Positions 1 through 60,043 of a stretch of DNA of 60,043 bases are shown here, in pieces. This DNA comes from Nitrosopumilaceae archaeon AB1(1). GTDB taxonomy: Archaea > Thermoproteota > Nitrososphaeria > Nitrososphaerales > Nitrosopumilaceae. Position 1 is the first letter of the stretch; every line of letters begins with the position of its first letter. Location: NCBI GenBank assembly GCA_033471095.1, contig CP136752.1, positions 909,727-969,769 on the forward strand. The letters run 5' to 3'. Under the pieces are notes generated by a model, which saw nothing but the letters and a program-made list of their open reading frames with translations, made no database searches and was not told the origin of the DNA. A program made the translations under genes and the position numbers.

Positions 1-111
1 GCTGTGGATAAATCTATGAAAATTACCAAGATTTACATGTCTGTCACATTTGGATTCTATCTTTTCACCACACTTCCAATATTTTGACTTGACTGTATTT
101 TTGCATATCAA
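1..111 (-). CDS. possible 5' part of a small Cys-containing protein, cut by window edge
   Basis: An open frame runs on the minus strand from a TTG at 111-109 off the window start. It gives about 37 residues with three cysteines spaced as in a small zinc-binding module (C-x10-C-x7-C). No homolog is recognised. The only support is the open frame and the Cys spacing, and the weak start and missing remainder keep this tentative. Confidence 0.2.
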   Translation of the reverse strand, partial: MICKNTVKSKYWKCGEKIESKCDRHVNLGNFHRFIHS

Positions 112-153
112 TTTATGACAAAATTATTAAGATGTGATTAACTCATTCCATTT

Positions 154-2583
154 ATGAAATTATTATACTTTTTCCCATTATTCATTTTATTTTTCTATCC
201 TGTATATGCAGATACAGATACACTACAATTTATTCAATACGCTGATAAAAATACCGCACTTGAGGAGATCCGACATGATAATTTGGATGTCTATCTTGCA
301 TCTATTCCGTATGATAGAATAACTTTGGATGATCGTGAAAATTTAGGTGTGTATAGGGCAAGTGGTAACTTTTACAGTATACTTGTCAATCCTGCTACTG
401 GCATAGAATTCAATCCATTCTCCACTCAAAAAGCAAGATTTGCGTTAAATTTTCTTGTAGATCGTGATTTGATTGTAAATGAACTTCTTGGCGGTCACGG
501 ATTTACTCAAACCTCCAATTATGGAAAAACCAGTCCTACGTATTTGAATATTATTGATCAGGTCGAATCCTTCAATTTTGTATATGATTCAGAGTTTGCA
601 AAACAACTACTGACAGAATCACTATTAGATTCTGGAGCTGTTCTAATTGATGACACTTGGTATTATGAAGATAAACCAATCATATTGAAATTCTTTATTA
701 GAAGTGATGATCCTGTTAGAAAATCCATTGGGGAATTATTGGCGTTTCATTTAGAAGAATTCGGTTTTATGGTAGAGCGAGAATTCGGTGATTTGAATAA
801 GGCATTTGTACTAGTATATGGCTCCGATCCTGCTAACTTTAATTGGCATTTATACACAGAGGCGTGGGCGTCTTCTGCATTCGTCAAACATGATCGTATA
901 TCTTTATCCCAAATGTATGCTCCTTGGCTTGGTAATATGCCTGGATTTGGAAATCCATCTTATTGGAATTATAAACATGATGCATTGGATAATCTAACTC
1001 AGCGTATCTATACTGGTGATTTCATCACCGAACAAGATCGTCAATTGCTTGTACAAGAAGCAATTGTTCACGGAATGACTGAATCAATTCGAATCTTTCT
1101 TGCCGGAGCCCTTGATAATTATGTGACGGGAGGTGATATTACTGGTGTAGTAGATGATTTTGGTGCCGGTATATCAAACAGATTTACCTTGGTTAATCTT
1201 GAAAAAACAGATTCAAATTTAGTTAAAATTGGTATGCCTCAAATTTATCAAGGATCGTGGAACCCTGTTGGGGGATTTACTGATGGGTATAGTCGAGTTA
1301 TTTTAAACACACTAAGTGATCCTGGAGTATACCTACATCCACATAGTGGTAATTTTGTACCATTTCTTGTAAATTATACTGTGATTAGTAATGGAAATGA
1401 TGGTACTGTGGATATCCACCCTGATAGTATATTGTGGAATTCTTCCAAAAAACAGTGGACGTCTGTCTATGGAACGGCCACTAGCATGGTTACATTTGAT
1501 ATAAATTTTACAAAATGGCATCACGGTGAAAATATGGATATGAATGACATTCTGTATAGTTTGTACTTTGTACAAGAATGGGGTACGAGTATTAATTCTA
1601 CTACGTTTGATCCTGAATTTAGCCCTCAACTAGCCCCGATTAATAATATACTTGCTGGAATACATATTGTAGATGATGACACCATTACACTCTATCTTGA
1701 TTTTTGGCATTTTGATGATGATGAAATTGCAAATTTAGTTTCTGTGTGGCCTACTACACCATGGGAGATTTTTGTTGTCATGGAGCAGGCAGTTATTGAT
1801 GATAAAGTGGCATTTACGAGATTGTCGGCCACTGCAAAGATGATAAATTGGCTATCCCTTATTGTGGAAAATGATGCAATGTTGATATCTGAATACTTGA
1901 AAAATATACCGTCTGATTATATTCCGCCTGCTTTGGCACATGAAAACCCAGGCATCTTGCAATCTAGATACGACTCTTCAATTAAATGGATAGATGGGAA
2001 TAACCATGCAGTCATTAGTAATGGTCCATTTCAATTAGAATCTTACAGACCTGAATCTAGAACTATAACTGTTAAAGCAGTATCATATGATTCTATTAAT
2101 AGAGATTCATGGCTGTCTCTAACTAATGTCAAATTACCAGAGATTAATAGTATAATTATACCTGATGTTGTATCTCTCAATACCCCTTTTGTAGTAAATA
2201 TAACAACAAACAATGTAGATGATGTTTATTATTATCTAACGAATTCTAAAGGAATTGGAATTGTTTTTGATTCTATAAAAATTTATGATAATGTGGGTAG
2301 TATACATTTTGATTATAATATTTTACAAAATTTTACTCTTGGAGCTACAACTCTGAAATTGTTTGCAATATCTGATGATGCCTTGAGACCGGACATAGTG
2401 GAGACAAATTTTATCACTAGTAATCAAAATGATTCTTTACCTCTAGCTGAATTTGATAGAGTTGAATTACTCGTTTCTCAGCAGAACCACATTGGAATCA
2501 TATTTCTAATAATGGGACTCGTCGTTGTATTACTAGTTGTATACACAAGACGTCGTTCACGGCTTGGTACTAGTAATGAATAA
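154..2583 (+). CDS. ABC transporter substrate-binding protein, peptide/nickel (SBP family 5) type
   Basis: An 809-residue exported solute-binding protein of the OppA/DppA type, expected to capture oligopeptides or similar solutes outside the membrane for an ABC importer. Residues 1-19 are a hydrophobic signal peptide ending in VYA. The body carries family-5 features, including the LNFLVDRDLI helix near residue 98 and a NGPFQLESY stretch near 625. The C-terminus has one membrane segment (about 779-797) followed by RRRSR, so the protein is membrane-anchored as usual in archaea. No permease or ATPase is adjacent. The nearest matching ATPase is the OppF-type gene at 46 kb. Its 3' end overlaps the convergent methyltransferase gene by 27 nt. 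The substrate is not known. Confidence 0.85.
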   Translation: MKLLYFFPLFILFFYPVYADTDTLQFIQYADKNTALEEIRHDNLDVYLASIPYDRITLDDRENLGVYRASGNFYSILVNPATGIEFNPFSTQKARFALNFLVDRDLIVNELLGGHGFTQTSNYGKTSPTYLNIIDQVESFNFVYDSEFAKQLLTESLLDSGAVLIDDTWYYEDKPIILKFFIRSDDPVRKSIGELLAFHLEEFGFMVEREFGDLNKAFVLVYGSDPANFNWHLYTEAWASSAFVKHDRISLSQMYAPWLGNMPGFGNPSYWNYKHDALDNLTQRIYTGDFITEQDRQLLVQEAIVHGMTESIRIFLAGALDNYVTGGDITGVVDDFGAGISNRFTLVNLEKTDSNLVKIGMPQIYQGSWNPVGGFTDGYSRVILNTLSDPGVYLHPHSGNFVPFLVNYTVISNGNDGTVDIHPDSILWNSSKKQWTSVYGTATSMVTFDINFTKWHHGENMDMNDILYSLYFVQEWGTSINSTTFDPEFSPQLAPINNILAGIHIVDDDTITLYLDFWHFDDDEIANLVSVWPTTPWEIFVVMEQAVIDDKVAFTRLSATAKMINWLSLIVENDAMLISEYLKNIPSDYIPPALAHENPGILQSRYDSSIKWIDGNNHAVISNGPFQLESYRPESRTITVKAVSYDSINRDSWLSLTNVKLPEINSIIIPDVVSLNTPFVVNITTNNVDDVYYYLTNSKGIGIVFDSIKIYDNVGSIHFDYNILQNFTLGATTLKLFAISDDALRPDIVETNFITSNQNDSLPLAEFDRVELLVSQQNHIGIIFLIMGLVVVLLVVYTRRRSRLGTSNE

Positions 2584-3195
2584 TGTGCCAATATTTCTCT
2601 TCCACAATTCATCACTAGTCGGATCAGTTACATGCGTAATTTTTGTGGTAAATCCTACATTTGTCCATAATTTATTCCACTGCTCAATGCTGAATAAATG
2701 TAGTTTAAGATTCATCTCTTTACCCCAGTGAGTGGTATCTTTATTCTCAAGATAAAAATCTGTTCCAAATATTGCTATACCTTGAGATTTTGTAAGAGTA
2801 TAAATTTTATTTATTGCACTTTGTATTGATTTCATATAGTATAATACTTCCATAGAAAATATTACATCAAATTGTTCATTAAACATATATTTTTCAAAAT
2901 CTGTATGTATGAATTGTTCTTTGACATCTTTTGACATGAATCTTGCTCTCTTTATCATGCCGAAACTCTTGTCAATTCCTAATGCTCTAATACAATTGTC
3001 TTTTTTTGCAATATTTCTTATAACCCATCCATTGCCACAACCAATCTCTAAAAATGAAAATTTATTATTCAATTTCAAAGAATTCAAAAATGGTAATGTA
3101 GTTGTCTTGTGTCCTTTTTCCATGTCTTCTGCCCTCCCAGAATTTGACCAATTATCAAATAATTTCTCTACATCGTCCATTTCTACATCTACCAT
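2557..3195 (-). CDS. class I SAM-dependent methyltransferase
   Basis: A 212-residue Rossmann-fold methyltransferase. SAM-binding motif I is FLEIGCGNG at residues 48-56. The acidic residue ending strand 2 lies in ALGIDKS (about 73-79), and a later strand reads FDVIFSMEVLYY. The length suits a small-molecule or ubiquinone/UbiE-like family member, but the substrate cannot be assigned. ATG start, with an acidic N-terminus. The gene lies 52 bp downstream of the 371-residue minus-strand gene and may be co-transcribed with it. Confidence 0.75.
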   Translation of the reverse strand: MVDVEMDDVEKLFDNWSNSGRAEDMEKGHKTTTLPFLNSLKLNNKFSFLEIGCGNGWVIRNIAKKDNCIRALGIDKSFGMIKRARFMSKDVKEQFIHTDFEKYMFNEQFDVIFSMEVLYYMKSIQSAINKIYTLTKSQGIAIFGTDFYLENKDTTHWGKEMNLKLHLFSIEQWNKLWTNVGFTTKITHVTDPTSDELWKRNIGTLFITSTKP

Positions 3196-3247
3196 TACTC
3201 ATTACACAATATCATTTATTACTAATATTTTATGGTGTCATAAAATT

Positions 3248-4363
3248 TCATCTTGCATAACCCATCAAAAATCCCACTTTTTTTGGATTTGTTTTAGATA
3301 TTGTTTCACGTTGAAATGTTACTGGAATTGCTATATCTGTTGGTAATTTTAAAAATATATTGTTCAATTCCGTATGATTCATAACTAAAAATGGAACAAA
3401 ATCTTTACCCTCTCCCCACTTTGTTTTTGACCAGATATTAGATCCCATTGCTAATAATGTATTGAATCCGTGCTGTGACGATAGAGTCCTATCTGTCATA
3501 TATTGACCAAAATTCCTATGAAGCGGATAATCATGAATAATTAATTTATCATCTTGAACTTTGATCATTTCAAACAACCCTTTCAATGAATCAAGTGTTG
3601 ATTTATAGGATTTAGTACATATAAAACCACGTATGGATACTGCTACTAGTGGCTCATTCTTACGTTTTTCATAAATATTTTTTTGCCGCTGATAAAATTT
3701 TGATTCCTTTTTCACTTCACGTTTCTCAGATAATTTTGGTAATTTGGAGTGCCAACCTGTTATGGAAATCTGCGTTTTATCCTTCGGCCCAATTTTATTT
3801 AATTTACCTGTTGATTTTCTACACACCTCTGACAATTGATCTATCTGTGAAAATATTATTTGAACAAAAACGGCATCTTCAATTGCAAGTCTGTATATGA
3901 GTTTGTCTAGAAATGGTTCTTGAGATTCATCAAATTCTGTAAATGTTATTTGACGATCTAATTCTACATCAAACATTAAAACTTCTTGATCAGCTCCATA
4001 TCCTTCTTTTAACCAATCTGGAATATTTGACTCTGTTTTTCTATGTGATGTTCTTAGCATTTTCGTAAATATTTCCATCTCTTCTGGTATACATGTTGCA
4101 ACAAGTTTACAATCTTTGTATCCGGGCTCCTTCCAGATTTCTATACTGCGAACGGTCTTGGATGCTAGTGGTAAACTCATATTTTGCTTTCTTGTGCCTA
4201 TGTATGGGTTGATTTCAACATATGCACGTGAATGTGATGAATCATCATATTCTCTATTTTGATAAAATCCTCCACCAAAATACATTGGATCTGGCATACC
4301 ATTTTTGAGGAATTTTTTTATTGCTTTACCATCTGTTTGCTCATAAATCCAAACCATTTTCAT
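3248..4363 (-). CDS. uncharacterised protein resembling the N-terminal region of conjugation/T4SS-type DNA-binding ATPases, ATPase domain absent
   Basis: A 371-residue protein with no Walker motifs. Its C-terminal part (about 322-343) reads like the segment that, in archaeal HerA/TraD/VirB4-like proteins, precedes the ATPase core: a hydrophobic strand, a (N/S)xxEL element, then a short helix ending LPTD. It closes with GFLMG, where those proteins have a G-x-x-x-G entry to the ATPase. The middle segment (AIEDAVFVQIIFSQ, about 158-171) also fits that N-terminal domain. The frame then ends, and a methyltransferase follows after 52 bp. No ATPase module is present. The relationship is inferred from pattern only. 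Confidence 0.45.
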   Translation of the reverse strand: MKMVWIYEQTDGKAIKKFLKNGMPDPMYFGGGFYQNREYDDSSHSRAYVEINPYIGTRKQNMSLPLASKTVRSIEIWKEPGYKDCKLVATCIPEEMEIFTKMLRTSHRKTESNIPDWLKEGYGADQEVLMFDVELDRQITFTEFDESQEPFLDKLIYRLAIEDAVFVQIIFSQIDQLSEVCRKSTGKLNKIGPKDKTQISITGWHSKLPKLSEKREVKKESKFYQRQKNIYEKRKNEPLVAVSIRGFICTKSYKSTLDSLKGLFEMIKVQDDKLIIHDYPLHRNFGQYMTDRTLSSQHGFNTLLAMGSNIWSKTKWGEGKDFVPFLVMNHTELNNIFLKLPTDIAIPVTFQRETISKTNPKKVGFLMGYAR

Positions 4364-4419
4364 AACATCTCTTGATGGATACTAGTATACTTTGAGAGAT
4401 ATATAACATTGACTCATAC

Positions 4420-4500
4420 AGGTTCTATAACATTATCCAGTGTTTTAACTATTTTCTTCTCTATGATTCTATGAATAACGCCCAAGATGTTACAGAACCT
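4420..4500. repeat. 14-bp inverted repeat in a divergent promoter region
   Basis: AGGTTCTATAACAT at 4420-4433 and ATGTTACAGAACCT at 4487-4500 are inverted copies matching at 13 of 14 positions, with 53 bp between them. They lie in the 178-bp gap between the divergent genes ending at 4363 (minus) and starting at 4542 (plus). Operator half-sites are possible. Such spacing also allows looping or chance. Confidence 0.4.
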
Positions 4501-4541
4501 TCAATTGTTATTTTTAAATACATAGAATTAAAATGTAAATC

Positions 4542-5036
4542 ATGATATCAAAGAAAGGCCTAATTCTGACAATTACAATACTTGGTGCCATAACTATTGC
4601 CAGCTCGGCTGTGTGGTTTATTCCTACAAATTTTGCTATGGTGGAAATTGTTCAAAACTTTGATGATCATCTAGATGGTGTAAAAAATATTTATGACTCT
4701 ATAAATGATCACAATCAAGATTCGTTCAAACAATTTTTAAATGATGATATTACTTTTGAACAATACGCATATGGCGTTCAAATATCTACAGATCAAATTA
4801 ATGAACAAATCATACGTCTAGTAAAGAGTCAGGCCGATGATGAATGGGTCGAGAGTTATGTGATATTCATAAATGCGTTACGCGAGTATAATTCGTATCT
4901 CAGAGATACCATCTTGGTCGCTGAGATGTTATCTGCCGAGTCGTCAGATGGTATTGAGGAGAAATTAGAGAATATTCGTTCTAGATTGGCAAATGTTGAA
5001 CGCATGATTGAGCAATCTTATACATCTAGACCGTAA
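4542..5036 (+). CDS. small exported or membrane-anchored protein of unknown function
   Basis: A 164-residue protein with one hydrophobic N-terminal segment (about 7-27) and a hydrophilic remainder that looks wholly helical and acidic, ending in a probable short coiled coil (about 128-160). No family is recognised. It is probably tethered to the membrane with the helical domain outside. The ATG start has an A/T-rich region with a TTTAAATA element about 28 bp upstream (about 4512-4519), as expected for a leaderless archaeal transcript. Confidence 0.6.
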   Translation: MISKKGLILTITILGAITIASSAVWFIPTNFAMVEIVQNFDDHLDGVKNIYDSINDHNQDSFKQFLNDDITFEQYAYGVQISTDQINEQIIRLVKSQADDEWVESYVIFINALREYNSYLRDTILVAEMLSAESSDGIEEKLENIRSRLANVERMIEQSYTSRP

Positions 5037-5104
5037 TTAATCACATGAATGTGTGATTTGATCCTGAAGATTCGTAATTTTTAAAAATATGATCATACCA
5101 TATA

Positions 5105-6238
5105 TTGTCTATGCTTGAAAATACACCCGTCTCCAAATCTGAATCTACTCACGCAAAATTGTTGGTAATTTGTGTCGATCGTGATAATGACGTAGGTGAG
5201 AAGGCTGGGATTAAAACCCCTGTTGTGGGTCGTAATAATTGCATTGAAGCTGCACAACGATTAGCCCTTGAGGATCCAGAAGATGCAGACTCGAACGCAA
5301 TCTTTTCTGCCATAAAGACATATGAAGATCTGATAAGTAAAGGTTACACTGCTGAGGTTATGATTGCAGCTGGAATTAAAGATTGAGGTGTACAAGCTGA
5401 TGAAAAAATTCTGTTAGAAATTAAATCTTTTCATAATAAATTTTTGTCTACTGGGGCAGTCATTGTTTCTGATGGTGAAGACGATGAATCTGTAATTCCT
5501 ATAATTCAAACCATTCTTCCAATTGTCTCTGTTCAGCGTGTTGTAATAAAGACTAGTAGGACTGTAGAATATTCATATGCTGTATTTGGTAAATATCTTA
5601 AAATGATTGCATATGATACAAAATATTCCAAATTCTTTCTTGGTGTTCCTGGAATTTTATTATTAATTGGTGGTATTGCAACTGTGTTTGGTTACACTGC
5701 TGAAATTTTTGCGGTGTTGGTAAGCATACTTGGTGGAGCATTTTTAATTCGTGCGTTTGACATTGATCGCGCATGGAGTAGTTGGACCAAACCTACTCCT
5801 ACTGGTTTTATAAAGCTCTTTACATTAATTACTGGTCTTATTCTAATTATATCCTCAATAGGCTCTGGTATTTCTGTAGCACAACTTGATGTTTTATCTG
5901 GACTTAATTTTTCACAAATCTTATCCAATAAAGTACTAGTTGGCCAATTCATTTCTGGCACCCTACCTGTCTTGTGGGCAGGCATAGGTGTAATCTTTAC
6001 AGGAATATATCTTACAAACGTGATTGGTGGTATAAAGCGTCAGATCACTGATATACTACGATTGGTGGTTTTAGCCTCATTATACCCAACAGTTCATACA
6101 TTCACAAATGTTTTGATTTATGACGATGATCCCTTTTTTCTTATTATCCCACTTGTGAGTGGTCTGTCTGTTACTCTATTCTCTGCCATGTTGTTGTTTA
6201 AAAGATATAGAAATCAAAAAAACGAAGAAATGGAATAA
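5105..6238 (+). pseudogene. DUF373 family membrane protein interrupted by one in-frame TGA
   Basis: DUF373 proteins are archaeal proteins of unknown function with a soluble N-terminal domain and several membrane segments. Residues 1-93 (5105-5383) hold the typical start (VDRDNDVGEKAGI, then ALEDPEDADSNAIF). A TGA at 5384-5386 follows, and the same frame continues without another stop to 6238. It contains the conserved GVQADEKI and IVSDGEDDES stretches and four or five membrane helices. The distance between the two open parts is a multiple of three, so a single base change explains the break. Possible causes are a nonsense mutation (for example from CGA), a sequence error or stop readthrough. 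A TTG at 5444 could restart translation of the second part. Confidence 0.8.
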
Positions 6239-6269
6239 TATTTAGATTACCCTCAGCAATAATAATTAT

Positions 6270-7052
6270 ATGAATTTATCTTGGTCTAATTTATCAAAAC
6301 TATCTCGCAGTAAAACCCCATCCCTACTTAAAGACAACAATCAATGTGAAAAACCACTAAATCATGTGGCTGTAATTCTAGATGGAAATAGAAGATGGGC
6401 ACTTCACAATTCTAAAACTATCCACAAAGCATATTCTTTGGGAGCTGAGACTGCCACAAATATAATTTTATGGTGGACAGATCTTGATATTAAAATTCTT
6501 TCATTATATCTTTTATCAATAGAAAATCTTCAGCGATACGATGGGTTGCCCTACTTGTATGAATTAATGGAGAAGAAATTACAACAATTATATGATGATT
6601 CAATAATACATACACACAAAATTCAAGTAAAAGGGATAGGCAAAATTGATAATTTACCACAAAATGTTCAATCAATATTAAAAAAATTAGAAGATGTTAC
6701 GAAAGATTATGATTCTCGTTTTCTGAATCTTGCCCTTGCATATGGAGGACAAACTGAAATTCTTGATGCCGTTAAGAAAATATCTGCTAAAGTGAAATGT
6801 GGTTCCCTGAATATAGACGAAATTGATAAACACATCATAGAGGAAAATCTCTATACATCTCACTTGCCATATCCCTCCCCTGATCTTATTCTACGTACAT
6901 CCGGTGAAAAGCGCTTGAGTGACTTTCTAACATGGCAGAGTGGTTATAGCGAATTATTTTTTATAGATCAATTTTGGCCTGATTTTACAAAAAACACATT
7001 TCTTAAAGTTTTAAATACATTTCAAAACAGGAATAGACGTTTAGGCTTATGA
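6270..7052 (+). CDS. uppS: cis-prenyltransferase (polyprenyl/undecaprenyl diphosphate synthase family)
   Basis: A 260-residue cis-prenyltransferase that extends an allylic diphosphate with isopentenyl diphosphate to make the long polyprenyl lipid used as glycan carrier in archaeal N-glycosylation and envelope assembly. The family signature HVAVILDGNRRWA is at 32-44, with the catalytic Asp38. The C-terminal RTSGEKRLSDFL and YSELFF motifs bind the diphosphate of the second substrate. The length is normal. The stop overlaps the next ATG (ATGA), coupling it to the Nudix gene. Confidence 0.92.
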   Translation: MNLSWSNLSKLSRSKTPSLLKDNNQCEKPLNHVAVILDGNRRWALHNSKTIHKAYSLGAETATNIILWWTDLDIKILSLYLLSIENLQRYDGLPYLYELMEKKLQQLYDDSIIHTHKIQVKGIGKIDNLPQNVQSILKKLEDVTKDYDSRFLNLALAYGGQTEILDAVKKISAKVKCGSLNIDEIDKHIIEENLYTSHLPYPSPDLILRTSGEKRLSDFLTWQSGYSELFFIDQFWPDFTKNTFLKVLNTFQNRNRRLGL

Positions 7053-7474
7053 CATATTCACAAACCTCTGGGGGTGTAATCATATATCGTAACACAAGTG
7101 ATGGTAAATCATATTTGCTTCTTCAATATATTCAAGGACATTGGAATTTTGTAAAAGGTAAAGTCGAAGATGGTGAAACAGCACATGAGGCGGCAATTCG
7201 TGAAACAAAAGAAGAAACTGGTATTACTGATTTACATTTTATCGATGGCTTTTCCCGACACGTAGAGTATGATTTTACATACAATGGTCAATTGATTCAC
7301 AAAACTGTAATTTATTATTTAGCCGAATCTAAAACTGTTGATATTATTCTATCTGACGAACACCAATCATCTGCATGGTTATCAATTGATGATGCAATAA
7401 AACGAACTACACATAAAAATTCTAAAAATATTTTAATACTTGCCTCTGAATATTTATCTAGTTTGGATAAATAA
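7049..7474 (+). CDS. Nudix hydrolase
   Basis: A 141-residue Nudix enzyme. The complete Nudix box G-x5-E-x7-REUxEExGU occupies residues 37-59, with the metal-binding Glu residues present. The short form and the HWNFVKGKVEDGE lead-in resemble the Ap4A (diadenosine tetraphosphate) hydrolase group, so clearance of dinucleoside polyphosphates is the best guess. Other nucleoside diphosphate derivatives are possible. It overlaps uppS by 4 nt upstream, and its 3' end overlaps convergent pyrF by 21 nt. Confidence 0.85.
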   Translation: MTYSQTSGGVIIYRNTSDGKSYLLLQYIQGHWNFVKGKVEDGETAHEAAIRETKEETGITDLHFIDGFSRHVEYDFTYNGQLIHKTVIYYLAESKTVDIILSDEHQSSAWLSIDDAIKRTTHKNSKNILILASEYLSSLDK

Positions 7475-8179
7475 TTTCTTTATTTTTTGTAATGGGTTTT
7501 TAGAATTAATAATTGACCTACCTACTATGATGTAATCTGTGCCAGCAGAAATTACACTCTTTGCATCACCGCCTTGAACCCCTATACCTGGAGAGTATAT
7601 CTCTAATTTTTTACCTATTTTTCCTTTACATTCTGTTATAATTTTTGGAAATGTAGCTCCGACTATAATTCCATCTGCATTGGTATCTACTGCCCATTTT
7701 AAAAAATAATGATACAACTTTTTTTTATTGATTTTCAGTTCATATGATGTGGTAGATTCTGGAGAACTCATATGACATAATGCGATCACACCTTTCTTTT
7801 TTTTATGCGATTCTACAACTATTTTTTTCAAATTATCTAATCCCATAATGGGGTTTACTATAACTCCATCAAATCCCATCTTCCATAATATTTTTGTGGT
7901 AATATTATTGGTATTTCCAATATCGTTTAGTTTTATATCTGCTAAAACTACTAGGTTTGATTCATGTGCTATCTTTGTAATTCTACTAATTGATTTGGCA
8001 TCAAGTGGAAGTAATAGATGCATATTCAATTTCACACCACAAATGTACTGAACTAAATCCTTGATAATTTTTATAACTTTATCCTCTATATGTGCTACAT
8101 TTGGTGAAAAATCACAAGCAAGTATGATCTTTCCATTTTTTTTAGAGGTTTTCTTTATTCTAGTCTTGTAACTGTTCAT
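7454..8179 (-). CDS. pyrF: orotidine 5'-phosphate decarboxylase
   Basis: Catalyses the last step of UMP synthesis, OMP to UMP plus CO2. The catalytic array is visible as the Lys in GVKLN and the D-x-K-x-x-D motif in ADIKLNDIGNT, and a phosphate-binding PGIGVQGG loop lies near the C-terminus. I take ATG 8179 as the start. A TTG at 8188 would add three residues. The gene overlaps the end of the preceding minus-strand gene (stop at 8160), so the two are probably one transcript. pyrD-pyrK, earlier steps of the same pathway, lie at 28-30 kb. Confidence 0.92.
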   Translation of the reverse strand: MNSYKTRIKKTSKKNGKIILACDFSPNVAHIEDKVIKIIKDLVQYICGVKLNMHLLLPLDAKSISRITKIAHESNLVVLADIKLNDIGNTNNITTKILWKMGFDGVIVNPIMGLDNLKKIVVESHKKKKGVIALCHMSSPESTTSYELKINKKKLYHYFLKWAVDTNADGIIVGATFPKIITECKGKIGKKLEIYSPGIGVQGGDAKSVISAGTDYIIVGRSIINSKNPLQKIKKLFIQTR

Positions 8180-8828
8180 AATAGACAAGTGGATGTGTCT
8201 CCTCCAATTTTATTACTTTGATGTGTGTAAATCCATGACTTCCGGGACTCTCGACAATTTCTGGTGCTGTACCACTATTTGCAGAATATTTCAAAAATGA
8301 CTTGTTAGGATTACCGTTCATTCTAATAAAACAAAAATATGATGCACCTTCTTCATTTAAATTCATAAAAATACCCATCATCCATTTGTCCTTGTATGGG
8401 AATGCAAAGAGTGGGAATGGTGCCTCCTCGAACCCATAACTGATTCTGGCAAGGCTAGTTAAATCTTCTAGTTCCAAAGGATGATACTTTTCTTTCAACT
8501 CTTTTGATTCTGGCAAAAGATTTGGTGATAGTGATTTTATATGTATAATGGGTGAGTAAATAAACTGTGAATCTTTTGTAGAATTTATGATTGCTGTGTA
8601 TTCGTTACCATTCTTGAAACCATATTGTATAAATTCTCCATCTTCTTGTCCTATTGGGAAGTAGTAAATGATGGGTCTCTCTTTTAATAAATCCATTTGT
8701 ACTGAAATCACTTTGACATCATTTAGTTTATGCATAAATGATATACGTGGCATTCTCTCTAACGCACATACAAGCCGTGCAAATTCGAGCATAGAACTAA
8801 CTTTGACATACAAAGGAAGTGTGTCCAT
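8160..8828 (-). CDS. conserved hypothetical protein
   Basis: A 222-residue soluble protein of mixed alpha/beta character. It has no signal peptide, no membrane segment and no motif that I recognise. Its coding quality and tight packing are good: it starts 38 bp downstream of purA and overlaps pyrF by about 20 nt. It therefore looks like a real gene of a purA-X-pyrF transcript. A function in nucleotide metabolism would be guilt by association only. Confidence 0.6.
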   Translation of the reverse strand: MDTLPLYVKVSSMLEFARLVCALERMPRISFMHKLNDVKVISVQMDLLKERPIIYYFPIGQEDGEFIQYGFKNGNEYTAIINSTKDSQFIYSPIIHIKSLSPNLLPESKELKEKYHPLELEDLTSLARISYGFEEAPFPLFAFPYKDKWMMGIFMNLNEEGASYFCFIRMNGNPNKSFLKYSANSGTAPEIVESPGSHGFTHIKVIKLEETHPLVYYEQLQD

Positions 8829-8866
8829 ATATAATTAATAATCATTTATCTAAATTAAAACCTAAC

Positions 8867-9865
8867 TTATCTTCTATCTATTACATCTTTGGCATTAGGC
8901 CCGGTGCCTATAATTACCACTTGTAATTTCAATTCCTTCTCTATTTTCTGTATGAATATTTTTACATCGTCTTCTAAATCATCATATGATGTATTTTGTG
9001 CACATTTTGGATATAAAACATCCATCTTTGTAATGGCAATCTGTGTTGCCCCATTCAATAAAACTGCTCTTCGGGCCAAATTAAAATCAAATTCTGCAGC
9101 CCGTCTCTGTCGTCCAGTTACAGTTCCGACCTCTGACCATCCACGTTTCTCCGTCTCCTCTGCTGATAATTCATTATCTAACGGACCTGTGCCAACTCGT
9201 GTCACATACGCTTTGAATACTACCATTACATCATCAACTTTTGTTGGACCGATTCCTACATCTGCACATATTCCTGATGCTGTCACATCCTTTGATGTTA
9301 CAAATGGATATGTTCCGTGCCATAACGATAGAAATGTTCCTTGCGTGCCTTCTACAAGTACATTTTGTTTTGATTTAATTGCCGTATCAATTATACTAGG
9401 AACATCTACAAGATATGATTTTAATGATTCAATATTTTTTGCCAATTGTAATGTGCGTAAAGCTCTCTGTGCATTAGCAGGACCTGTTCCAGATCCCGTA
9501 CTTCCAATTTTTTTTTGCAACATACCCTGTGTGTCTTGATCTTTGTGGTCTTGAGTTATTATACCACAATTATTATCAATAGATACTCGTTCTTTTACAT
9601 TAAATTCTTCAATTTCTTTATGTAATACTGTTGGATCCACCACGACTCCAGGCCCAATCATTATTCGTGCATTCTTATTTAGAAAACCACTAGGGAGCAT
9701 TCGTACCTTGTATATCCTTCCTTCTTCCTTTATGGTATGTCCTGCATTCGGTCCTGCCCCACCTCTGACGATTATCTGTGGATTATCTTTGTGTGCCAGA
9801 TATGATATGATTTTGCCCTTTCCCTCATCTCCGAAAAATCCACCAACTACCACTGTCACAACCAT
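8867..9865 (-). CDS. purA: adenylosuccinate synthetase
   Basis: Joins IMP and aspartate with GTP to make adenylosuccinate, the first committed step to AMP. The N-terminal phosphate loop GDEGKGK is at 12-18, with catalytic Asp13. The NAGHT motif (about 40-44) carries the catalytic His. The GSTGSGTGPA and VEGTQGTFLSLWHGTYP segments are also typical. At 332 residues it is the shorter archaeal form. The 235-bp AT-rich gap upstream separates it from the divergent DUF5679 gene. Confidence 0.95.
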   Translation of the reverse strand: MVVTVVVGGFFGDEGKGKIISYLAHKDNPQIIVRGGAGPNAGHTIKEEGRIYKVRMLPSGFLNKNARIMIGPGVVVDPTVLHKEIEEFNVKERVSIDNNCGIITQDHKDQDTQGMLQKKIGSTGSGTGPANAQRALRTLQLAKNIESLKSYLVDVPSIIDTAIKSKQNVLVEGTQGTFLSLWHGTYPFVTSKDVTASGICADVGIGPTKVDDVMVVFKAYVTRVGTGPLDNELSAEETEKRGWSEVGTVTGRQRRAAEFDFNLARRAVLLNGATQIAITKMDVLYPKCAQNTSYDDLEDDVKIFIQKIEKELKLQVVIIGTGPNAKDVIDRR

Positions 9866-10172
9866 GCTTTTTTTTCATGTCATGCATATTTAACTCATAA
9901 AGTTATGTGATTGAATTGTGATCGTTTTTTCTTAATCTAAATTATTTGAATTTATATGATTATGATAATTTACAGATTATTTTTTGGTAAATTATGTTAA
10001 TTTTTTCAAAGTTGTGTGGAAATTGTAACATTTTTGAAATAAATAAACTTGATCCACTTTATTTTAGTATTTTTTACTAATTTTTCTAAAATTCATTATA
10101 ATGATTATCCTAATTGTTAATAATTATTTACCAACGCTCACTAAATACGTTGTAATGTCGTTGTTAGTTATA

Positions 10173-10316
10173 ATGGCAGAAGCATATTGTGTAAAATGCA
10201 GAACAAAACGGGAAATCAAAAATCAACAAGAAACAACACTCAAAAACGGTCGTCCCGCCCTTAAAGGTACTTGTCCTGAATGTGGGACTAATGTTTTCCG
10301 TATAGGCAAGGCATAG
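10173..10316 (+). CDS. DUF5679 small zinc-ribbon protein
   Basis: A 47-residue protein starting at MAEAYCVKC. The open frame extends upstream to 10101, but the conserved part begins here, so I choose ATG 10173. Two CxxC pairs (C-V-K-C and C-P-E-C) flank the typical KNGRPALKGTCP segment and make a zinc ribbon. The family is common in archaea next to translation genes; its role is unknown. It opens the translation-factor run. Confidence 0.75.
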   Translation: MAEAYCVKCRTKREIKNQQETTLKNGRPALKGTCPECGTNVFRIGKA

Positions 10317-10373
10317 TCTCACCCCTCTTTTTTATAAATTCATATAAGACAAACTCTTTTTAATTTTTTATAT

Positions 10374-10796
10374 ATGACTAAAAAAGACTATGTTGCTCTT
10401 CTTGATGAAATTAAATCTAGTTTATCCAACGATGCCACAAACACTGCTGATCGATTTGAATTACCAGTTGTTGATGTAACTTGGGAAGGACAAAAAACAT
10501 TTCTTCGTAACTTTTTAGATTTCTCCAAAGTGTTACGCAGAGAACCTGAAAAATTAATGCAGTATCTTGCCAAAGAATTTGCAGTACCTGCAGAACGTAT
10601 TGGAGATATGGCTATGTTCATAGGTAAACGAGATCCAGAAGATTTCACACGTCTTTTAGAATTGTATGTTAAAGATTATTTAGAGTGTATTACATGTTCC
10701 AGTCCTGACACTACAGTTGTAAAAGAAAATCGTATATCCTTTTTAGTATGTGAGGCATGTGGCGCAAAATCTACCATGAAAGGAAAATATGCCTGA
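10374..10796 (+). CDS. eif2b: translation initiation factor aIF2 subunit beta
   Basis: The beta subunit of the heterotrimeric initiation factor that delivers Met-tRNAi to the small ribosomal subunit. At 140 residues it has the usual archaeal length. The central alpha/beta domain is followed by the C-terminal zinc ribbon with Cys105, 108, 126 and 129. Its TGA stop overlaps the ATG of the DUF424 gene (TGATG), showing translational coupling. Confidence 0.95.
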   Translation: MTKKDYVALLDEIKSSLSNDATNTADRFELPVVDVTWEGQKTFLRNFLDFSKVLRREPEKLMQYLAKEFAVPAERIGDMAMFIGKRDPEDFTRLLELYVKDYLECITCSSPDTTVVKENRISFLVCEACGAKSTMKGKYA

Positions 10797-11092
10797 TGTC
10801 ATTTTCTGTAAATATTATAGAGCGCAAAGATACAATTCTAACAAACATCTGTGATGCTGATCTTCTTGATAAAAATATTACAACTGAATCTTTGAATTTA
10901 CACATAAGCCCAAAATACTATGGAGGAGATGTAATTGGAATATCTGAAGCTGAAACATTATTGCGTAAATCTACAATACTTAATATGGTTGGACAAAATA
11001 TAATTTCCCTGTCTTTAAAACTTGGAATTGGTTCTACTGGTGCAGTTAAAAAAATTAATAATACACAATTTTTGATTGTCTACAAGATGTAA
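10796..11092 (+). CDS. DUF424 family protein
   Basis: A 98-residue archaeal DUF424 protein of unknown biochemical role, typically linked to translation genes. The frame is open further upstream inside the aIF2-beta gene, but the ATG at 10796 overlaps that gene's stop and gives the usual MSFSVNIIE start. The segments YYGGDVIGISEAETLLRK and GSTGAVKKI are characteristic. Confidence 0.75.
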   Translation: MSFSVNIIERKDTILTNICDADLLDKNITTESLNLHISPKYYGGDVIGISEAETLLRKSTILNMVGQNIISLSLKLGIGSTGAVKKINNTQFLIVYKM

Positions 11093-11142
11093 TTATCTGA
11101 TATTTACTACACAATTATATAATAAATGAATTATTCTCATAT

Positions 11143-11454
11143 ATGGGAAAACGTAAAGTCCTAAATGAAAGTGAACTCAAAGAGATTAAACTTCCTGAGG
11201 AAGGGGAGTTGTTGGGTAGAGTAATAAAATTACTTGGTAGCGATCAAGTATTGATAAAATGTACAGATTCTATAACACGTAGAGGTAGAATTCGTGGCAA
11301 ATTGAAACGTAGGATTTGGATTCGTGATAATGATATTGTCATAATTGCTCCGTGGGATTTTAAAGCAGATGAACGTGGCGATATAGTGTGGAGATTTACA
11401 TTACCACAGGTAGATTGGCTCAAAAATAACGGTCATTTGGCCCGTGACTTTTGA
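11143..11454 (+). CDS. eif1a: translation initiation factor aIF1A
   Basis: A 103-residue OB-fold factor that occupies the ribosomal A site during start selection. The OB strands are clear: ELLGRVIKLLGSDQVLIKC, then the basic GRIRGKLKRRIWIRDND segment that contacts rRNA, then a WRFTLPQVDWL tail. Its stop codon TGA (11452-11454) overlaps an ATG at 11454, which raises the question of the true rio1 start discussed there. Confidence 0.93.
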   Translation: MGKRKVLNESELKEIKLPEEGELLGRVIKLLGSDQVLIKCTDSITRRGRIRGKLKRRIWIRDNDIVIIAPWDFKADERGDIVWRFTLPQVDWLKNNGHLARDF

Positions 11455-11473
11455 TGTCTAGGCGATCTCTGTT

Positions 11474-12253
11474 TTGAAAAATGATGAATCATTGATAAAT
11501 GATTTTGAAATAAAGTTAGATAATAAATCTAATTCGAGAAACACTTCTAAATTATTTGCCGGATTTAAAAAAAATAAAGTGGTAAATGAAGTACTCGATC
11601 GCACTACTGTGATGACTATGTATAAAATGATAAATTCACATATAATCTCGTATGTAAACGGAGTTGTGAGCGCCGGTAAAGAATCTGTAGTTTTTTGGGC
11701 GGTCAAAGATAATGTAAACATTGCACTTAAAACATATTTGACCTCTACATCTAATTTTAAGAAACGTGCGTCTTACATAACGGGTGATCCACGATTTACC
11801 CATGTTAAAAAAAATACTAGAAGTTTAGTATATCAATGGGCAAAAAAAGAGTTTAAAAATCTCCATAGATGTCAAAGTTTTGGTATATCTGTTCCTGCGC
11901 CACTATATGTAGATAAAAATGTTCTAGCTATGGATTTTATTGGAGATGGTGGAGTTCCTGCAAAGACTCTAGTACAATGTGATGTAAATAAAAATGACTA
12001 TAACTCCATGATTGAACTGATTGATATTTTGTACAACAAAGCACATCTTATTCATGCTGATTTGTCTGGGTATAATGTTTTCAAGACTAATAATGGCCTT
12101 GTCTTATTTGATTTAGGCTCTGCTGTTGATACTAGACATCCAAATGCTATGTCTCTATTGGAGAGAGACATTAATAATGTCTCTTCATTTTTTGTTAAAC
12201 GAGGTTTACAAGTGACTAATCCAATTGATGTAATCAAAGAGGTGACATTATGA
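11474..12253 (+). CDS. rio1: Rio1-type atypical serine kinase/ATPase
   Basis: Rio kinases act in maturation of the small ribosomal subunit. At 259 residues, the flexible nucleotide loop is at 63-71 (GVVSAGKES), Lys86 binds ATP, the catalytic loop HADLSGYN has Asp196 and Asn201, and the metal-binding Asp213 lies in LFDLGSAV. The called start is a TTG. An ATG at 11454, overlapping the aIF1A stop, would fit the coupling seen in this run, but it leads into a TGA after seven codons and is one base out of frame. One missing T in the run at 11471-11474 would join the two. The stop overlaps the next start (ATGA). Confidence 0.9.
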   Translation: MKNDESLINDFEIKLDNKSNSRNTSKLFAGFKKNKVVNEVLDRTTVMTMYKMINSHIISYVNGVVSAGKESVVFWAVKDNVNIALKTYLTSTSNFKKRASYITGDPRFTHVKKNTRSLVYQWAKKEFKNLHRCQSFGISVPAPLYVDKNVLAMDFIGDGGVPAKTLVQCDVNKNDYNSMIELIDILYNKAHLIHADLSGYNVFKTNNGLVLFDLGSAVDTRHPNAMSLLERDINNVSSFFVKRGLQVTNPIDVIKEVTL

Positions 12254-12822
12254 TATTTGAAAAACCTGTTCGTATCCCTCTAGCTAGAATTGGTGCGTTG
12301 ATTGGTAAATCTGGTAAAACAAAATATACAATTGAATCCATGTGTAGTGTTAAATTAAATATTGATAGTAAAACTGGAGAAATTCTAATCACTAGTAATA
12401 CATCCACTGATCCACTTTTACCTTTCAAAGCTGTCAATATTGTAAATGCGATCGGACGTGGATTTTCTCCATCCAAAGCATTAGAATTATTAAAAGACGA
12501 TTATCAATTACACATATTGGATTTGAGAGATTTTAGCTCAAAATCACCATCACAGATTGAACGTATAAAATCCAGACTCATAGGCACAAATGGTAAAGCT
12601 AGACGTAATTTGGAGACTTTAACTGGATCCCACATATCTGTATATGGCAAAACTGTATCTGTAATATCTACAACAAAAAAAATATCTCTAATAGTCGATG
12701 CGATTACATCATTATGTTCTGGCAGTGTTCATCGTTCTGTGTATCGTAAATTAGAATCTGTACGTCATATAGAAAAACAAGAAAAAATGATATTGTGGGA
12801 GGGTCAAAATATTGGTCAATAA
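12250..12822 (+). CDS. KH-domain rRNA-processing protein (Pno1/Dim2/Krr1-like)
   Basis: A 190-residue RNA-binding protein with two KH domains. The first has the loop GALIGKSGKTKYTIE (about 14-28), the second the loop LIGTNGKARRNLE (about 115-127). This matches the archaeal homolog of eukaryotic Pno1/Dim2, which works with Rio kinases in 40S/30S maturation. The position right after rio1, with a 4-nt overlap, supports this. It overlaps top6B by 11 nt. Confidence 0.88.
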   Translation: MIFEKPVRIPLARIGALIGKSGKTKYTIESMCSVKLNIDSKTGEILITSNTSTDPLLPFKAVNIVNAIGRGFSPSKALELLKDDYQLHILDLRDFSSKSPSQIERIKSRLIGTNGKARRNLETLTGSHISVYGKTVSVISTTKKISLIVDAITSLCSGSVHRSVYRKLESVRHIEKQEKMILWEGQNIGQ

Positions 12823-14659
12823 AGAAAATTTCAATCAAATTTCACCAAGCGAATTCTTTTATCGCAATCGTGATCTCGCTGGATTTAGTAATCCGGCACG
12901 TTCACTATACACTGCAGTTAGAGAGTTTGTAGAAAATGGTCTTGACGCATGTGATCAACATAACATTTTACCTAAAATTCATATAAGCATAAAAGCCGTT
13001 GATCCTGAAAAAAATGATCCCAAACAATACATATTGACTGTCAAAGATAATGGTCCTGGGATGAATTCAAAACACATTCCACTTGCCTTTGGAACTGTGT
13101 TGTATGGTTCAAAATTTGGCTTAAAACAGGCACGAGGCATGTTTGGACTTGGAGCTACAATGGCAATTTTATATGCACAAATTACAACAAACCAACCCGT
13201 TAAAATTACTAGTTCTACAGATGGTGAAATTCGAGATGAGTATGAATTACTAATTGACATTCAAAAAAATAAACCGGTTGTACTAAAGCATACTACATCA
13301 CCGCACAAGTCCAGTGGATTATCTGTAAGTATTTGTCTTGATGGTGATTATTCCAAAGCAGGTACCAAAATACGTGATTATATCTATCAAACTTCTCTGA
13401 TTACTCCCTACTCTACTATTACATTTGATGATCCAAAGAATTCAAAGTTCTCATATGACCGAATTGTCACTACCATGCCTACACCACCAACCATAATCAA
13501 TCCTCATCCTTACGGTGTTGATGTAGAGACAATGCGTCGTATGATAGCCCTTAGCACGTTTGAACTACCAGAATTTAATAGCTCTCTAATAAAGCAAATT
13601 AAATCTGAAATCAATTTAGACAATAAAACACGTGACACAAAAAAAATTCTACTAAAAGCAAAGAAATCATGGAGAAAATTAAGTACTCCTACAAAGATGG
13701 CCTTGTCTATATTGTCATTCTTAGACATTAAACTTGATGATCTTGATGGTATTCGTATTGAAGACATTGATGTCTCTGCAAAGCAACTACATTATTGGGA
13801 TGGTGCAAAATCTGTAAACATGTTACTTGATACAACTAGTAAATACTATTCGGACTTGGTAAAAATGTCACAAGGGGAAACATTGACTGTGTTTCTTACC
13901 AAACGTTTTCAAAGAATTGGTAAAATCACTGCCCAAAATTTATCTGAGTTTGCCGGTTTTAAACCAGAGAAACGTGTGGGTACTTTGACCAATCAGGATA
14001 TAGTACAATTCTGTAATGCTCTGCAAAAATTTAATTTTCTCCCACCAGATCCTACGTGTCTTGCACCACTTGGAGAGGATTCACTAAACGTTGGCATAAA
14101 CAAATTTTTCAAACCAGATTTTTCTACCGTGATACAGAGAAATGCATCAGCATACTCTGGATTTCCATTTGTTATCGAGATTGGTATAGCATACGGTGGT
14201 GATATCCCACATGATGGAATAAAATTATTTAGATTTGCAAATAGAATTCCATTATTATATGATGAAGGTAGTGATGTTGTGTCCAAAGTAATCTCTGATA
14301 TCGATTGGACTCGATATAAAATCAAAGGAGAGGCCCCTATGGTAATTGTATCTCATATATGCTCTACACGTGTGCCGTACAAAACTGTAGGAAAAGAAAA
14401 TGTTGCCGATCGTCCTGAGATTGAACGTGAAATTAAATTAGCACTACAATTTTTATCTCGTAAAATGGCATCCTATATGTCCAAGCGCGGCAGAGCTGAT
14501 ATGGTTAAAAAACGTGTTAATCTATATCAAAAATACTTACCCTTGATTTCACAATTTTGTACTGAACTGGCAGGAGTGAAAAAAGAACCAAATTATAAAA
14601 ATATGCTTGAACTAGTAGCAAGGGAGGCAAATCATGACACTGAAAAAACGTCTGAATAA
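12812..14659 (+). CDS. top6B: DNA topoisomerase VI subunit B
   Basis: The ATPase subunit of type IIB topoisomerase, which passes one duplex through another to relax and decatenate DNA. The GHKL ATP site is visible: EFVENGLDACD (about 38-48, catalytic Glu and Mg-binding Asn), DNGPGM at 79-84 and RGMFGLGATM at 108-117. The downstream helix-two-turn-helix and transducer regions follow, including the conserved SHICSTRVPYKT stretch. TTG start at 12812. At 615 residues it is somewhat long, with a basic C-terminal tail. It overlaps top6A by 26 nt. Confidence 0.96.
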   Translation: MVNKENFNQISPSEFFYRNRDLAGFSNPARSLYTAVREFVENGLDACDQHNILPKIHISIKAVDPEKNDPKQYILTVKDNGPGMNSKHIPLAFGTVLYGSKFGLKQARGMFGLGATMAILYAQITTNQPVKITSSTDGEIRDEYELLIDIQKNKPVVLKHTTSPHKSSGLSVSICLDGDYSKAGTKIRDYIYQTSLITPYSTITFDDPKNSKFSYDRIVTTMPTPPTIINPHPYGVDVETMRRMIALSTFELPEFNSSLIKQIKSEINLDNKTRDTKKILLKAKKSWRKLSTPTKMALSILSFLDIKLDDLDGIRIEDIDVSAKQLHYWDGAKSVNMLLDTTSKYYSDLVKMSQGETLTVFLTKRFQRIGKITAQNLSEFAGFKPEKRVGTLTNQDIVQFCNALQKFNFLPPDPTCLAPLGEDSLNVGINKFFKPDFSTVIQRNASAYSGFPFVIEIGIAYGGDIPHDGIKLFRFANRIPLLYDEGSDVVSKVISDIDWTRYKIKGEAPMVIVSHICSTRVPYKTVGKENVADRPEIEREIKLALQFLSRKMASYMSKRGRADMVKKRVNLYQKYLPLISQFCTELAGVKKEPNYKNMLELVAREANHDTEKTSE

Positions 14660-15746
14660 AAAAACTAAAAAATCTTTGCAAAATCAGCACACTGATTTAC
14701 TCAAAATGTTGCATGATCAAGGTAAAATAATTTATGATGCTCTGAATGAAAATAAATTCCCCTCATTTTCCATTCCTAGTAAATCTACTCGTAACATCAT
14801 ATATGATCCTGAACTGCGTCAATACATCCTTGGTAATACTGCATCACTTCGTAGTTCTAAAAATACATCACAAGTGAGATCCTTTACCCAACTAGTTTGG
14901 CTTGCATTTTTTGCAAATCGACTTACGCAGGAAAAAAAGTCATCTACACTTCGTGACGTGTATTATTCTTCACAAGCTTTTGCTGTAGATTTTGAAAATC
15001 AGGCAGAATCGGATAATATAATTGTGGATTTGGAAGCTGTATTATCCAAACCTCGTGAAACATTTCACGTTTTTCCTGAAGAACGTAGTAGTATTTTCGG
15101 TGATCTTGACATAGAGTATACCGTTCCAGGATATGAGGGTAAGAAGATGAATCTCTCAAATCATCCTGATGGATATGCCATAGGCCCAAGCCTTACTACA
15201 TCTGAATTTGTAGATTCTAGCGCAGATATTGTGATCGCAGTGGAGAAGGGTGGTCTTTTCACTAGATTCATTGAGGAACAAGTCGATAAGAAATTTAAGG
15301 CCATTATTGTGGATACCGGCGGTCAGGCTGCGCGTTCTACTAGAACTCTTTTGAAACGATTACACGATGAACTGAGTCTACCTGTAATTATTCTCACTGA
15401 CGGTGATGTCTATGGTGAACATATTGCTATGGTGATTAAATCTGGATCTGCAAATGCTGCTCATTTACGTGAGCTCACTGTGCCTGATGCCAAATGGGTA
15501 GGTGTGTGGGCAACTGATATTGAAAAATTCAAACTTCCAACTATACCTATGACTGATTCAGATATTAAACGATGTCGTGATCTCAAAAAAGATCCACGTT
15601 ACCAAAAAGGTATATGGAAAAAAGAATTAGATGTATTTTTAAAATTGAAACGTAAAGCTGAATTAGAAGCATTCTCAAAGTATGGTCTTACAAATATTAC
15701 TGATAAATATCTTCCTCATAAAATAGAAATATCTAAAACACTCTAA
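14634..15746 (+). CDS. top6A: DNA topoisomerase VI subunit A (Spo11 family)
   Basis: The DNA-cleaving subunit. The 5Y-CAP domain carries the catalytic tyrosine in RDVYYSSQ (Tyr110 or 111). The Toprim domain follows with Glu in AVEKGGLF and the Asp pair in LTDGDVYG. At 370 residues it has the usual length. The ATG start lies inside the end of top6B. It forms an A2B2 enzyme with that product. The stop overlaps the antisense stop of the Hsp20-like gene by 4 nt. Confidence 0.96.
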   Translation: MTLKKRLNKKTKKSLQNQHTDLLKMLHDQGKIIYDALNENKFPSFSIPSKSTRNIIYDPELRQYILGNTASLRSSKNTSQVRSFTQLVWLAFFANRLTQEKKSSTLRDVYYSSQAFAVDFENQAESDNIIVDLEAVLSKPRETFHVFPEERSSIFGDLDIEYTVPGYEGKKMNLSNHPDGYAIGPSLTTSEFVDSSADIVIAVEKGGLFTRFIEEQVDKKFKAIIVDTGGQAARSTRTLLKRLHDELSLPVIILTDGDVYGEHIAMVIKSGSANAAHLRELTVPDAKWVGVWATDIEKFKLPTIPMTDSDIKRCRDLKKDPRYQKGIWKKELDVFLKLKRKAELEAFSKYGLTNITDKYLPHKIEISKTL

Positions 15747-16210
15747 GATTTCATTGTTTTAATTCGTAATGTCAAAACACCATTTCTATATTTAAAATCA
15801 CCAATTTCCATTTGTTTAGCATTCTCAATTGTCAATTCTTTTGAAAAATTTCCCGAACCTCTGATGTATAAAACACCCTCTATCAATCTGACCATTATTT
15901 TATCTTCTGGCCCTGGAATTTCCGCAACAAACACAATTCCATCTTCACTTTTTATGAGATCATATACCCAACTTTTAGTTTCTTGATTTGTTTTTTTGTA
16001 TTTGGCCTTTTTACTGAGTATCATTTTTTTCACTGTTCTATTCCAGTAAAATATTGTGATTGCTGTTGCTCCAATTAAAAAGAAACTGACAAAACCAATA
16101 CCCGATCTTTGAGTCATTATGTATACTATTCCTAGTAGAATAATCATAGCTATTGGCACTATAAAATTGAGAGATTTTTCATCAGAGTATGTATTTTCGT
16201 AGTTTGACAC
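15743..16210 (-). CDS. membrane-anchored Hsp20/alpha-crystallin-like protein
   Basis: A 155-residue protein with two hydrophobic segments (about 15-33 and 38-56), a short basic linker, and a C-terminal domain (about 85-153) with the strand pattern of an alpha-crystallin domain. That domain contains VFVAEIPGPEDKIMVRL, a VLYIRGSG strand and the closing GVLTLRIK. Most Hsp20 proteins are soluble; here the domain would be tethered to the membrane, probably facing the cytoplasm. The domain call rests on pattern. A holdase role is inferred. Confidence 0.65.
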   Translation of the reverse strand: MSNYENTYSDEKSLNFIVPIAMIILLGIVYIMTQRSGIGFVSFFLIGATAITIFYWNRTVKKMILSKKAKYKKTNQETKSWVYDLIKSEDGIVFVAEIPGPEDKIMVRLIEGVLYIRGSGNFSKELTIENAKQMEIGDFKYRNGVLTLRIKTMKS

Positions 16211-16338
16211 AAGTTTAAGTCAAATTTGACCAAATATAATATGTGCTGTTATTCGGATAAATTATCTAATAACTGATACATCTATATGATTTTATCCCAT
16301 TTCCTTTAAATTATTAATGGGTAGTAAAAAATTAACAT

Positions 16339-17172
16339 ATGCAAAGTGTAGAATCTGTACAAAAAAGTAAAAAAATATTTGCTCCGGTAAGCGAGGCGGC
16401 AATTACTAGAGCGATCGCCGATGAATTTCATTCCGTACTTGTGGACAGAGCCGAGTCTGATATTATTATAATTGGTGCAGGACCTGCAGGTCTGACCGCT
16501 GGTAAAGATTTATCCAATATGGGATTTCGTGTCTTAATAATTGAGCAGAATAACTATCTTGGTGGTGGTTATTGGTTGGGTGGCTATATGATGAATCCTG
16601 TTACCGTGAGAGATCCTGCACAAAAAATATGGGACGAACTAGGTATTCCTTACAAAAAAGTTTCAGAGGGATTATATCTTACACCTGGACCTCATGCCGT
16701 ATCTAAATTAATTGCTGGTGCGTGTGACGCCGGTGTTAAATTTCTGAATCTTACAAAATTCGATGATCTAATTCTCAAGCATGGGCGAGTTGCCGGTGTT
16801 GTTGTAAATTGGATGCCTGTATCTGCATTACCTCGAAATATTACATGTGTTGATCCTATCTCACTTGAATCAAAGATGGTAATTGATGCATCAGGACATG
16901 ATTCTGTAGCAGTAAAACGTCTTGTGGATCGTAAACTTGTTGAATGGAAAGGTATGAATCCTATGTATGTAGATGAAGGAGAAGAACACGTGGTAGAGAA
17001 AACTGGTGAAATTTACCCCGGTTTGGTAATATCAGGTATGTCTGTGACTGAAACTCATGGTCTTGCAAGAATGGGTCCTACATTTGGCTCCATGCTATTT
17101 TCAGGTAAAAGAGCTGCTGAAATCACGGCTGAAAAGATCAAGGAATTTGATCTTGGCAAGCCTTATGCCTAA
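16339..17172 (+). CDS. thi4: thiamine thiazole synthase, Thi4 family
   Basis: Makes the thiazole half of thiamine from NAD, glycine and a sulfur donor. The Rossmann dinucleotide-binding motif GAGPAG is at 46-51, followed by an acidic IIEQ strand end and the GGGYWLGG loop. Thi4 proteins either donate sulfur from an active-site Cys (single turnover, yeast type) or have His there and use sulfide (as in Methanocaldococcus). Here the position before the conserved VDP is Cys170, so the suicide type is suggested. A TTTAAATTA element lies about 30 bp upstream of the ATG. The DUF6775 gene follows at once. Confidence 0.9.
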   Translation: MQSVESVQKSKKIFAPVSEAAITRAIADEFHSVLVDRAESDIIIIGAGPAGLTAGKDLSNMGFRVLIIEQNNYLGGGYWLGGYMMNPVTVRDPAQKIWDELGIPYKKVSEGLYLTPGPHAVSKLIAGACDAGVKFLNLTKFDDLILKHGRVAGVVVNWMPVSALPRNITCVDPISLESKMVIDASGHDSVAVKRLVDRKLVEWKGMNPMYVDEGEEHVVEKTGEIYPGLVISGMSVTETHGLARMGPTFGSMLFSGKRAAEITAEKIKEFDLGKPYA

Positions 17173-17890
17173 TATCAGTGAATTATTTCTATATGATGAA
17201 CCAAATATACCAGAATTAAATCTGCCACATTTATCTCAATTTATTAATGATATATTTAAGATTAAACCGATAATTCGTGATAGCATCATAAATTATTTAG
17301 ATAGTGATGATCAAAATGAAATTACTAGGCAACAAATTACTAATTTGTATAGACCTTTATCTGAACAATCAACATCTACCAAGGACGATACATTACCAAT
17401 ATTTTATGATGGGTTTGCAATACAACAACTCCTCGGTAACATACTTTTAACTAATAACGATATTTTTCATCTCATATTCACGAATTTACTTGTTGGAACA
17501 TATGATTATACAGATTATCGATATCATGCACGTGCAGTTATTTGCTCAAACCCTTCTGTAATTTCCACTACTGGTATAGTGATGGCACCTGCAAGACCAC
17601 GTGAATATTATATGGAAAAACAATCATCTTCAGATTCATCTAGTTTGAATAACTTGGAGGCAAAGTATAAAGATTCATGTATACAATATCATGATGCTAG
17701 ATTATCAACCATAGTATGTGGTTATGCAGCACAATCTATTTTTTATTATATCACTGGTGAATCTTTTTGCTCTGATCTCGATTGTATTTTACATAATGCT
17801 CATTGGCAAAAAGATTTAATCTACACACAGTTAGAATGTGGCAAATTATGTGTGAAGCACAATTCGATTCTCAAGATGTCTGTAAATTAA
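17165..17890 (+). CDS. DUF6775 family putative metallopeptidase
   Basis: A 241-residue protein. The frame is open upstream to 17057 inside thi4, but the ATG at 17165 overlaps the thi4 end by 8 nt and gives a sensible start (MPNISELFLYDEP). Conserved stretches are DYRYHARAVICSNPS, the STTGIVMAPARPREYY segment, and a C-terminal FCSDLDCILHNAHWQ region with Cys and His residues suited to metal binding. The family is found in archaea and annotated only as a putative metallopeptidase. No classical HExxH is seen. Pairing with thi4 is probably an operon. Confidence 0.65.
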   Translation: MPNISELFLYDEPNIPELNLPHLSQFINDIFKIKPIIRDSIINYLDSDDQNEITRQQITNLYRPLSEQSTSTKDDTLPIFYDGFAIQQLLGNILLTNNDIFHLIFTNLLVGTYDYTDYRYHARAVICSNPSVISTTGIVMAPARPREYYMEKQSSSDSSSLNNLEAKYKDSCIQYHDARLSTIVCGYAAQSIFYYITGESFCSDLDCILHNAHWQKDLIYTQLECGKLCVKHNSILKMSVN

Positions 17891-18813
17891 TTTTCTGCTA
17901 AATACTTATCGGCGTCAATACCTGCCATACATCCGAATCCTGCAGCAGTTACTGCCTGTCTATACGAATGATCATGTACATCGCCGGCTGCGAATACACC
18001 TGAAATGTTTGTTCTTGTACCGTCACAAATGATATAGCCATTATCATCACATGATATATGATCTTTGAATACCGATGAATTCGGATCATGCCCTATTGCC
18101 ACAAAAACTCCACCTACCTCCAATTTGCTTTCCTGTTTAGTAATCAAATCTTTCAGATAGATATTATTCACTTTACCGTCCCCTGTTATTTTTGAAACAG
18201 ATCTGTTCCAATGAAATTTAATCTTTGGATCATTAATGGCCCGTTCTTGCATTACTTTACTTGCACGTAATTTATCTCTGCGATGAATTATGTGCACTGT
18301 TGATGCAAATTTCGTTAAAAATGTGGCCTCCTCCATTGCAGAATCTCCACCGCCCACAACTGCCAATTCCAATCCTTTGAAGAATGGCCCATCGCACGTG
18401 GCACAATATGAAACTCCTTTACCTGAAAATTCTTCTTCCCCCTCAACATTAATTTTACGTGGACTTGCACCTGTACAAATTATCACAACTTTGGCTTGAT
18501 ATTCTTTACTGGCACAAAAAATCTTAAACGGTTTATTTTTTAGATCAACTCTTACCACTTCATCATAAATAATTTTAGCACCTACTCTTTCTACTTGTTT
18601 TTTCATCTCCTCCATCAACATTGGCCCTAGAATCCCATTTTCAAACCCTGGATAATTTTCTACCTCTGTTGTATTTACCAACTGCCCGCCTGGTAGAATT
18701 CCTGATATTATTACTGTGCTGCGTCTGGCCCTTGAGGTGTATATTCCTGCAGTATACCCTGCAGGTCCTGCTCCAATTATTAAAACATCAATTATTTCCT
18801 TAGATTCTGACAT
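17887..18813 (-). CDS. trxB: thioredoxin-disulfide reductase
   Basis: A 308-residue FAD enzyme that reduces thioredoxin with NAD(P)H. The FAD-binding GAGPAG motif is at 14-19, the redox-active Cys137-Ala-Thr-Cys140 sits in SYCATCDGPFF, a second nucleotide-binding motif GGGDS follows, and the C-terminal GVFAAGDVHDHSYRQA segment binds FAD. The following basic HRRDKLRAS stretch suggests NADPH as donor. It is the last gene of a probable tusA-cysteine synthase-trxB transcript. Confidence 0.93.
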   Translation of the reverse strand: MSESKEIIDVLIIGAGPAGYTAGIYTSRARRSTVIISGILPGGQLVNTTEVENYPGFENGILGPMLMEEMKKQVERVGAKIIYDEVVRVDLKNKPFKIFCASKEYQAKVVIICTGASPRKINVEGEEEFSGKGVSYCATCDGPFFKGLELAVVGGGDSAMEEATFLTKFASTVHIIHRRDKLRASKVMQERAINDPKIKFHWNRSVSKITGDGKVNNIYLKDLITKQESKLEVGGVFVAIGHDPNSSVFKDHISCDDNGYIICDGTRTNISGVFAAGDVHDHSYRQAVTAAGFGCMAGIDADKYLAEN

Positions 18814-18861
18814 ACTAGTAGGTGATTTTTAGAATTATTTAATTCTATGATTCTAATAAAT

Positions 18862-19848
18862 CTACAAATATGCAATCTTTGAGAGGTGTTTTGCATTCTT
18901 TACCATATCATCAAACTCTTCTTCACTGATAATGCCCAACTTTGAATAAACACTCTTGAATTTTCTACCATCATCAGCAAAAATTCCAACCACACATGAC
19001 CCACTAGGGATATCATATTTTTCCATACAAGCATACACTGCAGCTGATGATGGGCTAATTAGCAGACCATCTTTCTCATACACTTTGCGTACTTGGGAAA
19101 ATGCTTCATCATTTGTGATTAATTCCCAATCATCTACTACTGATTCACGTTTTAAAAACAGTTCTGGTTTTGCAGATTCTTCAAAATTTCTCCACCCTTG
19201 TATCAAATGATTCTTTTGTGGTTGACAGCCAATTATTTTTATATCTGAATTCTTTTCCTTCAAAAATTGCCCGTTTCCAGTTATGGTGCCACCTGTTCCA
19301 ACCCCTGTGAAAAAATGTGTGATCTTTCCATCTGTCTGTTTCCAAAGTTCCGGCCCTGTGCCCTTGTAATGTCCCATAAAATTAGCCTCGTTTGCATATT
19401 GATTTGGAGAATAATACGTGTCTGGACGTGATGATGCAATTGATGTTGCCAGTGCTATGCTCTGATCTGTTCCTGTACCTACTTTGGGACATAAATCATC
19501 ACTTGTTTCATACACTTTTGCACCTAAATTGCGAATAATCTCTTTGGTCTCTTCACTTGCTTTTTCTGGAATGACAATTTCTGTTTGAAATTTTAATATC
19601 TTTGCAATACCTGCTAATGCAATTCCAGTATTACCAGATGTTGGTTCAACTATTATGCTATGATTTGGTTTTAAAATTCCACGTTCTTGTCCATCCTTTA
19701 TCATCCAGTATGCTGCCCTATCTTTTACCGATCCAAAGGGGTTGTGCCCTTCCAACTTTGCATAATAATTTGAATCTCTGGATAAAGAATCTAATTTTAC
19801 CAGAGGATTATTTCCAATCTGTTTTAAAATATCTAAATCTGCAGTCAC
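18862..19848 (-). CDS. cysM: cysteine synthase family PLP enzyme
   Basis: A 328-residue fold-type II PLP enzyme that makes cysteine from an activated serine and a sulfur source. Lys42 (SVKDRAAYWM) should bind PLP. The SGNTG loop at 71-75 binds the substrate carboxylate, and GTGGTITG binds the PLP phosphate. O-acetylserine, O-phosphoserine or a cystathionine substrate cannot be told apart here. It lies 7 bp after tusA and 48 bp before trxB, so delivery of sulfur by the TusA-like protein is a reasonable inference. Confidence 0.88.
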   Translation of the reverse strand: MTADLDILKQIGNNPLVKLDSLSRDSNYYAKLEGHNPFGSVKDRAAYWMIKDGQERGILKPNHSIIVEPTSGNTGIALAGIAKILKFQTEIVIPEKASEETKEIIRNLGAKVYETSDDLCPKVGTGTDQSIALATSIASSRPDTYYSPNQYANEANFMGHYKGTGPELWKQTDGKITHFFTGVGTGGTITGNGQFLKEKNSDIKIIGCQPQKNHLIQGWRNFEESAKPELFLKRESVVDDWELITNDEAFSQVRKVYEKDGLLISPSSAAVYACMEKYDIPSGSCVVGIFADDGRKFKSVYSKLGIISEEEFDDMVKNAKHLSKIAYL

Positions 19849-19855
19849 TACTGCC

Positions 19856-20092
19856 TCACTTTACCTTTTTAATTATAAATTCCAACACATTTCCATCTTT
19901 TTTCATTTCTACCATTTCGTGTCCTGTTTTATTTACCCATCTTGATATGTCGTCTTCTGCAGCTGGATCATCTGCTTTTACAATTAGCGTTTGTCCTATT
20001 TGCATTCGTTCTATCTCTATTTTTGTTCTAAATACGGGTTCGGGGCAAAATAATCCCACTGCATCTAATTGTTTAGTTTCTAAATCTGACAT
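19856..20092 (-). CDS. tusA: TusA/SirA family sulfur-carrier protein
   Basis: A 78-residue protein with the family's CPEP motif (Cys16-Pro-Glu-Pro) at the start of the first helix. Cys16 carries persulfide sulfur in this family. The compact beta-alpha-beta-alpha layout and the VKADDPAAEDDISRWV segment are typical. It leads the tusA-cysteine synthase-trxB group. A 435-bp gene-free region lies upstream. Confidence 0.85.
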   Translation of the reverse strand: MSDLETKQLDAVGLFCPEPVFRTKIEIERMQIGQTLIVKADDPAAEDDISRWVNKTGHEMVEMKKDGNVLEFIIKKVK

Positions 20093-20528
20093 GTGAGTAT
20101 TTTATCTATATTGTATTAATATCTATTTGATTTTAGGCTACACTAAATAACGATATATTGTTTATAGCACACAAATAAATCAAGTCTACTCATTTAATTT
20201 ACACACTAGATTTTACAATTTCTAACAATTATTTTACAGTTCACTAGTCATTTATCTGAGTTGTGAACCCTCTAATTATTCTCTGATGGGTGGGATTTTT
20301 AATCCACAAGTCACAATATTGGTAACTGTCTTTTGAGCAAAACGTCATCTCCAGATTATGATATCAGAGTGAATCATATATCATTAAGACACAGACAACA
20401 CGGTTAGATTAAACACTTATTAAAATAATTACTCACGACTGAGAAAAAGTTGATACGTTACTGTAGTCGTTTTTTATCTAAATATATTGTGAATGATTTA
20501 TGTGCAATACTAAATTAATTACAAATAA
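20093..20528. other. gene-free interval with a possible structured RNA
   Basis: There is no open frame of note on either strand. Between 20261 and 20316 the bases are less AT-rich than around and can pair. TTGTGA (20261-20266) pairs with TCACAA (20311-20316), enclosing ACCC/GGGT (20267-20270 with 20288-20291) and a small GGAT/ATCC hairpin (20293-20305). No known RNA family is recognised. The rest is AT-rich and holds at least the tusA promoter. Confidence 0.3.
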
Positions 20529-21266
20529 CTATGAAAACAAGTTCTGATTTGCCTTGCGTAACAAAGATTTAGCTTTGCCCTCTTCATACTTGATATCATA
20601 TCCTCTGATTATGACCATGGGGCATTTGGAATTTTTCCCCATTACTAATTCTGCAGCTCCGCACAATTCATCACCTATGGCAATCTCTGTTACCCGTAAC
20701 ACTCTTTCCATGCCGTCAGTTTTCCCAGAGTAATCTAACAGTGGTTTAATACCTGCGACTCCTATTGCACAATCTGTTTGACCAATACGTAATGGTCTAC
20801 CAAAGGTATCGGAAATAAGAACTGGTATGTGCATATCTAATTCATCACGTAATTGTTCATGTATTCTTTTGGCGGATTTGTCTGGATTTATGGGTAACAG
20901 TGTGGCAAACCCCTCTTGTACGTTACTCTCATCAACTCCTGCATTTGCACATATTGGTCCTTGATTTGTTTCTACAATCAATATGCCATCACGCATCTTT
21001 ACTATTCTTTTTGACTCTAATAGTATCAGTTCTACAATACTTGGATTTTTTTCATAAGCATTTGCAATTCCTAATGCTAATTCTGAGGGAATTATTGTCG
21101 ATAAATTTATCACTCTGCCCTCTTGTTTAGATATTATTTTTTGTGCGATTACTAAAATATCTCCACTCTCAATTCCAACTTTGGACTCCATCATGAATCC
21201 AACAATATCGTCATTTTCAGAAATATCTGATTTTTTAATATGTATTGGTATAACTCTTAGAACCAT
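20529..21266 (-). CDS. cofE: coenzyme F420-0:L-glutamate ligase
   Basis: A 245-residue enzyme that adds gamma-linked glutamate to F420-0 using GTP, the last step in making coenzyme F420. Characteristic stretches are the GDILVIAQKIISKQEGR segment near residues 35-51, the ICANAGVDESNV motif (about 108-119), LISDTFGRPLRIGQTDCAIGVAG and the C-terminal IRGYD. The length and order match CofE/FbiB N-domain proteins. It implies the organism makes F420. Confidence 0.92.
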   Translation of the reverse strand: MVLRVIPIHIKKSDISENDDIVGFMMESKVGIESGDILVIAQKIISKQEGRVINLSTIIPSELALGIANAYEKNPSIVELILLESKRIVKMRDGILIVETNQGPICANAGVDESNVQEGFATLLPINPDKSAKRIHEQLRDELDMHIPVLISDTFGRPLRIGQTDCAIGVAGIKPLLDYSGKTDGMERVLRVTEIAIGDELCGAAELVMGKNSKCPMVIIRGYDIKYEEGKAKSLLRKANQNLFS

Positions 21267-21336
21267 GATTTATTCATTATGTGTAATTATATTATTTTAT
21301 TGATCATTTAGATATCTCATTTCACAAATTTTCTGT

Positions 21337-21972
21337 TTAACCAAGATTTAGGTTATAATGTTTATTGATTATTGGTAAAATCCTAGCAAGATCTGTTTCA
21401 TTTATTTCATAATTTGCTTTGTTTTGTATTATTTCTTGAGCTCTAAATGCAATACTCAGTCCGCACAAATCAAACAATTTAATATCATTTGCACCATCTG
21501 CGATTACCACAATATCTTCTTTCTTTACATTCCATTTTCCAATTTTACTTCTAACTGATTTTGCTTTATCTGCGCCTACAGTTATTTCTACATCATCTAA
21601 TGAATTATCTTTGAATAATAATTTGTTAGAATAGACATGATCTAATCCTAATATCTTCTCTAGTCGATCTGTCATGATTGTAAAACCACCTGATACTGCC
21701 ATGATCTTCCAACCTGCATCTTTTAGTACTTTGCATACTTGTGCAGCTCCCTTCATTATTGGAAGTGAATCGGCAACCTCTACACATGTATTGTATTTTA
21801 TTCCTCTTAGAGCATTTACCCGTGTACGTAGACCTTCTTCCCAATCAATCTCTCCTCGTATTCCCTTGTTTGTTATATCCCAAATCTCGTCTTGCTTGCC
21901 TACCTTTTCAGCAAGTAGTGGCAGATACTCTGCATCGTACAACACTCCTTCGATATCAAATATGGCTAACAA
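21337..21972 (-). CDS. HAD-family phosphatase, phosphoserine phosphatase-like
   Basis: A 211-residue HAD hydrolase with SerB-like architecture. Motif I is FDIEGVL (Asp6 nucleophile). Motif II Ser is in AVSGGFT, the motif III Lys in ADKAKSV, and motif IV is IADGANDIKLF. In motif I the usual second Asp (DxD) is Glu8. This Asp-to-Glu change affects the acid/base residue and is unusual for serine phosphatases. Serine biosynthesis is the first guess; another phosphomonoester is possible. Confidence 0.8.
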   Translation of the reverse strand: MLAIFDIEGVLYDAEYLPLLAEKVGKQDEIWDITNKGIRGEIDWEEGLRTRVNALRGIKYNTCVEVADSLPIMKGAAQVCKVLKDAGWKIMAVSGGFTIMTDRLEKILGLDHVYSNKLLFKDNSLDDVEITVGADKAKSVRSKIGKWNVKKEDIVVIADGANDIKLFDLCGLSIAFRAQEIIQNKANYEINETDLARILPIINKHYNLNLG

Positions 21973-22179
21973 CTAATTTTCTAGCTAAATTTACTCTTAA
22001 ATAATATTTTGAAATTGAGATGTGTGGTTTTCCTTAAATTCAATCAATTTAGTTATTTTTAGTATATTTAAAGAAAATTACTATTTTTCTGCACTTTGAT
22101 GTAAAATTAGGTCTTTGGCGAGTCTAACTAGTATTTTACACAGTTAGCCATAAATCACGCTTGTAACTTCACAAATATT

Positions 22180-22557
22180 ATGACTGAATTAGAGCACAAA
22201 TATGAGATTAAAATTCTTCAAACTGATGCTCGTCATACATTCAGTCCAGATTTGAAAAATGAGCTAAAATCTGGTGGCATGATGGATGAGAAGGGTAAAT
22301 TGAAGATCAAAGGTGTGAGTGCCAAAATGCTCAAGAAAATGAAACAAGAGTATGTGGATTGTCCTGTTTATAATGATAAAATATCATTTATTCAATGTTT
22401 TATCTGCCCTAATTTTCAAAGTAGAGTAATGGGCAGTGTTTTATGCAAGGGAGATCCTTTGCCCAATTCTACCACAAGCAATTCTGATACTAGTAAAAAA
22501 TCTAGTAAAAAAAAACCTATTAAAAAAACTAAAACCAAGAATACCAAACAAACATAA
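22180..22557 (+). CDS. hypothetical protein with Cys cluster and Lys-rich tail
   Basis: A 125-residue protein. Residues 1-90 look folded and contain four cysteines (in DCPVYND, QCFICPNF and LCKGDP) that could bind a metal. Residues 94-125 are a low-complexity Ser/Lys/Thr tail typical of nucleic-acid contacts. It starts 16 bp upstream of the coiled-coil TFE-beta-like gene and may share its transcript. No family is recognised. Confidence 0.6.
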   Translation: MTELEHKYEIKILQTDARHTFSPDLKNELKSGGMMDEKGKLKIKGVSAKMLKKMKQEYVDCPVYNDKISFIQCFICPNFQSRVMGSVLCKGDPLPNSTTSNSDTSKKSSKKKPIKKTKTKNTKQT

Positions 22558-22584
22558 ATATATTTAAAATATTTGATGTTCTTG

Positions 22585-23712
22585 ATGGCAAAATCTTCTA
22601 CGTCAAAGAAAAATAGTTCAAAAATTAACCAGAAAAACCGTTTCAAACTTGAATCTGAAAAAAAAGCCCGTATGAAATTAGCAGAAGAACAACATAAAAA
22701 ACGACTCAAAGAAGAGACTCAACGTAAAGCTAGACGACTCAAAGAAGAGACTGAACGAAAAGCTAAACGAGCTAAAGAAGAATCTGAAAAAAAAGCCCGT
22801 ATGAAATTAGCAGAAGAACAACATAAAAAACGACTCAAAGAAGAGACTCAACGTAAAGCTAGACGACTCAAAGAAGAGACTGAACGAAAAGCTAAACGAG
22901 CTAAAGAAGAGTCTGAAAAAAAAGCCCGTATGTTAAAGGTAGAGCGAGATCGTAAAATACGTAAACAACAAGAAGCAAAAACAAAGCAAGAAAAACAAAA
23001 ACAACTTCGTGTATTGAAACAAGAAAGGGAAAAAGCTAAGCGTAAACTTCTTCAAGAACGTAAAATTCGTCAAGCAAAAATAGAACACGAGCGTATGATA
23101 AAACGGAAAAAACTAGAATCTGAAAAATTGGCTAGACGAAAACAACGTGAATCTGAAAAGAAAGAACGTGATATGAGAAAGGCAGAAGAAAAGAAAATCA
23201 AAGATGAGAAACGTGCATCTGTTCTTGCTGCACGAGAAGAGACACGTCGTAAAAAAGAGTTGTTGAAGGTAAAAACACTCGAAGAAGAACTAGAAGAAAA
23301 ACTATCTACTCATGAAATAGAGGGTTTTCAATTAGAACAAGTGGATATGGAGTTGCTAACAAATCATATTTGTGATGTTGTCATGGGTTATGACGCTGAG
23401 GGTATACTTCAAAAAGAATTATGGGACATGCTAAAATTAGATGATAAAGATGGTGCAAGACTAGCTCTTAAACTTGAACGCATGGGTCTAATTGCACGTA
23501 AAAAAATTCTTGTTGATGGTAGATGGACATACAGATTAATTTTAAAGAAAACACCTGTGAGTACTATATCTCTTCTAAACGCACCATGCCTTACATGTGA
23601 AGTTGAGCAAAAGTGCACATCTGATGGTGATATTAGTCCAAAGACTTGTCAAGTTTTAGAGGATTGGGTATTTATCACAAAAAAACGACTGAAAACACAT
23701 GAAACTGCTTGA
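22585..23712 (+). CDS. RPC34/TFE-beta-like winged-helix Fe-S protein with long charged coiled coil
   Basis: I choose ATG 22585 (MAKSSTSKKN); the frame opens at TTG 22573. About 230 residues are an uninterrupted Lys/Arg/Glu coiled coil. The C-terminal 125 residues resemble a winged helix (ILQKELWDMLKLDDKDGARLALKLERMGLI, then a RWTYRLIL wing), followed by four cysteines spaced C-x2-C-x5-C-x10-C. A winged helix plus C-terminal cubane-type Cys cluster is the layout of RNA polymerase III subunit RPC34/39 and archaeal TFE-beta, known in Thermoproteota and Thaumarchaeota. The coiled-coil extension is not part of that basic layout. An A/T-rich TATTTAAAAT element precedes the start. Confidence 0.6.
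   Translation: MAKSSTSKKNSSKINQKNRFKLESEKKARMKLAEEQHKKRLKEETQRKARRLKEETERKAKRAKEESEKKARMKLAEEQHKKRLKEETQRKARRLKEETERKAKRAKEESEKKARMLKVERDRKIRKQQEAKTKQEKQKQLRVLKQEREKAKRKLLQERKIRQAKIEHERMIKRKKLESEKLARRKQRESEKKERDMRKAEEKKIKDEKRASVLAAREETRRKKELLKVKTLEEELEEKLSTHEIEGFQLEQVDMELLTNHICDVVMGYDAEGILQKELWDMLKLDDKDGARLALKLERMGLIARKKILVDGRWTYRLILKKTPVSTISLLNAPCLTCEVEQKCTSDGDISPKTCQVLEDWVFITKKRLKTHETA
22651..22929 (+). repeat. 129-bp exact tandem duplication inside the coiled-coil gene
   Basis: Positions 22651-22779 and 22780-22908 read identically over all 129 bases (43 codons). A third partial copy runs to about 22929 with one mismatch. Inside the unit, 33-nt subrepeats encode an 11-residue period (RLKEETQRKAR, RLKEETERKAK, RAKEESEKKAR), which suits a hendecad coiled coil. 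The absence of synonymous change implies a recent duplication. Confidence 0.85.
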
Positions 23713-24295
23713 TGCTAGACGTGATTATTATCGACGTCTTGCACGTGAACAAGGATATCGTAGTAGATCTGCCTTTAAACTAAAGGAACTGAACAAGTCT
23801 TATCGTCTTATTGGTCCGGGATTTAGTGTTCTTGATCTTGGCTGTGCTCCTGGTGGTTGGTTGCAGGTTGCATCTCAACTATCTGGGAACCGTGGTATGG
23901 TCATGGGTGTTGATATGGATTATGTAGAGGAACTTCCAAATGTATCTATTATTCGCCGTAACATTTCTGATGTTGAAAATATTGTAGATGACGTTCTGGA
24001 GTACTTTGGAAAACGTATCAATACTGTAATTTGTGACATGTCTCCTCAGGTTACTGGTAGATGGTCTGTAGATCATGCTGTACAAATCGGATCAAATTAC
24101 GATTGTGTGCAAGTAATGGACAAAGTTCTTACAAACAAGGGAAATGCATTATTCAAAGTGTTTGATGGAGAATATACGTTAGAATTTAGAGATTTTGTAA
24201 AGAAAAAATTCAGCAAAGTGATACTAACAAAACCCAAAGCAAGTCGTAAGGCTAGTAGCGAACTATACTTTGTATGTCTAGGCTATACGTCATGA
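23699..24295 (+). CDS. rlmE: rRNA 2'-O-methyltransferase, RrmJ/FtsJ family
   Basis: A 198-residue enzyme that methylates a ribose of large-subunit rRNA (U2552 in E. coli numbering). The catalytic K-D-K-E set fits: Lys in SRSAFKLKEL, Asp in CDMSPQVTGRW, Lys in ALFKVFDGE and Glu in ASSELYFVC. SAM motif I is VLDLGCAPGGW. Its ATG lies 14 nt inside the preceding gene, so the two are coupled. It overlaps convergent trm1 by 13 nt. Confidence 0.92.
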   Translation: MKLLDARRDYYRRLAREQGYRSRSAFKLKELNKSYRLIGPGFSVLDLGCAPGGWLQVASQLSGNRGMVMGVDMDYVEELPNVSIIRRNISDVENIVDDVLEYFGKRINTVICDMSPQVTGRWSVDHAVQIGSNYDCVQVMDKVLTNKGNALFKVFDGEYTLEFRDFVKKKFSKVILTKPKASRKASSELYFVCLGYTS

Positions 24296-25434
24296 GATAG
24301 AATCTTTTTTACATCCTTGATGTTGGCATTTGTGTGAAATCCAGTAGGGTTTAATGATGTTTTTGATGCTATAAATCCTGCTTCCTTGATTTGTGTAATT
24401 GCAGTTTGTAATTTTGGAGGTGAGCATTGCATTCTTTTTGCAATATCATCTAGTGTATAATAAGACACTGGCATATCGGCCTCATCTACACACACGTCTA
24501 AAATTCTTTGATATTTATCATCGAGATTTAATTTTGGCAAATATTTAATCATATGTTGAACAAATTGTTTATCAAATAATTTTCCAATCCACAAGGGACC
24601 TGCATGTTTTGTATTACTATTACATAATTTACAATTCTCTTTTTGATTTGATATTGTTCTATGGCCACAATTTTCACAATGAATTATTATCCCCTCCGAA
24701 TCATCTTGATTCGGTTTATTCAAAATTCTTGTATATGCACGGTAATAGTGCATATCACTCTCTACAAATAATGGCTGAATCGTGATATCCATTCTATTTG
24801 CTATGTGGTTCAAACAACCTAGCATTAGTCTTATAGCAACCTCATTCCCATATTCTGTTCTTACCGCAATCCCTCCATACCTTCGTAAACATGCATTTTG
24901 GAATAACCCATTTAGCACTTGAAGATCAGTTGCTGTAATTGCAAGCATACCTCCATGCATGGTTGCCCTTAATGCACAATCTAGATATCTTGCAGGTGAT
25001 CCGAATGGATCAAGATTTATTATACTGCCTCTGTTATCTCTTTTAGCAAATTCACTCAAAAATCTACATGTCTCATTTTCACTAATCTTACAATTAACAG
25101 TATTAATTTCTGCAGATTTCATTGCAATTCTCAAGGCACTTGGGTTTACATCATTTAAAACCACTGTCTCTATATTTGATATTTCATTTGCCGCCCTTAT
25201 ACTACGTGCGCCTATCCCTGACATACCATCTAGTAGTATTTTTGGACCTTCAAAATTATCTACAAATGCTCCATATGCAATCATTGATAAATCTCGATTG
25301 AATTTTGCTCTTGGATTAAAGAATGCAGGCTCCTTAGGCGGCACATCACTACTCATTGACTCACGTGGTACTAGGAGTTTTGTTGTACCCTCTGTGATTT
25401 GTATCAAGTCATCCAATACTATCTCCTCATACAA
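24283..25434 (-). CDS. trm1: tRNA (guanine(26)-N2)-dimethyltransferase
   Basis: Dimethylates G26 of many tRNAs. SAM motif LLDGMSGIGARSIRAANE, the catalytic INLDPFGSPARYLD segment, a CxxC...CxxC zinc site (ENCGH and CKLCN) and a C-terminal winged-helix-like domain are all visible. The frame is open from 25518, but its first 28 residues are antisense to the certain start of rnhB and unlike Trm1. The TTG at 25434, just before LIQITEGTTKLLVP, is the likely start. That leaves 32 bp between the divergent genes. Confidence 0.9.
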   Translation of the reverse strand: MYEEIVLDDLIQITEGTTKLLVPRESMSSDVPPKEPAFFNPRAKFNRDLSMIAYGAFVDNFEGPKILLDGMSGIGARSIRAANEISNIETVVLNDVNPSALRIAMKSAEINTVNCKISENETCRFLSEFAKRDNRGSIINLDPFGSPARYLDCALRATMHGGMLAITATDLQVLNGLFQNACLRRYGGIAVRTEYGNEVAIRLMLGCLNHIANRMDITIQPLFVESDMHYYRAYTRILNKPNQDDSEGIIIHCENCGHRTISNQKENCKLCNSNTKHAGPLWIGKLFDKQFVQHMIKYLPKLNLDDKYQRILDVCVDEADMPVSYYTLDDIAKRMQCSPPKLQTAITQIKEAGFIASKTSLNPTGFHTNANIKDVKKILSHDV

Positions 25435-25466
25435 CGATTTAATATTTCTGTAATTTGATGTAAAAT

Positions 25467-26117
25467 ATGCAGGTATGTGGGGTTGATGAAGCTGGTCGTG
25501 GTTCTGTTTTGGGTCCACTAGTTGTAGCTGGTATATCTATTGAAAAATCAAAAATTCGTAAACTTAAATCTATAGGCGTAAAGGACTCTAAAAAATTATC
25601 TGCTGCTAGGCGTAAAATTCTATACGATGAAATCATTGAAATCGTAGATGACTATGAAATCATTCCAATCTATCCTAGAAGTATTGATCCCATTGTACGT
25701 CGTCATAAATTAAATGCGTTAGAGGCCAAGTATATGGGTCGCATAATTGATAGATTAAAGCCCAACATATCTTATGTTGATTCCTGCGATGTAAAGCCGG
25801 CACGATTTGCAAATACAATCTCTCAATATGTTCACAACATTCCTGTTAAATCGTATCATCATGCTGATAGTAGATTTCATGTAGTGTCTGCTGCCTCTAT
25901 ACTTGCCAAGGTGACACGTGATAAATTCATCTATAAATTAAATAGATACTACACTCTAGGTAGTGGTTATCCTTCTGATCCCATCACCATTCGTTTTCTT
26001 TCTATTTATGTTAAAAAATATAAAACATTACCATCATTTACACGAAAAAGTTGGAAACCCGTTCAAGCACTACTTAAAAAACATCATCTGTTAAACATTG
26101 CAACAACCATAAAATGA
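25467..26117 (+). CDS. rnhB: ribonuclease HII
   Basis: A 216-residue enzyme that removes ribonucleotides and RNA primers from DNA. The start MQVCGVDEAGRGSVLGP carries catalytic Asp7 and Glu8. The YVDSCDV strand provides the third acid, and the YHHADSRFHVVSAASILAKVTRD stretch gives the fourth Asp and the family signature. The conserved GVDEAGRG so close to the ATG fixes this start. The 3' end overlaps the end of frameshifted flpA by 34 nt. Confidence 0.95.
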   Translation: MQVCGVDEAGRGSVLGPLVVAGISIEKSKIRKLKSIGVKDSKKLSAARRKILYDEIIEIVDDYEIIPIYPRSIDPIVRRHKLNALEAKYMGRIIDRLKPNISYVDSCDVKPARFANTISQYVHNIPVKSYHHADSRFHVVSAASILAKVTRDKFIYKLNRYYTLGSGYPSDPITIRFLSIYVKKYKTLPSFTRKSWKPVQALLKKHHLLNIATTIK

Positions 26118-26786
26118 TCTTTATCAAATGGTTCTAAATTAATAATCTGTATAATTTCAAATTTCTTTTTTAATTTTTTTATTTCCTCATCTACCACTTG
26201 TCTTGGATTCTTTATAACATTGATACTTCTAGTCTTTATTACCATAAAAAATATCCCATCTTTTTTTAGATATCTCTCACAATTTGCAATTGCTATGTTT
26301 GTCTGATCTGGCTGAGCAATATCTGAATAAATTATATCTACAGTACCATAAATTCCTTCATACGTCTTGGGCTGTCTTGCATCATGAATTATGGGTATGA
26401 TATTCTTTCTATATGATACTACTCTGTCTAGAAATTCTCTCAGCTACTCTACTTGTATGTTCTACACCAAAAATTATTCCCTGTGAACCGACAATATCTG
26501 ATATATGACTTACAGTTGTACCTGTAGACGCTCCCAAGTATAGCACTGATGAACCTCTTTTGAATGGAAATAACTCTAATTTGTTCATTATACATGCTGC
26601 AAGTTTACTTCTAAATGGATCCCATACTCTGTATTCAATTTTATTTTTTAAAACAAGTCTTTCGCCATATACTTTATTTCCTGGCACATAATTTTCAGTT
26701 GCAATTTGTTCTCTTCCATCTGCTCTGACCCATACAAAATTATAATCATCGTGAATCAAATCGTTTTCTCTTTTTACCTTTAACAT
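26084..26786 (-). pseudogene. flpA: fibrillarin-like rRNA/tRNA 2'-O-methyltransferase, broken by a one-base frameshift
   Basis: Catalytic subunit of the box C/D RNP. The first part starts at ATG 26786 and has the SAM motif VLYLGASTGTTVSHISD and ends its frame at IISIS-like nonsense after GVEHTSRVA. One base too many near 26437-26444 shifts the frame. The +1 frame then continues open for about 116 codons with the rest of fibrillarin: NIIPIIHDARQP, TVDIIYSDIAQPDQ, MVIKTRSINV and the final PFDKDHFMVVA, stopping at 26084. The catalytic Asp, Lys and His are intact in that part. The enzyme is expected to be essential, so a sequence error, a very recent mutation or +1 recoding must be considered. 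Confidence 0.85.
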
Positions 26787-28074
26787 TTTTCGTTCTCTTG
26801 TTATCTCTAGTATCATATCTACGTTTTTGTCCTCCGTCTCTATCGTTATGTCTACCTCTATCTCTATCGTTATGTCTACCTCCGTCTCTATCGTTATGTC
26901 TACGTCCGCCTCTGTCTTCACCACGTCTAAATCCCCTGTCCCCAAATTCTTGTCTCATCTTTGGCTCTGGTGGTTCTTTGTACTTTTCAGTAATTTCTGT
27001 TACTCTGATGTTTAAACTATCTAGAAGTGTTTGGTTTAAACCTCCTCCGTGTTCATCTACCCTGGATGCAATTGCCGCCTTTGCAGCTACTGCTCTTGCA
27101 ATTTTTCCACGTTGCCATCGTGGAGCTGCATGTACCACTGCATGTTGGAATAAGATTCCGTGTTTTGGTGGCTGGGATCCTGTCTTTAGTGCTCTGAATA
27201 ACGCCTTTTCTGCCCCTAATACTTGAATGGTACTTGATGGCATAGTGGATAACCTTCTCAAACTTCCTGCTCTTGTCAATATTCTTGCCCCCACAGTCGC
27301 ACCTAGTCCAGCTGTAAGATTAGGGGCGACCTTTACCATCTGTGTCTCTACATGCTCTTCTAAAATTTTTCGTTGTTCATATAAATCTAAAATATGTTTT
27401 GAAATATTTTGTATTATTTTTATACTGTTATCATCAATCTCCCCGCCTCTGCTTTTTTGTTTAATTACCTCTAGCATTTGAATTTTAGATTCTGGAAATC
27501 CTGCATCTTTGAACACTTGTTCTGTTAAATCTTCTTTTCTTCCAGCAAACGCAACCTTGGCATATCCGGGTATACTGTCTACAATATTTTCAAGTTCTGG
27601 AAAATGCAAACCATACCATTCTTTTAATCTTGCACTTAATGCATTAGTAATTTTATCCAACTCATCTAGAGAACTTATTGCCTGAATTACATGCAAATCT
27701 ACACTACTAGATGCAATAGTTATCTTGGTAGATGATAACTCTAGTGCAAAATCGTGTAATTTTTTCATTGCATCATTTTGATCATTTGCAAAACCTGCTT
27801 TGATTAATAATTCTGGTTTTGAGAATTGAATATCATCAATTTGTACTTCGGTCATCATACGTACATCTAGATCTTTTCTTTTCAAATTTTCGTACAAATT
27901 CAAATCGTTTACTAGTGCGACATCTTCTTGTGTTCTACACCATTGATTCAACTCTTTCATGCCTTCTTCTTTTACTTGCATGAATTGGCTTACTCCATTA
28001 AACGCAAATGATTCCACATATGTGTCATCCTTGGTAACTATTATGCCCAATTCTGTCATGATGATATTATTCAT
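26746..28074 (-). CDS. nop5: Nop5 (Nop56/58-like) core protein of box C/D RNPs
   Basis: A 442-residue scaffold that links L7Ae, the guide RNA and fibrillarin. The N-terminal domain binds fibrillarin, the central helices form the coiled coil, and the NOP domain contains GLGATVGARILTRAGSL and ALKTGSQPPKHGILFQHAVV. The last 60 or so residues are an Arg/Asp/Gly-rich tail with three 8-residue repeats, then Lys/Arg. The 3' end overlaps flpA by 41 nt; the pair forms one transcript, as in other archaea. Confidence 0.93.
   Translation of the reverse strand: MNNIIMTELGIIVTKDDTYVESFAFNGVSQFMQVKEEGMKELNQWCRTQEDVALVNDLNLYENLKRKDLDVRMMTEVQIDDIQFSKPELLIKAGFANDQNDAMKKLHDFALELSSTKITIASSSVDLHVIQAISSLDELDKITNALSARLKEWYGLHFPELENIVDSIPGYAKVAFAGRKEDLTEQVFKDAGFPESKIQMLEVIKQKSRGGEIDDNSIKIIQNISKHILDLYEQRKILEEHVETQMVKVAPNLTAGLGATVGARILTRAGSLRRLSTMPSSTIQVLGAEKALFRALKTGSQPPKHGILFQHAVVHAAPRWQRGKIARAVAAKAAIASRVDEHGGGLNQTLLDSLNIRVTEITEKYKEPPEPKMRQEFGDRGFRRGEDRGGRRHNDRDGGRHNDRDRGRHNDRDGGQKRRYDTRDNKRTKNVKGKKRKRFDSR
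26838..26909 (-). repeat. 24-bp tandem repeat, three copies, in the nop5 tail
   Basis: The plus-strand motif CTCTATCGTTATGTCTAC starts at 26838, 26862 and 26886, an exact 24-bp period. On the coding strand it gives three copies of the octad RHNDRDGG/RG. The array is protein-coding rather than a CRISPR or intergenic repeat. Confidence 0.8.
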
Positions 28075-28156
28075 GTATTATTTAGGGGATTTAGCATTAA
28101 AAAACGTACAGTATCTACCAACTGTTATATGACATATAATTACAAACACTTCCAAA

Positions 28157-29065
28157 TTGAATATTGATCTTCATACACAGATAGGTAATACGACACTAAA
28201 GACACCCACAATGCTTGCCTCTGGAATTTTAGGGATATCCCTTGATGTATTTTCTCGGTTGTATGATGAAGGCGCCGGAGCACTAGTTACAAAATCACTC
28301 AGTGTAGAGCCCTGGGATGGCTATCTCAATCCAACTGTTGTGCCATTAAAAAACCATGGTTGGCTAAATGCTGTTGGCCTATCTAATCCAGGAGCTGAAT
28401 ATTTTGCTAATATGTTATCGGATAATGTTACCATACCAATAATACCAAGTTTGGTGGGATCTGTTTCTTCAGATTTTACATTTATGATTGATAAATTTAA
28501 AAATTGTAACATTACTGCATATGAATTAAATCTATCCTGTCCTCATGTTGCAAAAGTTGGATTAGATGTTGGTGATGATCCTGATCTGGTATCTGAAATA
28601 ATAAAAACAATCAAACAACATACTAGCATACCTGTATTTGCTAAAATTGGACTTGGCACTAGAAATTATTTAGATACTGTGAAGCAGACTTGTGATGCAG
28701 GTGTTGATGCTATAACTGCAATCAACACCATTCGTTCCATGGTAATAGACATTGACACACAAAAACCAATTTTATCCAATAAATTTGGTGGATTATCTGG
28801 ACCTCCAATCAAACCAATAGCAATTCGATGTGTTTATGAAATTACTAAACGATTTAACATTCCTGTTATTGGTTGTGGTGGTGTGACTATGTGGGATGAT
28901 GCAATTGAGTTTATTCTAGCAGGAGCATCTGCAGTTCAGATTGGTAGTGCACTGGCAGGTCCTGACTGGACAGGCGTGTTTAGTAGTGTGAATGAAGGAA
29001 TTTCTCAATATATGGAGCAAAAAGGACATGGTGCAGTAAAAGAGATGGTGGGCCTTGGTCACTAA
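28157..29065 (+). CDS. pyrD: dihydroorotate dehydrogenase, catalytic subunit (class 1B)
   Basis: A 302-residue FMN barrel enzyme oxidising dihydroorotate to orotate. The NLSCPH motif (about 128-133) carries the family Asn and active-site Cys, GLGTRNY and AINT lie on later strands, and KFGGLSGPPIKPIA plus GCGG bind FMN phosphate. TTG start. It overlaps pyrK by 11 nt. Class 1B enzymes pass electrons through PyrK to NAD, so the adjacent gene confirms the class. Confidence 0.94.
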   Translation: MNIDLHTQIGNTTLKTPTMLASGILGISLDVFSRLYDEGAGALVTKSLSVEPWDGYLNPTVVPLKNHGWLNAVGLSNPGAEYFANMLSDNVTIPIIPSLVGSVSSDFTFMIDKFKNCNITAYELNLSCPHVAKVGLDVGDDPDLVSEIIKTIKQHTSIPVFAKIGLGTRNYLDTVKQTCDAGVDAITAINTIRSMVIDIDTQKPILSNKFGGLSGPPIKPIAIRCVYEITKRFNIPVIGCGGVTMWDDAIEFILAGASAVQIGSALAGPDWTGVFSSVNEGISQYMEQKGHGAVKEMVGLGH

Positions 29066-29867
29066 TTTGCATACAATTTGTAAAGTTGAACAAATTATTG
29101 ATGAATCTCCCACTGTTCGTACTCTGTTATTTTCTAATGATGTGCTTCAAAATTGTAAACCTGGACAATTTTCTATGGTCTGGATACCGGGTGTTGCAGA
29201 ACTTCCAATGAGCATTATGATAAGACCTGATGATAAACCTGGTTTTGCATTTACAATACGAAAACGTGGTGTCTCTTCAACTGCATTATATGGTATACAG
29301 ATTGGGAGTAAAATTGGTGTACGTGGACCCTTTGGAAATTCATTTGATTTGAAAAATGGTAATTTATTATTAATTGGTGGTGGAACTGGTCTTGTTCCAC
29401 TATTGCGTCTTGCGAAATCAACTACTACAAATGATCATGTGACTTTGATTATTGGCTCTAAATCTAAAGATGAAGTGTTATTTGAAAATTTTGCAAACAA
29501 ATTACTTGAAAATCAACCACATGATGTTATCGTTACTACAGAAGATAATGATTATGGTCACAAAGGTTTTCCAACTGATGTGATGACCCAATTATATAAT
29601 GATGATAAGGAGTTTGATGCTGTGTACACTTGTGGTCCTGAACTTTTAATGTCCAAAGTAGTTGATGAATCTAATTCTAGGGGATTTTTTGTTCAAGCTA
29701 GTATAGAGCGAATGATGAAATGTGGGATTGGCATGTGTGGTAGCTGCTGCTTTGGTAATCTGATATCTTGTAGAGACGGTACTGTTTTTGACGGTCCAAC
29801 ATTGGCAAGCAACCCTGAATTTGGTAAATCCTACAGAAATAAATCTGGCTCATTGGAACAATATTAA
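29055..29867 (+). CDS. pyrK: dihydroorotate dehydrogenase electron-transfer subunit
   Basis: A 270-residue flavoprotein with a [2Fe-2S] centre that moves electrons from PyrD to NAD. An N-terminal FAD domain, the nucleotide-binding IGGGTGLVPLLRLA segment and the cluster ligands C-x4-C-x2-C then a later Cys (KCGIGMCGSCCFG ... SCRDG) are visible. The start is TTG 29055 or TTG 29067. Confidence 0.92.
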   Translation: MVTNLHTICKVEQIIDESPTVRTLLFSNDVLQNCKPGQFSMVWIPGVAELPMSIMIRPDDKPGFAFTIRKRGVSSTALYGIQIGSKIGVRGPFGNSFDLKNGNLLLIGGGTGLVPLLRLAKSTTTNDHVTLIIGSKSKDEVLFENFANKLLENQPHDVIVTTEDNDYGHKGFPTDVMTQLYNDDKEFDAVYTCGPELLMSKVVDESNSRGFFVQASIERMMKCGIGMCGSCCFGNLISCRDGTVFDGPTLASNPEFGKSYRNKSGSLEQY

Positions 29868-30004
29868 AAATACCTATATTTGAACATATTTCCTTTATTT
29901 TAACGTAAAATTTACTAAAAAATTACTAAATTTTATAAAAATTCCATAATTTGATATAATAAGCAAAGTTTAAAACAATTTATGAATGATGACCATTTAA
30001 CTAG

Positions 30005-31732
30005 ATGACCACACCTAAGATTGTACTAACCGCAAATCGTACCCTCATGTCCACCTATCGTAATATTTCTTTGGCTACATTCTTTGGATGCGCCCCTGCA
30101 CTAGACCCTAATCGTAAGAAGAGTAGTTTTTTGTACAAAGTTTTAGGTAATCAAGTCACACCCAAACTTTTATTCGATTTTATCTGTAATCCCATATCTC
30201 ATACGAATGGTGTGGCCAACTATGCACCATATGGTTTGAGAAAAATTGAGGCTGGTCTTTTGCGTGATGGGTTTAAACGTGAAGATGTAATAATTGCGCA
30301 TCCTGATCATCTTGATAAATTCATTGGCCCTCAAACTGAGGTCGTTGGAACATATGAAATGGATCCATTAGGTATGGGTCCAGTTACAATGACATTCACA
30401 TATGGTAGAAAACAAATGTCTTATGATGAATTTTACACAAGAGATTTTCATCGAAAAATAAATTCTGCTAAAAAGAAAAATAATAGTCGTGCAAAAGTAA
30501 TTGTAGGAGCTTCTGGTACATGGCAATATAATCTTGATCCTGCTAAAATTGAAGAATATGGAATTTATGCAATACTTGAAAGTGAGCTTGGTGGTATTGC
30601 ACCTGAAGTAGATGGACATGCAGGTAGATTTTTCAAGTATTTAATCAATAATGAATTTGAAAATATGGATCCGTTTAGAAAACGAAGTGACTTTAAAGTT
30701 AACATTAAAGAATTTAAACGAGATGAAAAGACTCATCATGGTAGATTTGTCAATTTTTGGGATCGTCCAGAGCTCGAAGAGATACCTGCAATTGTAGAAC
30801 CAAGTATGCATGGAATGATTGAGGTTATGCGTGGGTGTGGTCGTGGTTGTAAGTTTTGTGATGTGACTCTGCGTGCACTCCGATACTATTCCCCCGAGAT
30901 GGTAAAAAAAGAGATTGAGATAAACTTGAAGAAGGGAAAAAGTACATCTGCATGGGTACATAGTGATGACATCTTTGTGTATGGCATGGATCCTCGTACT
31001 ACGAAAAATATGGAGCCTAATCGTGATGCCATGGAGGACTTGTTTAAAGCAATTATGTCTACTGGTATTGAGCATACAAACCCAACACATGGAACACTAG
31101 CCGGTGCAATAGCTGATGAAAAATTATTACCAAGTATATCAAAAATTATACGATCTGGTCCTTCTAATATCACCGGTATACAATGTGGATTTGAAACTGG
31201 TAGTATTAGACTCATTGAAAAATATGCTGATCGAAAACTTGCACCTTATTCTCCATCTGAATGGCATTGGGTACTAAAGGAAGGTGTAAAGACATTAAAT
31301 GAGAATTATTGGGTTCCTGCATTTACTTTGATAATGGGTTTAGATAATGATGAAACTCCTGAAGACTCTTGGGAGACTATACGAATAATTAGTGAATTAG
31401 AACAAGAACAACCCGATTCCATGTTTACAGCTACTCCTCTTACATTTGTACCAATTGGTTTGTTAGAAAAATCAGATTTCTTTAATATTGGTAATGAAAT
31501 GGATCCGTCTCAATTAGGTGTCATGTATAAGACCTGGCAACACAACTTCAAGTATGGTATCAAAAAATTCATGACTAAAACTGGAGGGCACAGTAAAATG
31601 CACAGGCTACTCTTCAACGGCATTGCTCGAAGTCTTGGCAATGTACCTCTAGGCGCTATGGAACGATTTGCTAGACGAAGTAGTAAAGAACATGAAAGAG
31701 TACTTGAGAAAATCAAAGCTCAATATTGGTAA
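30005..31732 (+). CDS. radical SAM protein with N-terminal cobalamin-domain-like region
   Basis: A 575-residue enzyme. The [4Fe-4S] motif C-x3-C-x2-C is at Cys278, 282 and 285 (MRGCGRGCKFC). A roughly 240-residue region before it has features like B12-binding radical SAM proteins (VIIAHPDHLDKF). A 30-residue insert shared by several archaeal members follows. The DxHxxG signature of a true B12 ligand is not obvious, so cobalamin binding is unsure. The substrate is unknown; tRNA or cofactor modification is typical for the class. Confidence 0.75.
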   Translation: MTTPKIVLTANRTLMSTYRNISLATFFGCAPALDPNRKKSSFLYKVLGNQVTPKLLFDFICNPISHTNGVANYAPYGLRKIEAGLLRDGFKREDVIIAHPDHLDKFIGPQTEVVGTYEMDPLGMGPVTMTFTYGRKQMSYDEFYTRDFHRKINSAKKKNNSRAKVIVGASGTWQYNLDPAKIEEYGIYAILESELGGIAPEVDGHAGRFFKYLINNEFENMDPFRKRSDFKVNIKEFKRDEKTHHGRFVNFWDRPELEEIPAIVEPSMHGMIEVMRGCGRGCKFCDVTLRALRYYSPEMVKKEIEINLKKGKSTSAWVHSDDIFVYGMDPRTTKNMEPNRDAMEDLFKAIMSTGIEHTNPTHGTLAGAIADEKLLPSISKIIRSGPSNITGIQCGFETGSIRLIEKYADRKLAPYSPSEWHWVLKEGVKTLNENYWVPAFTLIMGLDNDETPEDSWETIRIISELEQEQPDSMFTATPLTFVPIGLLEKSDFFNIGNEMDPSQLGVMYKTWQHNFKYGIKKFMTKTGGHSKMHRLLFNGIARSLGNVPLGAMERFARRSSKEHERVLEKIKAQYW

Positions 31733-31741
31733 TCTGAATAC

Positions 31742-31972
31742 ATGAATACAATTCAAATCAAAAGTAGATGGTGGTATATTTTACCACTATTGCTCTCAAT
31801 TGACGGAGGATTGATTAGTTTCTTTATAATTCGACATGATGATCCTACAAAGGCACGAAATTGTCTTGTAATTGGAGGTTTTCGTCTACTGTTAGATATT
31901 TCACTTGTATCAATTTTTGCCTCAGTTATTGCATCGTCTATATCTATGGATGAATTTATTCCTGCGTTTTAA
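31742..31972 (+). CDS. small two-helix membrane protein, first of a paralogous pair
   Basis: A 76-residue protein with two hydrophobic segments joined by IRHDDPTKARNCL, similar in layout to the next gene (WW-(Y/F)-LP at the start, IR-x-DD and NCL in the loop). It begins 9 bp after the radical SAM gene and may be co-transcribed with it. The family is unknown. Confidence 0.6.
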   Translation: MNTIQIKSRWWYILPLLLSIDGGLISFFIIRHDDPTKARNCLVIGGFRLLLDISLVSIFASVIASSISMDEFIPAF

Positions 31973-32002
31973 TTTATAATATCGCTATCATCTAAGAATC
32001 AT

Positions 32003-32197
32003 ATGTATACTACAAAAAGAAGTAATTGGTGGTTTCTCCTTCCAATATTTCTTGATTTCATAGGTGGAATAATTGCATATTTTGCTATAAGAAATGATGA
32101 TATACAAAAAGCTAAAAATTGTCTTTATCTAGGATTTGCACTCCTTGGTGTACAAGTATTCTCTTGGTTGATCTTTGTTCTACTTTTTGAGATGTGA
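32003..32197 (+). CDS. small two-helix membrane protein, second of a paralogous pair
   Basis: A 64-residue paralog of the preceding protein. It shares the NWWFLLP start, the GG in helix one, the loop AIRNDDIQKAKNCL and a second helix. Together they look like a tandem duplication. No function is known. Confidence 0.6.
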   Translation: MYTTKRSNWWFLLPIFLDFIGGIIAYFAIRNDDIQKAKNCLYLGFALLGVQVFSWLIFVLLFEM

Positions 32198-32244
32198 TAT
32201 TTTCTGTCTAGTTACTAGGTATTCATAAATAATTTAACACAAAT

Positions 32245-32252
32245 GTTTAAAT
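32245..32252 (+). promoter_or_regulatory. TATA-like element for the S30e gene
   Basis: TTTAAATC lies about 26 bp upstream of the S30e ATG at 32275. This spacing puts the transcription start at or next to the ATG, as usual for leaderless archaeal mRNAs. Confidence 0.5.
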
Positions 32253-32274
32253 CCATTACCTTCGATTATATCGT

Positions 32275-32457
32275 ATGGCAACTCACGGTTCGCTTACTAA
32301 AGCAGGTAAGGTTAGAGGACAAACTCCAAAAGTTGAAGGTCGCAAACGCGTTGGCACCACTTCTAGTCTTCGTAATAAAAATAATTTTAAAAAACGATTT
32401 TCTCTAATGCGTGTACCGGGTCAAAACAAACCAAACCAACGTAGAAGAACACGTTAA
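32275..32457 (+). CDS. rps30e: 30S ribosomal protein S30e
   Basis: A 60-residue basic protein of the archaeal/eukaryotic small subunit. The family motif THGSLTKAGKVRGQTPKV is followed by a basic NNFKKRFSLMRVPGQNKP segment and an Arg-rich end. The length is normal. Confidence 0.93.
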   Translation: MATHGSLTKAGKVRGQTPKVEGRKRVGTTSSLRNKNNFKKRFSLMRVPGQNKPNQRRRTR

Positions 32458-32482
32458 TTTTTACACTAGTTCATAAAATTGT

Positions 32483-32692
32483 TTATCGTTCTAATATTTC
32501 CTTACCATTAATGTCTTTTTCTCGTTCTGTATCAAATGGAGTCGTATCTTGAGCCTCTCTGTGCATATAGCTGTGATGATTTCCTTCTTCTTTTCTACAG
32601 AATTTTTTATGTACATTGTGTTCTATTTTTAGCGTATCCTCATTTTCATGGAATAATCGTTTACCACAATCATTACAAATTATTTCTGGCAT
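32483..32692 (-). CDS. small zinc-finger-like protein
   Basis: A 69-residue acidic protein with CNDC near the N-terminus and a His and Cys 17-25 residues later (EHNVHKKFC), a CCHC-type zinc finger pattern. The rest is polar and probably disordered. ATG start. Convergent with S30e, 25 bp apart. The function is unknown. Confidence 0.5.
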   Translation of the reverse strand: MPEIICNDCGKRLFHENEDTLKIEHNVHKKFCRKEEGNHHSYMHREAQDTTPFDTEREKDINGKEILER

Positions 32693-32840
32693 GTTTGTTT
32701 GCGTATACTTAATCTATTTAAAATTTTAGAAATCTGATTGTGTAATGTGTAACATTTGATAATAATCCCTTAAACACAAGACATTCTAGTTGGTACACTC
32801 GTATCAACATAAAAAAGTAAGTATATGAAATTATATCATA

Positions 32841-32948
32841 ATGGTAGATATGTCAATCACTTTTTTTGCTTGGTCTTTGATAACTGGAGTAGTAATGTTG
32901 ACTGTGAGTGTAAATTATTTATTGTATAAAAAATACCATCCATCCTAA
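32841..32948 (+). CDS. tiny single-helix membrane protein
   Basis: ATG to TAA, 35 residues. One hydrophobic helix (FFAWSLITGVVMLTVSVNYLL) is followed by a short basic end (YKKYHPS). It has A/T-rich promoter-like sequence upstream. The composition is right for a real small membrane protein, but the length makes the call tentative. Confidence 0.4.
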   Translation: MVDMSITFFAWSLITGVVMLTVSVNYLLYKKYHPS

Positions 32949-32992
32949 CTTTATAGATAAATTTCTATATGTGAATATTTATCATAATATCA

Positions 32993-33100
32993 ATGAAACC
33001 ATTACGTTCGTGCCCTATCTGTACTTGTGGTTCTAAAAAATTTACACGATTAAACACCAGTCTAAAATGTAATCAATGCGGTAAAATTTTCATTGTTTAA
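32993..33100 (+). CDS. tiny zinc-ribbon protein
   Basis: ATG to TAA, 35 residues, with cysteines in SCPICTCGS and KCNQCGKIF: two CxxC pairs around a short loop, the pattern of a zinc ribbon or rubredoxin-like knuckle. Its stop lies 2 bp before the convergent dehydrogenase stop. It is small but strongly patterned. Confidence 0.55.
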   Translation: MKPLRSCPICTCGSKKFTRLNTSLKCNQCGKIFIV

Positions 33101-33102
33101 CT

Positions 33103-33975
33103 TTATTTTTGAATTTTTTTAATATAGTTCAATATACCTGTATAGTCTAATTTCCCAAATCCCTCTTTTTTGGCTTTTTCATAAATTTTTTCAACTTGTG
33201 TAGTAATTGGAAGAGTAATTCCAAATGTTTTGGCTGCAGTTGTGATAGTGTTTAGATCTTTGGCAAGATTTTCAAGTGTAAATGTTGGATTGAATTCATT
33301 TTTAATCATCTTGTATGCCTTGTTTTTACTCATTCCTGTTTTAAAATATGTGGAATTTAAAATATCTAGAAATGTTTTTGGATCTACAGATGTCCTCTCA
33401 GCTAATGTGATGCCCTCTGATATTGCCAACGCCAACATACTAATTTGAAGATTCATTGATAATTTTACTGCATGAGCAGTTCCATTTTTGCCTAGAAAGA
33501 ACCGTTCACTGGCAAGAGAGTCAAATATTCTACTACATTTGTTATATGCTGATTTATTTCCCGCTGCCATCATAATTAATCCACCTTGTGATGCTACATC
33601 TGGTCCTCCCATTACTGGTATGTCCAACATTTGTATCTTTTTCCCTGCAAATTTTTTTGCTATCTTTTTTGATTCTGTAGGATCAATCGTACTCATATCT
33701 GCGATAATTGTACCTTGAGATATTCCATCCATTACTCCATCTTTTCCAAAACAGATTTCATTTACAGCATCTGCATCTCTTACAACTGTAATTATTCGCT
33801 CTGATTCTTTTGCTACTAATTTTGGACTATCTTTTACTTTAGCACCATATTTTGCTAATTTTTGTGCTTTGCTTCTAGTTCTATTATACACAATTACGTT
33901 ATAATCTAAATCTAAAAGACGTTTTGCTATTGCTCTACCTAGCATACCTGTGCCGATAATTCCAATTTTGTCCAT
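33103..33975 (-). CDS. 3-hydroxyisobutyrate dehydrogenase-family NAD(P)-binding protein
   Basis: A beta-hydroxyacid dehydrogenase of about 290 residues. The Rossmann motif GIIGTGMLGRAIA is near the start, the NRTRSKAQKL stretch after strand two suggests NADP, and a VKLSMNLQI segment carries the catalytic Lys. The IPVMGGPDVASQGGL substrate-binding motif is typical. ATG 33984 would add three residues. The substrate could be hydroxyisobutyrate, glyoxylate or succinic semialdehyde; it cannot be told from sequence. Confidence 0.85.
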   Translation of the reverse strand: MDKIGIIGTGMLGRAIAKRLLDLDYNVIVYNRTRSKAQKLAKYGAKVKDSPKLVAKESERIITVVRDADAVNEICFGKDGVMDGISQGTIIADMSTIDPTESKKIAKKFAGKKIQMLDIPVMGGPDVASQGGLIMMAAGNKSAYNKCSRIFDSLASERFFLGKNGTAHAVKLSMNLQISMLALAISEGITLAERTSVDPKTFLDILNSTYFKTGMSKNKAYKMIKNEFNPTFTLENLAKDLNTITTAAKTFGITLPITTQVEKIYEKAKKEGFGKLDYTGILNYIKKIQK

Positions 33976-34097
33976 ACTAACCATTTTAGTTTATTCATAT
34001 AAAGCCCTAGTTTTATTATATTTTTGTATGAGTGTATTTGATAATGTTAACTCTATAGAGTATCTTCAAAATTAATATCACTCTTCTGTGAAATTAT

Positions 34098-34484
34098 TCA
34101 TCTTCTCTCCTCTCCATCCAACTTCCACATACCATTTCCAAATAGAGGGGCACTGAATTTTAGATGGCCTAATATTTTATCACCTATTCTCACCATTGCA
34201 TAATCTGTTTTTTTTGTTGTGAGTACTATCTCCTTTGGCTTGTACCCTCCCTCGATAATTTTAATTTTATAATGTTTGCTAGCTTTGATAATAATTTTCC
34301 TTGCGGTACTAACATGCCCAATCCATGAAAACATTTCAAAGGATCCAAAGTTTTCAGTTTTTATTATATGATTATATAATCTTGCCTCTATCTTTAGTTT
34401 ACGTTTTTTTGCCACTTCGTTAAGCCATGATATCATATCACTACCGTGTCCTTCTTCAACCCCAAATGTTTCTGAAAATTTCAA
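34098..34484 (-). CDS. hypothetical protein
   Basis: A 128-residue soluble basic protein with alternating strands and helices. No motif is recognised. It sits between the dehydrogenase and a divergent zinc-finger protein. A phosphate- or nucleic-acid-binding role would be a guess from charge only. Confidence 0.5.
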   Translation of the reverse strand: MKFSETFGVEEGHGSDMISWLNEVAKKRKLKIEARLYNHIIKTENFGSFEMFSWIGHVSTARKIIIKASKHYKIKIIEGGYKPKEIVLTTKKTDYAMVRIGDKILGHLKFSAPLFGNGMWKLDGEERR

Positions 34485-34538
34485 TACTGAATTATACCAT
34501 CCCTTATTTATTGCTAGGATAGTAACTTATGAATATGT

Positions 34539-34919
34539 ATGTCTAGTATTAATTATATGCTTAGTGTTGACTGTAGGGAAATTGGGGAAATTAAAAACGA
34601 TCTTCTTGTATACGTAGCTGACAATATATCTGCCATACCTACTATACAATCACATGGATTTGCATTATCTTCCATAGATGATACTATTATTGATAAAGAA
34701 TTAGTTGTTACAGAAATTAAAAGTTTTTTTGATTCAATAAATGCACGACAAAACTTTGCGGTGATTAGTAACGATAAAAATATTACAATAAAAGCATTAA
34801 CAGATAAGAAATTTCACAGTGAACCTACTTCAGAATCATTGTTTACGTGTACACATTGTAGTTATATTACACCCTATGAAGTCGATTACAATAATCATGT
34901 AAAGATTCATTATCTGTGA
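34539..34919 (+). CDS. hypothetical protein with C-terminal C2H2-type zinc finger
   Basis: A 126-residue protein whose first 95 residues form an unrecognised alpha/beta domain. The end (CTHCSYITPYEVDYNNHVKIH) has the C-x2-C-x12-H-x3-H spacing of a classical C2H2 finger. It may bind nucleic acid or protein. It lies 43 bp before the deoxyhypusine synthase gene on the same strand. Confidence 0.6.
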   Translation: MSSINYMLSVDCREIGEIKNDLLVYVADNISAIPTIQSHGFALSSIDDTIIDKELVVTEIKSFFDSINARQNFAVISNDKNITIKALTDKKFHSEPTSESLFTCTHCSYITPYEVDYNNHVKIHYL

Positions 34920-34962
34920 TGATTCTAGCAGAATTTTTATAATGATCCCTTGAAAATTAATT

Positions 34963-35901
34963 ATGGTTGATCTATCTAGTAGTGTAAAGGATATTGAAAT
35001 TACTATTAATTCTGATATAACCGATATCTTTACACAACTCTCATTGTCCGGAGGATTTGAATCTACAAATTTGTCTGAAGGATTTGATATCCTATATAAT
35101 ATGATTCATGACTGTGATCTCAATTTTCTTTCATTTGTAGGTGCGTTAATCTCTACTGGTCAACGTGGTGTGATTAAAAATATGATAAAAAATAATTGGT
35201 TTCAATGTATAATTACTACTTGCGGAGCATTAGATCATGATATAACTCGGCACTATTCTGAATATAAAAAAGGCTCATTCACAATGGATGATTCTGAACT
35301 TGCTAAGAACGACATTCATCGACTCGGTAATGTACTTGTGCCAATGAGTAGTTATGGCCCTTTGATTGAAGAAAAGATGCAATCCTTTTTACAAGAAGAA
35401 TATGATGGGGGGACTAGAACAATGTCTACTGCCGATGTTGCAAAAATGATTGGCAAACATCTAGGTGATGACTCTTTTCTATATTGGGCTTACAAAAATT
35501 CTATACCTGTAATTGCACCTGGTATAATGGATGGTGCTGTTGGTAGTCAATTGTGGATGTTTGTCCAATCTCATCCTGATTTTACATTAAATGTGATACT
35601 TGATGCTGATCTCTTATCTGGTTTAGTATTCAAAGCAAAAAAATCTGGAGCATTTATGATAGGTGGAGGCATATCTAAACATCATACTTTATGGTGGAAT
35701 CAGTATCGTGATGGGTTAGACTATGCCGTATATCTTACAACTGCTCAGGAATTTGATGGTAGTCTTAGCGGAGCCCTTGTACGTGAGGCTATATCGTGGG
35801 GTAAAGTATCTACTAGTGCAAAACAGACAACAATACATGCAGAGGCCACAACTATTCTACCTTTCATATATTCGGGATTGCTACAACGTCTTGAAAAATA
35901 A
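34963..35901 (+). CDS. dys: deoxyhypusine synthase
   Basis: A 312-residue enzyme that transfers the aminobutyl group of spermidine to a Lys of aIF5A, the first step in hypusine formation. The NAD-binding TCGALDHDITRHY segment, the PVIAPGIMDGAVGSQLW stretch and the active-site Lys239 in GGGISKHH are present. It implies spermidine-dependent modification of aIF5A in this organism. aIF5A itself is not in the window. Confidence 0.93.
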   Translation: MVDLSSSVKDIEITINSDITDIFTQLSLSGGFESTNLSEGFDILYNMIHDCDLNFLSFVGALISTGQRGVIKNMIKNNWFQCIITTCGALDHDITRHYSEYKKGSFTMDDSELAKNDIHRLGNVLVPMSSYGPLIEEKMQSFLQEEYDGGTRTMSTADVAKMIGKHLGDDSFLYWAYKNSIPVIAPGIMDGAVGSQLWMFVQSHPDFTLNVILDADLLSGLVFKAKKSGAFMIGGGISKHHTLWWNQYRDGLDYAVYLTTAQEFDGSLSGALVREAISWGKVSTSAKQTTIHAEATTILPFIYSGLLQRLEK

Positions 35902-35902
35902 T

Positions 35903-36490
35903 TTAATTGTTCTCTGATGTAATGTCTATCTCTATGGTGGACACACTACGTTTTTTTCCATCTTTTGATGCTAACAGATCTGATGCGATTCTAACATCTC
36001 CTATTTTATACCCTACGGTATTCATTCGCTTAACAATCATCTGTGAAACATCTACTGCTTGTGTGAGTCGTCTTCCTCTTGCTTTGAGTGTTACTTTAGG
36101 TAATGTTGATAGTTGTGTCAATGTGGATGTAACATATGTCATTATTGGTTTAGTACCAATAAAAATAATATTTCTTGATTGTGTTTGATCCACATAATTG
36201 GCATCTTTTTCTTGTTGCTCTTTTTTTATTTCATGGTTAATCGATGTATCATCTGTTTTTTGTACATCATCTGCCTCTACAAGTGTTGGTGTAGATTTAA
36301 TTTCCAAGTCCCCATCATCCTTGATTTCTTTTTCATCAATGTTATCATTTGTCGTATCTTCATGCGGCGGTGTATCTTCTAATTTTTTTGACTCTGAATC
36401 TGCCGATGAATCTGACTCTTTGGGCTCTTCTCTTGATTTGGTAAATTCTTTCAAGATCTCTTCTGCATCACTAAGTTTATCTTTATTCAT
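35903..36490 (-). CDS. Alba-domain nucleic-acid-binding protein with acidic N-terminal extension
   Basis: A 195-residue protein. Residues about 105-193 are an Alba domain (NIIFIGTKPIMTYVTSTLTQL, ARGRRLTQAVDVS, then a basic loop and STIEIDI). Alba proteins coat DNA or RNA. The first 100 residues are low-complexity and rich in Asp/Glu/Ser, which ordinary Alba proteins (about 90 residues) lack; this may tune binding or recruit partners. The upstream 82-residue gene, 30 bp away on the same strand, may be in the same transcript. Confidence 0.8.
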   Translation of the reverse strand: MNKDKLSDAEEILKEFTKSREEPKESDSSADSESKKLEDTPPHEDTTNDNIDEKEIKDDGDLEIKSTPTLVEADDVQKTDDTSINHEIKKEQQEKDANYVDQTQSRNIIFIGTKPIMTYVTSTLTQLSTLPKVTLKARGRRLTQAVDVSQMIVKRMNTVGYKIGDVRIASDLLASKDGKKRSVSTIEIDITSENN

Positions 36491-36520
36491 TTCTGTACTC
36501 TTTGTATCAATCCTTTACTA

Positions 36521-36769
36521 TTATTTTTTACCTAATTTGTTTTCTTTAATGTATTCTTCTAGTATGATTTCTGCATCTTCTTGTTTTCCATTCACTATAC
36601 GTTCAACAATATCTCTATCAGATATCTCAAAACAACTCAACAGATCCTGATGATCTTTGTATATTAGTAATATATTATTTTGAAAGTGACAATGGTATAT
36701 CTTCTCTTTTTCCATGCCATCTGGATTTATCTTTACGCCTTCCTTTTCTACCTTTAGCGGATACTCCAT
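36521..36769 (-). CDS. hypothetical protein
   Basis: An 82-residue acidic, soluble protein with a HCHFQNNILLIYKDHQDLL core. It has no recognised family. Good spacing just upstream of the Alba gene supports a real gene. Confidence 0.45.
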   Translation of the reverse strand: MEYPLKVEKEGVKINPDGMEKEKIYHCHFQNNILLIYKDHQDLLSCFEISDRDIVERIVNGKQEDAEIILEEYIKENKLGKK

Positions 36770-36883
36770 GATGTTAGCGTCGTATGATAAAAATATAAAT
36801 CTGTATTAGGATCATCTCGATGTATTACACATTATATGATTATTATAGTATATGATAATAATATGTTATAATAATATCTTAAT

Positions 36884-37978
36884 GTGTCTGATCCAATTAT
36901 ATTTCATGTAGATTTTGATTACTTTTATGCACAGTGTGAAGAAATTCGTGATCCTCTGCTAAAGACTAAACCTGTTGTTGTATGTGCTTTTTCAGATCGA
37001 GGTGCAGATAGTGGGGCAGTAGCTACGGCTAATTATACTTCTAGAGAATACGGTGTAAAATCTGGCATGCCTATTAGTTTGGCAAAAAAGAAATTACTTG
37101 AGCGTGATGATTCTGTATTTCTTCACACAGATTTTGATTATTATGCGAACATCACAAATCAATCTATGAAACTCATGGAAGAATTCGCCGATATCTTTGA
37201 ATATGTGGGAAGAGATGAGGCATATCTTGATGTTACTCAACGACTAGATGGTAACTTTGATAAATCTGGACATTTTGCTCAACAATTAAAAAATAAAATT
37301 CGTGATGTAGTTCATCTAACATGCTCTGTTGGTATATCTACAAATAAATTAATTTCAAAAATTGCCTCAGCTTACAATAAACCTGATGGTTTGACCGTGG
37401 TTCGGCCAAACCAAATCTTGACTTTTCTAGAACCGTTGAATATTCGAGATATTCCACATGTAGGTAGTCATACATATCAGATTCTCTCTGATATGGGGGT
37501 TGAGACTGTTGGACAAGCAAGGGAAATTGACATATTTGACTTACAACAGAAATTTGGAAGAAAAATAGGCACCTATATCTTTCATTCTGTACGGGGGTAC
37601 TCTACTAGTCCTGTATCTGAAAAAGCACCCAACGTACAGTATAGCAAAATACATACTCTAAAGCAAGACTCGTTAGATTATGATTACCTCTCCCAAGTTG
37701 TTCAAAGTATATGCTCTGAGATACATGAAATTATAACAAAGAATAACAAAATGTTTCATACCATAGGATTACAATTTGTCCAGTCTGATTTGACATCCAA
37801 ATCCAAATCATACACTACAAAAACTTTTATCTCTAGTAAAACTGAATTGGAAAAAATAACTAACCAATTATTAATTTATGTGTTGAATACCCAACAAATT
37901 CCATTTCGTCGTATAGGAGTTCGGGTATCTGATCTATCAGATATCCAAGGACAAACTAATCTTTCAACTTATTTTTAA
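36884..37978 (+). CDS. dinB: Y-family translesion DNA polymerase (Dpo4/Dbh/PolIV type)
   Basis: A 364-residue lesion-bypass polymerase. The catalytic acids are Asp10 (FHVDFDYFYAQ), Asp111 and Glu112 (GRDEAYLD, where most members have a Ser-x-Asp-Glu). The helix-hairpin-helix region (IRDIPHVGSHTYQIL) and the little-finger domain follow. The last eight residues QTNLSTYF match a PCNA-interacting box (Q-x-x-L-x-x-Y-F). GTG start. The 3' end overlaps the convergent membrane protein gene by 23 nt. Confidence 0.92.
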   Translation: MSDPIIFHVDFDYFYAQCEEIRDPLLKTKPVVVCAFSDRGADSGAVATANYTSREYGVKSGMPISLAKKKLLERDDSVFLHTDFDYYANITNQSMKLMEEFADIFEYVGRDEAYLDVTQRLDGNFDKSGHFAQQLKNKIRDVVHLTCSVGISTNKLISKIASAYNKPDGLTVVRPNQILTFLEPLNIRDIPHVGSHTYQILSDMGVETVGQAREIDIFDLQQKFGRKIGTYIFHSVRGYSTSPVSEKAPNVQYSKIHTLKQDSLDYDYLSQVVQSICSEIHEIITKNNKMFHTIGLQFVQSDLTSKSKSYTTKTFISSKTELEKITNQLLIYVLNTQQIPFRRIGVRVSDLSDIQGQTNLSTYF

Positions 37979-38888
37979 TATTTTTATTCTTTAACCTTTT
38001 CGTCTCAATTCTTGCAACAATTAATAAAAAGATAAACAACCATGGTAGGAACATAATCTCACCTGCTACAGAATGAAATTCTTCCCATTGGGCAGCATTA
38101 GTGGTTACTTTGAGTGCGTACACTGATAGCGAAAATACACGTATCATATTTATGAAAATAGTACCTCCCACACCAATCATAAAGTATATTGCTTTTCTTT
38201 GACGCGGAATATTCATTTTTAATAAAAACGCCATCATGACTAGACTGTATATGATTATACTGTGTACTGCAGCTGATGGCCAAAACACTTGAAGTGCAAA
38301 TGGACCGTGATCTCCTCGTAAAAACAACAGATTATCTCTTGCAATCGCAGTTCCCAAATCTAATGTTGTAATTATTGCAGCGTTGGCCTCAACTAGGGGT
38401 GGGACTATAAACTGCAAGGGACCAAGTGTATCGTAAGGGAAGAATGCGTCAAGAGATAATATAATTGCGCTACCTGCTAGAAATATTGGACCTGCCGGCG
38501 CCACACGAATCCATTTTCTTCCAAAACATATCATTAATGCCCCTATGACAAATACCGTCATAACGATGAAATCCCACATCCAAACCCATGAATCAATTAA
38601 TTGAACATTATAATGTACAGATACATTTTTCAACATATCTGACAATCCGTACTCTAAACTTGTGATATATACCATTGTTATTATTGCTAATGGTATAATT
38701 CTAAACAGTTTTTTTGACGATATTACCGCCTTGATTCCTATTAATTCTGCTGCGATAAATGCTAACGCAAACAAAAATCCACCTCTGCCTTGATTCCAAC
38801 TTAGACTGAATGTATCTGGAAATATTATAAGAGCAAATAAAATTGGGCTTGATATTATGAGTATAACCCCAATCAGAATCTTATTCAT
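37956..38888 (-). CDS. exosortase/archaeosortase-like membrane protein with Ser at the catalytic Cys position
   Basis: About 310 residues with eight predicted membrane segments. I take ATG 38888 as start (38912 is also possible). Late motifs resemble the archaeosortase triad. WPSAAVHS (Ser213 in the 38912 numbering) stands where the family has a Cys-containing (A)CSG-x-x-S. FINMIRV gives the conserved Asn/Arg, and EEFHSVAG gives the His. Archaeosortases cut C-terminal sorting signals and attach proteins to lipid. Cys to Ser would weaken or alter catalysis. The family call is inferred from motif order and topology. Confidence 0.55.
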   Translation of the reverse strand: MNKILIGVILIISSPILFALIIFPDTFSLSWNQGRGGFLFALAFIAAELIGIKAVISSKKLFRIIPLAIITMVYITSLEYGLSDMLKNVSVHYNVQLIDSWVWMWDFIVMTVFVIGALMICFGRKWIRVAPAGPIFLAGSAIILSLDAFFPYDTLGPLQFIVPPLVEANAAIITTLDLGTAIARDNLLFLRGDHGPFALQVFWPSAAVHSIIIYSLVMMAFLLKMNIPRQRKAIYFMIGVGGTIFINMIRVFSLSVYALKVTTNAAQWEEFHSVAGEIMFLPWLFIFLLIVARIETKRLKNKNIKNKLKD

Positions 38889-38932
38889 CAATATGTATGA
38901 TCCATTTGTCAATAATAGGATATGTGTAATAG

Positions 38933-40075
38933 TTATACAAACTGTTCTATTGAGTGCTGTTTCATCTTGTTTATTGTATCCATGTTCTCACTCCATTGTT
39001 TATGCTCTATACTCGTATATGCTGTAGTGAATCTGAATCCTTCTTGAAAATTATTTACAATACATTCTTCATTTCTCATCGCCTGCCTTACTCCCTCTCT
39101 AATCTGCCAAACTCCTACCGGTATGGCATACTGGGGACGAATCTCACGTAACACAAGTACTCCTGCCTGTATGTCATTTCTGTACAAGTATTCAGTTATT
39201 GCAAGTTTTGCTGCAAAATATGCCCCTGCAATACTCGGTGAATTCACTACTCTCTTTGTATCTTCTAAATCTGACCCAAACTCTATGGTATTATTTTTTC
39301 CTGTCCATGCCTCTACCATTTCATACATCCATCTATGTGGAAATAATAAAACCACAAAAACATTATCAAGATGTGTAAATGAAAAAACCTTACATGAATC
39401 TATAACTGGAAAATCTATTATATTATTTACCAAATATTTTGATATTATGGAATCTGTGGCAGTTATACTCCATTTTGTAGGAACAATTTTACTATCATGT
39501 CCAAACATTCCGATACTCAAACATCTACTAATTTTAGATATCTCTACATCATTATTATATATGTGAATAATTGCCTCATCTGCTTTTAGATCATTATCAT
39601 AAAATGTATTCTCTACTGTTTTAATTGATCTAGAATTTGAAATGTTTATCTTTTGTATTTGACCCATTGGACCGAATAACGATTCGTCAAAGGAGATACT
39701 GGTTTTCTTTGTAAATTCCAACTGTGAATCAGTTGGATGTGATGCCATTGCCATCTCTTGTAATCCCTCAATGTAACGTCCTGTGACTTCTTTGACTCCT
39801 ATCTTCTTTGTTCCCCTAACTAGATTTAATCTATAATTAATGATTTGATTTAGACTCTTTCCACTCCATTCCTCTGGGGAGTCTAGTATGCTTGTATTGC
39901 CATGTACTTGTGGTACCATGGGTCCTACCATTACTTTTGGATAACCATACTCCCCCACAAATACTGAAGGTGGACTGGATCCTTCTACTATATCTGATTC
40001 AAATAGTGTATTTTTTGTGATATTTTGATACCATTTTTTTAAAATATCATGTCTGATTGATTGTTTGGTATTCAT
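38933..40075 (-). CDS. Nre-family (NreA/NreB) DNA repair protein
   Basis: A 380-residue archaeal Nre protein, implicated in DNA repair through PCNA. Conserved stretches are GSSPPSVFVGEYGYPKV and the VGPMVPQVHG segment at the N-terminus, and SRCLSIGMFGHDSKIVPTKWSITATD in the middle. The family's N-terminal zinc module is absent, as in NreA. The last eight residues QHSIEQFV fit a PCNA-interacting box (Q-x-x-I-x-x-F-V). Confidence 0.85.
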   Translation of the reverse strand: MNTKQSIRHDILKKWYQNITKNTLFESDIVEGSSPPSVFVGEYGYPKVMVGPMVPQVHGNTSILDSPEEWSGKSLNQIINYRLNLVRGTKKIGVKEVTGRYIEGLQEMAMASHPTDSQLEFTKKTSISFDESLFGPMGQIQKINISNSRSIKTVENTFYDNDLKADEAIIHIYNNDVEISKISRCLSIGMFGHDSKIVPTKWSITATDSIISKYLVNNIIDFPVIDSCKVFSFTHLDNVFVVLLFPHRWMYEMVEAWTGKNNTIEFGSDLEDTKRVVNSPSIAGAYFAAKLAITEYLYRNDIQAGVLVLREIRPQYAIPVGVWQIREGVRQAMRNEECIVNNFQEGFRFTTAYTSIEHKQWSENMDTINKMKQHSIEQFV

Positions 40076-40121
40076 GATTGATTTTTAAAATAATTACACA
40101 TCTAATTGATTTAAAACTTTA

Positions 40122-40610
40122 TTAATTATTTGATTTAATTTCACAATTTGCAGATATGGCCCTTGTGGTAGTAAAATAAAAAAATACCAACAGGATTAAT
40201 GATATTATTCTCAGATGAGTATCATAATTTTCAAGAAACGTAAAGGCGACACTGGCACCTGTACCGAACGTAGCTATTAACGAAAAACCAATTGGACCAC
40301 AACCACACACTCCTGCTATTGTTCCTATCATAAATCCTGCAATACTTCCACCCATGCCACGTTTTTTATTACCACGAATAATTCCTAGTTGATATATATT
40401 CATAGATAATACGATACCTGATAAAATTGATATCATCACAATTAATAATAATGATAATTCACTTTTATCTGGAATATGTCCTACTAGATATGGTTCTAGA
40501 AATATAAATTCTGATGTTAGTAATAATGAAAATAATATTGTGCTAAATATTGCCATAGCTAAGAGTGTGAATCTGAATTGGTTGAAAACTAGTAGAAACG
40601 ATGTTAACAA
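40122..40610 (-). CDS. four-helix membrane protein with Cys-Gly-Cys motif, partner of DsbA-like gene
   Basis: A 162-residue protein with four hydrophobic segments. A conserved-looking GVCGCGPIGFS (Cys102 and Cys104) opens the third. The TTG start lies one base after the DsbA-like stop, so translation is coupled. A Cys pair at a membrane face beside DsbA suggests a role in reoxidising or reducing the thioredoxin-fold partner, as DsbB or VKOR do elsewhere. No similarity to those families is visible. Confidence 0.55.
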   Translation of the reverse strand: MLTSFLLVFNQFRFTLLAMAIFSTILFSLLLTSEFIFLEPYLVGHIPDKSELSLLLIVMISILSGIVLSMNIYQLGIIRGNKKRGMGGSIAGFMIGTIAGVCGCGPIGFSLIATFGTGASVAFTFLENYDTHLRIISLILLVFFYFTTTRAISANCEIKSNN

Positions 40611-40611
40611 T

Positions 40612-41253
40612 TTACATCAACGTATCTAATACACGATTAAATACATGATATGGCTGTGCTCCACTGATTCTTTCCATTCCTTCATCACTAATTATTATAA
40701 ATCCGGGTGTTGCACGTATTCCTTGTTTTTTAGCCTGCTTTGAATTAAATTCTACTCTGTCTAGATGTTTATCTGAATAAATACAATCCTCAAAAATTTT
40801 TCCATCTAATCCCATCTCCTCGGCAATTTTTTGTAGACTAATTTTATTTGCCCAACCATCGTCTATTCCTTTCTGTCTTTCATATAACATACTGTGATAC
40901 TCCCAATATTTTCCCTGATCTTCTGCACAGTATGTTGCATGCGCCGCTTTAGATGAATCACTTCCCAAAAATGCCAAATCTACAAATATTATATTCGCTT
41001 TACCTGTTTCCACATAATTACTAATTATTGAATCTCTTGTCATATGATACCAATGTGCGCATGCCTCACATTGATAATCCCCAAATTCTATGATTGTTAT
41101 TGGTGCGTTAGGATTGCCCAATGGGTTAGATGCTCTAGATATATCGACACTGTTTGCAAATAATGTATCATTTGTGCTAGATGTGTATGTGACTATGATT
41201 ATTCCTATTATGACTATTATACTAATACCTCCAACTATGAGCTTTTTTGTCAT
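40612..41253 (-). CDS. membrane-anchored DsbA-family thiol-disulfide oxidoreductase
   Basis: A 213-residue protein from ATG 41253. The frame opens further upstream, but that part is not convincing and runs into the ino1 promoter. A membrane anchor (about 5-22) is followed by the thioredoxin fold with active site Cys62-Glu-Ala-Cys65 (YQCEACAHW) and the cis-Pro loop GIRATPGFI. It is expected to face outside and to form or shuffle disulfides in exported proteins. Adjacent to the Cys-Gly-Cys membrane protein. Confidence 0.85.
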   Translation of the reverse strand: MTKKLIVGGISIIVIIGIIIVTYTSSTNDTLFANSVDISRASNPLGNPNAPITIIEFGDYQCEACAHWYHMTRDSIISNYVETGKANIIFVDLAFLGSDSSKAAHATYCAEDQGKYWEYHSMLYERQKGIDDGWANKISLQKIAEEMGLDGKIFEDCIYSDKHLDRVEFNSKQAKKQGIRATPGFIIISDEGMERISGAQPYHVFNRVLDTLM

Positions 41254-41344
41254 ACATATAGTAAAATTATTGTTATTAAAAAATGTTGTATTGAATCCAT
41301 ATTTACACAAAACTTTAAACATACAACAAGTCATTAATTGATAA

Positions 41345-42439
41345 TTGGGTAAAATCAAAGTCGCTCTTGTTGGCATTGGTAATTGTTTTTCAGGACTAAT
41401 ACAAGGAATAGAATACTATCATCAAAATTCATCTCAGGAAGTAAATGGAATTATCCATAAAGAACTTGGTGGTTATGGAATATTTGATATTGAATTTGTA
41501 GCCGGATTTGATGTCGGTGAAAATAAAATCGGTCATGTGCTGAACGATGCCATTTATGCATATCCAAACATGGTCGATTGGATACCCAAAGACAAAATGC
41601 CTACAACAGATGCGCTAGTCTATGAAAGTCCAATACTTGATGGTGTGGGGATTTGGGTTGAGAATCGTGTAAAACCAATTAAAAGTAATAAAAGTATAGA
41701 ACAGTTAACAGAAGAAATTAAAAAAGTTTTAAAAGATACAGGTACAGAAATTATTGTCTCATATCTTCCAGTAGGTTCTGAAAAGGTGACACAGTTTTGG
41801 GCACAGATATGCCTAGATATGTCCATAGCATTTGTTAATTGCATTCCTTCCTTTATTGCATCTGATGATAAGTGGGCTGCAAAGTTTAAAGAAAAAAATA
41901 TTCCTGTTATTGGCGATGATATTAAAGGTCAAGTGGGTGCTACAATAGTACATCGCACCTTGGCAAGACTATGTAGTCAACGTGGTACAAAAATCGATAG
42001 AACGTATCAACTGAATGTAGGTGGAAATACTGATTTTCTAAACATGAAAGAACAAGAAAGGCTTGTTAGTAAAAAAATTTCCAAGACTGAAAGTGTTCAA
42101 AGTCAACTAGATACGCGTCTAGATGATGATAATATCTATGTGGGTCCTTCTGATTTCATTCCTTTTCTTGGTAACAAAAAACTGATGTTTATGAGAATTG
42201 AGGGAAGACAATGGGCTAATATTCCTTATAATATGGATGTTAGATTAGAAGTGGATGATAAGGCCAACTCTGCTGGAATTGTTGTCGATGCAATTCGTTT
42301 GGCTAAAATTGCGTTAGACAAGGGTCATGGAGGTCCGGTGTTATCTGCAAGTGCATATCTGATGAAACATCCCTTGGAGCAGATGAGTGATGAAAAAGCG
42401 AAGACTGCCTGTGAAGATTTTGCAGCAAAGTCTTCCTAA
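41345..42439 (+). CDS. ino1: myo-inositol-1-phosphate synthase
   Basis: A 364-residue enzyme turning glucose 6-phosphate into inositol 1-phosphate, the headgroup precursor of archaeal phosphatidylinositol-type lipids. The NAD-binding loop GIGNCFSG is near the start, followed by FDVGENKIG. A SFIASDDKWAAKFKEKNIPVIGDDIKGQ(V) segment and a NVGGNTDFLNM segment are characteristic. TTG start at 41345, supported by the immediate Rossmann strand. Confidence 0.92.
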   Translation: MGKIKVALVGIGNCFSGLIQGIEYYHQNSSQEVNGIIHKELGGYGIFDIEFVAGFDVGENKIGHVLNDAIYAYPNMVDWIPKDKMPTTDALVYESPILDGVGIWVENRVKPIKSNKSIEQLTEEIKKVLKDTGTEIIVSYLPVGSEKVTQFWAQICLDMSIAFVNCIPSFIASDDKWAAKFKEKNIPVIGDDIKGQVGATIVHRTLARLCSQRGTKIDRTYQLNVGGNTDFLNMKEQERLVSKKISKTESVQSQLDTRLDDDNIYVGPSDFIPFLGNKKLMFMRIEGRQWANIPYNMDVRLEVDDKANSAGIVVDAIRLAKIALDKGHGGPVLSASAYLMKHPLEQMSDEKAKTACEDFAAKSS

Positions 42440-42502
42440 TGGCTATTTTGTGTATTTTTTTTAACACAAACTATTTTTTAGTATGAATAACTAATTGTAA
42501 TC

Positions 42503-45500
42503 ATGGTTCATATAAAGAAAGTTGAGATCTTTGGATTCAAATCATTTGGCTTTCGTAATGTTGATGTACATCTACGTCCTGGTCTTGTATCTATCTCTGG
42601 ACCTAATGGTTCAGGTAAGAGTAATATTTTAGATGCCATTATCTTTGCCCTTGGGGAAAATAGACCAAGACAGATGCGTGCTGGCAAACTCGTTGACCTA
42701 ATTCATGATGTAGAGGGTCGTAGACGAGGAACACGAATGGCTCGCGCTAGTGTTCATTTTGATAATACTGATCGTAAGATCGCTGTAGATTCGGATACTG
42801 TTGAAATTACTAGGGAGATGGACGAAAAGGGTGATAATTTGTATTATTTGAATAAAAAAAAGACACAGCGTAGTCGTATACTGAATATTTTAGATTTGGC
42901 AAATGCAGGTTTGAATCAACTGAATGTGGTTCAACAAGGAACAATTACTAGAATATCTGAATTTTCTCCAGATGAGAAACGAGAATCTATTGAAAATCTT
43001 ATTGGTCTTGCATACTTTGATGAAAAGAAAGATGAAGCAATGAAACAACTGTCTGAAGCAGATCGTCGTTTAGAGATATCTTTTGCTAGAATGGATGAAA
43101 TTAAAAAACGAATTGATTCTTTGGAAGAAGAGAGAAACATTAAACTTCGATCAGATTTACTACAAAAAGAAATTGTACGTTTTGAGGCAATGTCTGCAAC
43201 TAGTCGATTAAAATATGTTAAAAATGATATTGAATCTAAATCTTTTCAACTTAAAGATTTAAAATCTGAAATTGTTGATATTACCAAACAGCGCGATCAA
43301 CTTCATACTAATTCTGAAGGTCTTAGGAAAAAGAAAAATACATTCATGGATGGTGTGGATAAATACAATACTTCCAAATCTGATATTGATACTAGACTCA
43401 GCAGAACTTTGAGTGAATATGAAGAGACCAAGAGTCAAGTTGGCACGACTGAGAGAGAAATTACTCAAATTCAAAACCAACTTCCTAAAATACAGTCAAA
43501 TATCGATATATCTGAAAAATATATATCTGAACTCTCTGTCGATGTAAAATCTCAAACAAAATCTAGTGACAAAATTGAAGAACAAAGAACTTTGATAATT
43601 AGTAAAATACAACAAATTGATTTGCAGATAAATGAGATTCTTGAGACTCAGACCAACTTATTCATACAAAGGCGTGAAATTGATAAGAGAATTAGAGTAT
43701 TCAACACTGAAATCAATCAAATAAAACTGGATCTGATGCAAATTGAAATACAAGATGATACCATTACAAATAAAATAACTTCCAATACTACTAAATCTTC
43801 ATCAAATACTACGAGTCTGTCCAAACTTGTTCAAATAAAAACAAAACTAGAGGTATCGTTACAAAAATTAAATTTATCTATTGATGATCTTCGGTCACAA
43901 TTATCTATATTGGACACAAAACATATGCGTCTTGAAAAAGAAACAGGCAGCATAGCAATTATTTTAGAAAAATCACTAGCAGCCCTGCATCAATATGGCT
44001 CAAAAATAAAAACAATAAAAAAAATCATGCACGAGGATTATACTATATCTAAACTATATTCTCATTCTGAAAAACTTGGTATTGAAGGATTAGTATATGA
44101 AGTACTTCGTTGGAACAAAAAATCTGAACGTGCAGTCATGGCAGTATGTTCTGATTGGCTTAAAGCTGTAATAGTTAAAGATATGGTCACTCTACTTGGA
44201 ATTTCAGAAGTTGTCCATAAACAAAATTTACCTCGTCTTAAAATAATCCCACTCGATACTATTCAAAATTTGCAATTTAATGTACCTAATCATCCTGATG
44301 TAATTGGACGATTATCTGATTTTGTACAATGTGATACAAAGTTTGCGCCTCTGAAATCCTTTTTATTTGGAAGTGTACTGCTAGTTAAATCTAGTAAAAC
44401 AGCTTCGGCACTATCGATACGTGGTTTTAATACTGTAACACCTCGAGGTGAATACTTTACTGCCAACTCTAAAGTTATGATTTTAGACACCAATTCAAAA
44501 ATCTCTAATCTTACAAAGACCATATCCATGGGGACATCTGTAGATGGTCTGACGAAAGCCATATCTCTTTTGAAAAAAATGAAAGATACAAAATCTGAAG
44601 ATTTGAAAAAAATCAATTACTTGAAAAGGAATTCAGCTACAAGCTTGGCTGATTTTTCTATAAAACTTGCAAACAGTAAATTGAATCTTGAAATTGTTCT
44701 TGTAAAAATTAAATCTATTACTGATGTACAAAGTCGGATAGAAACACGTATTCATGTTTTACATGACGAAAAGGAAAAAATGAGCATACAAAATAATGCC
44801 TTTGAAACAAAAATTAAACAGTTGTTAGATAGCACGTTCAGCCTACAAAATGAATATTCGGCAATTGATCCGAATAAAATGAAACAAAATCTTCCGGAAT
44901 TGAATAAAATAAAATCATCTTTACATGATCAACAATTTCAACTAGATGCACTCTACAAAGAATTATCTGTTAAAATAATTTCTACCGAGTTAACACTACA
45001 AACTGAAAAATCTAAATTAGAAATGTCTCGACACCAATTTAAAACACAATCTGTCGAGCTTGCTCGTCTACAACCAAGATTAAAAAAATATGGTTCACGA
45101 TATGATATTCTCAATAAAAAAATGACTGACTTGAGAGGAAAGGAACAAAATTTAATTTCCACCTCTGGTTCTTCTGTAGAGCAGATACGTGACTTTGACT
45201 CTGTACTGAATGATATGATTCATGATGAATCCGTTCATTCGCGTACGATTAATGCGTTAGAAAAACAAATCTTATCTTTAGAGCGTGATGTGGATGATCT
45301 AAAAATAGATGAATCTGGGTTACAAAAAAGATTAGATGTGATTGGAATTGCATCAGATTATGTTGAATTTGATGTAGTACCAATTCAAAATCAATTACAA
45401 ACTGAGCTAAATCGTCTAACCAATATTAATGCAAAAGCACCAGAGACATATTTGGAAATTAGTGTTGGGTATCGATCCATGTCTGAGAGAAAAAACTCAC

Positions 45501-46024
45501 TTGAGAAGGAACGAAATACTATTGTTAAATTCATTGAAGATGTAGAGAGAGACAAGAGACAAACATTTCTTGATGCCTTTGATACAGTGGATAAAGAAAT
45601 ACGCACAATATTTACTAAAATGACAGGTGGAAATGCATGGTTAGAACTACAAGATGAGGATAATATATTCACCTCTGGTATTTCGTATATGATTCAATTC
45701 CCAGATAAATCTAAACGTGAATCTACATCTATTAGCGGTGGTGAAAAAACTCTTGCAGCTGTAGTATTTGTTTTAGCTTTACAAAAACTCAAACCCTCAC
45801 CATTTTATCTCTTTGATGAAATAGACGCACATCTTGATGCTCCAAACTCTGATCGACTTGCCAAGATATTAAAGGAGCGATCAGCACAGAGCCAATTCAT
45901 TATGGTCTCCTTGAAAGACACTGTAATTCAAATGGCGTCATTAATTTATGGTGTGTTTCCAAAAAATGGTGTATCTAATATTGTATCCTACAAAGATAAA
46001 CGCCTATCTTATTTGGACGCATAA
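42503..46024 (+). CDS. smc: chromosome segregation protein SMC
   Basis: A 1173-residue condensin-type ATPase. Walker A GPNGSGKS is at 33-40, a long coiled coil follows, then a hinge (about 510-660, starting GIEGLVYEVLRW), a returning coiled coil, the ABC signature SISGGEKTLAA and Walker B FYLFDEIDAHLD. It dimerises at the hinge and compacts or loops DNA. No ScpA or ScpB gene is next to it. The ParB-like gene 2.6 kb downstream may be a functional neighbour. Confidence 0.97.
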   Translation: MVHIKKVEIFGFKSFGFRNVDVHLRPGLVSISGPNGSGKSNILDAIIFALGENRPRQMRAGKLVDLIHDVEGRRRGTRMARASVHFDNTDRKIAVDSDTVEITREMDEKGDNLYYLNKKKTQRSRILNILDLANAGLNQLNVVQQGTITRISEFSPDEKRESIENLIGLAYFDEKKDEAMKQLSEADRRLEISFARMDEIKKRIDSLEEERNIKLRSDLLQKEIVRFEAMSATSRLKYVKNDIESKSFQLKDLKSEIVDITKQRDQLHTNSEGLRKKKNTFMDGVDKYNTSKSDIDTRLSRTLSEYEETKSQVGTTEREITQIQNQLPKIQSNIDISEKYISELSVDVKSQTKSSDKIEEQRTLIISKIQQIDLQINEILETQTNLFIQRREIDKRIRVFNTEINQIKLDLMQIEIQDDTITNKITSNTTKSSSNTTSLSKLVQIKTKLEVSLQKLNLSIDDLRSQLSILDTKHMRLEKETGSIAIILEKSLAALHQYGSKIKTIKKIMHEDYTISKLYSHSEKLGIEGLVYEVLRWNKKSERAVMAVCSDWLKAVIVKDMVTLLGISEVVHKQNLPRLKIIPLDTIQNLQFNVPNHPDVIGRLSDFVQCDTKFAPLKSFLFGSVLLVKSSKTASALSIRGFNTVTPRGEYFTANSKVMILDTNSKISNLTKTISMGTSVDGLTKAISLLKKMKDTKSEDLKKINYLKRNSATSLADFSIKLANSKLNLEIVLVKIKSITDVQSRIETRIHVLHDEKEKMSIQNNAFETKIKQLLDSTFSLQNEYSAIDPNKMKQNLPELNKIKSSLHDQQFQLDALYKELSVKIISTELTLQTEKSKLEMSRHQFKTQSVELARLQPRLKKYGSRYDILNKKMTDLRGKEQNLISTSGSSVEQIRDFDSVLNDMIHDESVHSRTINALEKQILSLERDVDDLKIDESGLQKRLDVIGIASDYVEFDVVPIQNQLQTELNRLTNINAKAPETYLEISVGYRSMSERKNSLEKERNTIVKFIEDVERDKRQTFLDAFDTVDKEIRTIFTKMTGGNAWLELQDEDNIFTSGISYMIQFPDKSKRESTSISGGEKTLAAVVFVLALQKLKPSPFYLFDEIDAHLDAPNSDRLAKILKERSAQSQFIMVSLKDTVIQMASLIYGVFPKNGVSNIVSYKDKRLSYLDA

Positions 46025-46027
46025 TAA

Positions 46028-46981
46028 TTATTTATAAAACACGTATACACTAGTGCTGCTTTTTGTTGGTTCTAATATTGATACCATTTTACATTTTTCT
46101 GTTGTAATTGGACATCTGGGTCTGAATTAACATCCTTTCCCTACTGTGTCGTGATACTCTGTTACAATATTTATCTCTCGATTTAGATTATCTGGATTCG
46201 GTTCTGAAATTACATCAATTAATGCTTGTGTATATGGGTGTCTTGGTCTTACTAGCACTTCAGAAATATTACCACTCTCCACAATTTTTCCTTTATACAT
46301 TATTGCGATTTTGTGTCCAAAATGTCGTGCTGTAGCAAGAACATGCGTAATGTATAAGAACGATATTCCATATTTGCGCCTCAAGTCATCCATTATCTTG
46401 AGAATCTCAGCGCGCATCGATACATCTAGCATGGATACTGGTTCATCTGCTATGATGATTTTAGGTCTAGGCGCCAAAGCTCGTGCAAGTACTACTCTCT
46501 GTCTTTGACCACCTGATAATGTACGTGGGTGTAATGATGTAAATTTCTCTGCAGGGGTTAGTCCCACTTCTTCTAAAACTTCTCTTATTCTTGTTTTTCT
46601 CTGTGCATGGTCTACATTATGAATATCAAGCGGCTCTGCTATTATATCTGATATTTTCATAGTAGGGTTGATCGAATCAAATGGATTTTGTTGAACTGTT
46701 TGACAAGCTAGTTGGATTTGTTTTAGATCAACTGAATTTTTCTTTCTTACCTGTTTGCCTTGAAATATCATTTCACCTGAATCTACTAAACTAACATCTA
46801 AAATTAGTTTTGCAATTGTGGATTTTCCAGACCCCGATTCACCTGCAAGAACAAATACTTGACCTTTTTCTATTTCAAAGGATACATTATCAACTGCTTT
46901 GATGATAGATTTTACAAATCCAAATATATTTTTCTTGGTATAATGTTTTACAAAATGTTTTATCTCCAAGATATTTTCCAT
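46028..46981 (-). CDS. OppF/DppF-type ABC transporter ATPase, cut short by an in-frame TAA
   Basis: A peptide/nickel importer ATPase. Walker A GESGSGKST, signature LSGGQRQRV and Walker B IIADEPVSMLD are complete. The frame stops at TAA 46127-46129, directly after KGC. The same frame then reads FRPRCPITTEKCK and stays open to 46028. Together KGC-x-FRPRCP-x5-C is the conserved C-terminal Cys motif of this family, so one base change turned a sense codon into TAA. The truncated 284-residue form keeps the whole ATPase core and may still work. It lies 29 bp after proS. No permease or second ATPase is nearby. Confidence 0.85.
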
Positions 46982-47010
46982 AATAAATATTTCTCACAGT
47001 ATTTAATATA

Positions 47011-48456
47011 TTAATAACCTTTTGCAAACAAGGTTTTCATTTTTGCGTCTTTTTTACAACATACACATTTTTCATTTATTGTATCATTTATTATTGCACG
47101 TATGTCTGCACCAGTATCTTTTTTTATTTTTTGTTCACACTCTTCTTTACCACACCAAAATGCTTCTATAAAACCACCCTCGTTCAATTCTGTCATCAAC
47201 TTGTCATAGTCTTGACCAATATTTTTTGTCTGTTGCTCTAAATTCATACGAGCTGTTTTTAACATATGTTTTTGTACATCATCTAAGATATCGGTGATAT
47301 TTTCTATTTTTTCAAAATCCATCTTGGACTTTGTTTGATCATGACGAATTACTATGACACATTTACCTTCACTGATGTCTTTTGGACCAATCTCTACTCT
47401 GATTGGTATTCCCTTCATCTCCCAGTCATTAAATTTGAATCCTGGTGTGAGTCCGTCTCTTTCATCCACATGTAGGCGTACCCCTGTCCTGCCTAGCGTC
47501 TCTTTAATCTCTTTTACCTTGAGCATAACTGCGTCTTGCTCATCTTTAGAATAGTAGATTGGAATTATTACAACTTGTATTGGTGCCACACGAGGTGGGA
47601 GAACCATACCTTTGTCATCCCCATGAATCATAATCATAGCTCCGATTAATCTCCATGACACACCCCATGATGTCTGCCATACAAAATTTTCAATGTTTTT
47701 TTCGTTAGAAAATTTTATTTCAAATGGCTTTGAAAAATTTTGGCCCAACATATGTGATGTACCCATTTGTAATGCTTTACCATCTGGCATAATTGATTCC
47801 ATTGTAATTGTATAATTTGCACCAACAAATTTCTCACTTTCACTTTTTTTCCCAATAACTACTGGAATAGATAATTCCATCTCTGCTAATTCTTTATATA
47901 TTTCCATAATTTTTTTTACCTCCTCCTCTGCTTCTTCTTTTGTTGCATGAGCCGTGTGTCCTTCTTGCCATAAAAATTCTGAAGTTCTCAAAAAAGGTTT
48001 TGTTGCTTTTATTTCTGCACGTAGTGCTGTATTCCAAAAATTAATTTTTAGTGGCAAGTCTCTCCAACTTTTTATCCATTTGGAGTATAACGAGTATGCC
48101 AACGTCTCTGATGTGGGTCGTAGTGCGAGTCTATCCCCAATTTCATTATTGCCCGAATGTGTGACCCAATATACTTCAGGATTAAACCCCGCAAAATGTT
48201 TTTTCTCTTTACTTAGTAGTGTCTCTGGAATCAAAATTGGTAAAAACCCATTGCGAATTCCCCGTTTGGATAGTTTTTTATCTAGAGAATCTCTAATTGC
48301 CTCCCACATAGAGTACCCATCTGGTCTTAATACGATTAAACCCTTGACAGGCGCATAATCTGCCAACTCTGCTTTTATTACTACTTGTGTATACCACTCA
48401 CTAAACTCTGTTTTTTTTGATACTGTTATACCGATTTCTTTTTTTGAAGATCCCAT
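47011..48456 (-). CDS. proS: prolyl-tRNA synthetase (archaeal/eukaryotic type)
   Basis: A 481-residue class II synthetase. Motif 2 and the RPTSETLAYS proline-site loop are clear, with HTAHATKEEAEEE, a GDDKGMVLPPRVAP motif 3 region, and an anticodon-binding domain. The C-terminal zinc-type domain has Cys in WCGKEEC and CVCCKK and ends in the conserved Tyr (KGY). The length is typical of the short archaeal form. Confidence 0.96.
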   Translation of the reverse strand: MGSSKKEIGITVSKKTEFSEWYTQVVIKAELADYAPVKGLIVLRPDGYSMWEAIRDSLDKKLSKRGIRNGFLPILIPETLLSKEKKHFAGFNPEVYWVTHSGNNEIGDRLALRPTSETLAYSLYSKWIKSWRDLPLKINFWNTALRAEIKATKPFLRTSEFLWQEGHTAHATKEEAEEEVKKIMEIYKELAEMELSIPVVIGKKSESEKFVGANYTITMESIMPDGKALQMGTSHMLGQNFSKPFEIKFSNEKNIENFVWQTSWGVSWRLIGAMIMIHGDDKGMVLPPRVAPIQVVIIPIYYSKDEQDAVMLKVKEIKETLGRTGVRLHVDERDGLTPGFKFNDWEMKGIPIRVEIGPKDISEGKCVIVIRHDQTKSKMDFEKIENITDILDDVQKHMLKTARMNLEQQTKNIGQDYDKLMTELNEGGFIEAFWCGKEECEQKIKKDTGADIRAIINDTINEKCVCCKKDAKMKTLFAKGY

Positions 48457-48606
48457 TTAATCTCGTGGTGTCACGTTCATTAATTAGCTTTACTTGATTT
48501 GCTAAAAACGATTTTACTTGTTTACAATTGACTTTCTTTAATTTAACATAATTAGTATTTCTAATACATAGATATGCTTAACAATGAGTAAATTTCACGA
48601 TTAAAT

Positions 48607-49419
48607 ATGGCACGAAAACGATATAAACCAATTATTACTTATCGCTTACGCGAAATACCTATAAAAAAGATTAAAATTTGGAAAACTGCACAAGCTAGAA
48701 CATTAAATCGTGATGGTATATCTGAGCTTGCTAAATCAATTAAAAATGATGGATTGCAAAATCCCCCCATGGTGCAAAAAGAAGGTGATACATATCTCTT
48801 GATGTCTGGACAGCGACGTCTTAGTGCCATGAAGCGTCTAGGAGTGAAAGTAACACCAGCTCTTGTATTGACTAAAAAAACCGCTTATGATTTAGATACT
48901 GCAAAAGCTGCCTCTGTTGTAGAAAATATACACAGGGCTGATATGGATGCAAAAGAGACTGCTGCAGCATGTGTATTCCTTGCTGAACAAATGGGCAAAA
49001 GCAAGGCAGCTAAAATGCTAGGCATGTCTACTAGCACATTTAGAAAATACCATGGATTTGCAGGTGTACCAGATGCAATAAAGGCACTAGTTCCACGTGA
49101 ACTCTCTAGAGATGAAGCTGTGACATTGTTTAAGATTTATCCTAGTACCACAAAGGCATTAAAAATATTTAATCGAATGAAAAAAATTGATCGTCCTACA
49201 AGAAAAGCATATCTTAAAGTTTTAGCTCATCGTCCTAAATCTTCACACAAGAAAGCATTGAAAGAAGCTAAAGAATCCATGATACGTAAAAAATTCTCTA
49301 TTGTATTTGCAACACGTAACGCAAAATCTTTAAAACGTAAATGTGAACAACATAGAATTACTCCTGAAAAACTAGTATCTAAAATTGTTTCACAATGGTT
49401 ACGTGAACATCACAAGTAA
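48607..49419 (+). CDS. ParB/Spo0J-like DNA-binding protein
   Basis: A 270-residue protein. The ParB N-terminal domain shows the LMSGQRRLSAMKRLG motif (GxRR, about 67-75), where bacterial ParB binds CTP. The ENIHRADMDAKETAA stretch and a helix-turn-helix (KSKAAKMLGMSTSTFRKY) follow. The C-terminal part is very basic. No ParA is adjacent. A role in chromosome organisation with SMC is inferred; a transcription-factor role is also possible. Confidence 0.8.
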   Translation: MARKRYKPIITYRLREIPIKKIKIWKTAQARTLNRDGISELAKSIKNDGLQNPPMVQKEGDTYLLMSGQRRLSAMKRLGVKVTPALVLTKKTAYDLDTAKAASVVENIHRADMDAKETAAACVFLAEQMGKSKAAKMLGMSTSTFRKYHGFAGVPDAIKALVPRELSRDEAVTLFKIYPSTTKALKIFNRMKKIDRPTRKAYLKVLAHRPKSSHKKALKEAKESMIRKKFSIVFATRNAKSLKRKCEQHRITPEKLVSKIVSQWLREHHK

Positions 49420-49430
49420 TTTTAGAAAAA

Positions 49431-49880
49431 CTATTTTACAATAAACTTTTGTGTAATGAAATCTGAATTTTTCTGTTCGCTATCATACATTAAAATTTTA
49501 ATCTTATATGCTCCTGGATTATTTATTCTCTCTATTAATTTTCTATCTATCGGTAAGATTTTATCTTCTGTGAGACATTGGTTAAAGAATCCATTTTCTG
49601 ATATGATTTTTCTAGTATTGCTGTCATAAATTGTGACGTATAAATCACCACAATTGAATTTTTCTACCACTTTTATTTTAATCTCTATGGGGGCATTTGT
49701 TTTATGAGTATACTCAAAGTCAACTAATTTGATATCTGCACTATTTGCAAATCTGAATTTTGTAATGTCTGAATCCATACTATCTAGATTCTGCATTGCT
49801 CCATCAATCACTATAAATGCAAATATTGTCGATAAAATCACTGGAAGGATATATACTATGATTAAAGCTCTTCTAACCAA
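49431..49880 (-). CDS. hypothetical membrane-anchored protein
   Basis: A 149-residue protein with an N-terminal hydrophobic anchor (about 7-27) and an extracytoplasmic part of beta character, including EIKIKVVEKFNCGDLYVTIYD. It may form a small Ig-like sandwich. Start ATG 49880. No family recognised. Confidence 0.5.
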   Translation of the reverse strand: MVRRALIIVYILPVILSTIFAFIVIDGAMQNLDSMDSDITKFRFANSADIKLVDFEYTHKTNAPIEIKIKVVEKFNCGDLYVTIYDSNTRKIISENGFFNQCLTEDKILPIDRKLIERINNPGAYKIKILMYDSEQKNSDFITQKFIVK

Positions 49881-50022
49881 TTATACATGTTTTCTGTTTT
49901 CCCAATATATCAGTATTTCATGTCAATCACGAACCATTATGCTGATTAATACTGCGATAATCTAATGTATTTCTAATTATTTATAGAATAAGTTAAATCA
50001 TGAATAAGTTTACAATATTTAA

Positions 50023-52119
50023 ATGAGATTAAGAAAATTTCGAGTTAAAGCATATAGGTGTATTCATGATTCTGGTGAAATCAATGTCGGAGATCTTGCA
50101 GCATTTGTTGGCAGAAATGAGAGTGGCAAGACTACAATACTTCAAGCTCTAACATTACTTAATAGGGAAACAATTGTATCCGATCTTGATTTATGTGATG
50201 AATTGTCCGAGTCTTTAAAATCTACAGTAGAGTTGGCATCTGGTACATTTGAATTAAATCCTAATGAAATTAGATTAATCAAAGAAAGCTTTCCCCAATT
50301 AGATGAGATTAAACAAATTCGTATAATACGTACAAATAAAGATCCTAAACCTTTGTATGATTTTGGGGATGTTAAGGTTAGTGATGATGAAAATGATCAA
50401 TTAAACTCTTGGGAAAACTTTATGCAAAAAATACAAAATTTTATTGATATAACTCCAAATCACATTAGTGTTTCGTTAGATTGTGATTTTTTTAAATTTC
50501 CAAAAAGTGAACAAGAATTTATGAATCTTATGACTGAATTCAATAATACAATACAGCGTCTAGCTGTTGATGAACCTATTGTTATACGTGAATGGGATAC
50601 TGTATACAAAGATACAGAAAATTCCTTTTCTAACTTACTTAGAGGGAAAACTGAGCGTGACGTTTTGGAAAATTTCGTCGAAACTATGATTCACCCTAGA
50701 TTTGTTTATTTTTCAGATTATAAAAAAATTTATGGTAATGTAAATCTAAATGAATATTCTAGAACTGCTAATAACTCGAAAAAAAACAACGTAGATTTTT
50801 CTGAGGAATTTGATAAAGCTGAAACAGTACGAAATTTATTTTATCTTGCTGAATTGGATATTGATAAAATGAATGAGTATCGTGATAGTCCATCTAAAAT
50901 TATAAAATTTTTCAATATTGCAAGTAAGAAACTTACTGCAAAACTAAACCCTGCTTGGAAAGGCGATCCTCTTTTAGTTGAACTTCGATATAACCCTGGT
51001 AATATAATTAGTCTAGTAATATCTGATGTTCACAAAGATGGTTCAGTGACTAATACGGGTCTTTTGAATCGACGTGCTGAGGGCTTTAAATGGACATTTT
51101 CGTTTATTGTGAATTTTGCAGCTGAGACTCAACGAGCAGAATTAAAAGAAGCTATTCTTTTACTTGATGAACCTGCAAGAAATCTTCATCCTATACAACA
51201 ACGAGGTATCTCTGATTTACTGAAAAACCTAGCCGGTTCTAATCAAGTGTTATACGCAACACATTCACCATTTATGATATTCGATTATACTCCTGGTAAT
51301 CTACTGGTCGTAGAACTTGATAAGCGAAAGCATCTCAGTAAAATCTTTTATGATTATTGGAATGCTGAACCCTTTACGCTAATTCCAATACTGTATGGTC
51401 TATCTCGTGGTCAAGTAGAAACCATCATGGATCGTGAAATTGGAACTAACTCTAGACCAGTATTGATTGTAGAGACAATTTCTGATTATATGTATCTCAA
51501 CGCATTTGACAAGTTTCTTGAAGATCCAAATATTTCTGTAAACCCACTTAATATTATAGCTGCTCATACTAAAGATTCTGTTTTACCACTTGCAATATTT
51601 TATGCTAAGAATGGATATAATACATTTGTAATGTTGGATAATACTGCTGAATCTAAACATATCGCTTCTCATCTTTTGGCAAATAATTTTACACAGCCAC
51701 AAATAATCTTTTTTGAAAAAAATGGTAAACCTGTTGAATCTTTAGAAGATTATATAGAAACTGATGATTACTTGTATGCTGTTAATCAAACATATGAAAT
51801 TAAATTACGTAAAGAAGGATATCGCTATCTTGCTGTTGATGATATTCTCAAACACCCCGGTTCTAGTATTATTTCCAAACTAGATCATGTTTGGAACACA
51901 CATGATTCAGATGGTTGGGAAAAATTTAACAAGGAAGAAATTACTAGATATATTTGTGAAAAAATTGCTCTCAATGATGCAATCTTTATCACTGATAAAA
52001 CAAAAGATGCTATTCGTACTTTATATCGTCTTATCACAGAACGTATTATACAGTATAAAAATATGACTTCTCAATCTACGCAAAAATCTTTTATATCAAC
52101 TTCAGGAATACCTAAATAA
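50023..52119 (+). CDS. RecF/OLD-like AAA ATPase with degenerate Toprim-like C-terminal domain
   Basis: A 698-residue ABC-type ATPase. Walker A GRNESGKT is at 30-37 and Walker B is LLLDEPARNLHP, followed by the YATHSPFMI switch. The C-terminal third looks like the Toprim domain of OLD-family nucleases, beginning at LIVETISDYMYLNAF with one Glu. Where active Toprims have a D-x-D, it reads LDNTAE, so nuclease activity is doubtful. OLD-family proteins include phage-defence nucleases. No obvious defence partner is adjacent; the exported protein gene follows after 22 bp. Confidence 0.75.
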   Translation: MRLRKFRVKAYRCIHDSGEINVGDLAAFVGRNESGKTTILQALTLLNRETIVSDLDLCDELSESLKSTVELASGTFELNPNEIRLIKESFPQLDEIKQIRIIRTNKDPKPLYDFGDVKVSDDENDQLNSWENFMQKIQNFIDITPNHISVSLDCDFFKFPKSEQEFMNLMTEFNNTIQRLAVDEPIVIREWDTVYKDTENSFSNLLRGKTERDVLENFVETMIHPRFVYFSDYKKIYGNVNLNEYSRTANNSKKNNVDFSEEFDKAETVRNLFYLAELDIDKMNEYRDSPSKIIKFFNIASKKLTAKLNPAWKGDPLLVELRYNPGNIISLVISDVHKDGSVTNTGLLNRRAEGFKWTFSFIVNFAAETQRAELKEAILLLDEPARNLHPIQQRGISDLLKNLAGSNQVLYATHSPFMIFDYTPGNLLVVELDKRKHLSKIFYDYWNAEPFTLIPILYGLSRGQVETIMDREIGTNSRPVLIVETISDYMYLNAFDKFLEDPNISVNPLNIIAAHTKDSVLPLAIFYAKNGYNTFVMLDNTAESKHIASHLLANNFTQPQIIFFEKNGKPVESLEDYIETDDYLYAVNQTYEIKLRKEGYRYLAVDDILKHPGSSIISKLDHVWNTHDSDGWEKFNKEEITRYICEKIALNDAIFITDKTKDAIRTLYRLITERIIQYKNMTSQSTQKSFISTSGIPK

Positions 52120-52141
52120 TCAAGTTTGGTATTTAAGCAAG

Positions 52142-54322
52142 ATGTATGGTAATCAATATATGTACACGCATGTACACTTTGCAATTTTTTCTTTAGTAAT
52201 ATTTTCAATTTTTGTTATATCTGCTGGCGAGTCCTTTGGACAAACACCTGTAACTGTTGATTATCATACATTTGAAAATACCATACTATTAACATTTCAG
52301 AATAATATTGATACTAAGATATCAACTATTCACGTTTGGCTTGATGATACATCTAGTTTCAAATCCATAAAAACTGAACAAGGATGGAGTGGCAGGAAAA
52401 ACTCTGATGGAATAATTTCATTTACCTCACAAAATGATGGTCTAGACATGAATCGTCATGTAAAATTTGGATTAATTACCAACACTTCAAATAATGCGCT
52501 CAATTGGAGATTTGTTGCCTCGAATGATGATGTTATTGCTTCTGGTAATATTGATTTATCTGGGAAACCTATCGCATCTAATATTTCTACATCTGATCCT
52601 ATTATACAAACACCAACTAATACTACTATTCCCTCTATAATCACAACTGGTATTTCTGATAATTCTGAATTTCGTCTAGTTCCTACTAGTATTCGTCCGG
52701 GCTCGAATGTAAGAATAATTGGAACACAATTTACACCCAATCAGAATTTAGGTTTTTATCTTGATGATGTATCTATGGGCAATGTGGTGTCTGATAACGC
52801 CGGAAATTTTGTGGGTACTATGCAATTATCTTCTGAGCAAGAGGTTAAGCGTGTTGATATCATAATCCGTGATGATTTTGGCAATAGTAAAGATATGAGT
52901 ATTCGTGTGTCTGAATTAAATACTGTTGATGAACCTGTTGAATTACCATTTGAAATAACTACGTATCCTGAATTTCTACATGTTAATGATAAATTCACAA
53001 TTACTGGTACAGGATCACATGGTGATACTACTTCTATCTCTTTCATGGATCCTAATGGGACATTGCTAGGGACGACATTTGTAACCATCAATCAAGAGGG
53101 ATTTTGGGAGTTTAGTTCAACTGTAAAATCTGATGCGGTATTGGGTACGTATACTATTGATGCTACTTTGGGCTCCGAAATCAAATCTGCCACCATTGAA
53201 CTTACAAGATTTCCTGGAATAGATATTCATCCTGTACAATTACAGTATGAACATGGTGAAACTTTAGAATTTACTGGTTTTGCGCCACCAAATAGTCTAT
53301 TGGATGTATCTTTGGTTTACAAAAACACAGAATTATTCTATACTGAATTACCCATAGGCAGTGATGGAGTGATAAATTTGAAAATTCCTGTACTACCTCA
53401 TTACAAAAAGGATACATACGTACTTCATGCGTCTCTTGAAGATTTTGAAACTATCGTATCGGTTGGCATTGGTGTTAAACCAAATCAATTAATTTTTATA
53501 TCATTGGATGAATTGCACTACTCTTCTATAGAAGATGCTGAAATTACCATTACTGGTCCTCCATCGGCCAATGTAAATCTATTGATCTTAAATCCTTCTG
53601 ATAATAAAAAAGAATCTAAAAAAATTATTCTAGATAGTACTGGTATTTTTACATATGTTGTAGATTTATCTACTTATTCTCCAAATGTCTATACTGTACT
53701 TGTAGATCGTGGTAATGTTGAATTTACCACTTTCTTTACAGTAGATTTTACAACATTTGGTGAAATAACTTCTATACATACACCTTCTATTATTTCTCCA
53801 GGACAGCTCATTAATCTAATAGGAACAGCTACAAAGAATACTTTGATTGATTTGGAACTTTATGGTCCTGAGTCTAAATCTGTAGATGACACTTTGACCT
53901 ATTCCAATAAGGATGGACAGATATCTAACAGAGATTTTAGATTACCTCGATCTGCTAACATTAGTGATGACTGGTATGTGATCGCTTCTGTAGGTGCTAA
54001 TTTTATCAAAACGCCTATTAAAATTACAGATATATCATCTAATCAAATAATTATTACGGCAACACACGATCTCTCTATGGGTCCTCCCATAATACAGATT
54101 ACTGGTTCTGGTGCTAGTGACGGTAAATCTCGTGTACCTGTACCAATTGTTATTTATGATAGTACAGGTAAAGAAATTGAATCGATAACTGGAATAAGAT
54201 CTTTAAGTGATGGTACCTTTAGTAGTGTTTGGGAAATTCCTAGCGAACTCCTTGCAGGTAAATATGTAATAACTACTAATATTGGTGATAGAACTGCATC
54301 TACTACTTTTACTGTAAATTAA
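52142..54322 (+). CDS. large exported protein with repeated Ig-like domains
   Basis: A 726-residue protein. A signal peptide (hydrophobic about 15-30, ending near ESFGQ) is followed by successive beta-sandwich-like repeats of about 90 residues, each with a loop such as P-x-S-I-x-P-G and an ending strand (for example IRPGSNVRIIGTQFTPNQNL and FLHVNDKFTITGTGSHGD). No C-terminal membrane anchor or sorting signal is seen. It is probably a surface or adhesin-like protein of the envelope. The function is unknown. Confidence 0.65.
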   Translation: MYGNQYMYTHVHFAIFSLVIFSIFVISAGESFGQTPVTVDYHTFENTILLTFQNNIDTKISTIHVWLDDTSSFKSIKTEQGWSGRKNSDGIISFTSQNDGLDMNRHVKFGLITNTSNNALNWRFVASNDDVIASGNIDLSGKPIASNISTSDPIIQTPTNTTIPSIITTGISDNSEFRLVPTSIRPGSNVRIIGTQFTPNQNLGFYLDDVSMGNVVSDNAGNFVGTMQLSSEQEVKRVDIIIRDDFGNSKDMSIRVSELNTVDEPVELPFEITTYPEFLHVNDKFTITGTGSHGDTTSISFMDPNGTLLGTTFVTINQEGFWEFSSTVKSDAVLGTYTIDATLGSEIKSATIELTRFPGIDIHPVQLQYEHGETLEFTGFAPPNSLLDVSLVYKNTELFYTELPIGSDGVINLKIPVLPHYKKDTYVLHASLEDFETIVSVGIGVKPNQLIFISLDELHYSSIEDAEITITGPPSANVNLLILNPSDNKKESKKIILDSTGIFTYVVDLSTYSPNVYTVLVDRGNVEFTTFFTVDFTTFGEITSIHTPSIISPGQLINLIGTATKNTLIDLELYGPESKSVDDTLTYSNKDGQISNRDFRLPRSANISDDWYVIASVGANFIKTPIKITDISSNQIIITATHDLSMGPPIIQITGSGASDGKSRVPVPIVIYDSTGKEIESITGIRSLSDGTFSSVWEIPSELLAGKYVITTNIGDRTASTTFTVN

Positions 54323-54362
54323 TATTTTAAACCTATTAAACTATTTATAACATTATTCGTGC

Positions 54363-54881
54363 ATGATTTTTATGAACCTAAAAGAGAAAATTGCTGATTA
54401 CCCTGATTTCCCTAAAAAAGGAATAATATTTAGAGACATTAATCCACTACTTGCAAATCCTCAATCTTTATCAAATATTGCAGATGAGATATCTAAGTTA
54501 TTTAGTAAAGATAGTTTTGATTTACTAGCAGGGATAGAGTCTAGAGGATTTATTATTGCATCATTGTTATCTGCAAAGTATGGTAAGGGTATGATTATGA
54601 TTCGAAAACCAGGGAAATTACCTGGTGATAAATCTAGTATCTCATATACTACTGAATATAGTACTGACACTTTGGAGATACAAAATTCTATCGTTTCAGG
54701 TAAACGTATTTTGCTCTGTGATGATTTGTTAGCAACTGGTGGAACTGCAAAGGCTGCATGTCAATTAATTGAAAAAGTAAATGGTATTGTGGCCGGTATT
54801 GTATTTGTAGTTGAATTAGAAGGGCTAAAAGGTTCTGAATTACTAAATAATTATAAAATGGAATCATTGGTGAAATATTGA
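54363..54881 (+). CDS. apt: adenine phosphoribosyltransferase
   Basis: A 172-residue enzyme making AMP from adenine and PRPP. The N-terminal DYPDFPKKGIIFRDI segment recognises adenine, and the PRPP loop is LLCDDLLATGGTA. ATG 54363 or 54372 are both possible starts. It overlaps mtnP by 4 nt. MtnP releases adenine, which this enzyme recycles, so the pair forms a salvage unit. Confidence 0.94.
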   Translation: MIFMNLKEKIADYPDFPKKGIIFRDINPLLANPQSLSNIADEISKLFSKDSFDLLAGIESRGFIIASLLSAKYGKGMIMIRKPGKLPGDKSSISYTTEYSTDTLEIQNSIVSGKRILLCDDLLATGGTAKAACQLIEKVNGIVAGIVFVVELEGLKGSELLNNYKMESLVKY

Positions 54882-55681
54882 TGAGTACTGAAAATGTTGA
54901 AATTGGCATAATTGGTGGTAGTGGTCTATATGATCCTGAATTATTAACAAATGTCAAGCAAATTGAAATAGATACTCCATATGGTTCTCCCTCTAACTCT
55001 CTTACTATTGGGGAATATCGGGGTCGTAAAGTTGCCTTTTTACCTCGTCATGGAAAAAAACATACAATTCTACCCCACTTGATAAATTACCGTGCTAATA
55101 TTTCTGCATTCAAACAAATAGGTGTTACAAGAATAATTGCTGTAACTGCAACTGGGAGTCTTCGTCAGGATATTGCCCCTGGTAATTTTGCAATTCCATC
55201 ACAGTTTATAGATTTTACAAAAACTCGTATAGGCACATTTTCAAAAATTGGAAACGTATACCATGTATCTACGGCAAATCCTTTCTGTCCTCACATGCAA
55301 ACTATTGCATATGATTTGATAAAAGAGAAAAATGTACCTGTACACAAAGATGTGACATATGTGTGCATTGAGGGTCCTAGATTTTCTACTAGATCTGAAT
55401 CTAAATTCTTTCAAAGCACAGGTTCTGATATTATAGGTATGACTCTAGTGCCAGAATGTCAACTAGCTCGTGAAGCTGGAATCTGTTATGTTTCTGTTAG
55501 TATGGCTACTGATTATGATGTATGGGCAGATACCCCAGTTTCTAACCAAGAAGTATTGGCCACATTTAAAAAGAATATTTCTACCATAAAATCTATCTTG
55601 GGTGATTTGATTGAAAAAACCCCTATTGAAAGAACATGTCAGTGTGAACATTCACTAGACGATGCCGTTTCAGGTTCCTAA
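54878..55681 (+). CDS. mtnP: S-methyl-5'-thioadenosine phosphorylase
   Basis: A 267-residue enzyme splitting methylthioadenosine, a by-product of polyamine synthesis, into adenine and methylthioribose 1-phosphate. The phosphate-binding GIIGGSGLYD is at 9-18. PRHGKKHTILPHLINYRANI, TYVCIEGPRFSTRSES and the MTLVPECQLAREAGICYVSVSMATDYD segments are typical of the family. The stop overlaps the antisense stop of the next gene by 4 nt. Confidence 0.95.
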   Translation: MMSTENVEIGIIGGSGLYDPELLTNVKQIEIDTPYGSPSNSLTIGEYRGRKVAFLPRHGKKHTILPHLINYRANISAFKQIGVTRIIAVTATGSLRQDIAPGNFAIPSQFIDFTKTRIGTFSKIGNVYHVSTANPFCPHMQTIAYDLIKEKNVPVHKDVTYVCIEGPRFSTRSESKFFQSTGSDIIGMTLVPECQLAREAGICYVSVSMATDYDVWADTPVSNQEVLATFKKNISTIKSILGDLIEKTPIERTCQCEHSLDDAVSGS

Positions 55682-55968
55682 TCGTCTGCAAACGTTTCTT
55701 TTTTCAATCCCTGTGGTAACTCTAAATTCCCCTGAACTAAACTTTGCTGTATTTCGTTGATTATCTCTTCTGGATCATATCCCAAATTCTTAATTTTCTG
55801 CTTTATATGATCTTCTAATTTTGCACCAATATTTTGTCCACCAATACGTCCAAATGCAATTGCGTTAAAATGGAAAAAATATGAATCCAATTCAAAAACC
55901 CCATTTATTTTTGCTGCCATCTGTGTTCCGTCTATATTATTTATGTGGATATTTATTTTTGGTGTCAT
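55678..55968 (-). CDS. hypothetical protein
   Basis: A 96-residue soluble acidic protein. An INNIDGTQMAAKINGVFELDSYFFHF region suggests beta strands, followed by a helical tail. It has no known family. It is the last of three closely spaced minus-strand genes. Confidence 0.5.
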   Translation of the reverse strand: MTPKINIHINNIDGTQMAAKINGVFELDSYFFHFNAIAFGRIGGQNIGAKLEDHIKQKIKNLGYDPEEIINEIQQSLVQGNLELPQGLKKETFADD

Positions 55969-55970
55969 AT

Positions 55971-56366
55971 CTAAATCTCGACTGCATTATTTACATGATT
56001 TTGTATCAAGAAACTTTGATGATTTGGATCATCTATGGAATAATTTTTTACATTTAATTCCATAATGCGTTCCTCTATGCATTCGTGTTTAACTAATCCA
56101 TCCGATGACAATTTGACTAATTTCCATCTGTCCTTTCCTTTTTGTAATTTGCATATAGATACACCCCATTTTTCATCTGATTTTATTAGCGGCATTCCGA
56201 CTACTTCGGCTATTGCCTCAATTCCAAGTTGTTTCTCTTCACAAAAAATCTTTTTGCATAAAGCACATCTCCAAATGTCTACTGATCCGATGGTTTTTTC
56301 CTCTATGTTTATGTTTGTCACACCAAAGTATGCAACTTTATGCTCACAATCTGTAGATTCCATCAT
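55971..56366 (-). CDS. hypothetical protein with possible zinc knuckle
   Basis: A 131-residue protein. WRCALCKKIFC (about 33-43) contains a CxxC-type pair plus a further Cys, which with Cys8 (DCEHK) and His could bind zinc. The rest is alpha/beta. It starts 19 bp after the wHTH gene and ends 2 bp before the 96-residue gene, so the three are probably co-transcribed. Confidence 0.55.
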   Translation of the reverse strand: MMESTDCEHKVAYFGVTNINIEEKTIGSVDIWRCALCKKIFCEEKQLGIEAIAEVVGMPLIKSDEKWGVSICKLQKGKDRWKLVKLSSDGLVKHECIEERIMELNVKNYSIDDPNHQSFLIQNHVNNAVEI

Positions 56367-56385
56367 TATTGATCAAAATTCATTG

Positions 56386-56742
56386 TTATTTAGTCCTTAC
56401 ACGTTCGTATGGTTTTTCTAATTCAACACCTATACTATCAACATTTTTGTTTTGTGTAAATTTTATTCCCTCTCTTTGACAATATCTTCTATACATATTC
56501 ACTGCCGCGAATCTTGGATGCAATGCCTCGACTCTATCATTTGGCATATCTATCATTCCACCAAGATCTACAAGTCGTTTTGCTGATTCTCGAATTTGTT
56601 TCTCATCTTTATTTAAAATTTTAGTGATCTCAATAATATCTAATTGTCCTTTTTCTATTATACATAAAAATAAATCTACATCTATTTCTTTTAATTTTAT
56701 TTCTGTAACCAAATGCTCTTTTGATCTAAATACTGTGTGCAT
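56386..56742 (-). CDS. winged-helix transcriptional regulator (TrmB-like N-terminal domain)
   Basis: A 118-residue protein whose central part (DVDLFLCIIEKGQLDIIEITKILNKDEKQIRESAKRLVDLGGM) has the layout of an archaeal winged helix like that of TrmB regulators, here without the sugar-binding domain. The HPRFAAVNMYRR end resembles the TrmB linker. It probably regulates this small cluster or itself. Confidence 0.7.
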   Translation of the reverse strand: MHTVFRSKEHLVTEIKLKEIDVDLFLCIIEKGQLDIIEITKILNKDEKQIRESAKRLVDLGGMIDMPNDRVEALHPRFAAVNMYRRYCQREGIKFTQNKNVDSIGVELEKPYERVRTK

Positions 56743-56773
56743 AGATTTTAGAAATTTTCCTAATAAATTAATG

Positions 56774-57070
56774 TTACCCGAATATTTTTTTTGCTAATTT
56801 CCATGCAAATCCCATAGCTATAAAATGAACTGTCATACCAATTACGATTGATATTATTAATTCATTTGTTATATACCATGATGTAAAAAATACTCCTAAT
56901 GATAATGATGCGATTATACCTGCAATAAGTATAGATTTCATTATAGTAACACGTATATTTTTAGACGAATCTTCCAAGTACTTTTTTTGTATATTTTTGG
57001 TTATAAAAATATGTATTATTATTTTTGAAATTATATTGATGATAATTTCAATTATAAATTTAAAATTCAA
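56774..57070 (-). CDS. small membrane protein, DUF2061-like
   Basis: 98 residues with three hydrophobic stretches. The C-terminal two (from about IMKSILIAGIIASLSLG and a second ending FAWKLAKKIF) resemble DUF2061 proteins, which are small membrane proteins of unknown role. The N-terminal segment is extremely Ile-rich. The real start may lie further inside the frame. Confidence 0.45.
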   Translation of the reverse strand: MNFKFIIEIIINIISKIIIHIFITKNIQKKYLEDSSKNIRVTIMKSILIAGIIASLSLGVFFTSWYITNELIISIVIGMTVHFIAMGFAWKLAKKIFG

Positions 57071-57281
57071 TTTAATATAATCATATTGTTTATCTTTTCA
57101 ATTTCTAATCTCAAAATAATATCTGTCAAAATTTGATTATATTGTCCCATTTGAGATTAAATCGTTAAAACCGGTGCTGTGAAGTTATCGAGGAATCGTG
57201 TAAAATTTAGATATAGGAACATATGTTAATATTAATATGTTAAACTTTATACCCATATTTTTTCAACAAAAACAAATACTC

Positions 57282-58895
57282 CTATGAGGTTATTCGAATA
57301 TAGTCCATTTCTGTATCTTCACTACTACTTTGTAAAGTTTTGATTTTTATCTCAAAGTTATCATCAAGGTATCTTGAGATGTTTATAGATTCAGATTCCC
57401 AGACATCTGTATCTTGACTGTTATCTGCACCCCACTTTGCAATTTCAGTCCAACTTCCATTATACACCTCAATGGATAGGTATTCACCTCTATCCAATGA
57501 ACTATCCACAAATTGTGACACCTCTAGAGTTGCAGATGAGAGAGAGGACAAGTCAATGGTCTCGCTAGTTAGGATGCATTTAATATCAGAGTTGTTTGCA
57601 GCAATAAAGCTAGTTTCACCTTTTGGTAAATCCTCACCCCAGGAAGAGACAACACTCCATCAATCATAACCGGATTTTGACCAATTGTCTAGATCATCAA
57701 AGTTGTCCTCAAATGATAAAGATGTTGGGGGTCTTATACAAAAGATACACATCTGCCCCGGTAGTATCATTTGGATCATCATTTACAATATTTTCAATAT
57801 AATAGAGTCCAGACTCGAAAGTTCTTGTGCAAGCATCATTTCCATTTACAAAATGAAGAGTAGTAAAACTACCATTACTAGAGGGGTTTTCTATCTACTG
57901 CACACACCATTAAATCATAAACACCTGTTTCTCTGTCAGGATCATAAGGTGAATTGATATTAGTTATTTTTCCATATTAGAGTAAAAGTTGGAGGAGTAG
58001 ATGCATAGGCCTTTGGTAGTATTGAATCCAAGAAAGATTGTTTTTCTAGATTTGAATCTTCAGTAGATGTTGAATTTGCAAGGAGTTCTTTGAGTCTAAC
58101 AAGTACATCATGTATCACATCATCATCATCATATCCCATTTGTTCTATTTTTTCACTAATTCGTTCTATTTCTTCTCTAATTTGATCATCTGTTATTATC
58201 ACAACTACAGAGTTATCTACCACTTTATTTGGATCTTCATCACGTGTAAAATGATTAGGATAACTACCTTGTGGAGGGGAATTTTGTCTTTGTGGAGGAT
58301 ATAATCTGTCAAAATCTTTTTTGAGTAGTGTTTCTTCTGCACCAATAACTAATCGAATTACAGTAAAAGAATCACCTCGATCGCGGTTAAGGATTTCAGC
58401 TTCGCCCTCTTTTACAGCTCTTATAGTCCAACACATGGTTAACGTTTCATTTGGTTGTAGATCATGTGGCATTGGTTCTGTGATAAAAAATCCACCATTA
58501 TCAGATAATTGAATATTTGATGGGGGATTTAGAACTTCAAAGTGTTCACTTAAAGACATAACAGTAGCAAAATATGATGCTGGAAGAGTTGATCCTGAAG
58601 TATTATTAACAACTAAGACAATTTCAGTCGTTTCCCCTAATGCGGGGAGATTAGAAAGTGTGAGAGTTAAATCACCTGACCATATAGTATCAATTGAAGA
58701 TGATGAAGTGATGGGTTCATTGTTAGATGTAACTGGAATACCTTCTGTCTCCACTCTATCACAGACAGAAATGAATTCTTCTAAAGCGATAACTGTAGTT
58801 ACAGCAATTATAGCTAGTGCGATAACTGCAGTTACAGTGATTATAGCTAGTGCAATTATTGCAATGAATATTGGTTTATTTTTCAACAACATCAT
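57282..58895 (-). pseudogene. broken exported protein gene (three frameshifts and one in-frame TGA)
   Basis: The 58895-57960 part (311 residues) has a long hydrophobic N-terminus, a beta-rich domain and a coiled segment (DDQIREEIERISEKIEQMG). It stops at 57960, but the coding sense continues with one base skipped: INSPYDPDRETGVYDLMV, then another shift at an A4C4 run (about 57883-57890), then a further shift at the C5 run near 57725-57729. Each shift is one extra base, so the final frame equals the first. A TGA interrupts SGYD-x-WSVVSSWGED near 57662-57666. The end (57551-57282) is a jelly-roll-like domain (TIDLSSLSSATLEVS) of about 90 residues. The original product was probably a secreted surface protein. 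Confidence 0.7.
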
Positions 58896-59048
58896 AATAT
58901 GAAATTACTTTGTTATAAACAGAATCCAAAATATTTATAGTGAATAAACCCATCTCAATATTTATTTTTTTAAATTTAATTATTTTTTAAACTAATCATA
59001 AAATATTAATTAAAATACTATGAGCAATAATCAGGTTTTATAAGGATA

Positions 59049-59303
59049 CTATTTACATTTAGTATATACAGATATTGTAAAATCACCAACATGTTGACCC
59101 GTTTCTAAACCAGCTCTAGAACCACTAACACCAATATTCTGTTTATAATTATTAAATTTATCATTACCACAATAAAAATAATTGGTAGATGGATTAATGT
59201 TTGACAATTTATCCAAGATCTCAGCATTTTCTCTGAATAGTAATTGCAGTAACAAACTCATAGGTTCATTAATTGATTTTATTTTCTCTAAATTTATAAT
59301 CAA
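59049..59303 (-). CDS. short hypothetical frame
   Basis: An 84-residue frame with a leading ATG, a helical first half and a C-terminal GVSGSRAGLETGQHVGDF stretch. No signal peptide or family is recognised. It lies in a gene-poor, decayed-looking region and could be a remnant. Confidence 0.35.
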   Translation of the reverse strand: MIINLEKIKSINEPMSLLLQLLFRENAEILDKLSNINPSTNYFYCGNDKFNNYKQNIGVSGSRAGLETGQHVGDFTISVYTKCK

Positions 59304-59391
59304 GTAAAAATTAATTTATAATCAACATGTTTTTCTTCTTTCATCTCTTTTAATTTTGTAATATAATTTCAGAGTATATTGTTGAAGATAA

Positions 59392-59646
59392 GAAACTCCA
59401 TTTGAAACAAAAAAATGCACTAGGCGCATCTTCACAATATATAGAAAGAGATACCGAGGAAGACTTTACAAACGACTTGACGAATCTATTACTTCTCATC
59501 TCATAAACAGATTAGACGAATTGGAAGAATTTTCAAAAACTGTAAGATATGTAGAGATAGATTTAAAGATGGTAAAAAAAATGTGTGTGGTAGAATTGAC
59601 ACTTGTATGGATAAGGCTCAAATCTGATATATTAATCATTTTTTGA
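59392..59646 (+). pseudogene. possible remnant of a short Cys-containing protein
   Basis: The frame from 59392 reads about 84 codons without an ATG (YRGRLYKRLDESITSHLINR ... ELEEFSK). At the A5 run near 59538 a shift of one base gives a continuation NCKICRDRFKDGKKNVCGRI ending at 59627, with four cysteines spaced C-x2-C-x11-C-x5-C. This suggests a zinc-binding small protein broken by a missing A. No family is known, and chance is possible. Confidence 0.25.
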
Positions 59647-59862
59647 ACGCCCAGAAAATAAAAAACGTTTCAAAATCTGCGTTGATTAAAAAAGGAATTA
59701 GGTAACATAGGCTAATGATGTGAATTCATAGATTTTGAAATTCATGGTTCAAAATTCCACCACTCTAACTGAACACCCTTGTGAAACCATACGAGTTTTG
59801 AAGAATCATCTATGATGATACATAATTATCCCTCGTTAGCTTCACAGAACCCTAAAACCATA

Positions 59863-59871
59863 CATATATAA
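59863..59871 (+). promoter_or_regulatory. TATA box of radA
   Basis: CATATATAA at 59863-59871, centred 28 bp before the radA ATG (59895), preceded by A-rich AAAACCA, which fits a BRE. The spacing implies a leaderless transcript. Confidence 0.65.
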
Positions 59872-59894
59872 GGTATAGTACGGTACAATACGGT

Positions 59895-60043
59895 ATGAGC
59901 GATGACACACGTCTAGATAGTCTTGAAGGTGTGGGTCCTGTTACAACACGTAAACTTGTTGATGCAGGTGTACATAATATCATGGATTTAATCGTACGAG
60001 GTCCTGTGGAATTGGCTGACATTACTGGTATGGAAAAAGATAC
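59895..60043 (+). CDS. radA: DNA recombinase RadA, N-terminal part (cut by window end)
   Basis: The start encodes MSDDTRLDSLEGVGPVTTRK, then LVDAGVHNIMDLIVRGPVEL and ADITGMEKD. This is the helix-hairpin-helix N-terminal domain of archaeal RadA (LPGVGPATAEKL-type motif). The ATPase core lies beyond the window. RadA forms filaments on single-stranded DNA for homologous recombination. Confidence 0.88.
   Translation, partial: MSDDTRLDSLEGVGPVTTRKLVDAGVHNIMDLIVRGPVELADITGMEKD

Follow-up and report, generated by a model that had tools for sequence, protein, structure and literature searches.

A family-specific, lysine-rich repeat tail on the sole TFE-beta of a Nitrosopumilaceae archaeon, and its possible role as a nucleic-acid anchor

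Judged from its sequence, the open reading frame at 22585-23712 (+ strand) of the window, the whole 60,043-nucleotide stretch of the Nitrosopumilaceae archaeon AB1(1) genome that we analysed, is the sole TFE-beta gene of its genome, encoding the beta subunit of the TFE alpha/beta initiation factor, and we consider it reasonably probable that its family-specific, polycationic repeat tail acts as a non-specific nucleic-acid anchor at promoters. In relatives, S. solfataricus among them, TFE-beta and TFE-alpha bind the RNA polymerase clamp and assist DNA melting (PMC4495717, PMC5861453). The frame starts with an ATG at 22585, its stop codon ends at 23712, and it encodes a 375-residue RPC34/RPC39 orthologue with single-copy counterparts across the class; an alternative TTG start lies 12 bp upstream of the ATG, and the antisense strand carries stops throughout in that frame. 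The N-terminal Lys/Arg/Glu tail (residues 1-230, 22585-23274), delimited by its composition and by Lys-rich tails at the homologous position across Nitrosopumilaceae, is followed by an acidic connector, TLEEELEE...EIEGFQ..VDM (residues 231-254, 23275-23346), which alignments show to be kept in nearly all Nitrosopumilaceae tails. A winged-helix domain comes next (residues 255-320, 23347-23544; modelled by AlphaFold2 as HHH-beta-beta, with matches to MarR and the RPC39 winged helix), and then a four-cysteine cluster (23587-23649). A first-pass annotation of this DNA had described the reading frame, its roughly 230 K/R/E-rich residues, the C-terminal winged helix and the four cysteines, all of which are borne out here.

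Several independent comparisons identify the C-terminal core. Once the tail was removed, the core matched the Pfam family RNA_pol_Rpc34 with E=3e-4 and 20.7 bits, which is under the curated cut-off of 28.4, alongside the winged-helix families MarR and B-block_TFIIIC; the full-length 375-residue protein gave no Pfam match, because the low-complexity tail masks the core. Individually, 21 of 27 orthologues matched Pfam Rpc34 (best E=1.7e-6), and a profile built from the 27 retrieved human Pol III RPC6/RPC39 with E=4.6e-7. When the core was modelled with AlphaFold2 (pLDDT 83) and searched with Foldseek, the top four matches were all chain P of human Pol III (RPC39), the best with E=3.2e-4, probability 1.00 and a TM of about 0.42, and the solved RPC39 winged helix, 2dk5, was also among the matches. 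Across the 27 diverse orthologues, C335, C338, C344, C355 and one Trp are invariant, and the cysteine spacing, C-x2-C-x5-C-x10-C, satisfies the published signature of archaeal RPC34 orthologues, CxxC-x(3-5)-C-x(4-10)-C (PMC2770514). A 4Fe-4S cluster that is required for TFE alpha/beta dimerisation is held by these cysteines in TFE-beta of S. solfataricus and in human RPC39, and in relatives TFE-beta is established to contact TFE-alpha through this FeS domain (PMC4495717).

The genome contains one TFE-beta match only; a search for a second found none, with PF05158 appearing elsewhere only at E >= 0.04. Across the class, the gene was found in 353 of 400 genomes, usually as one copy, and some genomes outside Nitrosopumilaceae (e.g. 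G037, G029, G271, G320) hold a second, more divergent TFE-beta-like match. TFE-alpha is encoded in the same genome (PF02002, 58.8 bits, above the cut-off, at G000:C1:621529-621810). Just ahead of the second zinc-ribbon CxxC, the reading frame of that gene (G000:C1, about 621,500, - strand) is interrupted by a stop and an ambiguous base (N); the gene is probably intact and the interruption an error of assembly.

Gene order is also that of the family. An FtsJ-type rRNA 2'-O-methyltransferase gene (23699-24295, + strand; Pfam FtsJ, E=5e-48), whose start overlaps the TFE-beta stop by 14 bp, lies directly downstream on the same strand, an arrangement found at 144 of 144 Nitrosopumilaceae loci, and Trm1 stands beyond it on the opposite strand at 135 of these. 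This agrees with the RNA-modification gene context reported for thaumarchaeal RPC34 orthologues (PMC2770514). Directly upstream, at 22180-22557 (+ strand), is a 125-residue ORF with three cysteines and a Lys-rich C-terminus; we rejected it as a conserved partner, having found no relative at other orthologous loci with upstream sequence, so that, from sequence comparison, it is perhaps a genus-level orphan. Taken together, the Rpc34/RPC39 matches, the cysteine pattern, the single copy, the accompanying TFE-alpha and the FtsJ/Trm1 context lead us to TFE-beta. The first-pass annotation had assigned the C-terminal domain to TFE-beta/RPC34 and had proposed a profile search against TFE-beta/RPC39; that search gave a family match, Pfam, the RPC39 profile and Foldseek all support the assignment, and the separate canonical TFE-beta that it had named as evidence to the contrary is absent from this genome.

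The tail of the window protein is unusual in composition. Residues 21-232 lack Pro altogether and comprise 54 K, 34 R, 41 E, 19 A and 18 L, and the net charge is about +45 over 241 residues in spite of the many Glu. In a background sample of this genome (240 kb plus the window, 279 ORFs), only four ORFs hold a 46-residue stretch in which K+R make up 35% or more, the TFE-beta tail being the most basic. Within the window, a NOP5-like protein gene (26409-28074, - strand), overlapping a fibrillarin-like ORF (26409-26945) in another frame, carries a repeat tail rich in Arg and Asp (RGRHNDRDGG...), and its probable equivalent in G003 (L213:14981-16273) has a comparable basic repeat tail. G003 also holds three ORFs of 96-134 residues (L216:13705-14088, L214:6949-7353, L211:15300-15590) whose Lys/Ala/Pro repeats (e.g. 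KRAAPKRKTAAKK) recall histone H1 and resemble the TFE-beta tails in style. The window tail is largely built of 11-residue units (KEETxRKAxRx; lag-11 self-identity 76/201), which also make up most of a recent 129-bp (43-residue) tandem duplication detected by TRF at 22651-22932 (2.2 copies, 99% identical).

The first-pass annotation had read this region as a coiled coil, which would make it a two- or three-stranded structure dimerising TFE-beta. A long helical region rich in K/E/R and devoid of Pro fits such a structure; however, hydrophobic residues are few, and we found no heptad period, with no power at 3.5 (p=0.18), 3.6 or 7.0 (p=0.86), while an 11-residue hydrophobic periodicity (p 0.008) is accounted for by the sequence repeat. 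What the tail does have is the i,i+4 pairing of opposite charges typical of single helices, with 68 such pairs against about 36 in shuffles over the whole tail, and 27 against 17.7 expected (p 0.002) in the half that is not duplicated. AlphaFold2 modelled one continuous helix of 207 residues (residues 15-221, 22627-23247), with 10-residue block pLDDT of 81-98 over residues 31-210. Because of the i/i+4 salt-bridge spacing, the lack of a heptad and the 11-residue repeat, the tail of this genus is predicted to be a charged single alpha-helix of about 200 residues, a class of structure whose sequence marks have been described and which serves as a rigid connector (PMC5812594). The coiled-coil reading is thus unsupported, and such a helix is lacking in Nitrosopumilaceae as a whole; a coiled coil that dimerises TFE-beta seems extremely improbable. 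Like ER/K domains, the window tail combines a K/R/E composition, opposite charges at i,i+4, no heptad and a predicted lone helix; unlike them, it is strongly net positive, sits on a basal transcription factor and has relatives whose tails look non-helical.

Comparison of N-terminal length in relatives, which had been suggested as a check, showed the tail to be a family trait. All 82 usable complete Nitrosopumilaceae TFE-beta proteins carry one, of 46-865 residues (median 107), an 83rd having been left out since its frame is disturbed by a run of N, and among 41 orthologues spread over 22 further families of the class none has a tail longer than 20 residues. The tail is therefore no one-off fusion, and a join of TFE-beta to an unrelated protein was rejected, as the tail is unique in the genome and equivalent tails stand at the same place family-wide. 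A wrongly called start preceded by non-coding repeats is likewise unlikely, given that frames continue without a stop for as many as 865 codons and that repeat periods are mostly multiples of three. Most tails in the family are rich in K/P/A or K/T/S and appear disordered, and the i,i+4 excess was absent from eleven other tails examined. The longest belongs to a GC-rich genome (G022, locus L033), where a TFE-beta of 1005 residues bears an 865-residue Gly/Lys/Ala/Pro tail of GGKKAAPA units with a net charge of +111.

The main rival of an anchoring role is neutral repeat expansion, in which a 5' minisatellite without selected function grows and shrinks by slippage and is tolerated since the TFE-beta N-terminus faces solvent. 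Much of the repeat evidence is what this explanation expects. In a set of 97 sequences, some of them identical, 91 tails but just 2 cores contained tandem arrays, and 285 of 316 array calls had periods divisible by 3. Among 175 pairs sharing 96% or more core identity, 173 had tails of unequal length; 38 of the 121 unique cases had a contig that broke off within the tail, as expected of repeats, and no repeat sequence is conserved between genera. Three observations nevertheless argue against it, so that we regard it as somewhat unlikely. Tail-less proteins number 0 of the 82 usable family members. Charge sign is maintained as well: the tail carries a net positive charge in 81 of the 82 and a charge of zero in the remaining one, and charge density shows no correlation with GC (rho -0.12, p 0.28) over core GC of 0.30-0.65. 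For the same reason the tail was rejected as a by-product of AT-rich codons (AAA Lys), members with GC of 0.53-0.65 keeping positive tails, the GGKKAAPA repeats being an example. Finally, neighbouring repeat units differ by 68 synonymous and 80 nonsynonymous changes, for a pooled dN/dS of about 0.34 that draws on few changes within non-independent arrays; differences per synonymous site thus exceed those per nonsynonymous site, which we take as a rough sign of possible protein-level constraint on the tail.

The first-pass annotation had also suggested that the tail could link initiation to another machine or to nucleic acid. In the former case it would be a mechanical spacer or docking arm joining TFE to another protein, such as the RNA polymerase stalk, chromatin or an RNA-processing complex, and in this genus the arm would possibly be a rigid single alpha-helix with a length, when fully extended, of about 30 nm. 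The predicted 207-residue helix and the known use of single alpha-helices as rigid connectors (PMC5812594) suit this idea, and the RNA-modification enzymes next door (FtsJ/Trm1; PMC2770514) are the one observation pointing to another machine. The Pro-rich or Gly/Ala/Pro-rich tails of other genera, however, are unlikely to be helical, so rigidity is not the shared property, and this protein lacks a conserved N-terminal docking module; we therefore hold a docking arm to be decidedly unlikely.

A link to nucleic acid is plausible from sequence. What the tails share is positive charge and reach, and from this we infer that they bind DNA or RNA non-specifically around the promoter. In the anchoring mechanism that we favor, the tail would project outward where the winged helix begins and bind DNA, or nascent RNA, electrostatically and without sequence preference, and this binding would keep TFE close to promoter DNA or chromatin. 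Since nothing but net positive charge and reach would matter, sequence and repeat number could drift freely, and the disordered Pro/Ala/Lys tail of one genus may have been swapped for a stiff helix in another. Counting against an anchor, the length spread of 46-865 residues also fits weak constraint, and the window tail, with its many Glu, has a lower net positive charge per residue than a histone-like tail. We think it very unlikely that minisatellite copy number in tfeB goes further and tunes the hold of TFE on DNA genome-wide, as a fast evolutionary dial on promoter melting.

Like Sulfolobus TFE-beta (tfeB), it has a winged helix followed by CxxC...C...C, occurs in single copy and is accompanied by an encoded TFE-alpha, whereas the Sulfolobus protein consists of winged helix plus FeS domain only (PMC4495717, PMC5861453) and has no counterpart of the charged N-terminal tail of about 230 residues. 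With human RPC39/RPC6 (yeast C34), a Pol III subunit, it shares the FeS/Cys domain and the winged-helix fold; unlike TFE-beta here, the eukaryotic protein has tandem winged-helix domains and no Lys-rich N-terminal repeat tail. Thaumarchaeal RPC34 orthologues, for example that of Cenarchaeum symbiosum (core at residues 244-362), share the core, preceded in them by a low-complexity region in the same position (PMC2770514). The first-pass annotation had placed the tail outside the known factor, which is correct only in part: it holds relative to Sulfolobus but less so for this family, where the tail is carried by every usable protein and where Blombach et al. 2009 had mentioned, without further description, a low-complexity N-terminal region in thaumarchaeal RPC34 orthologues (PMC2770514). 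Beyond that remark, we found no later literature on thaumarchaeal TFE-beta tails, or on Lys-rich tails or repeats in Nitrosopumilus. While the low-complexity region itself was already known, what appears to be new, relative to the papers searched, is that it is a family-wide, polycationic, hypervariable and repeat-built tail, Lys-rich throughout the family, with a single-helix variant in this genus.

Nitrosopumilaceae rank among the ocean's most abundant archaeal families. In this family, an otherwise conserved basal initiation factor has gained a seemingly mandatory yet hypervariable polycationic tail, at which genome assemblies often break. In vitro work with Sulfolobus TFE-beta may thus overlook a part that Nitrosopumilaceae always carry, and, if the tail is a DNA anchor, it would be a simple example, in archaea, of general transcription being tuned by variable tails.
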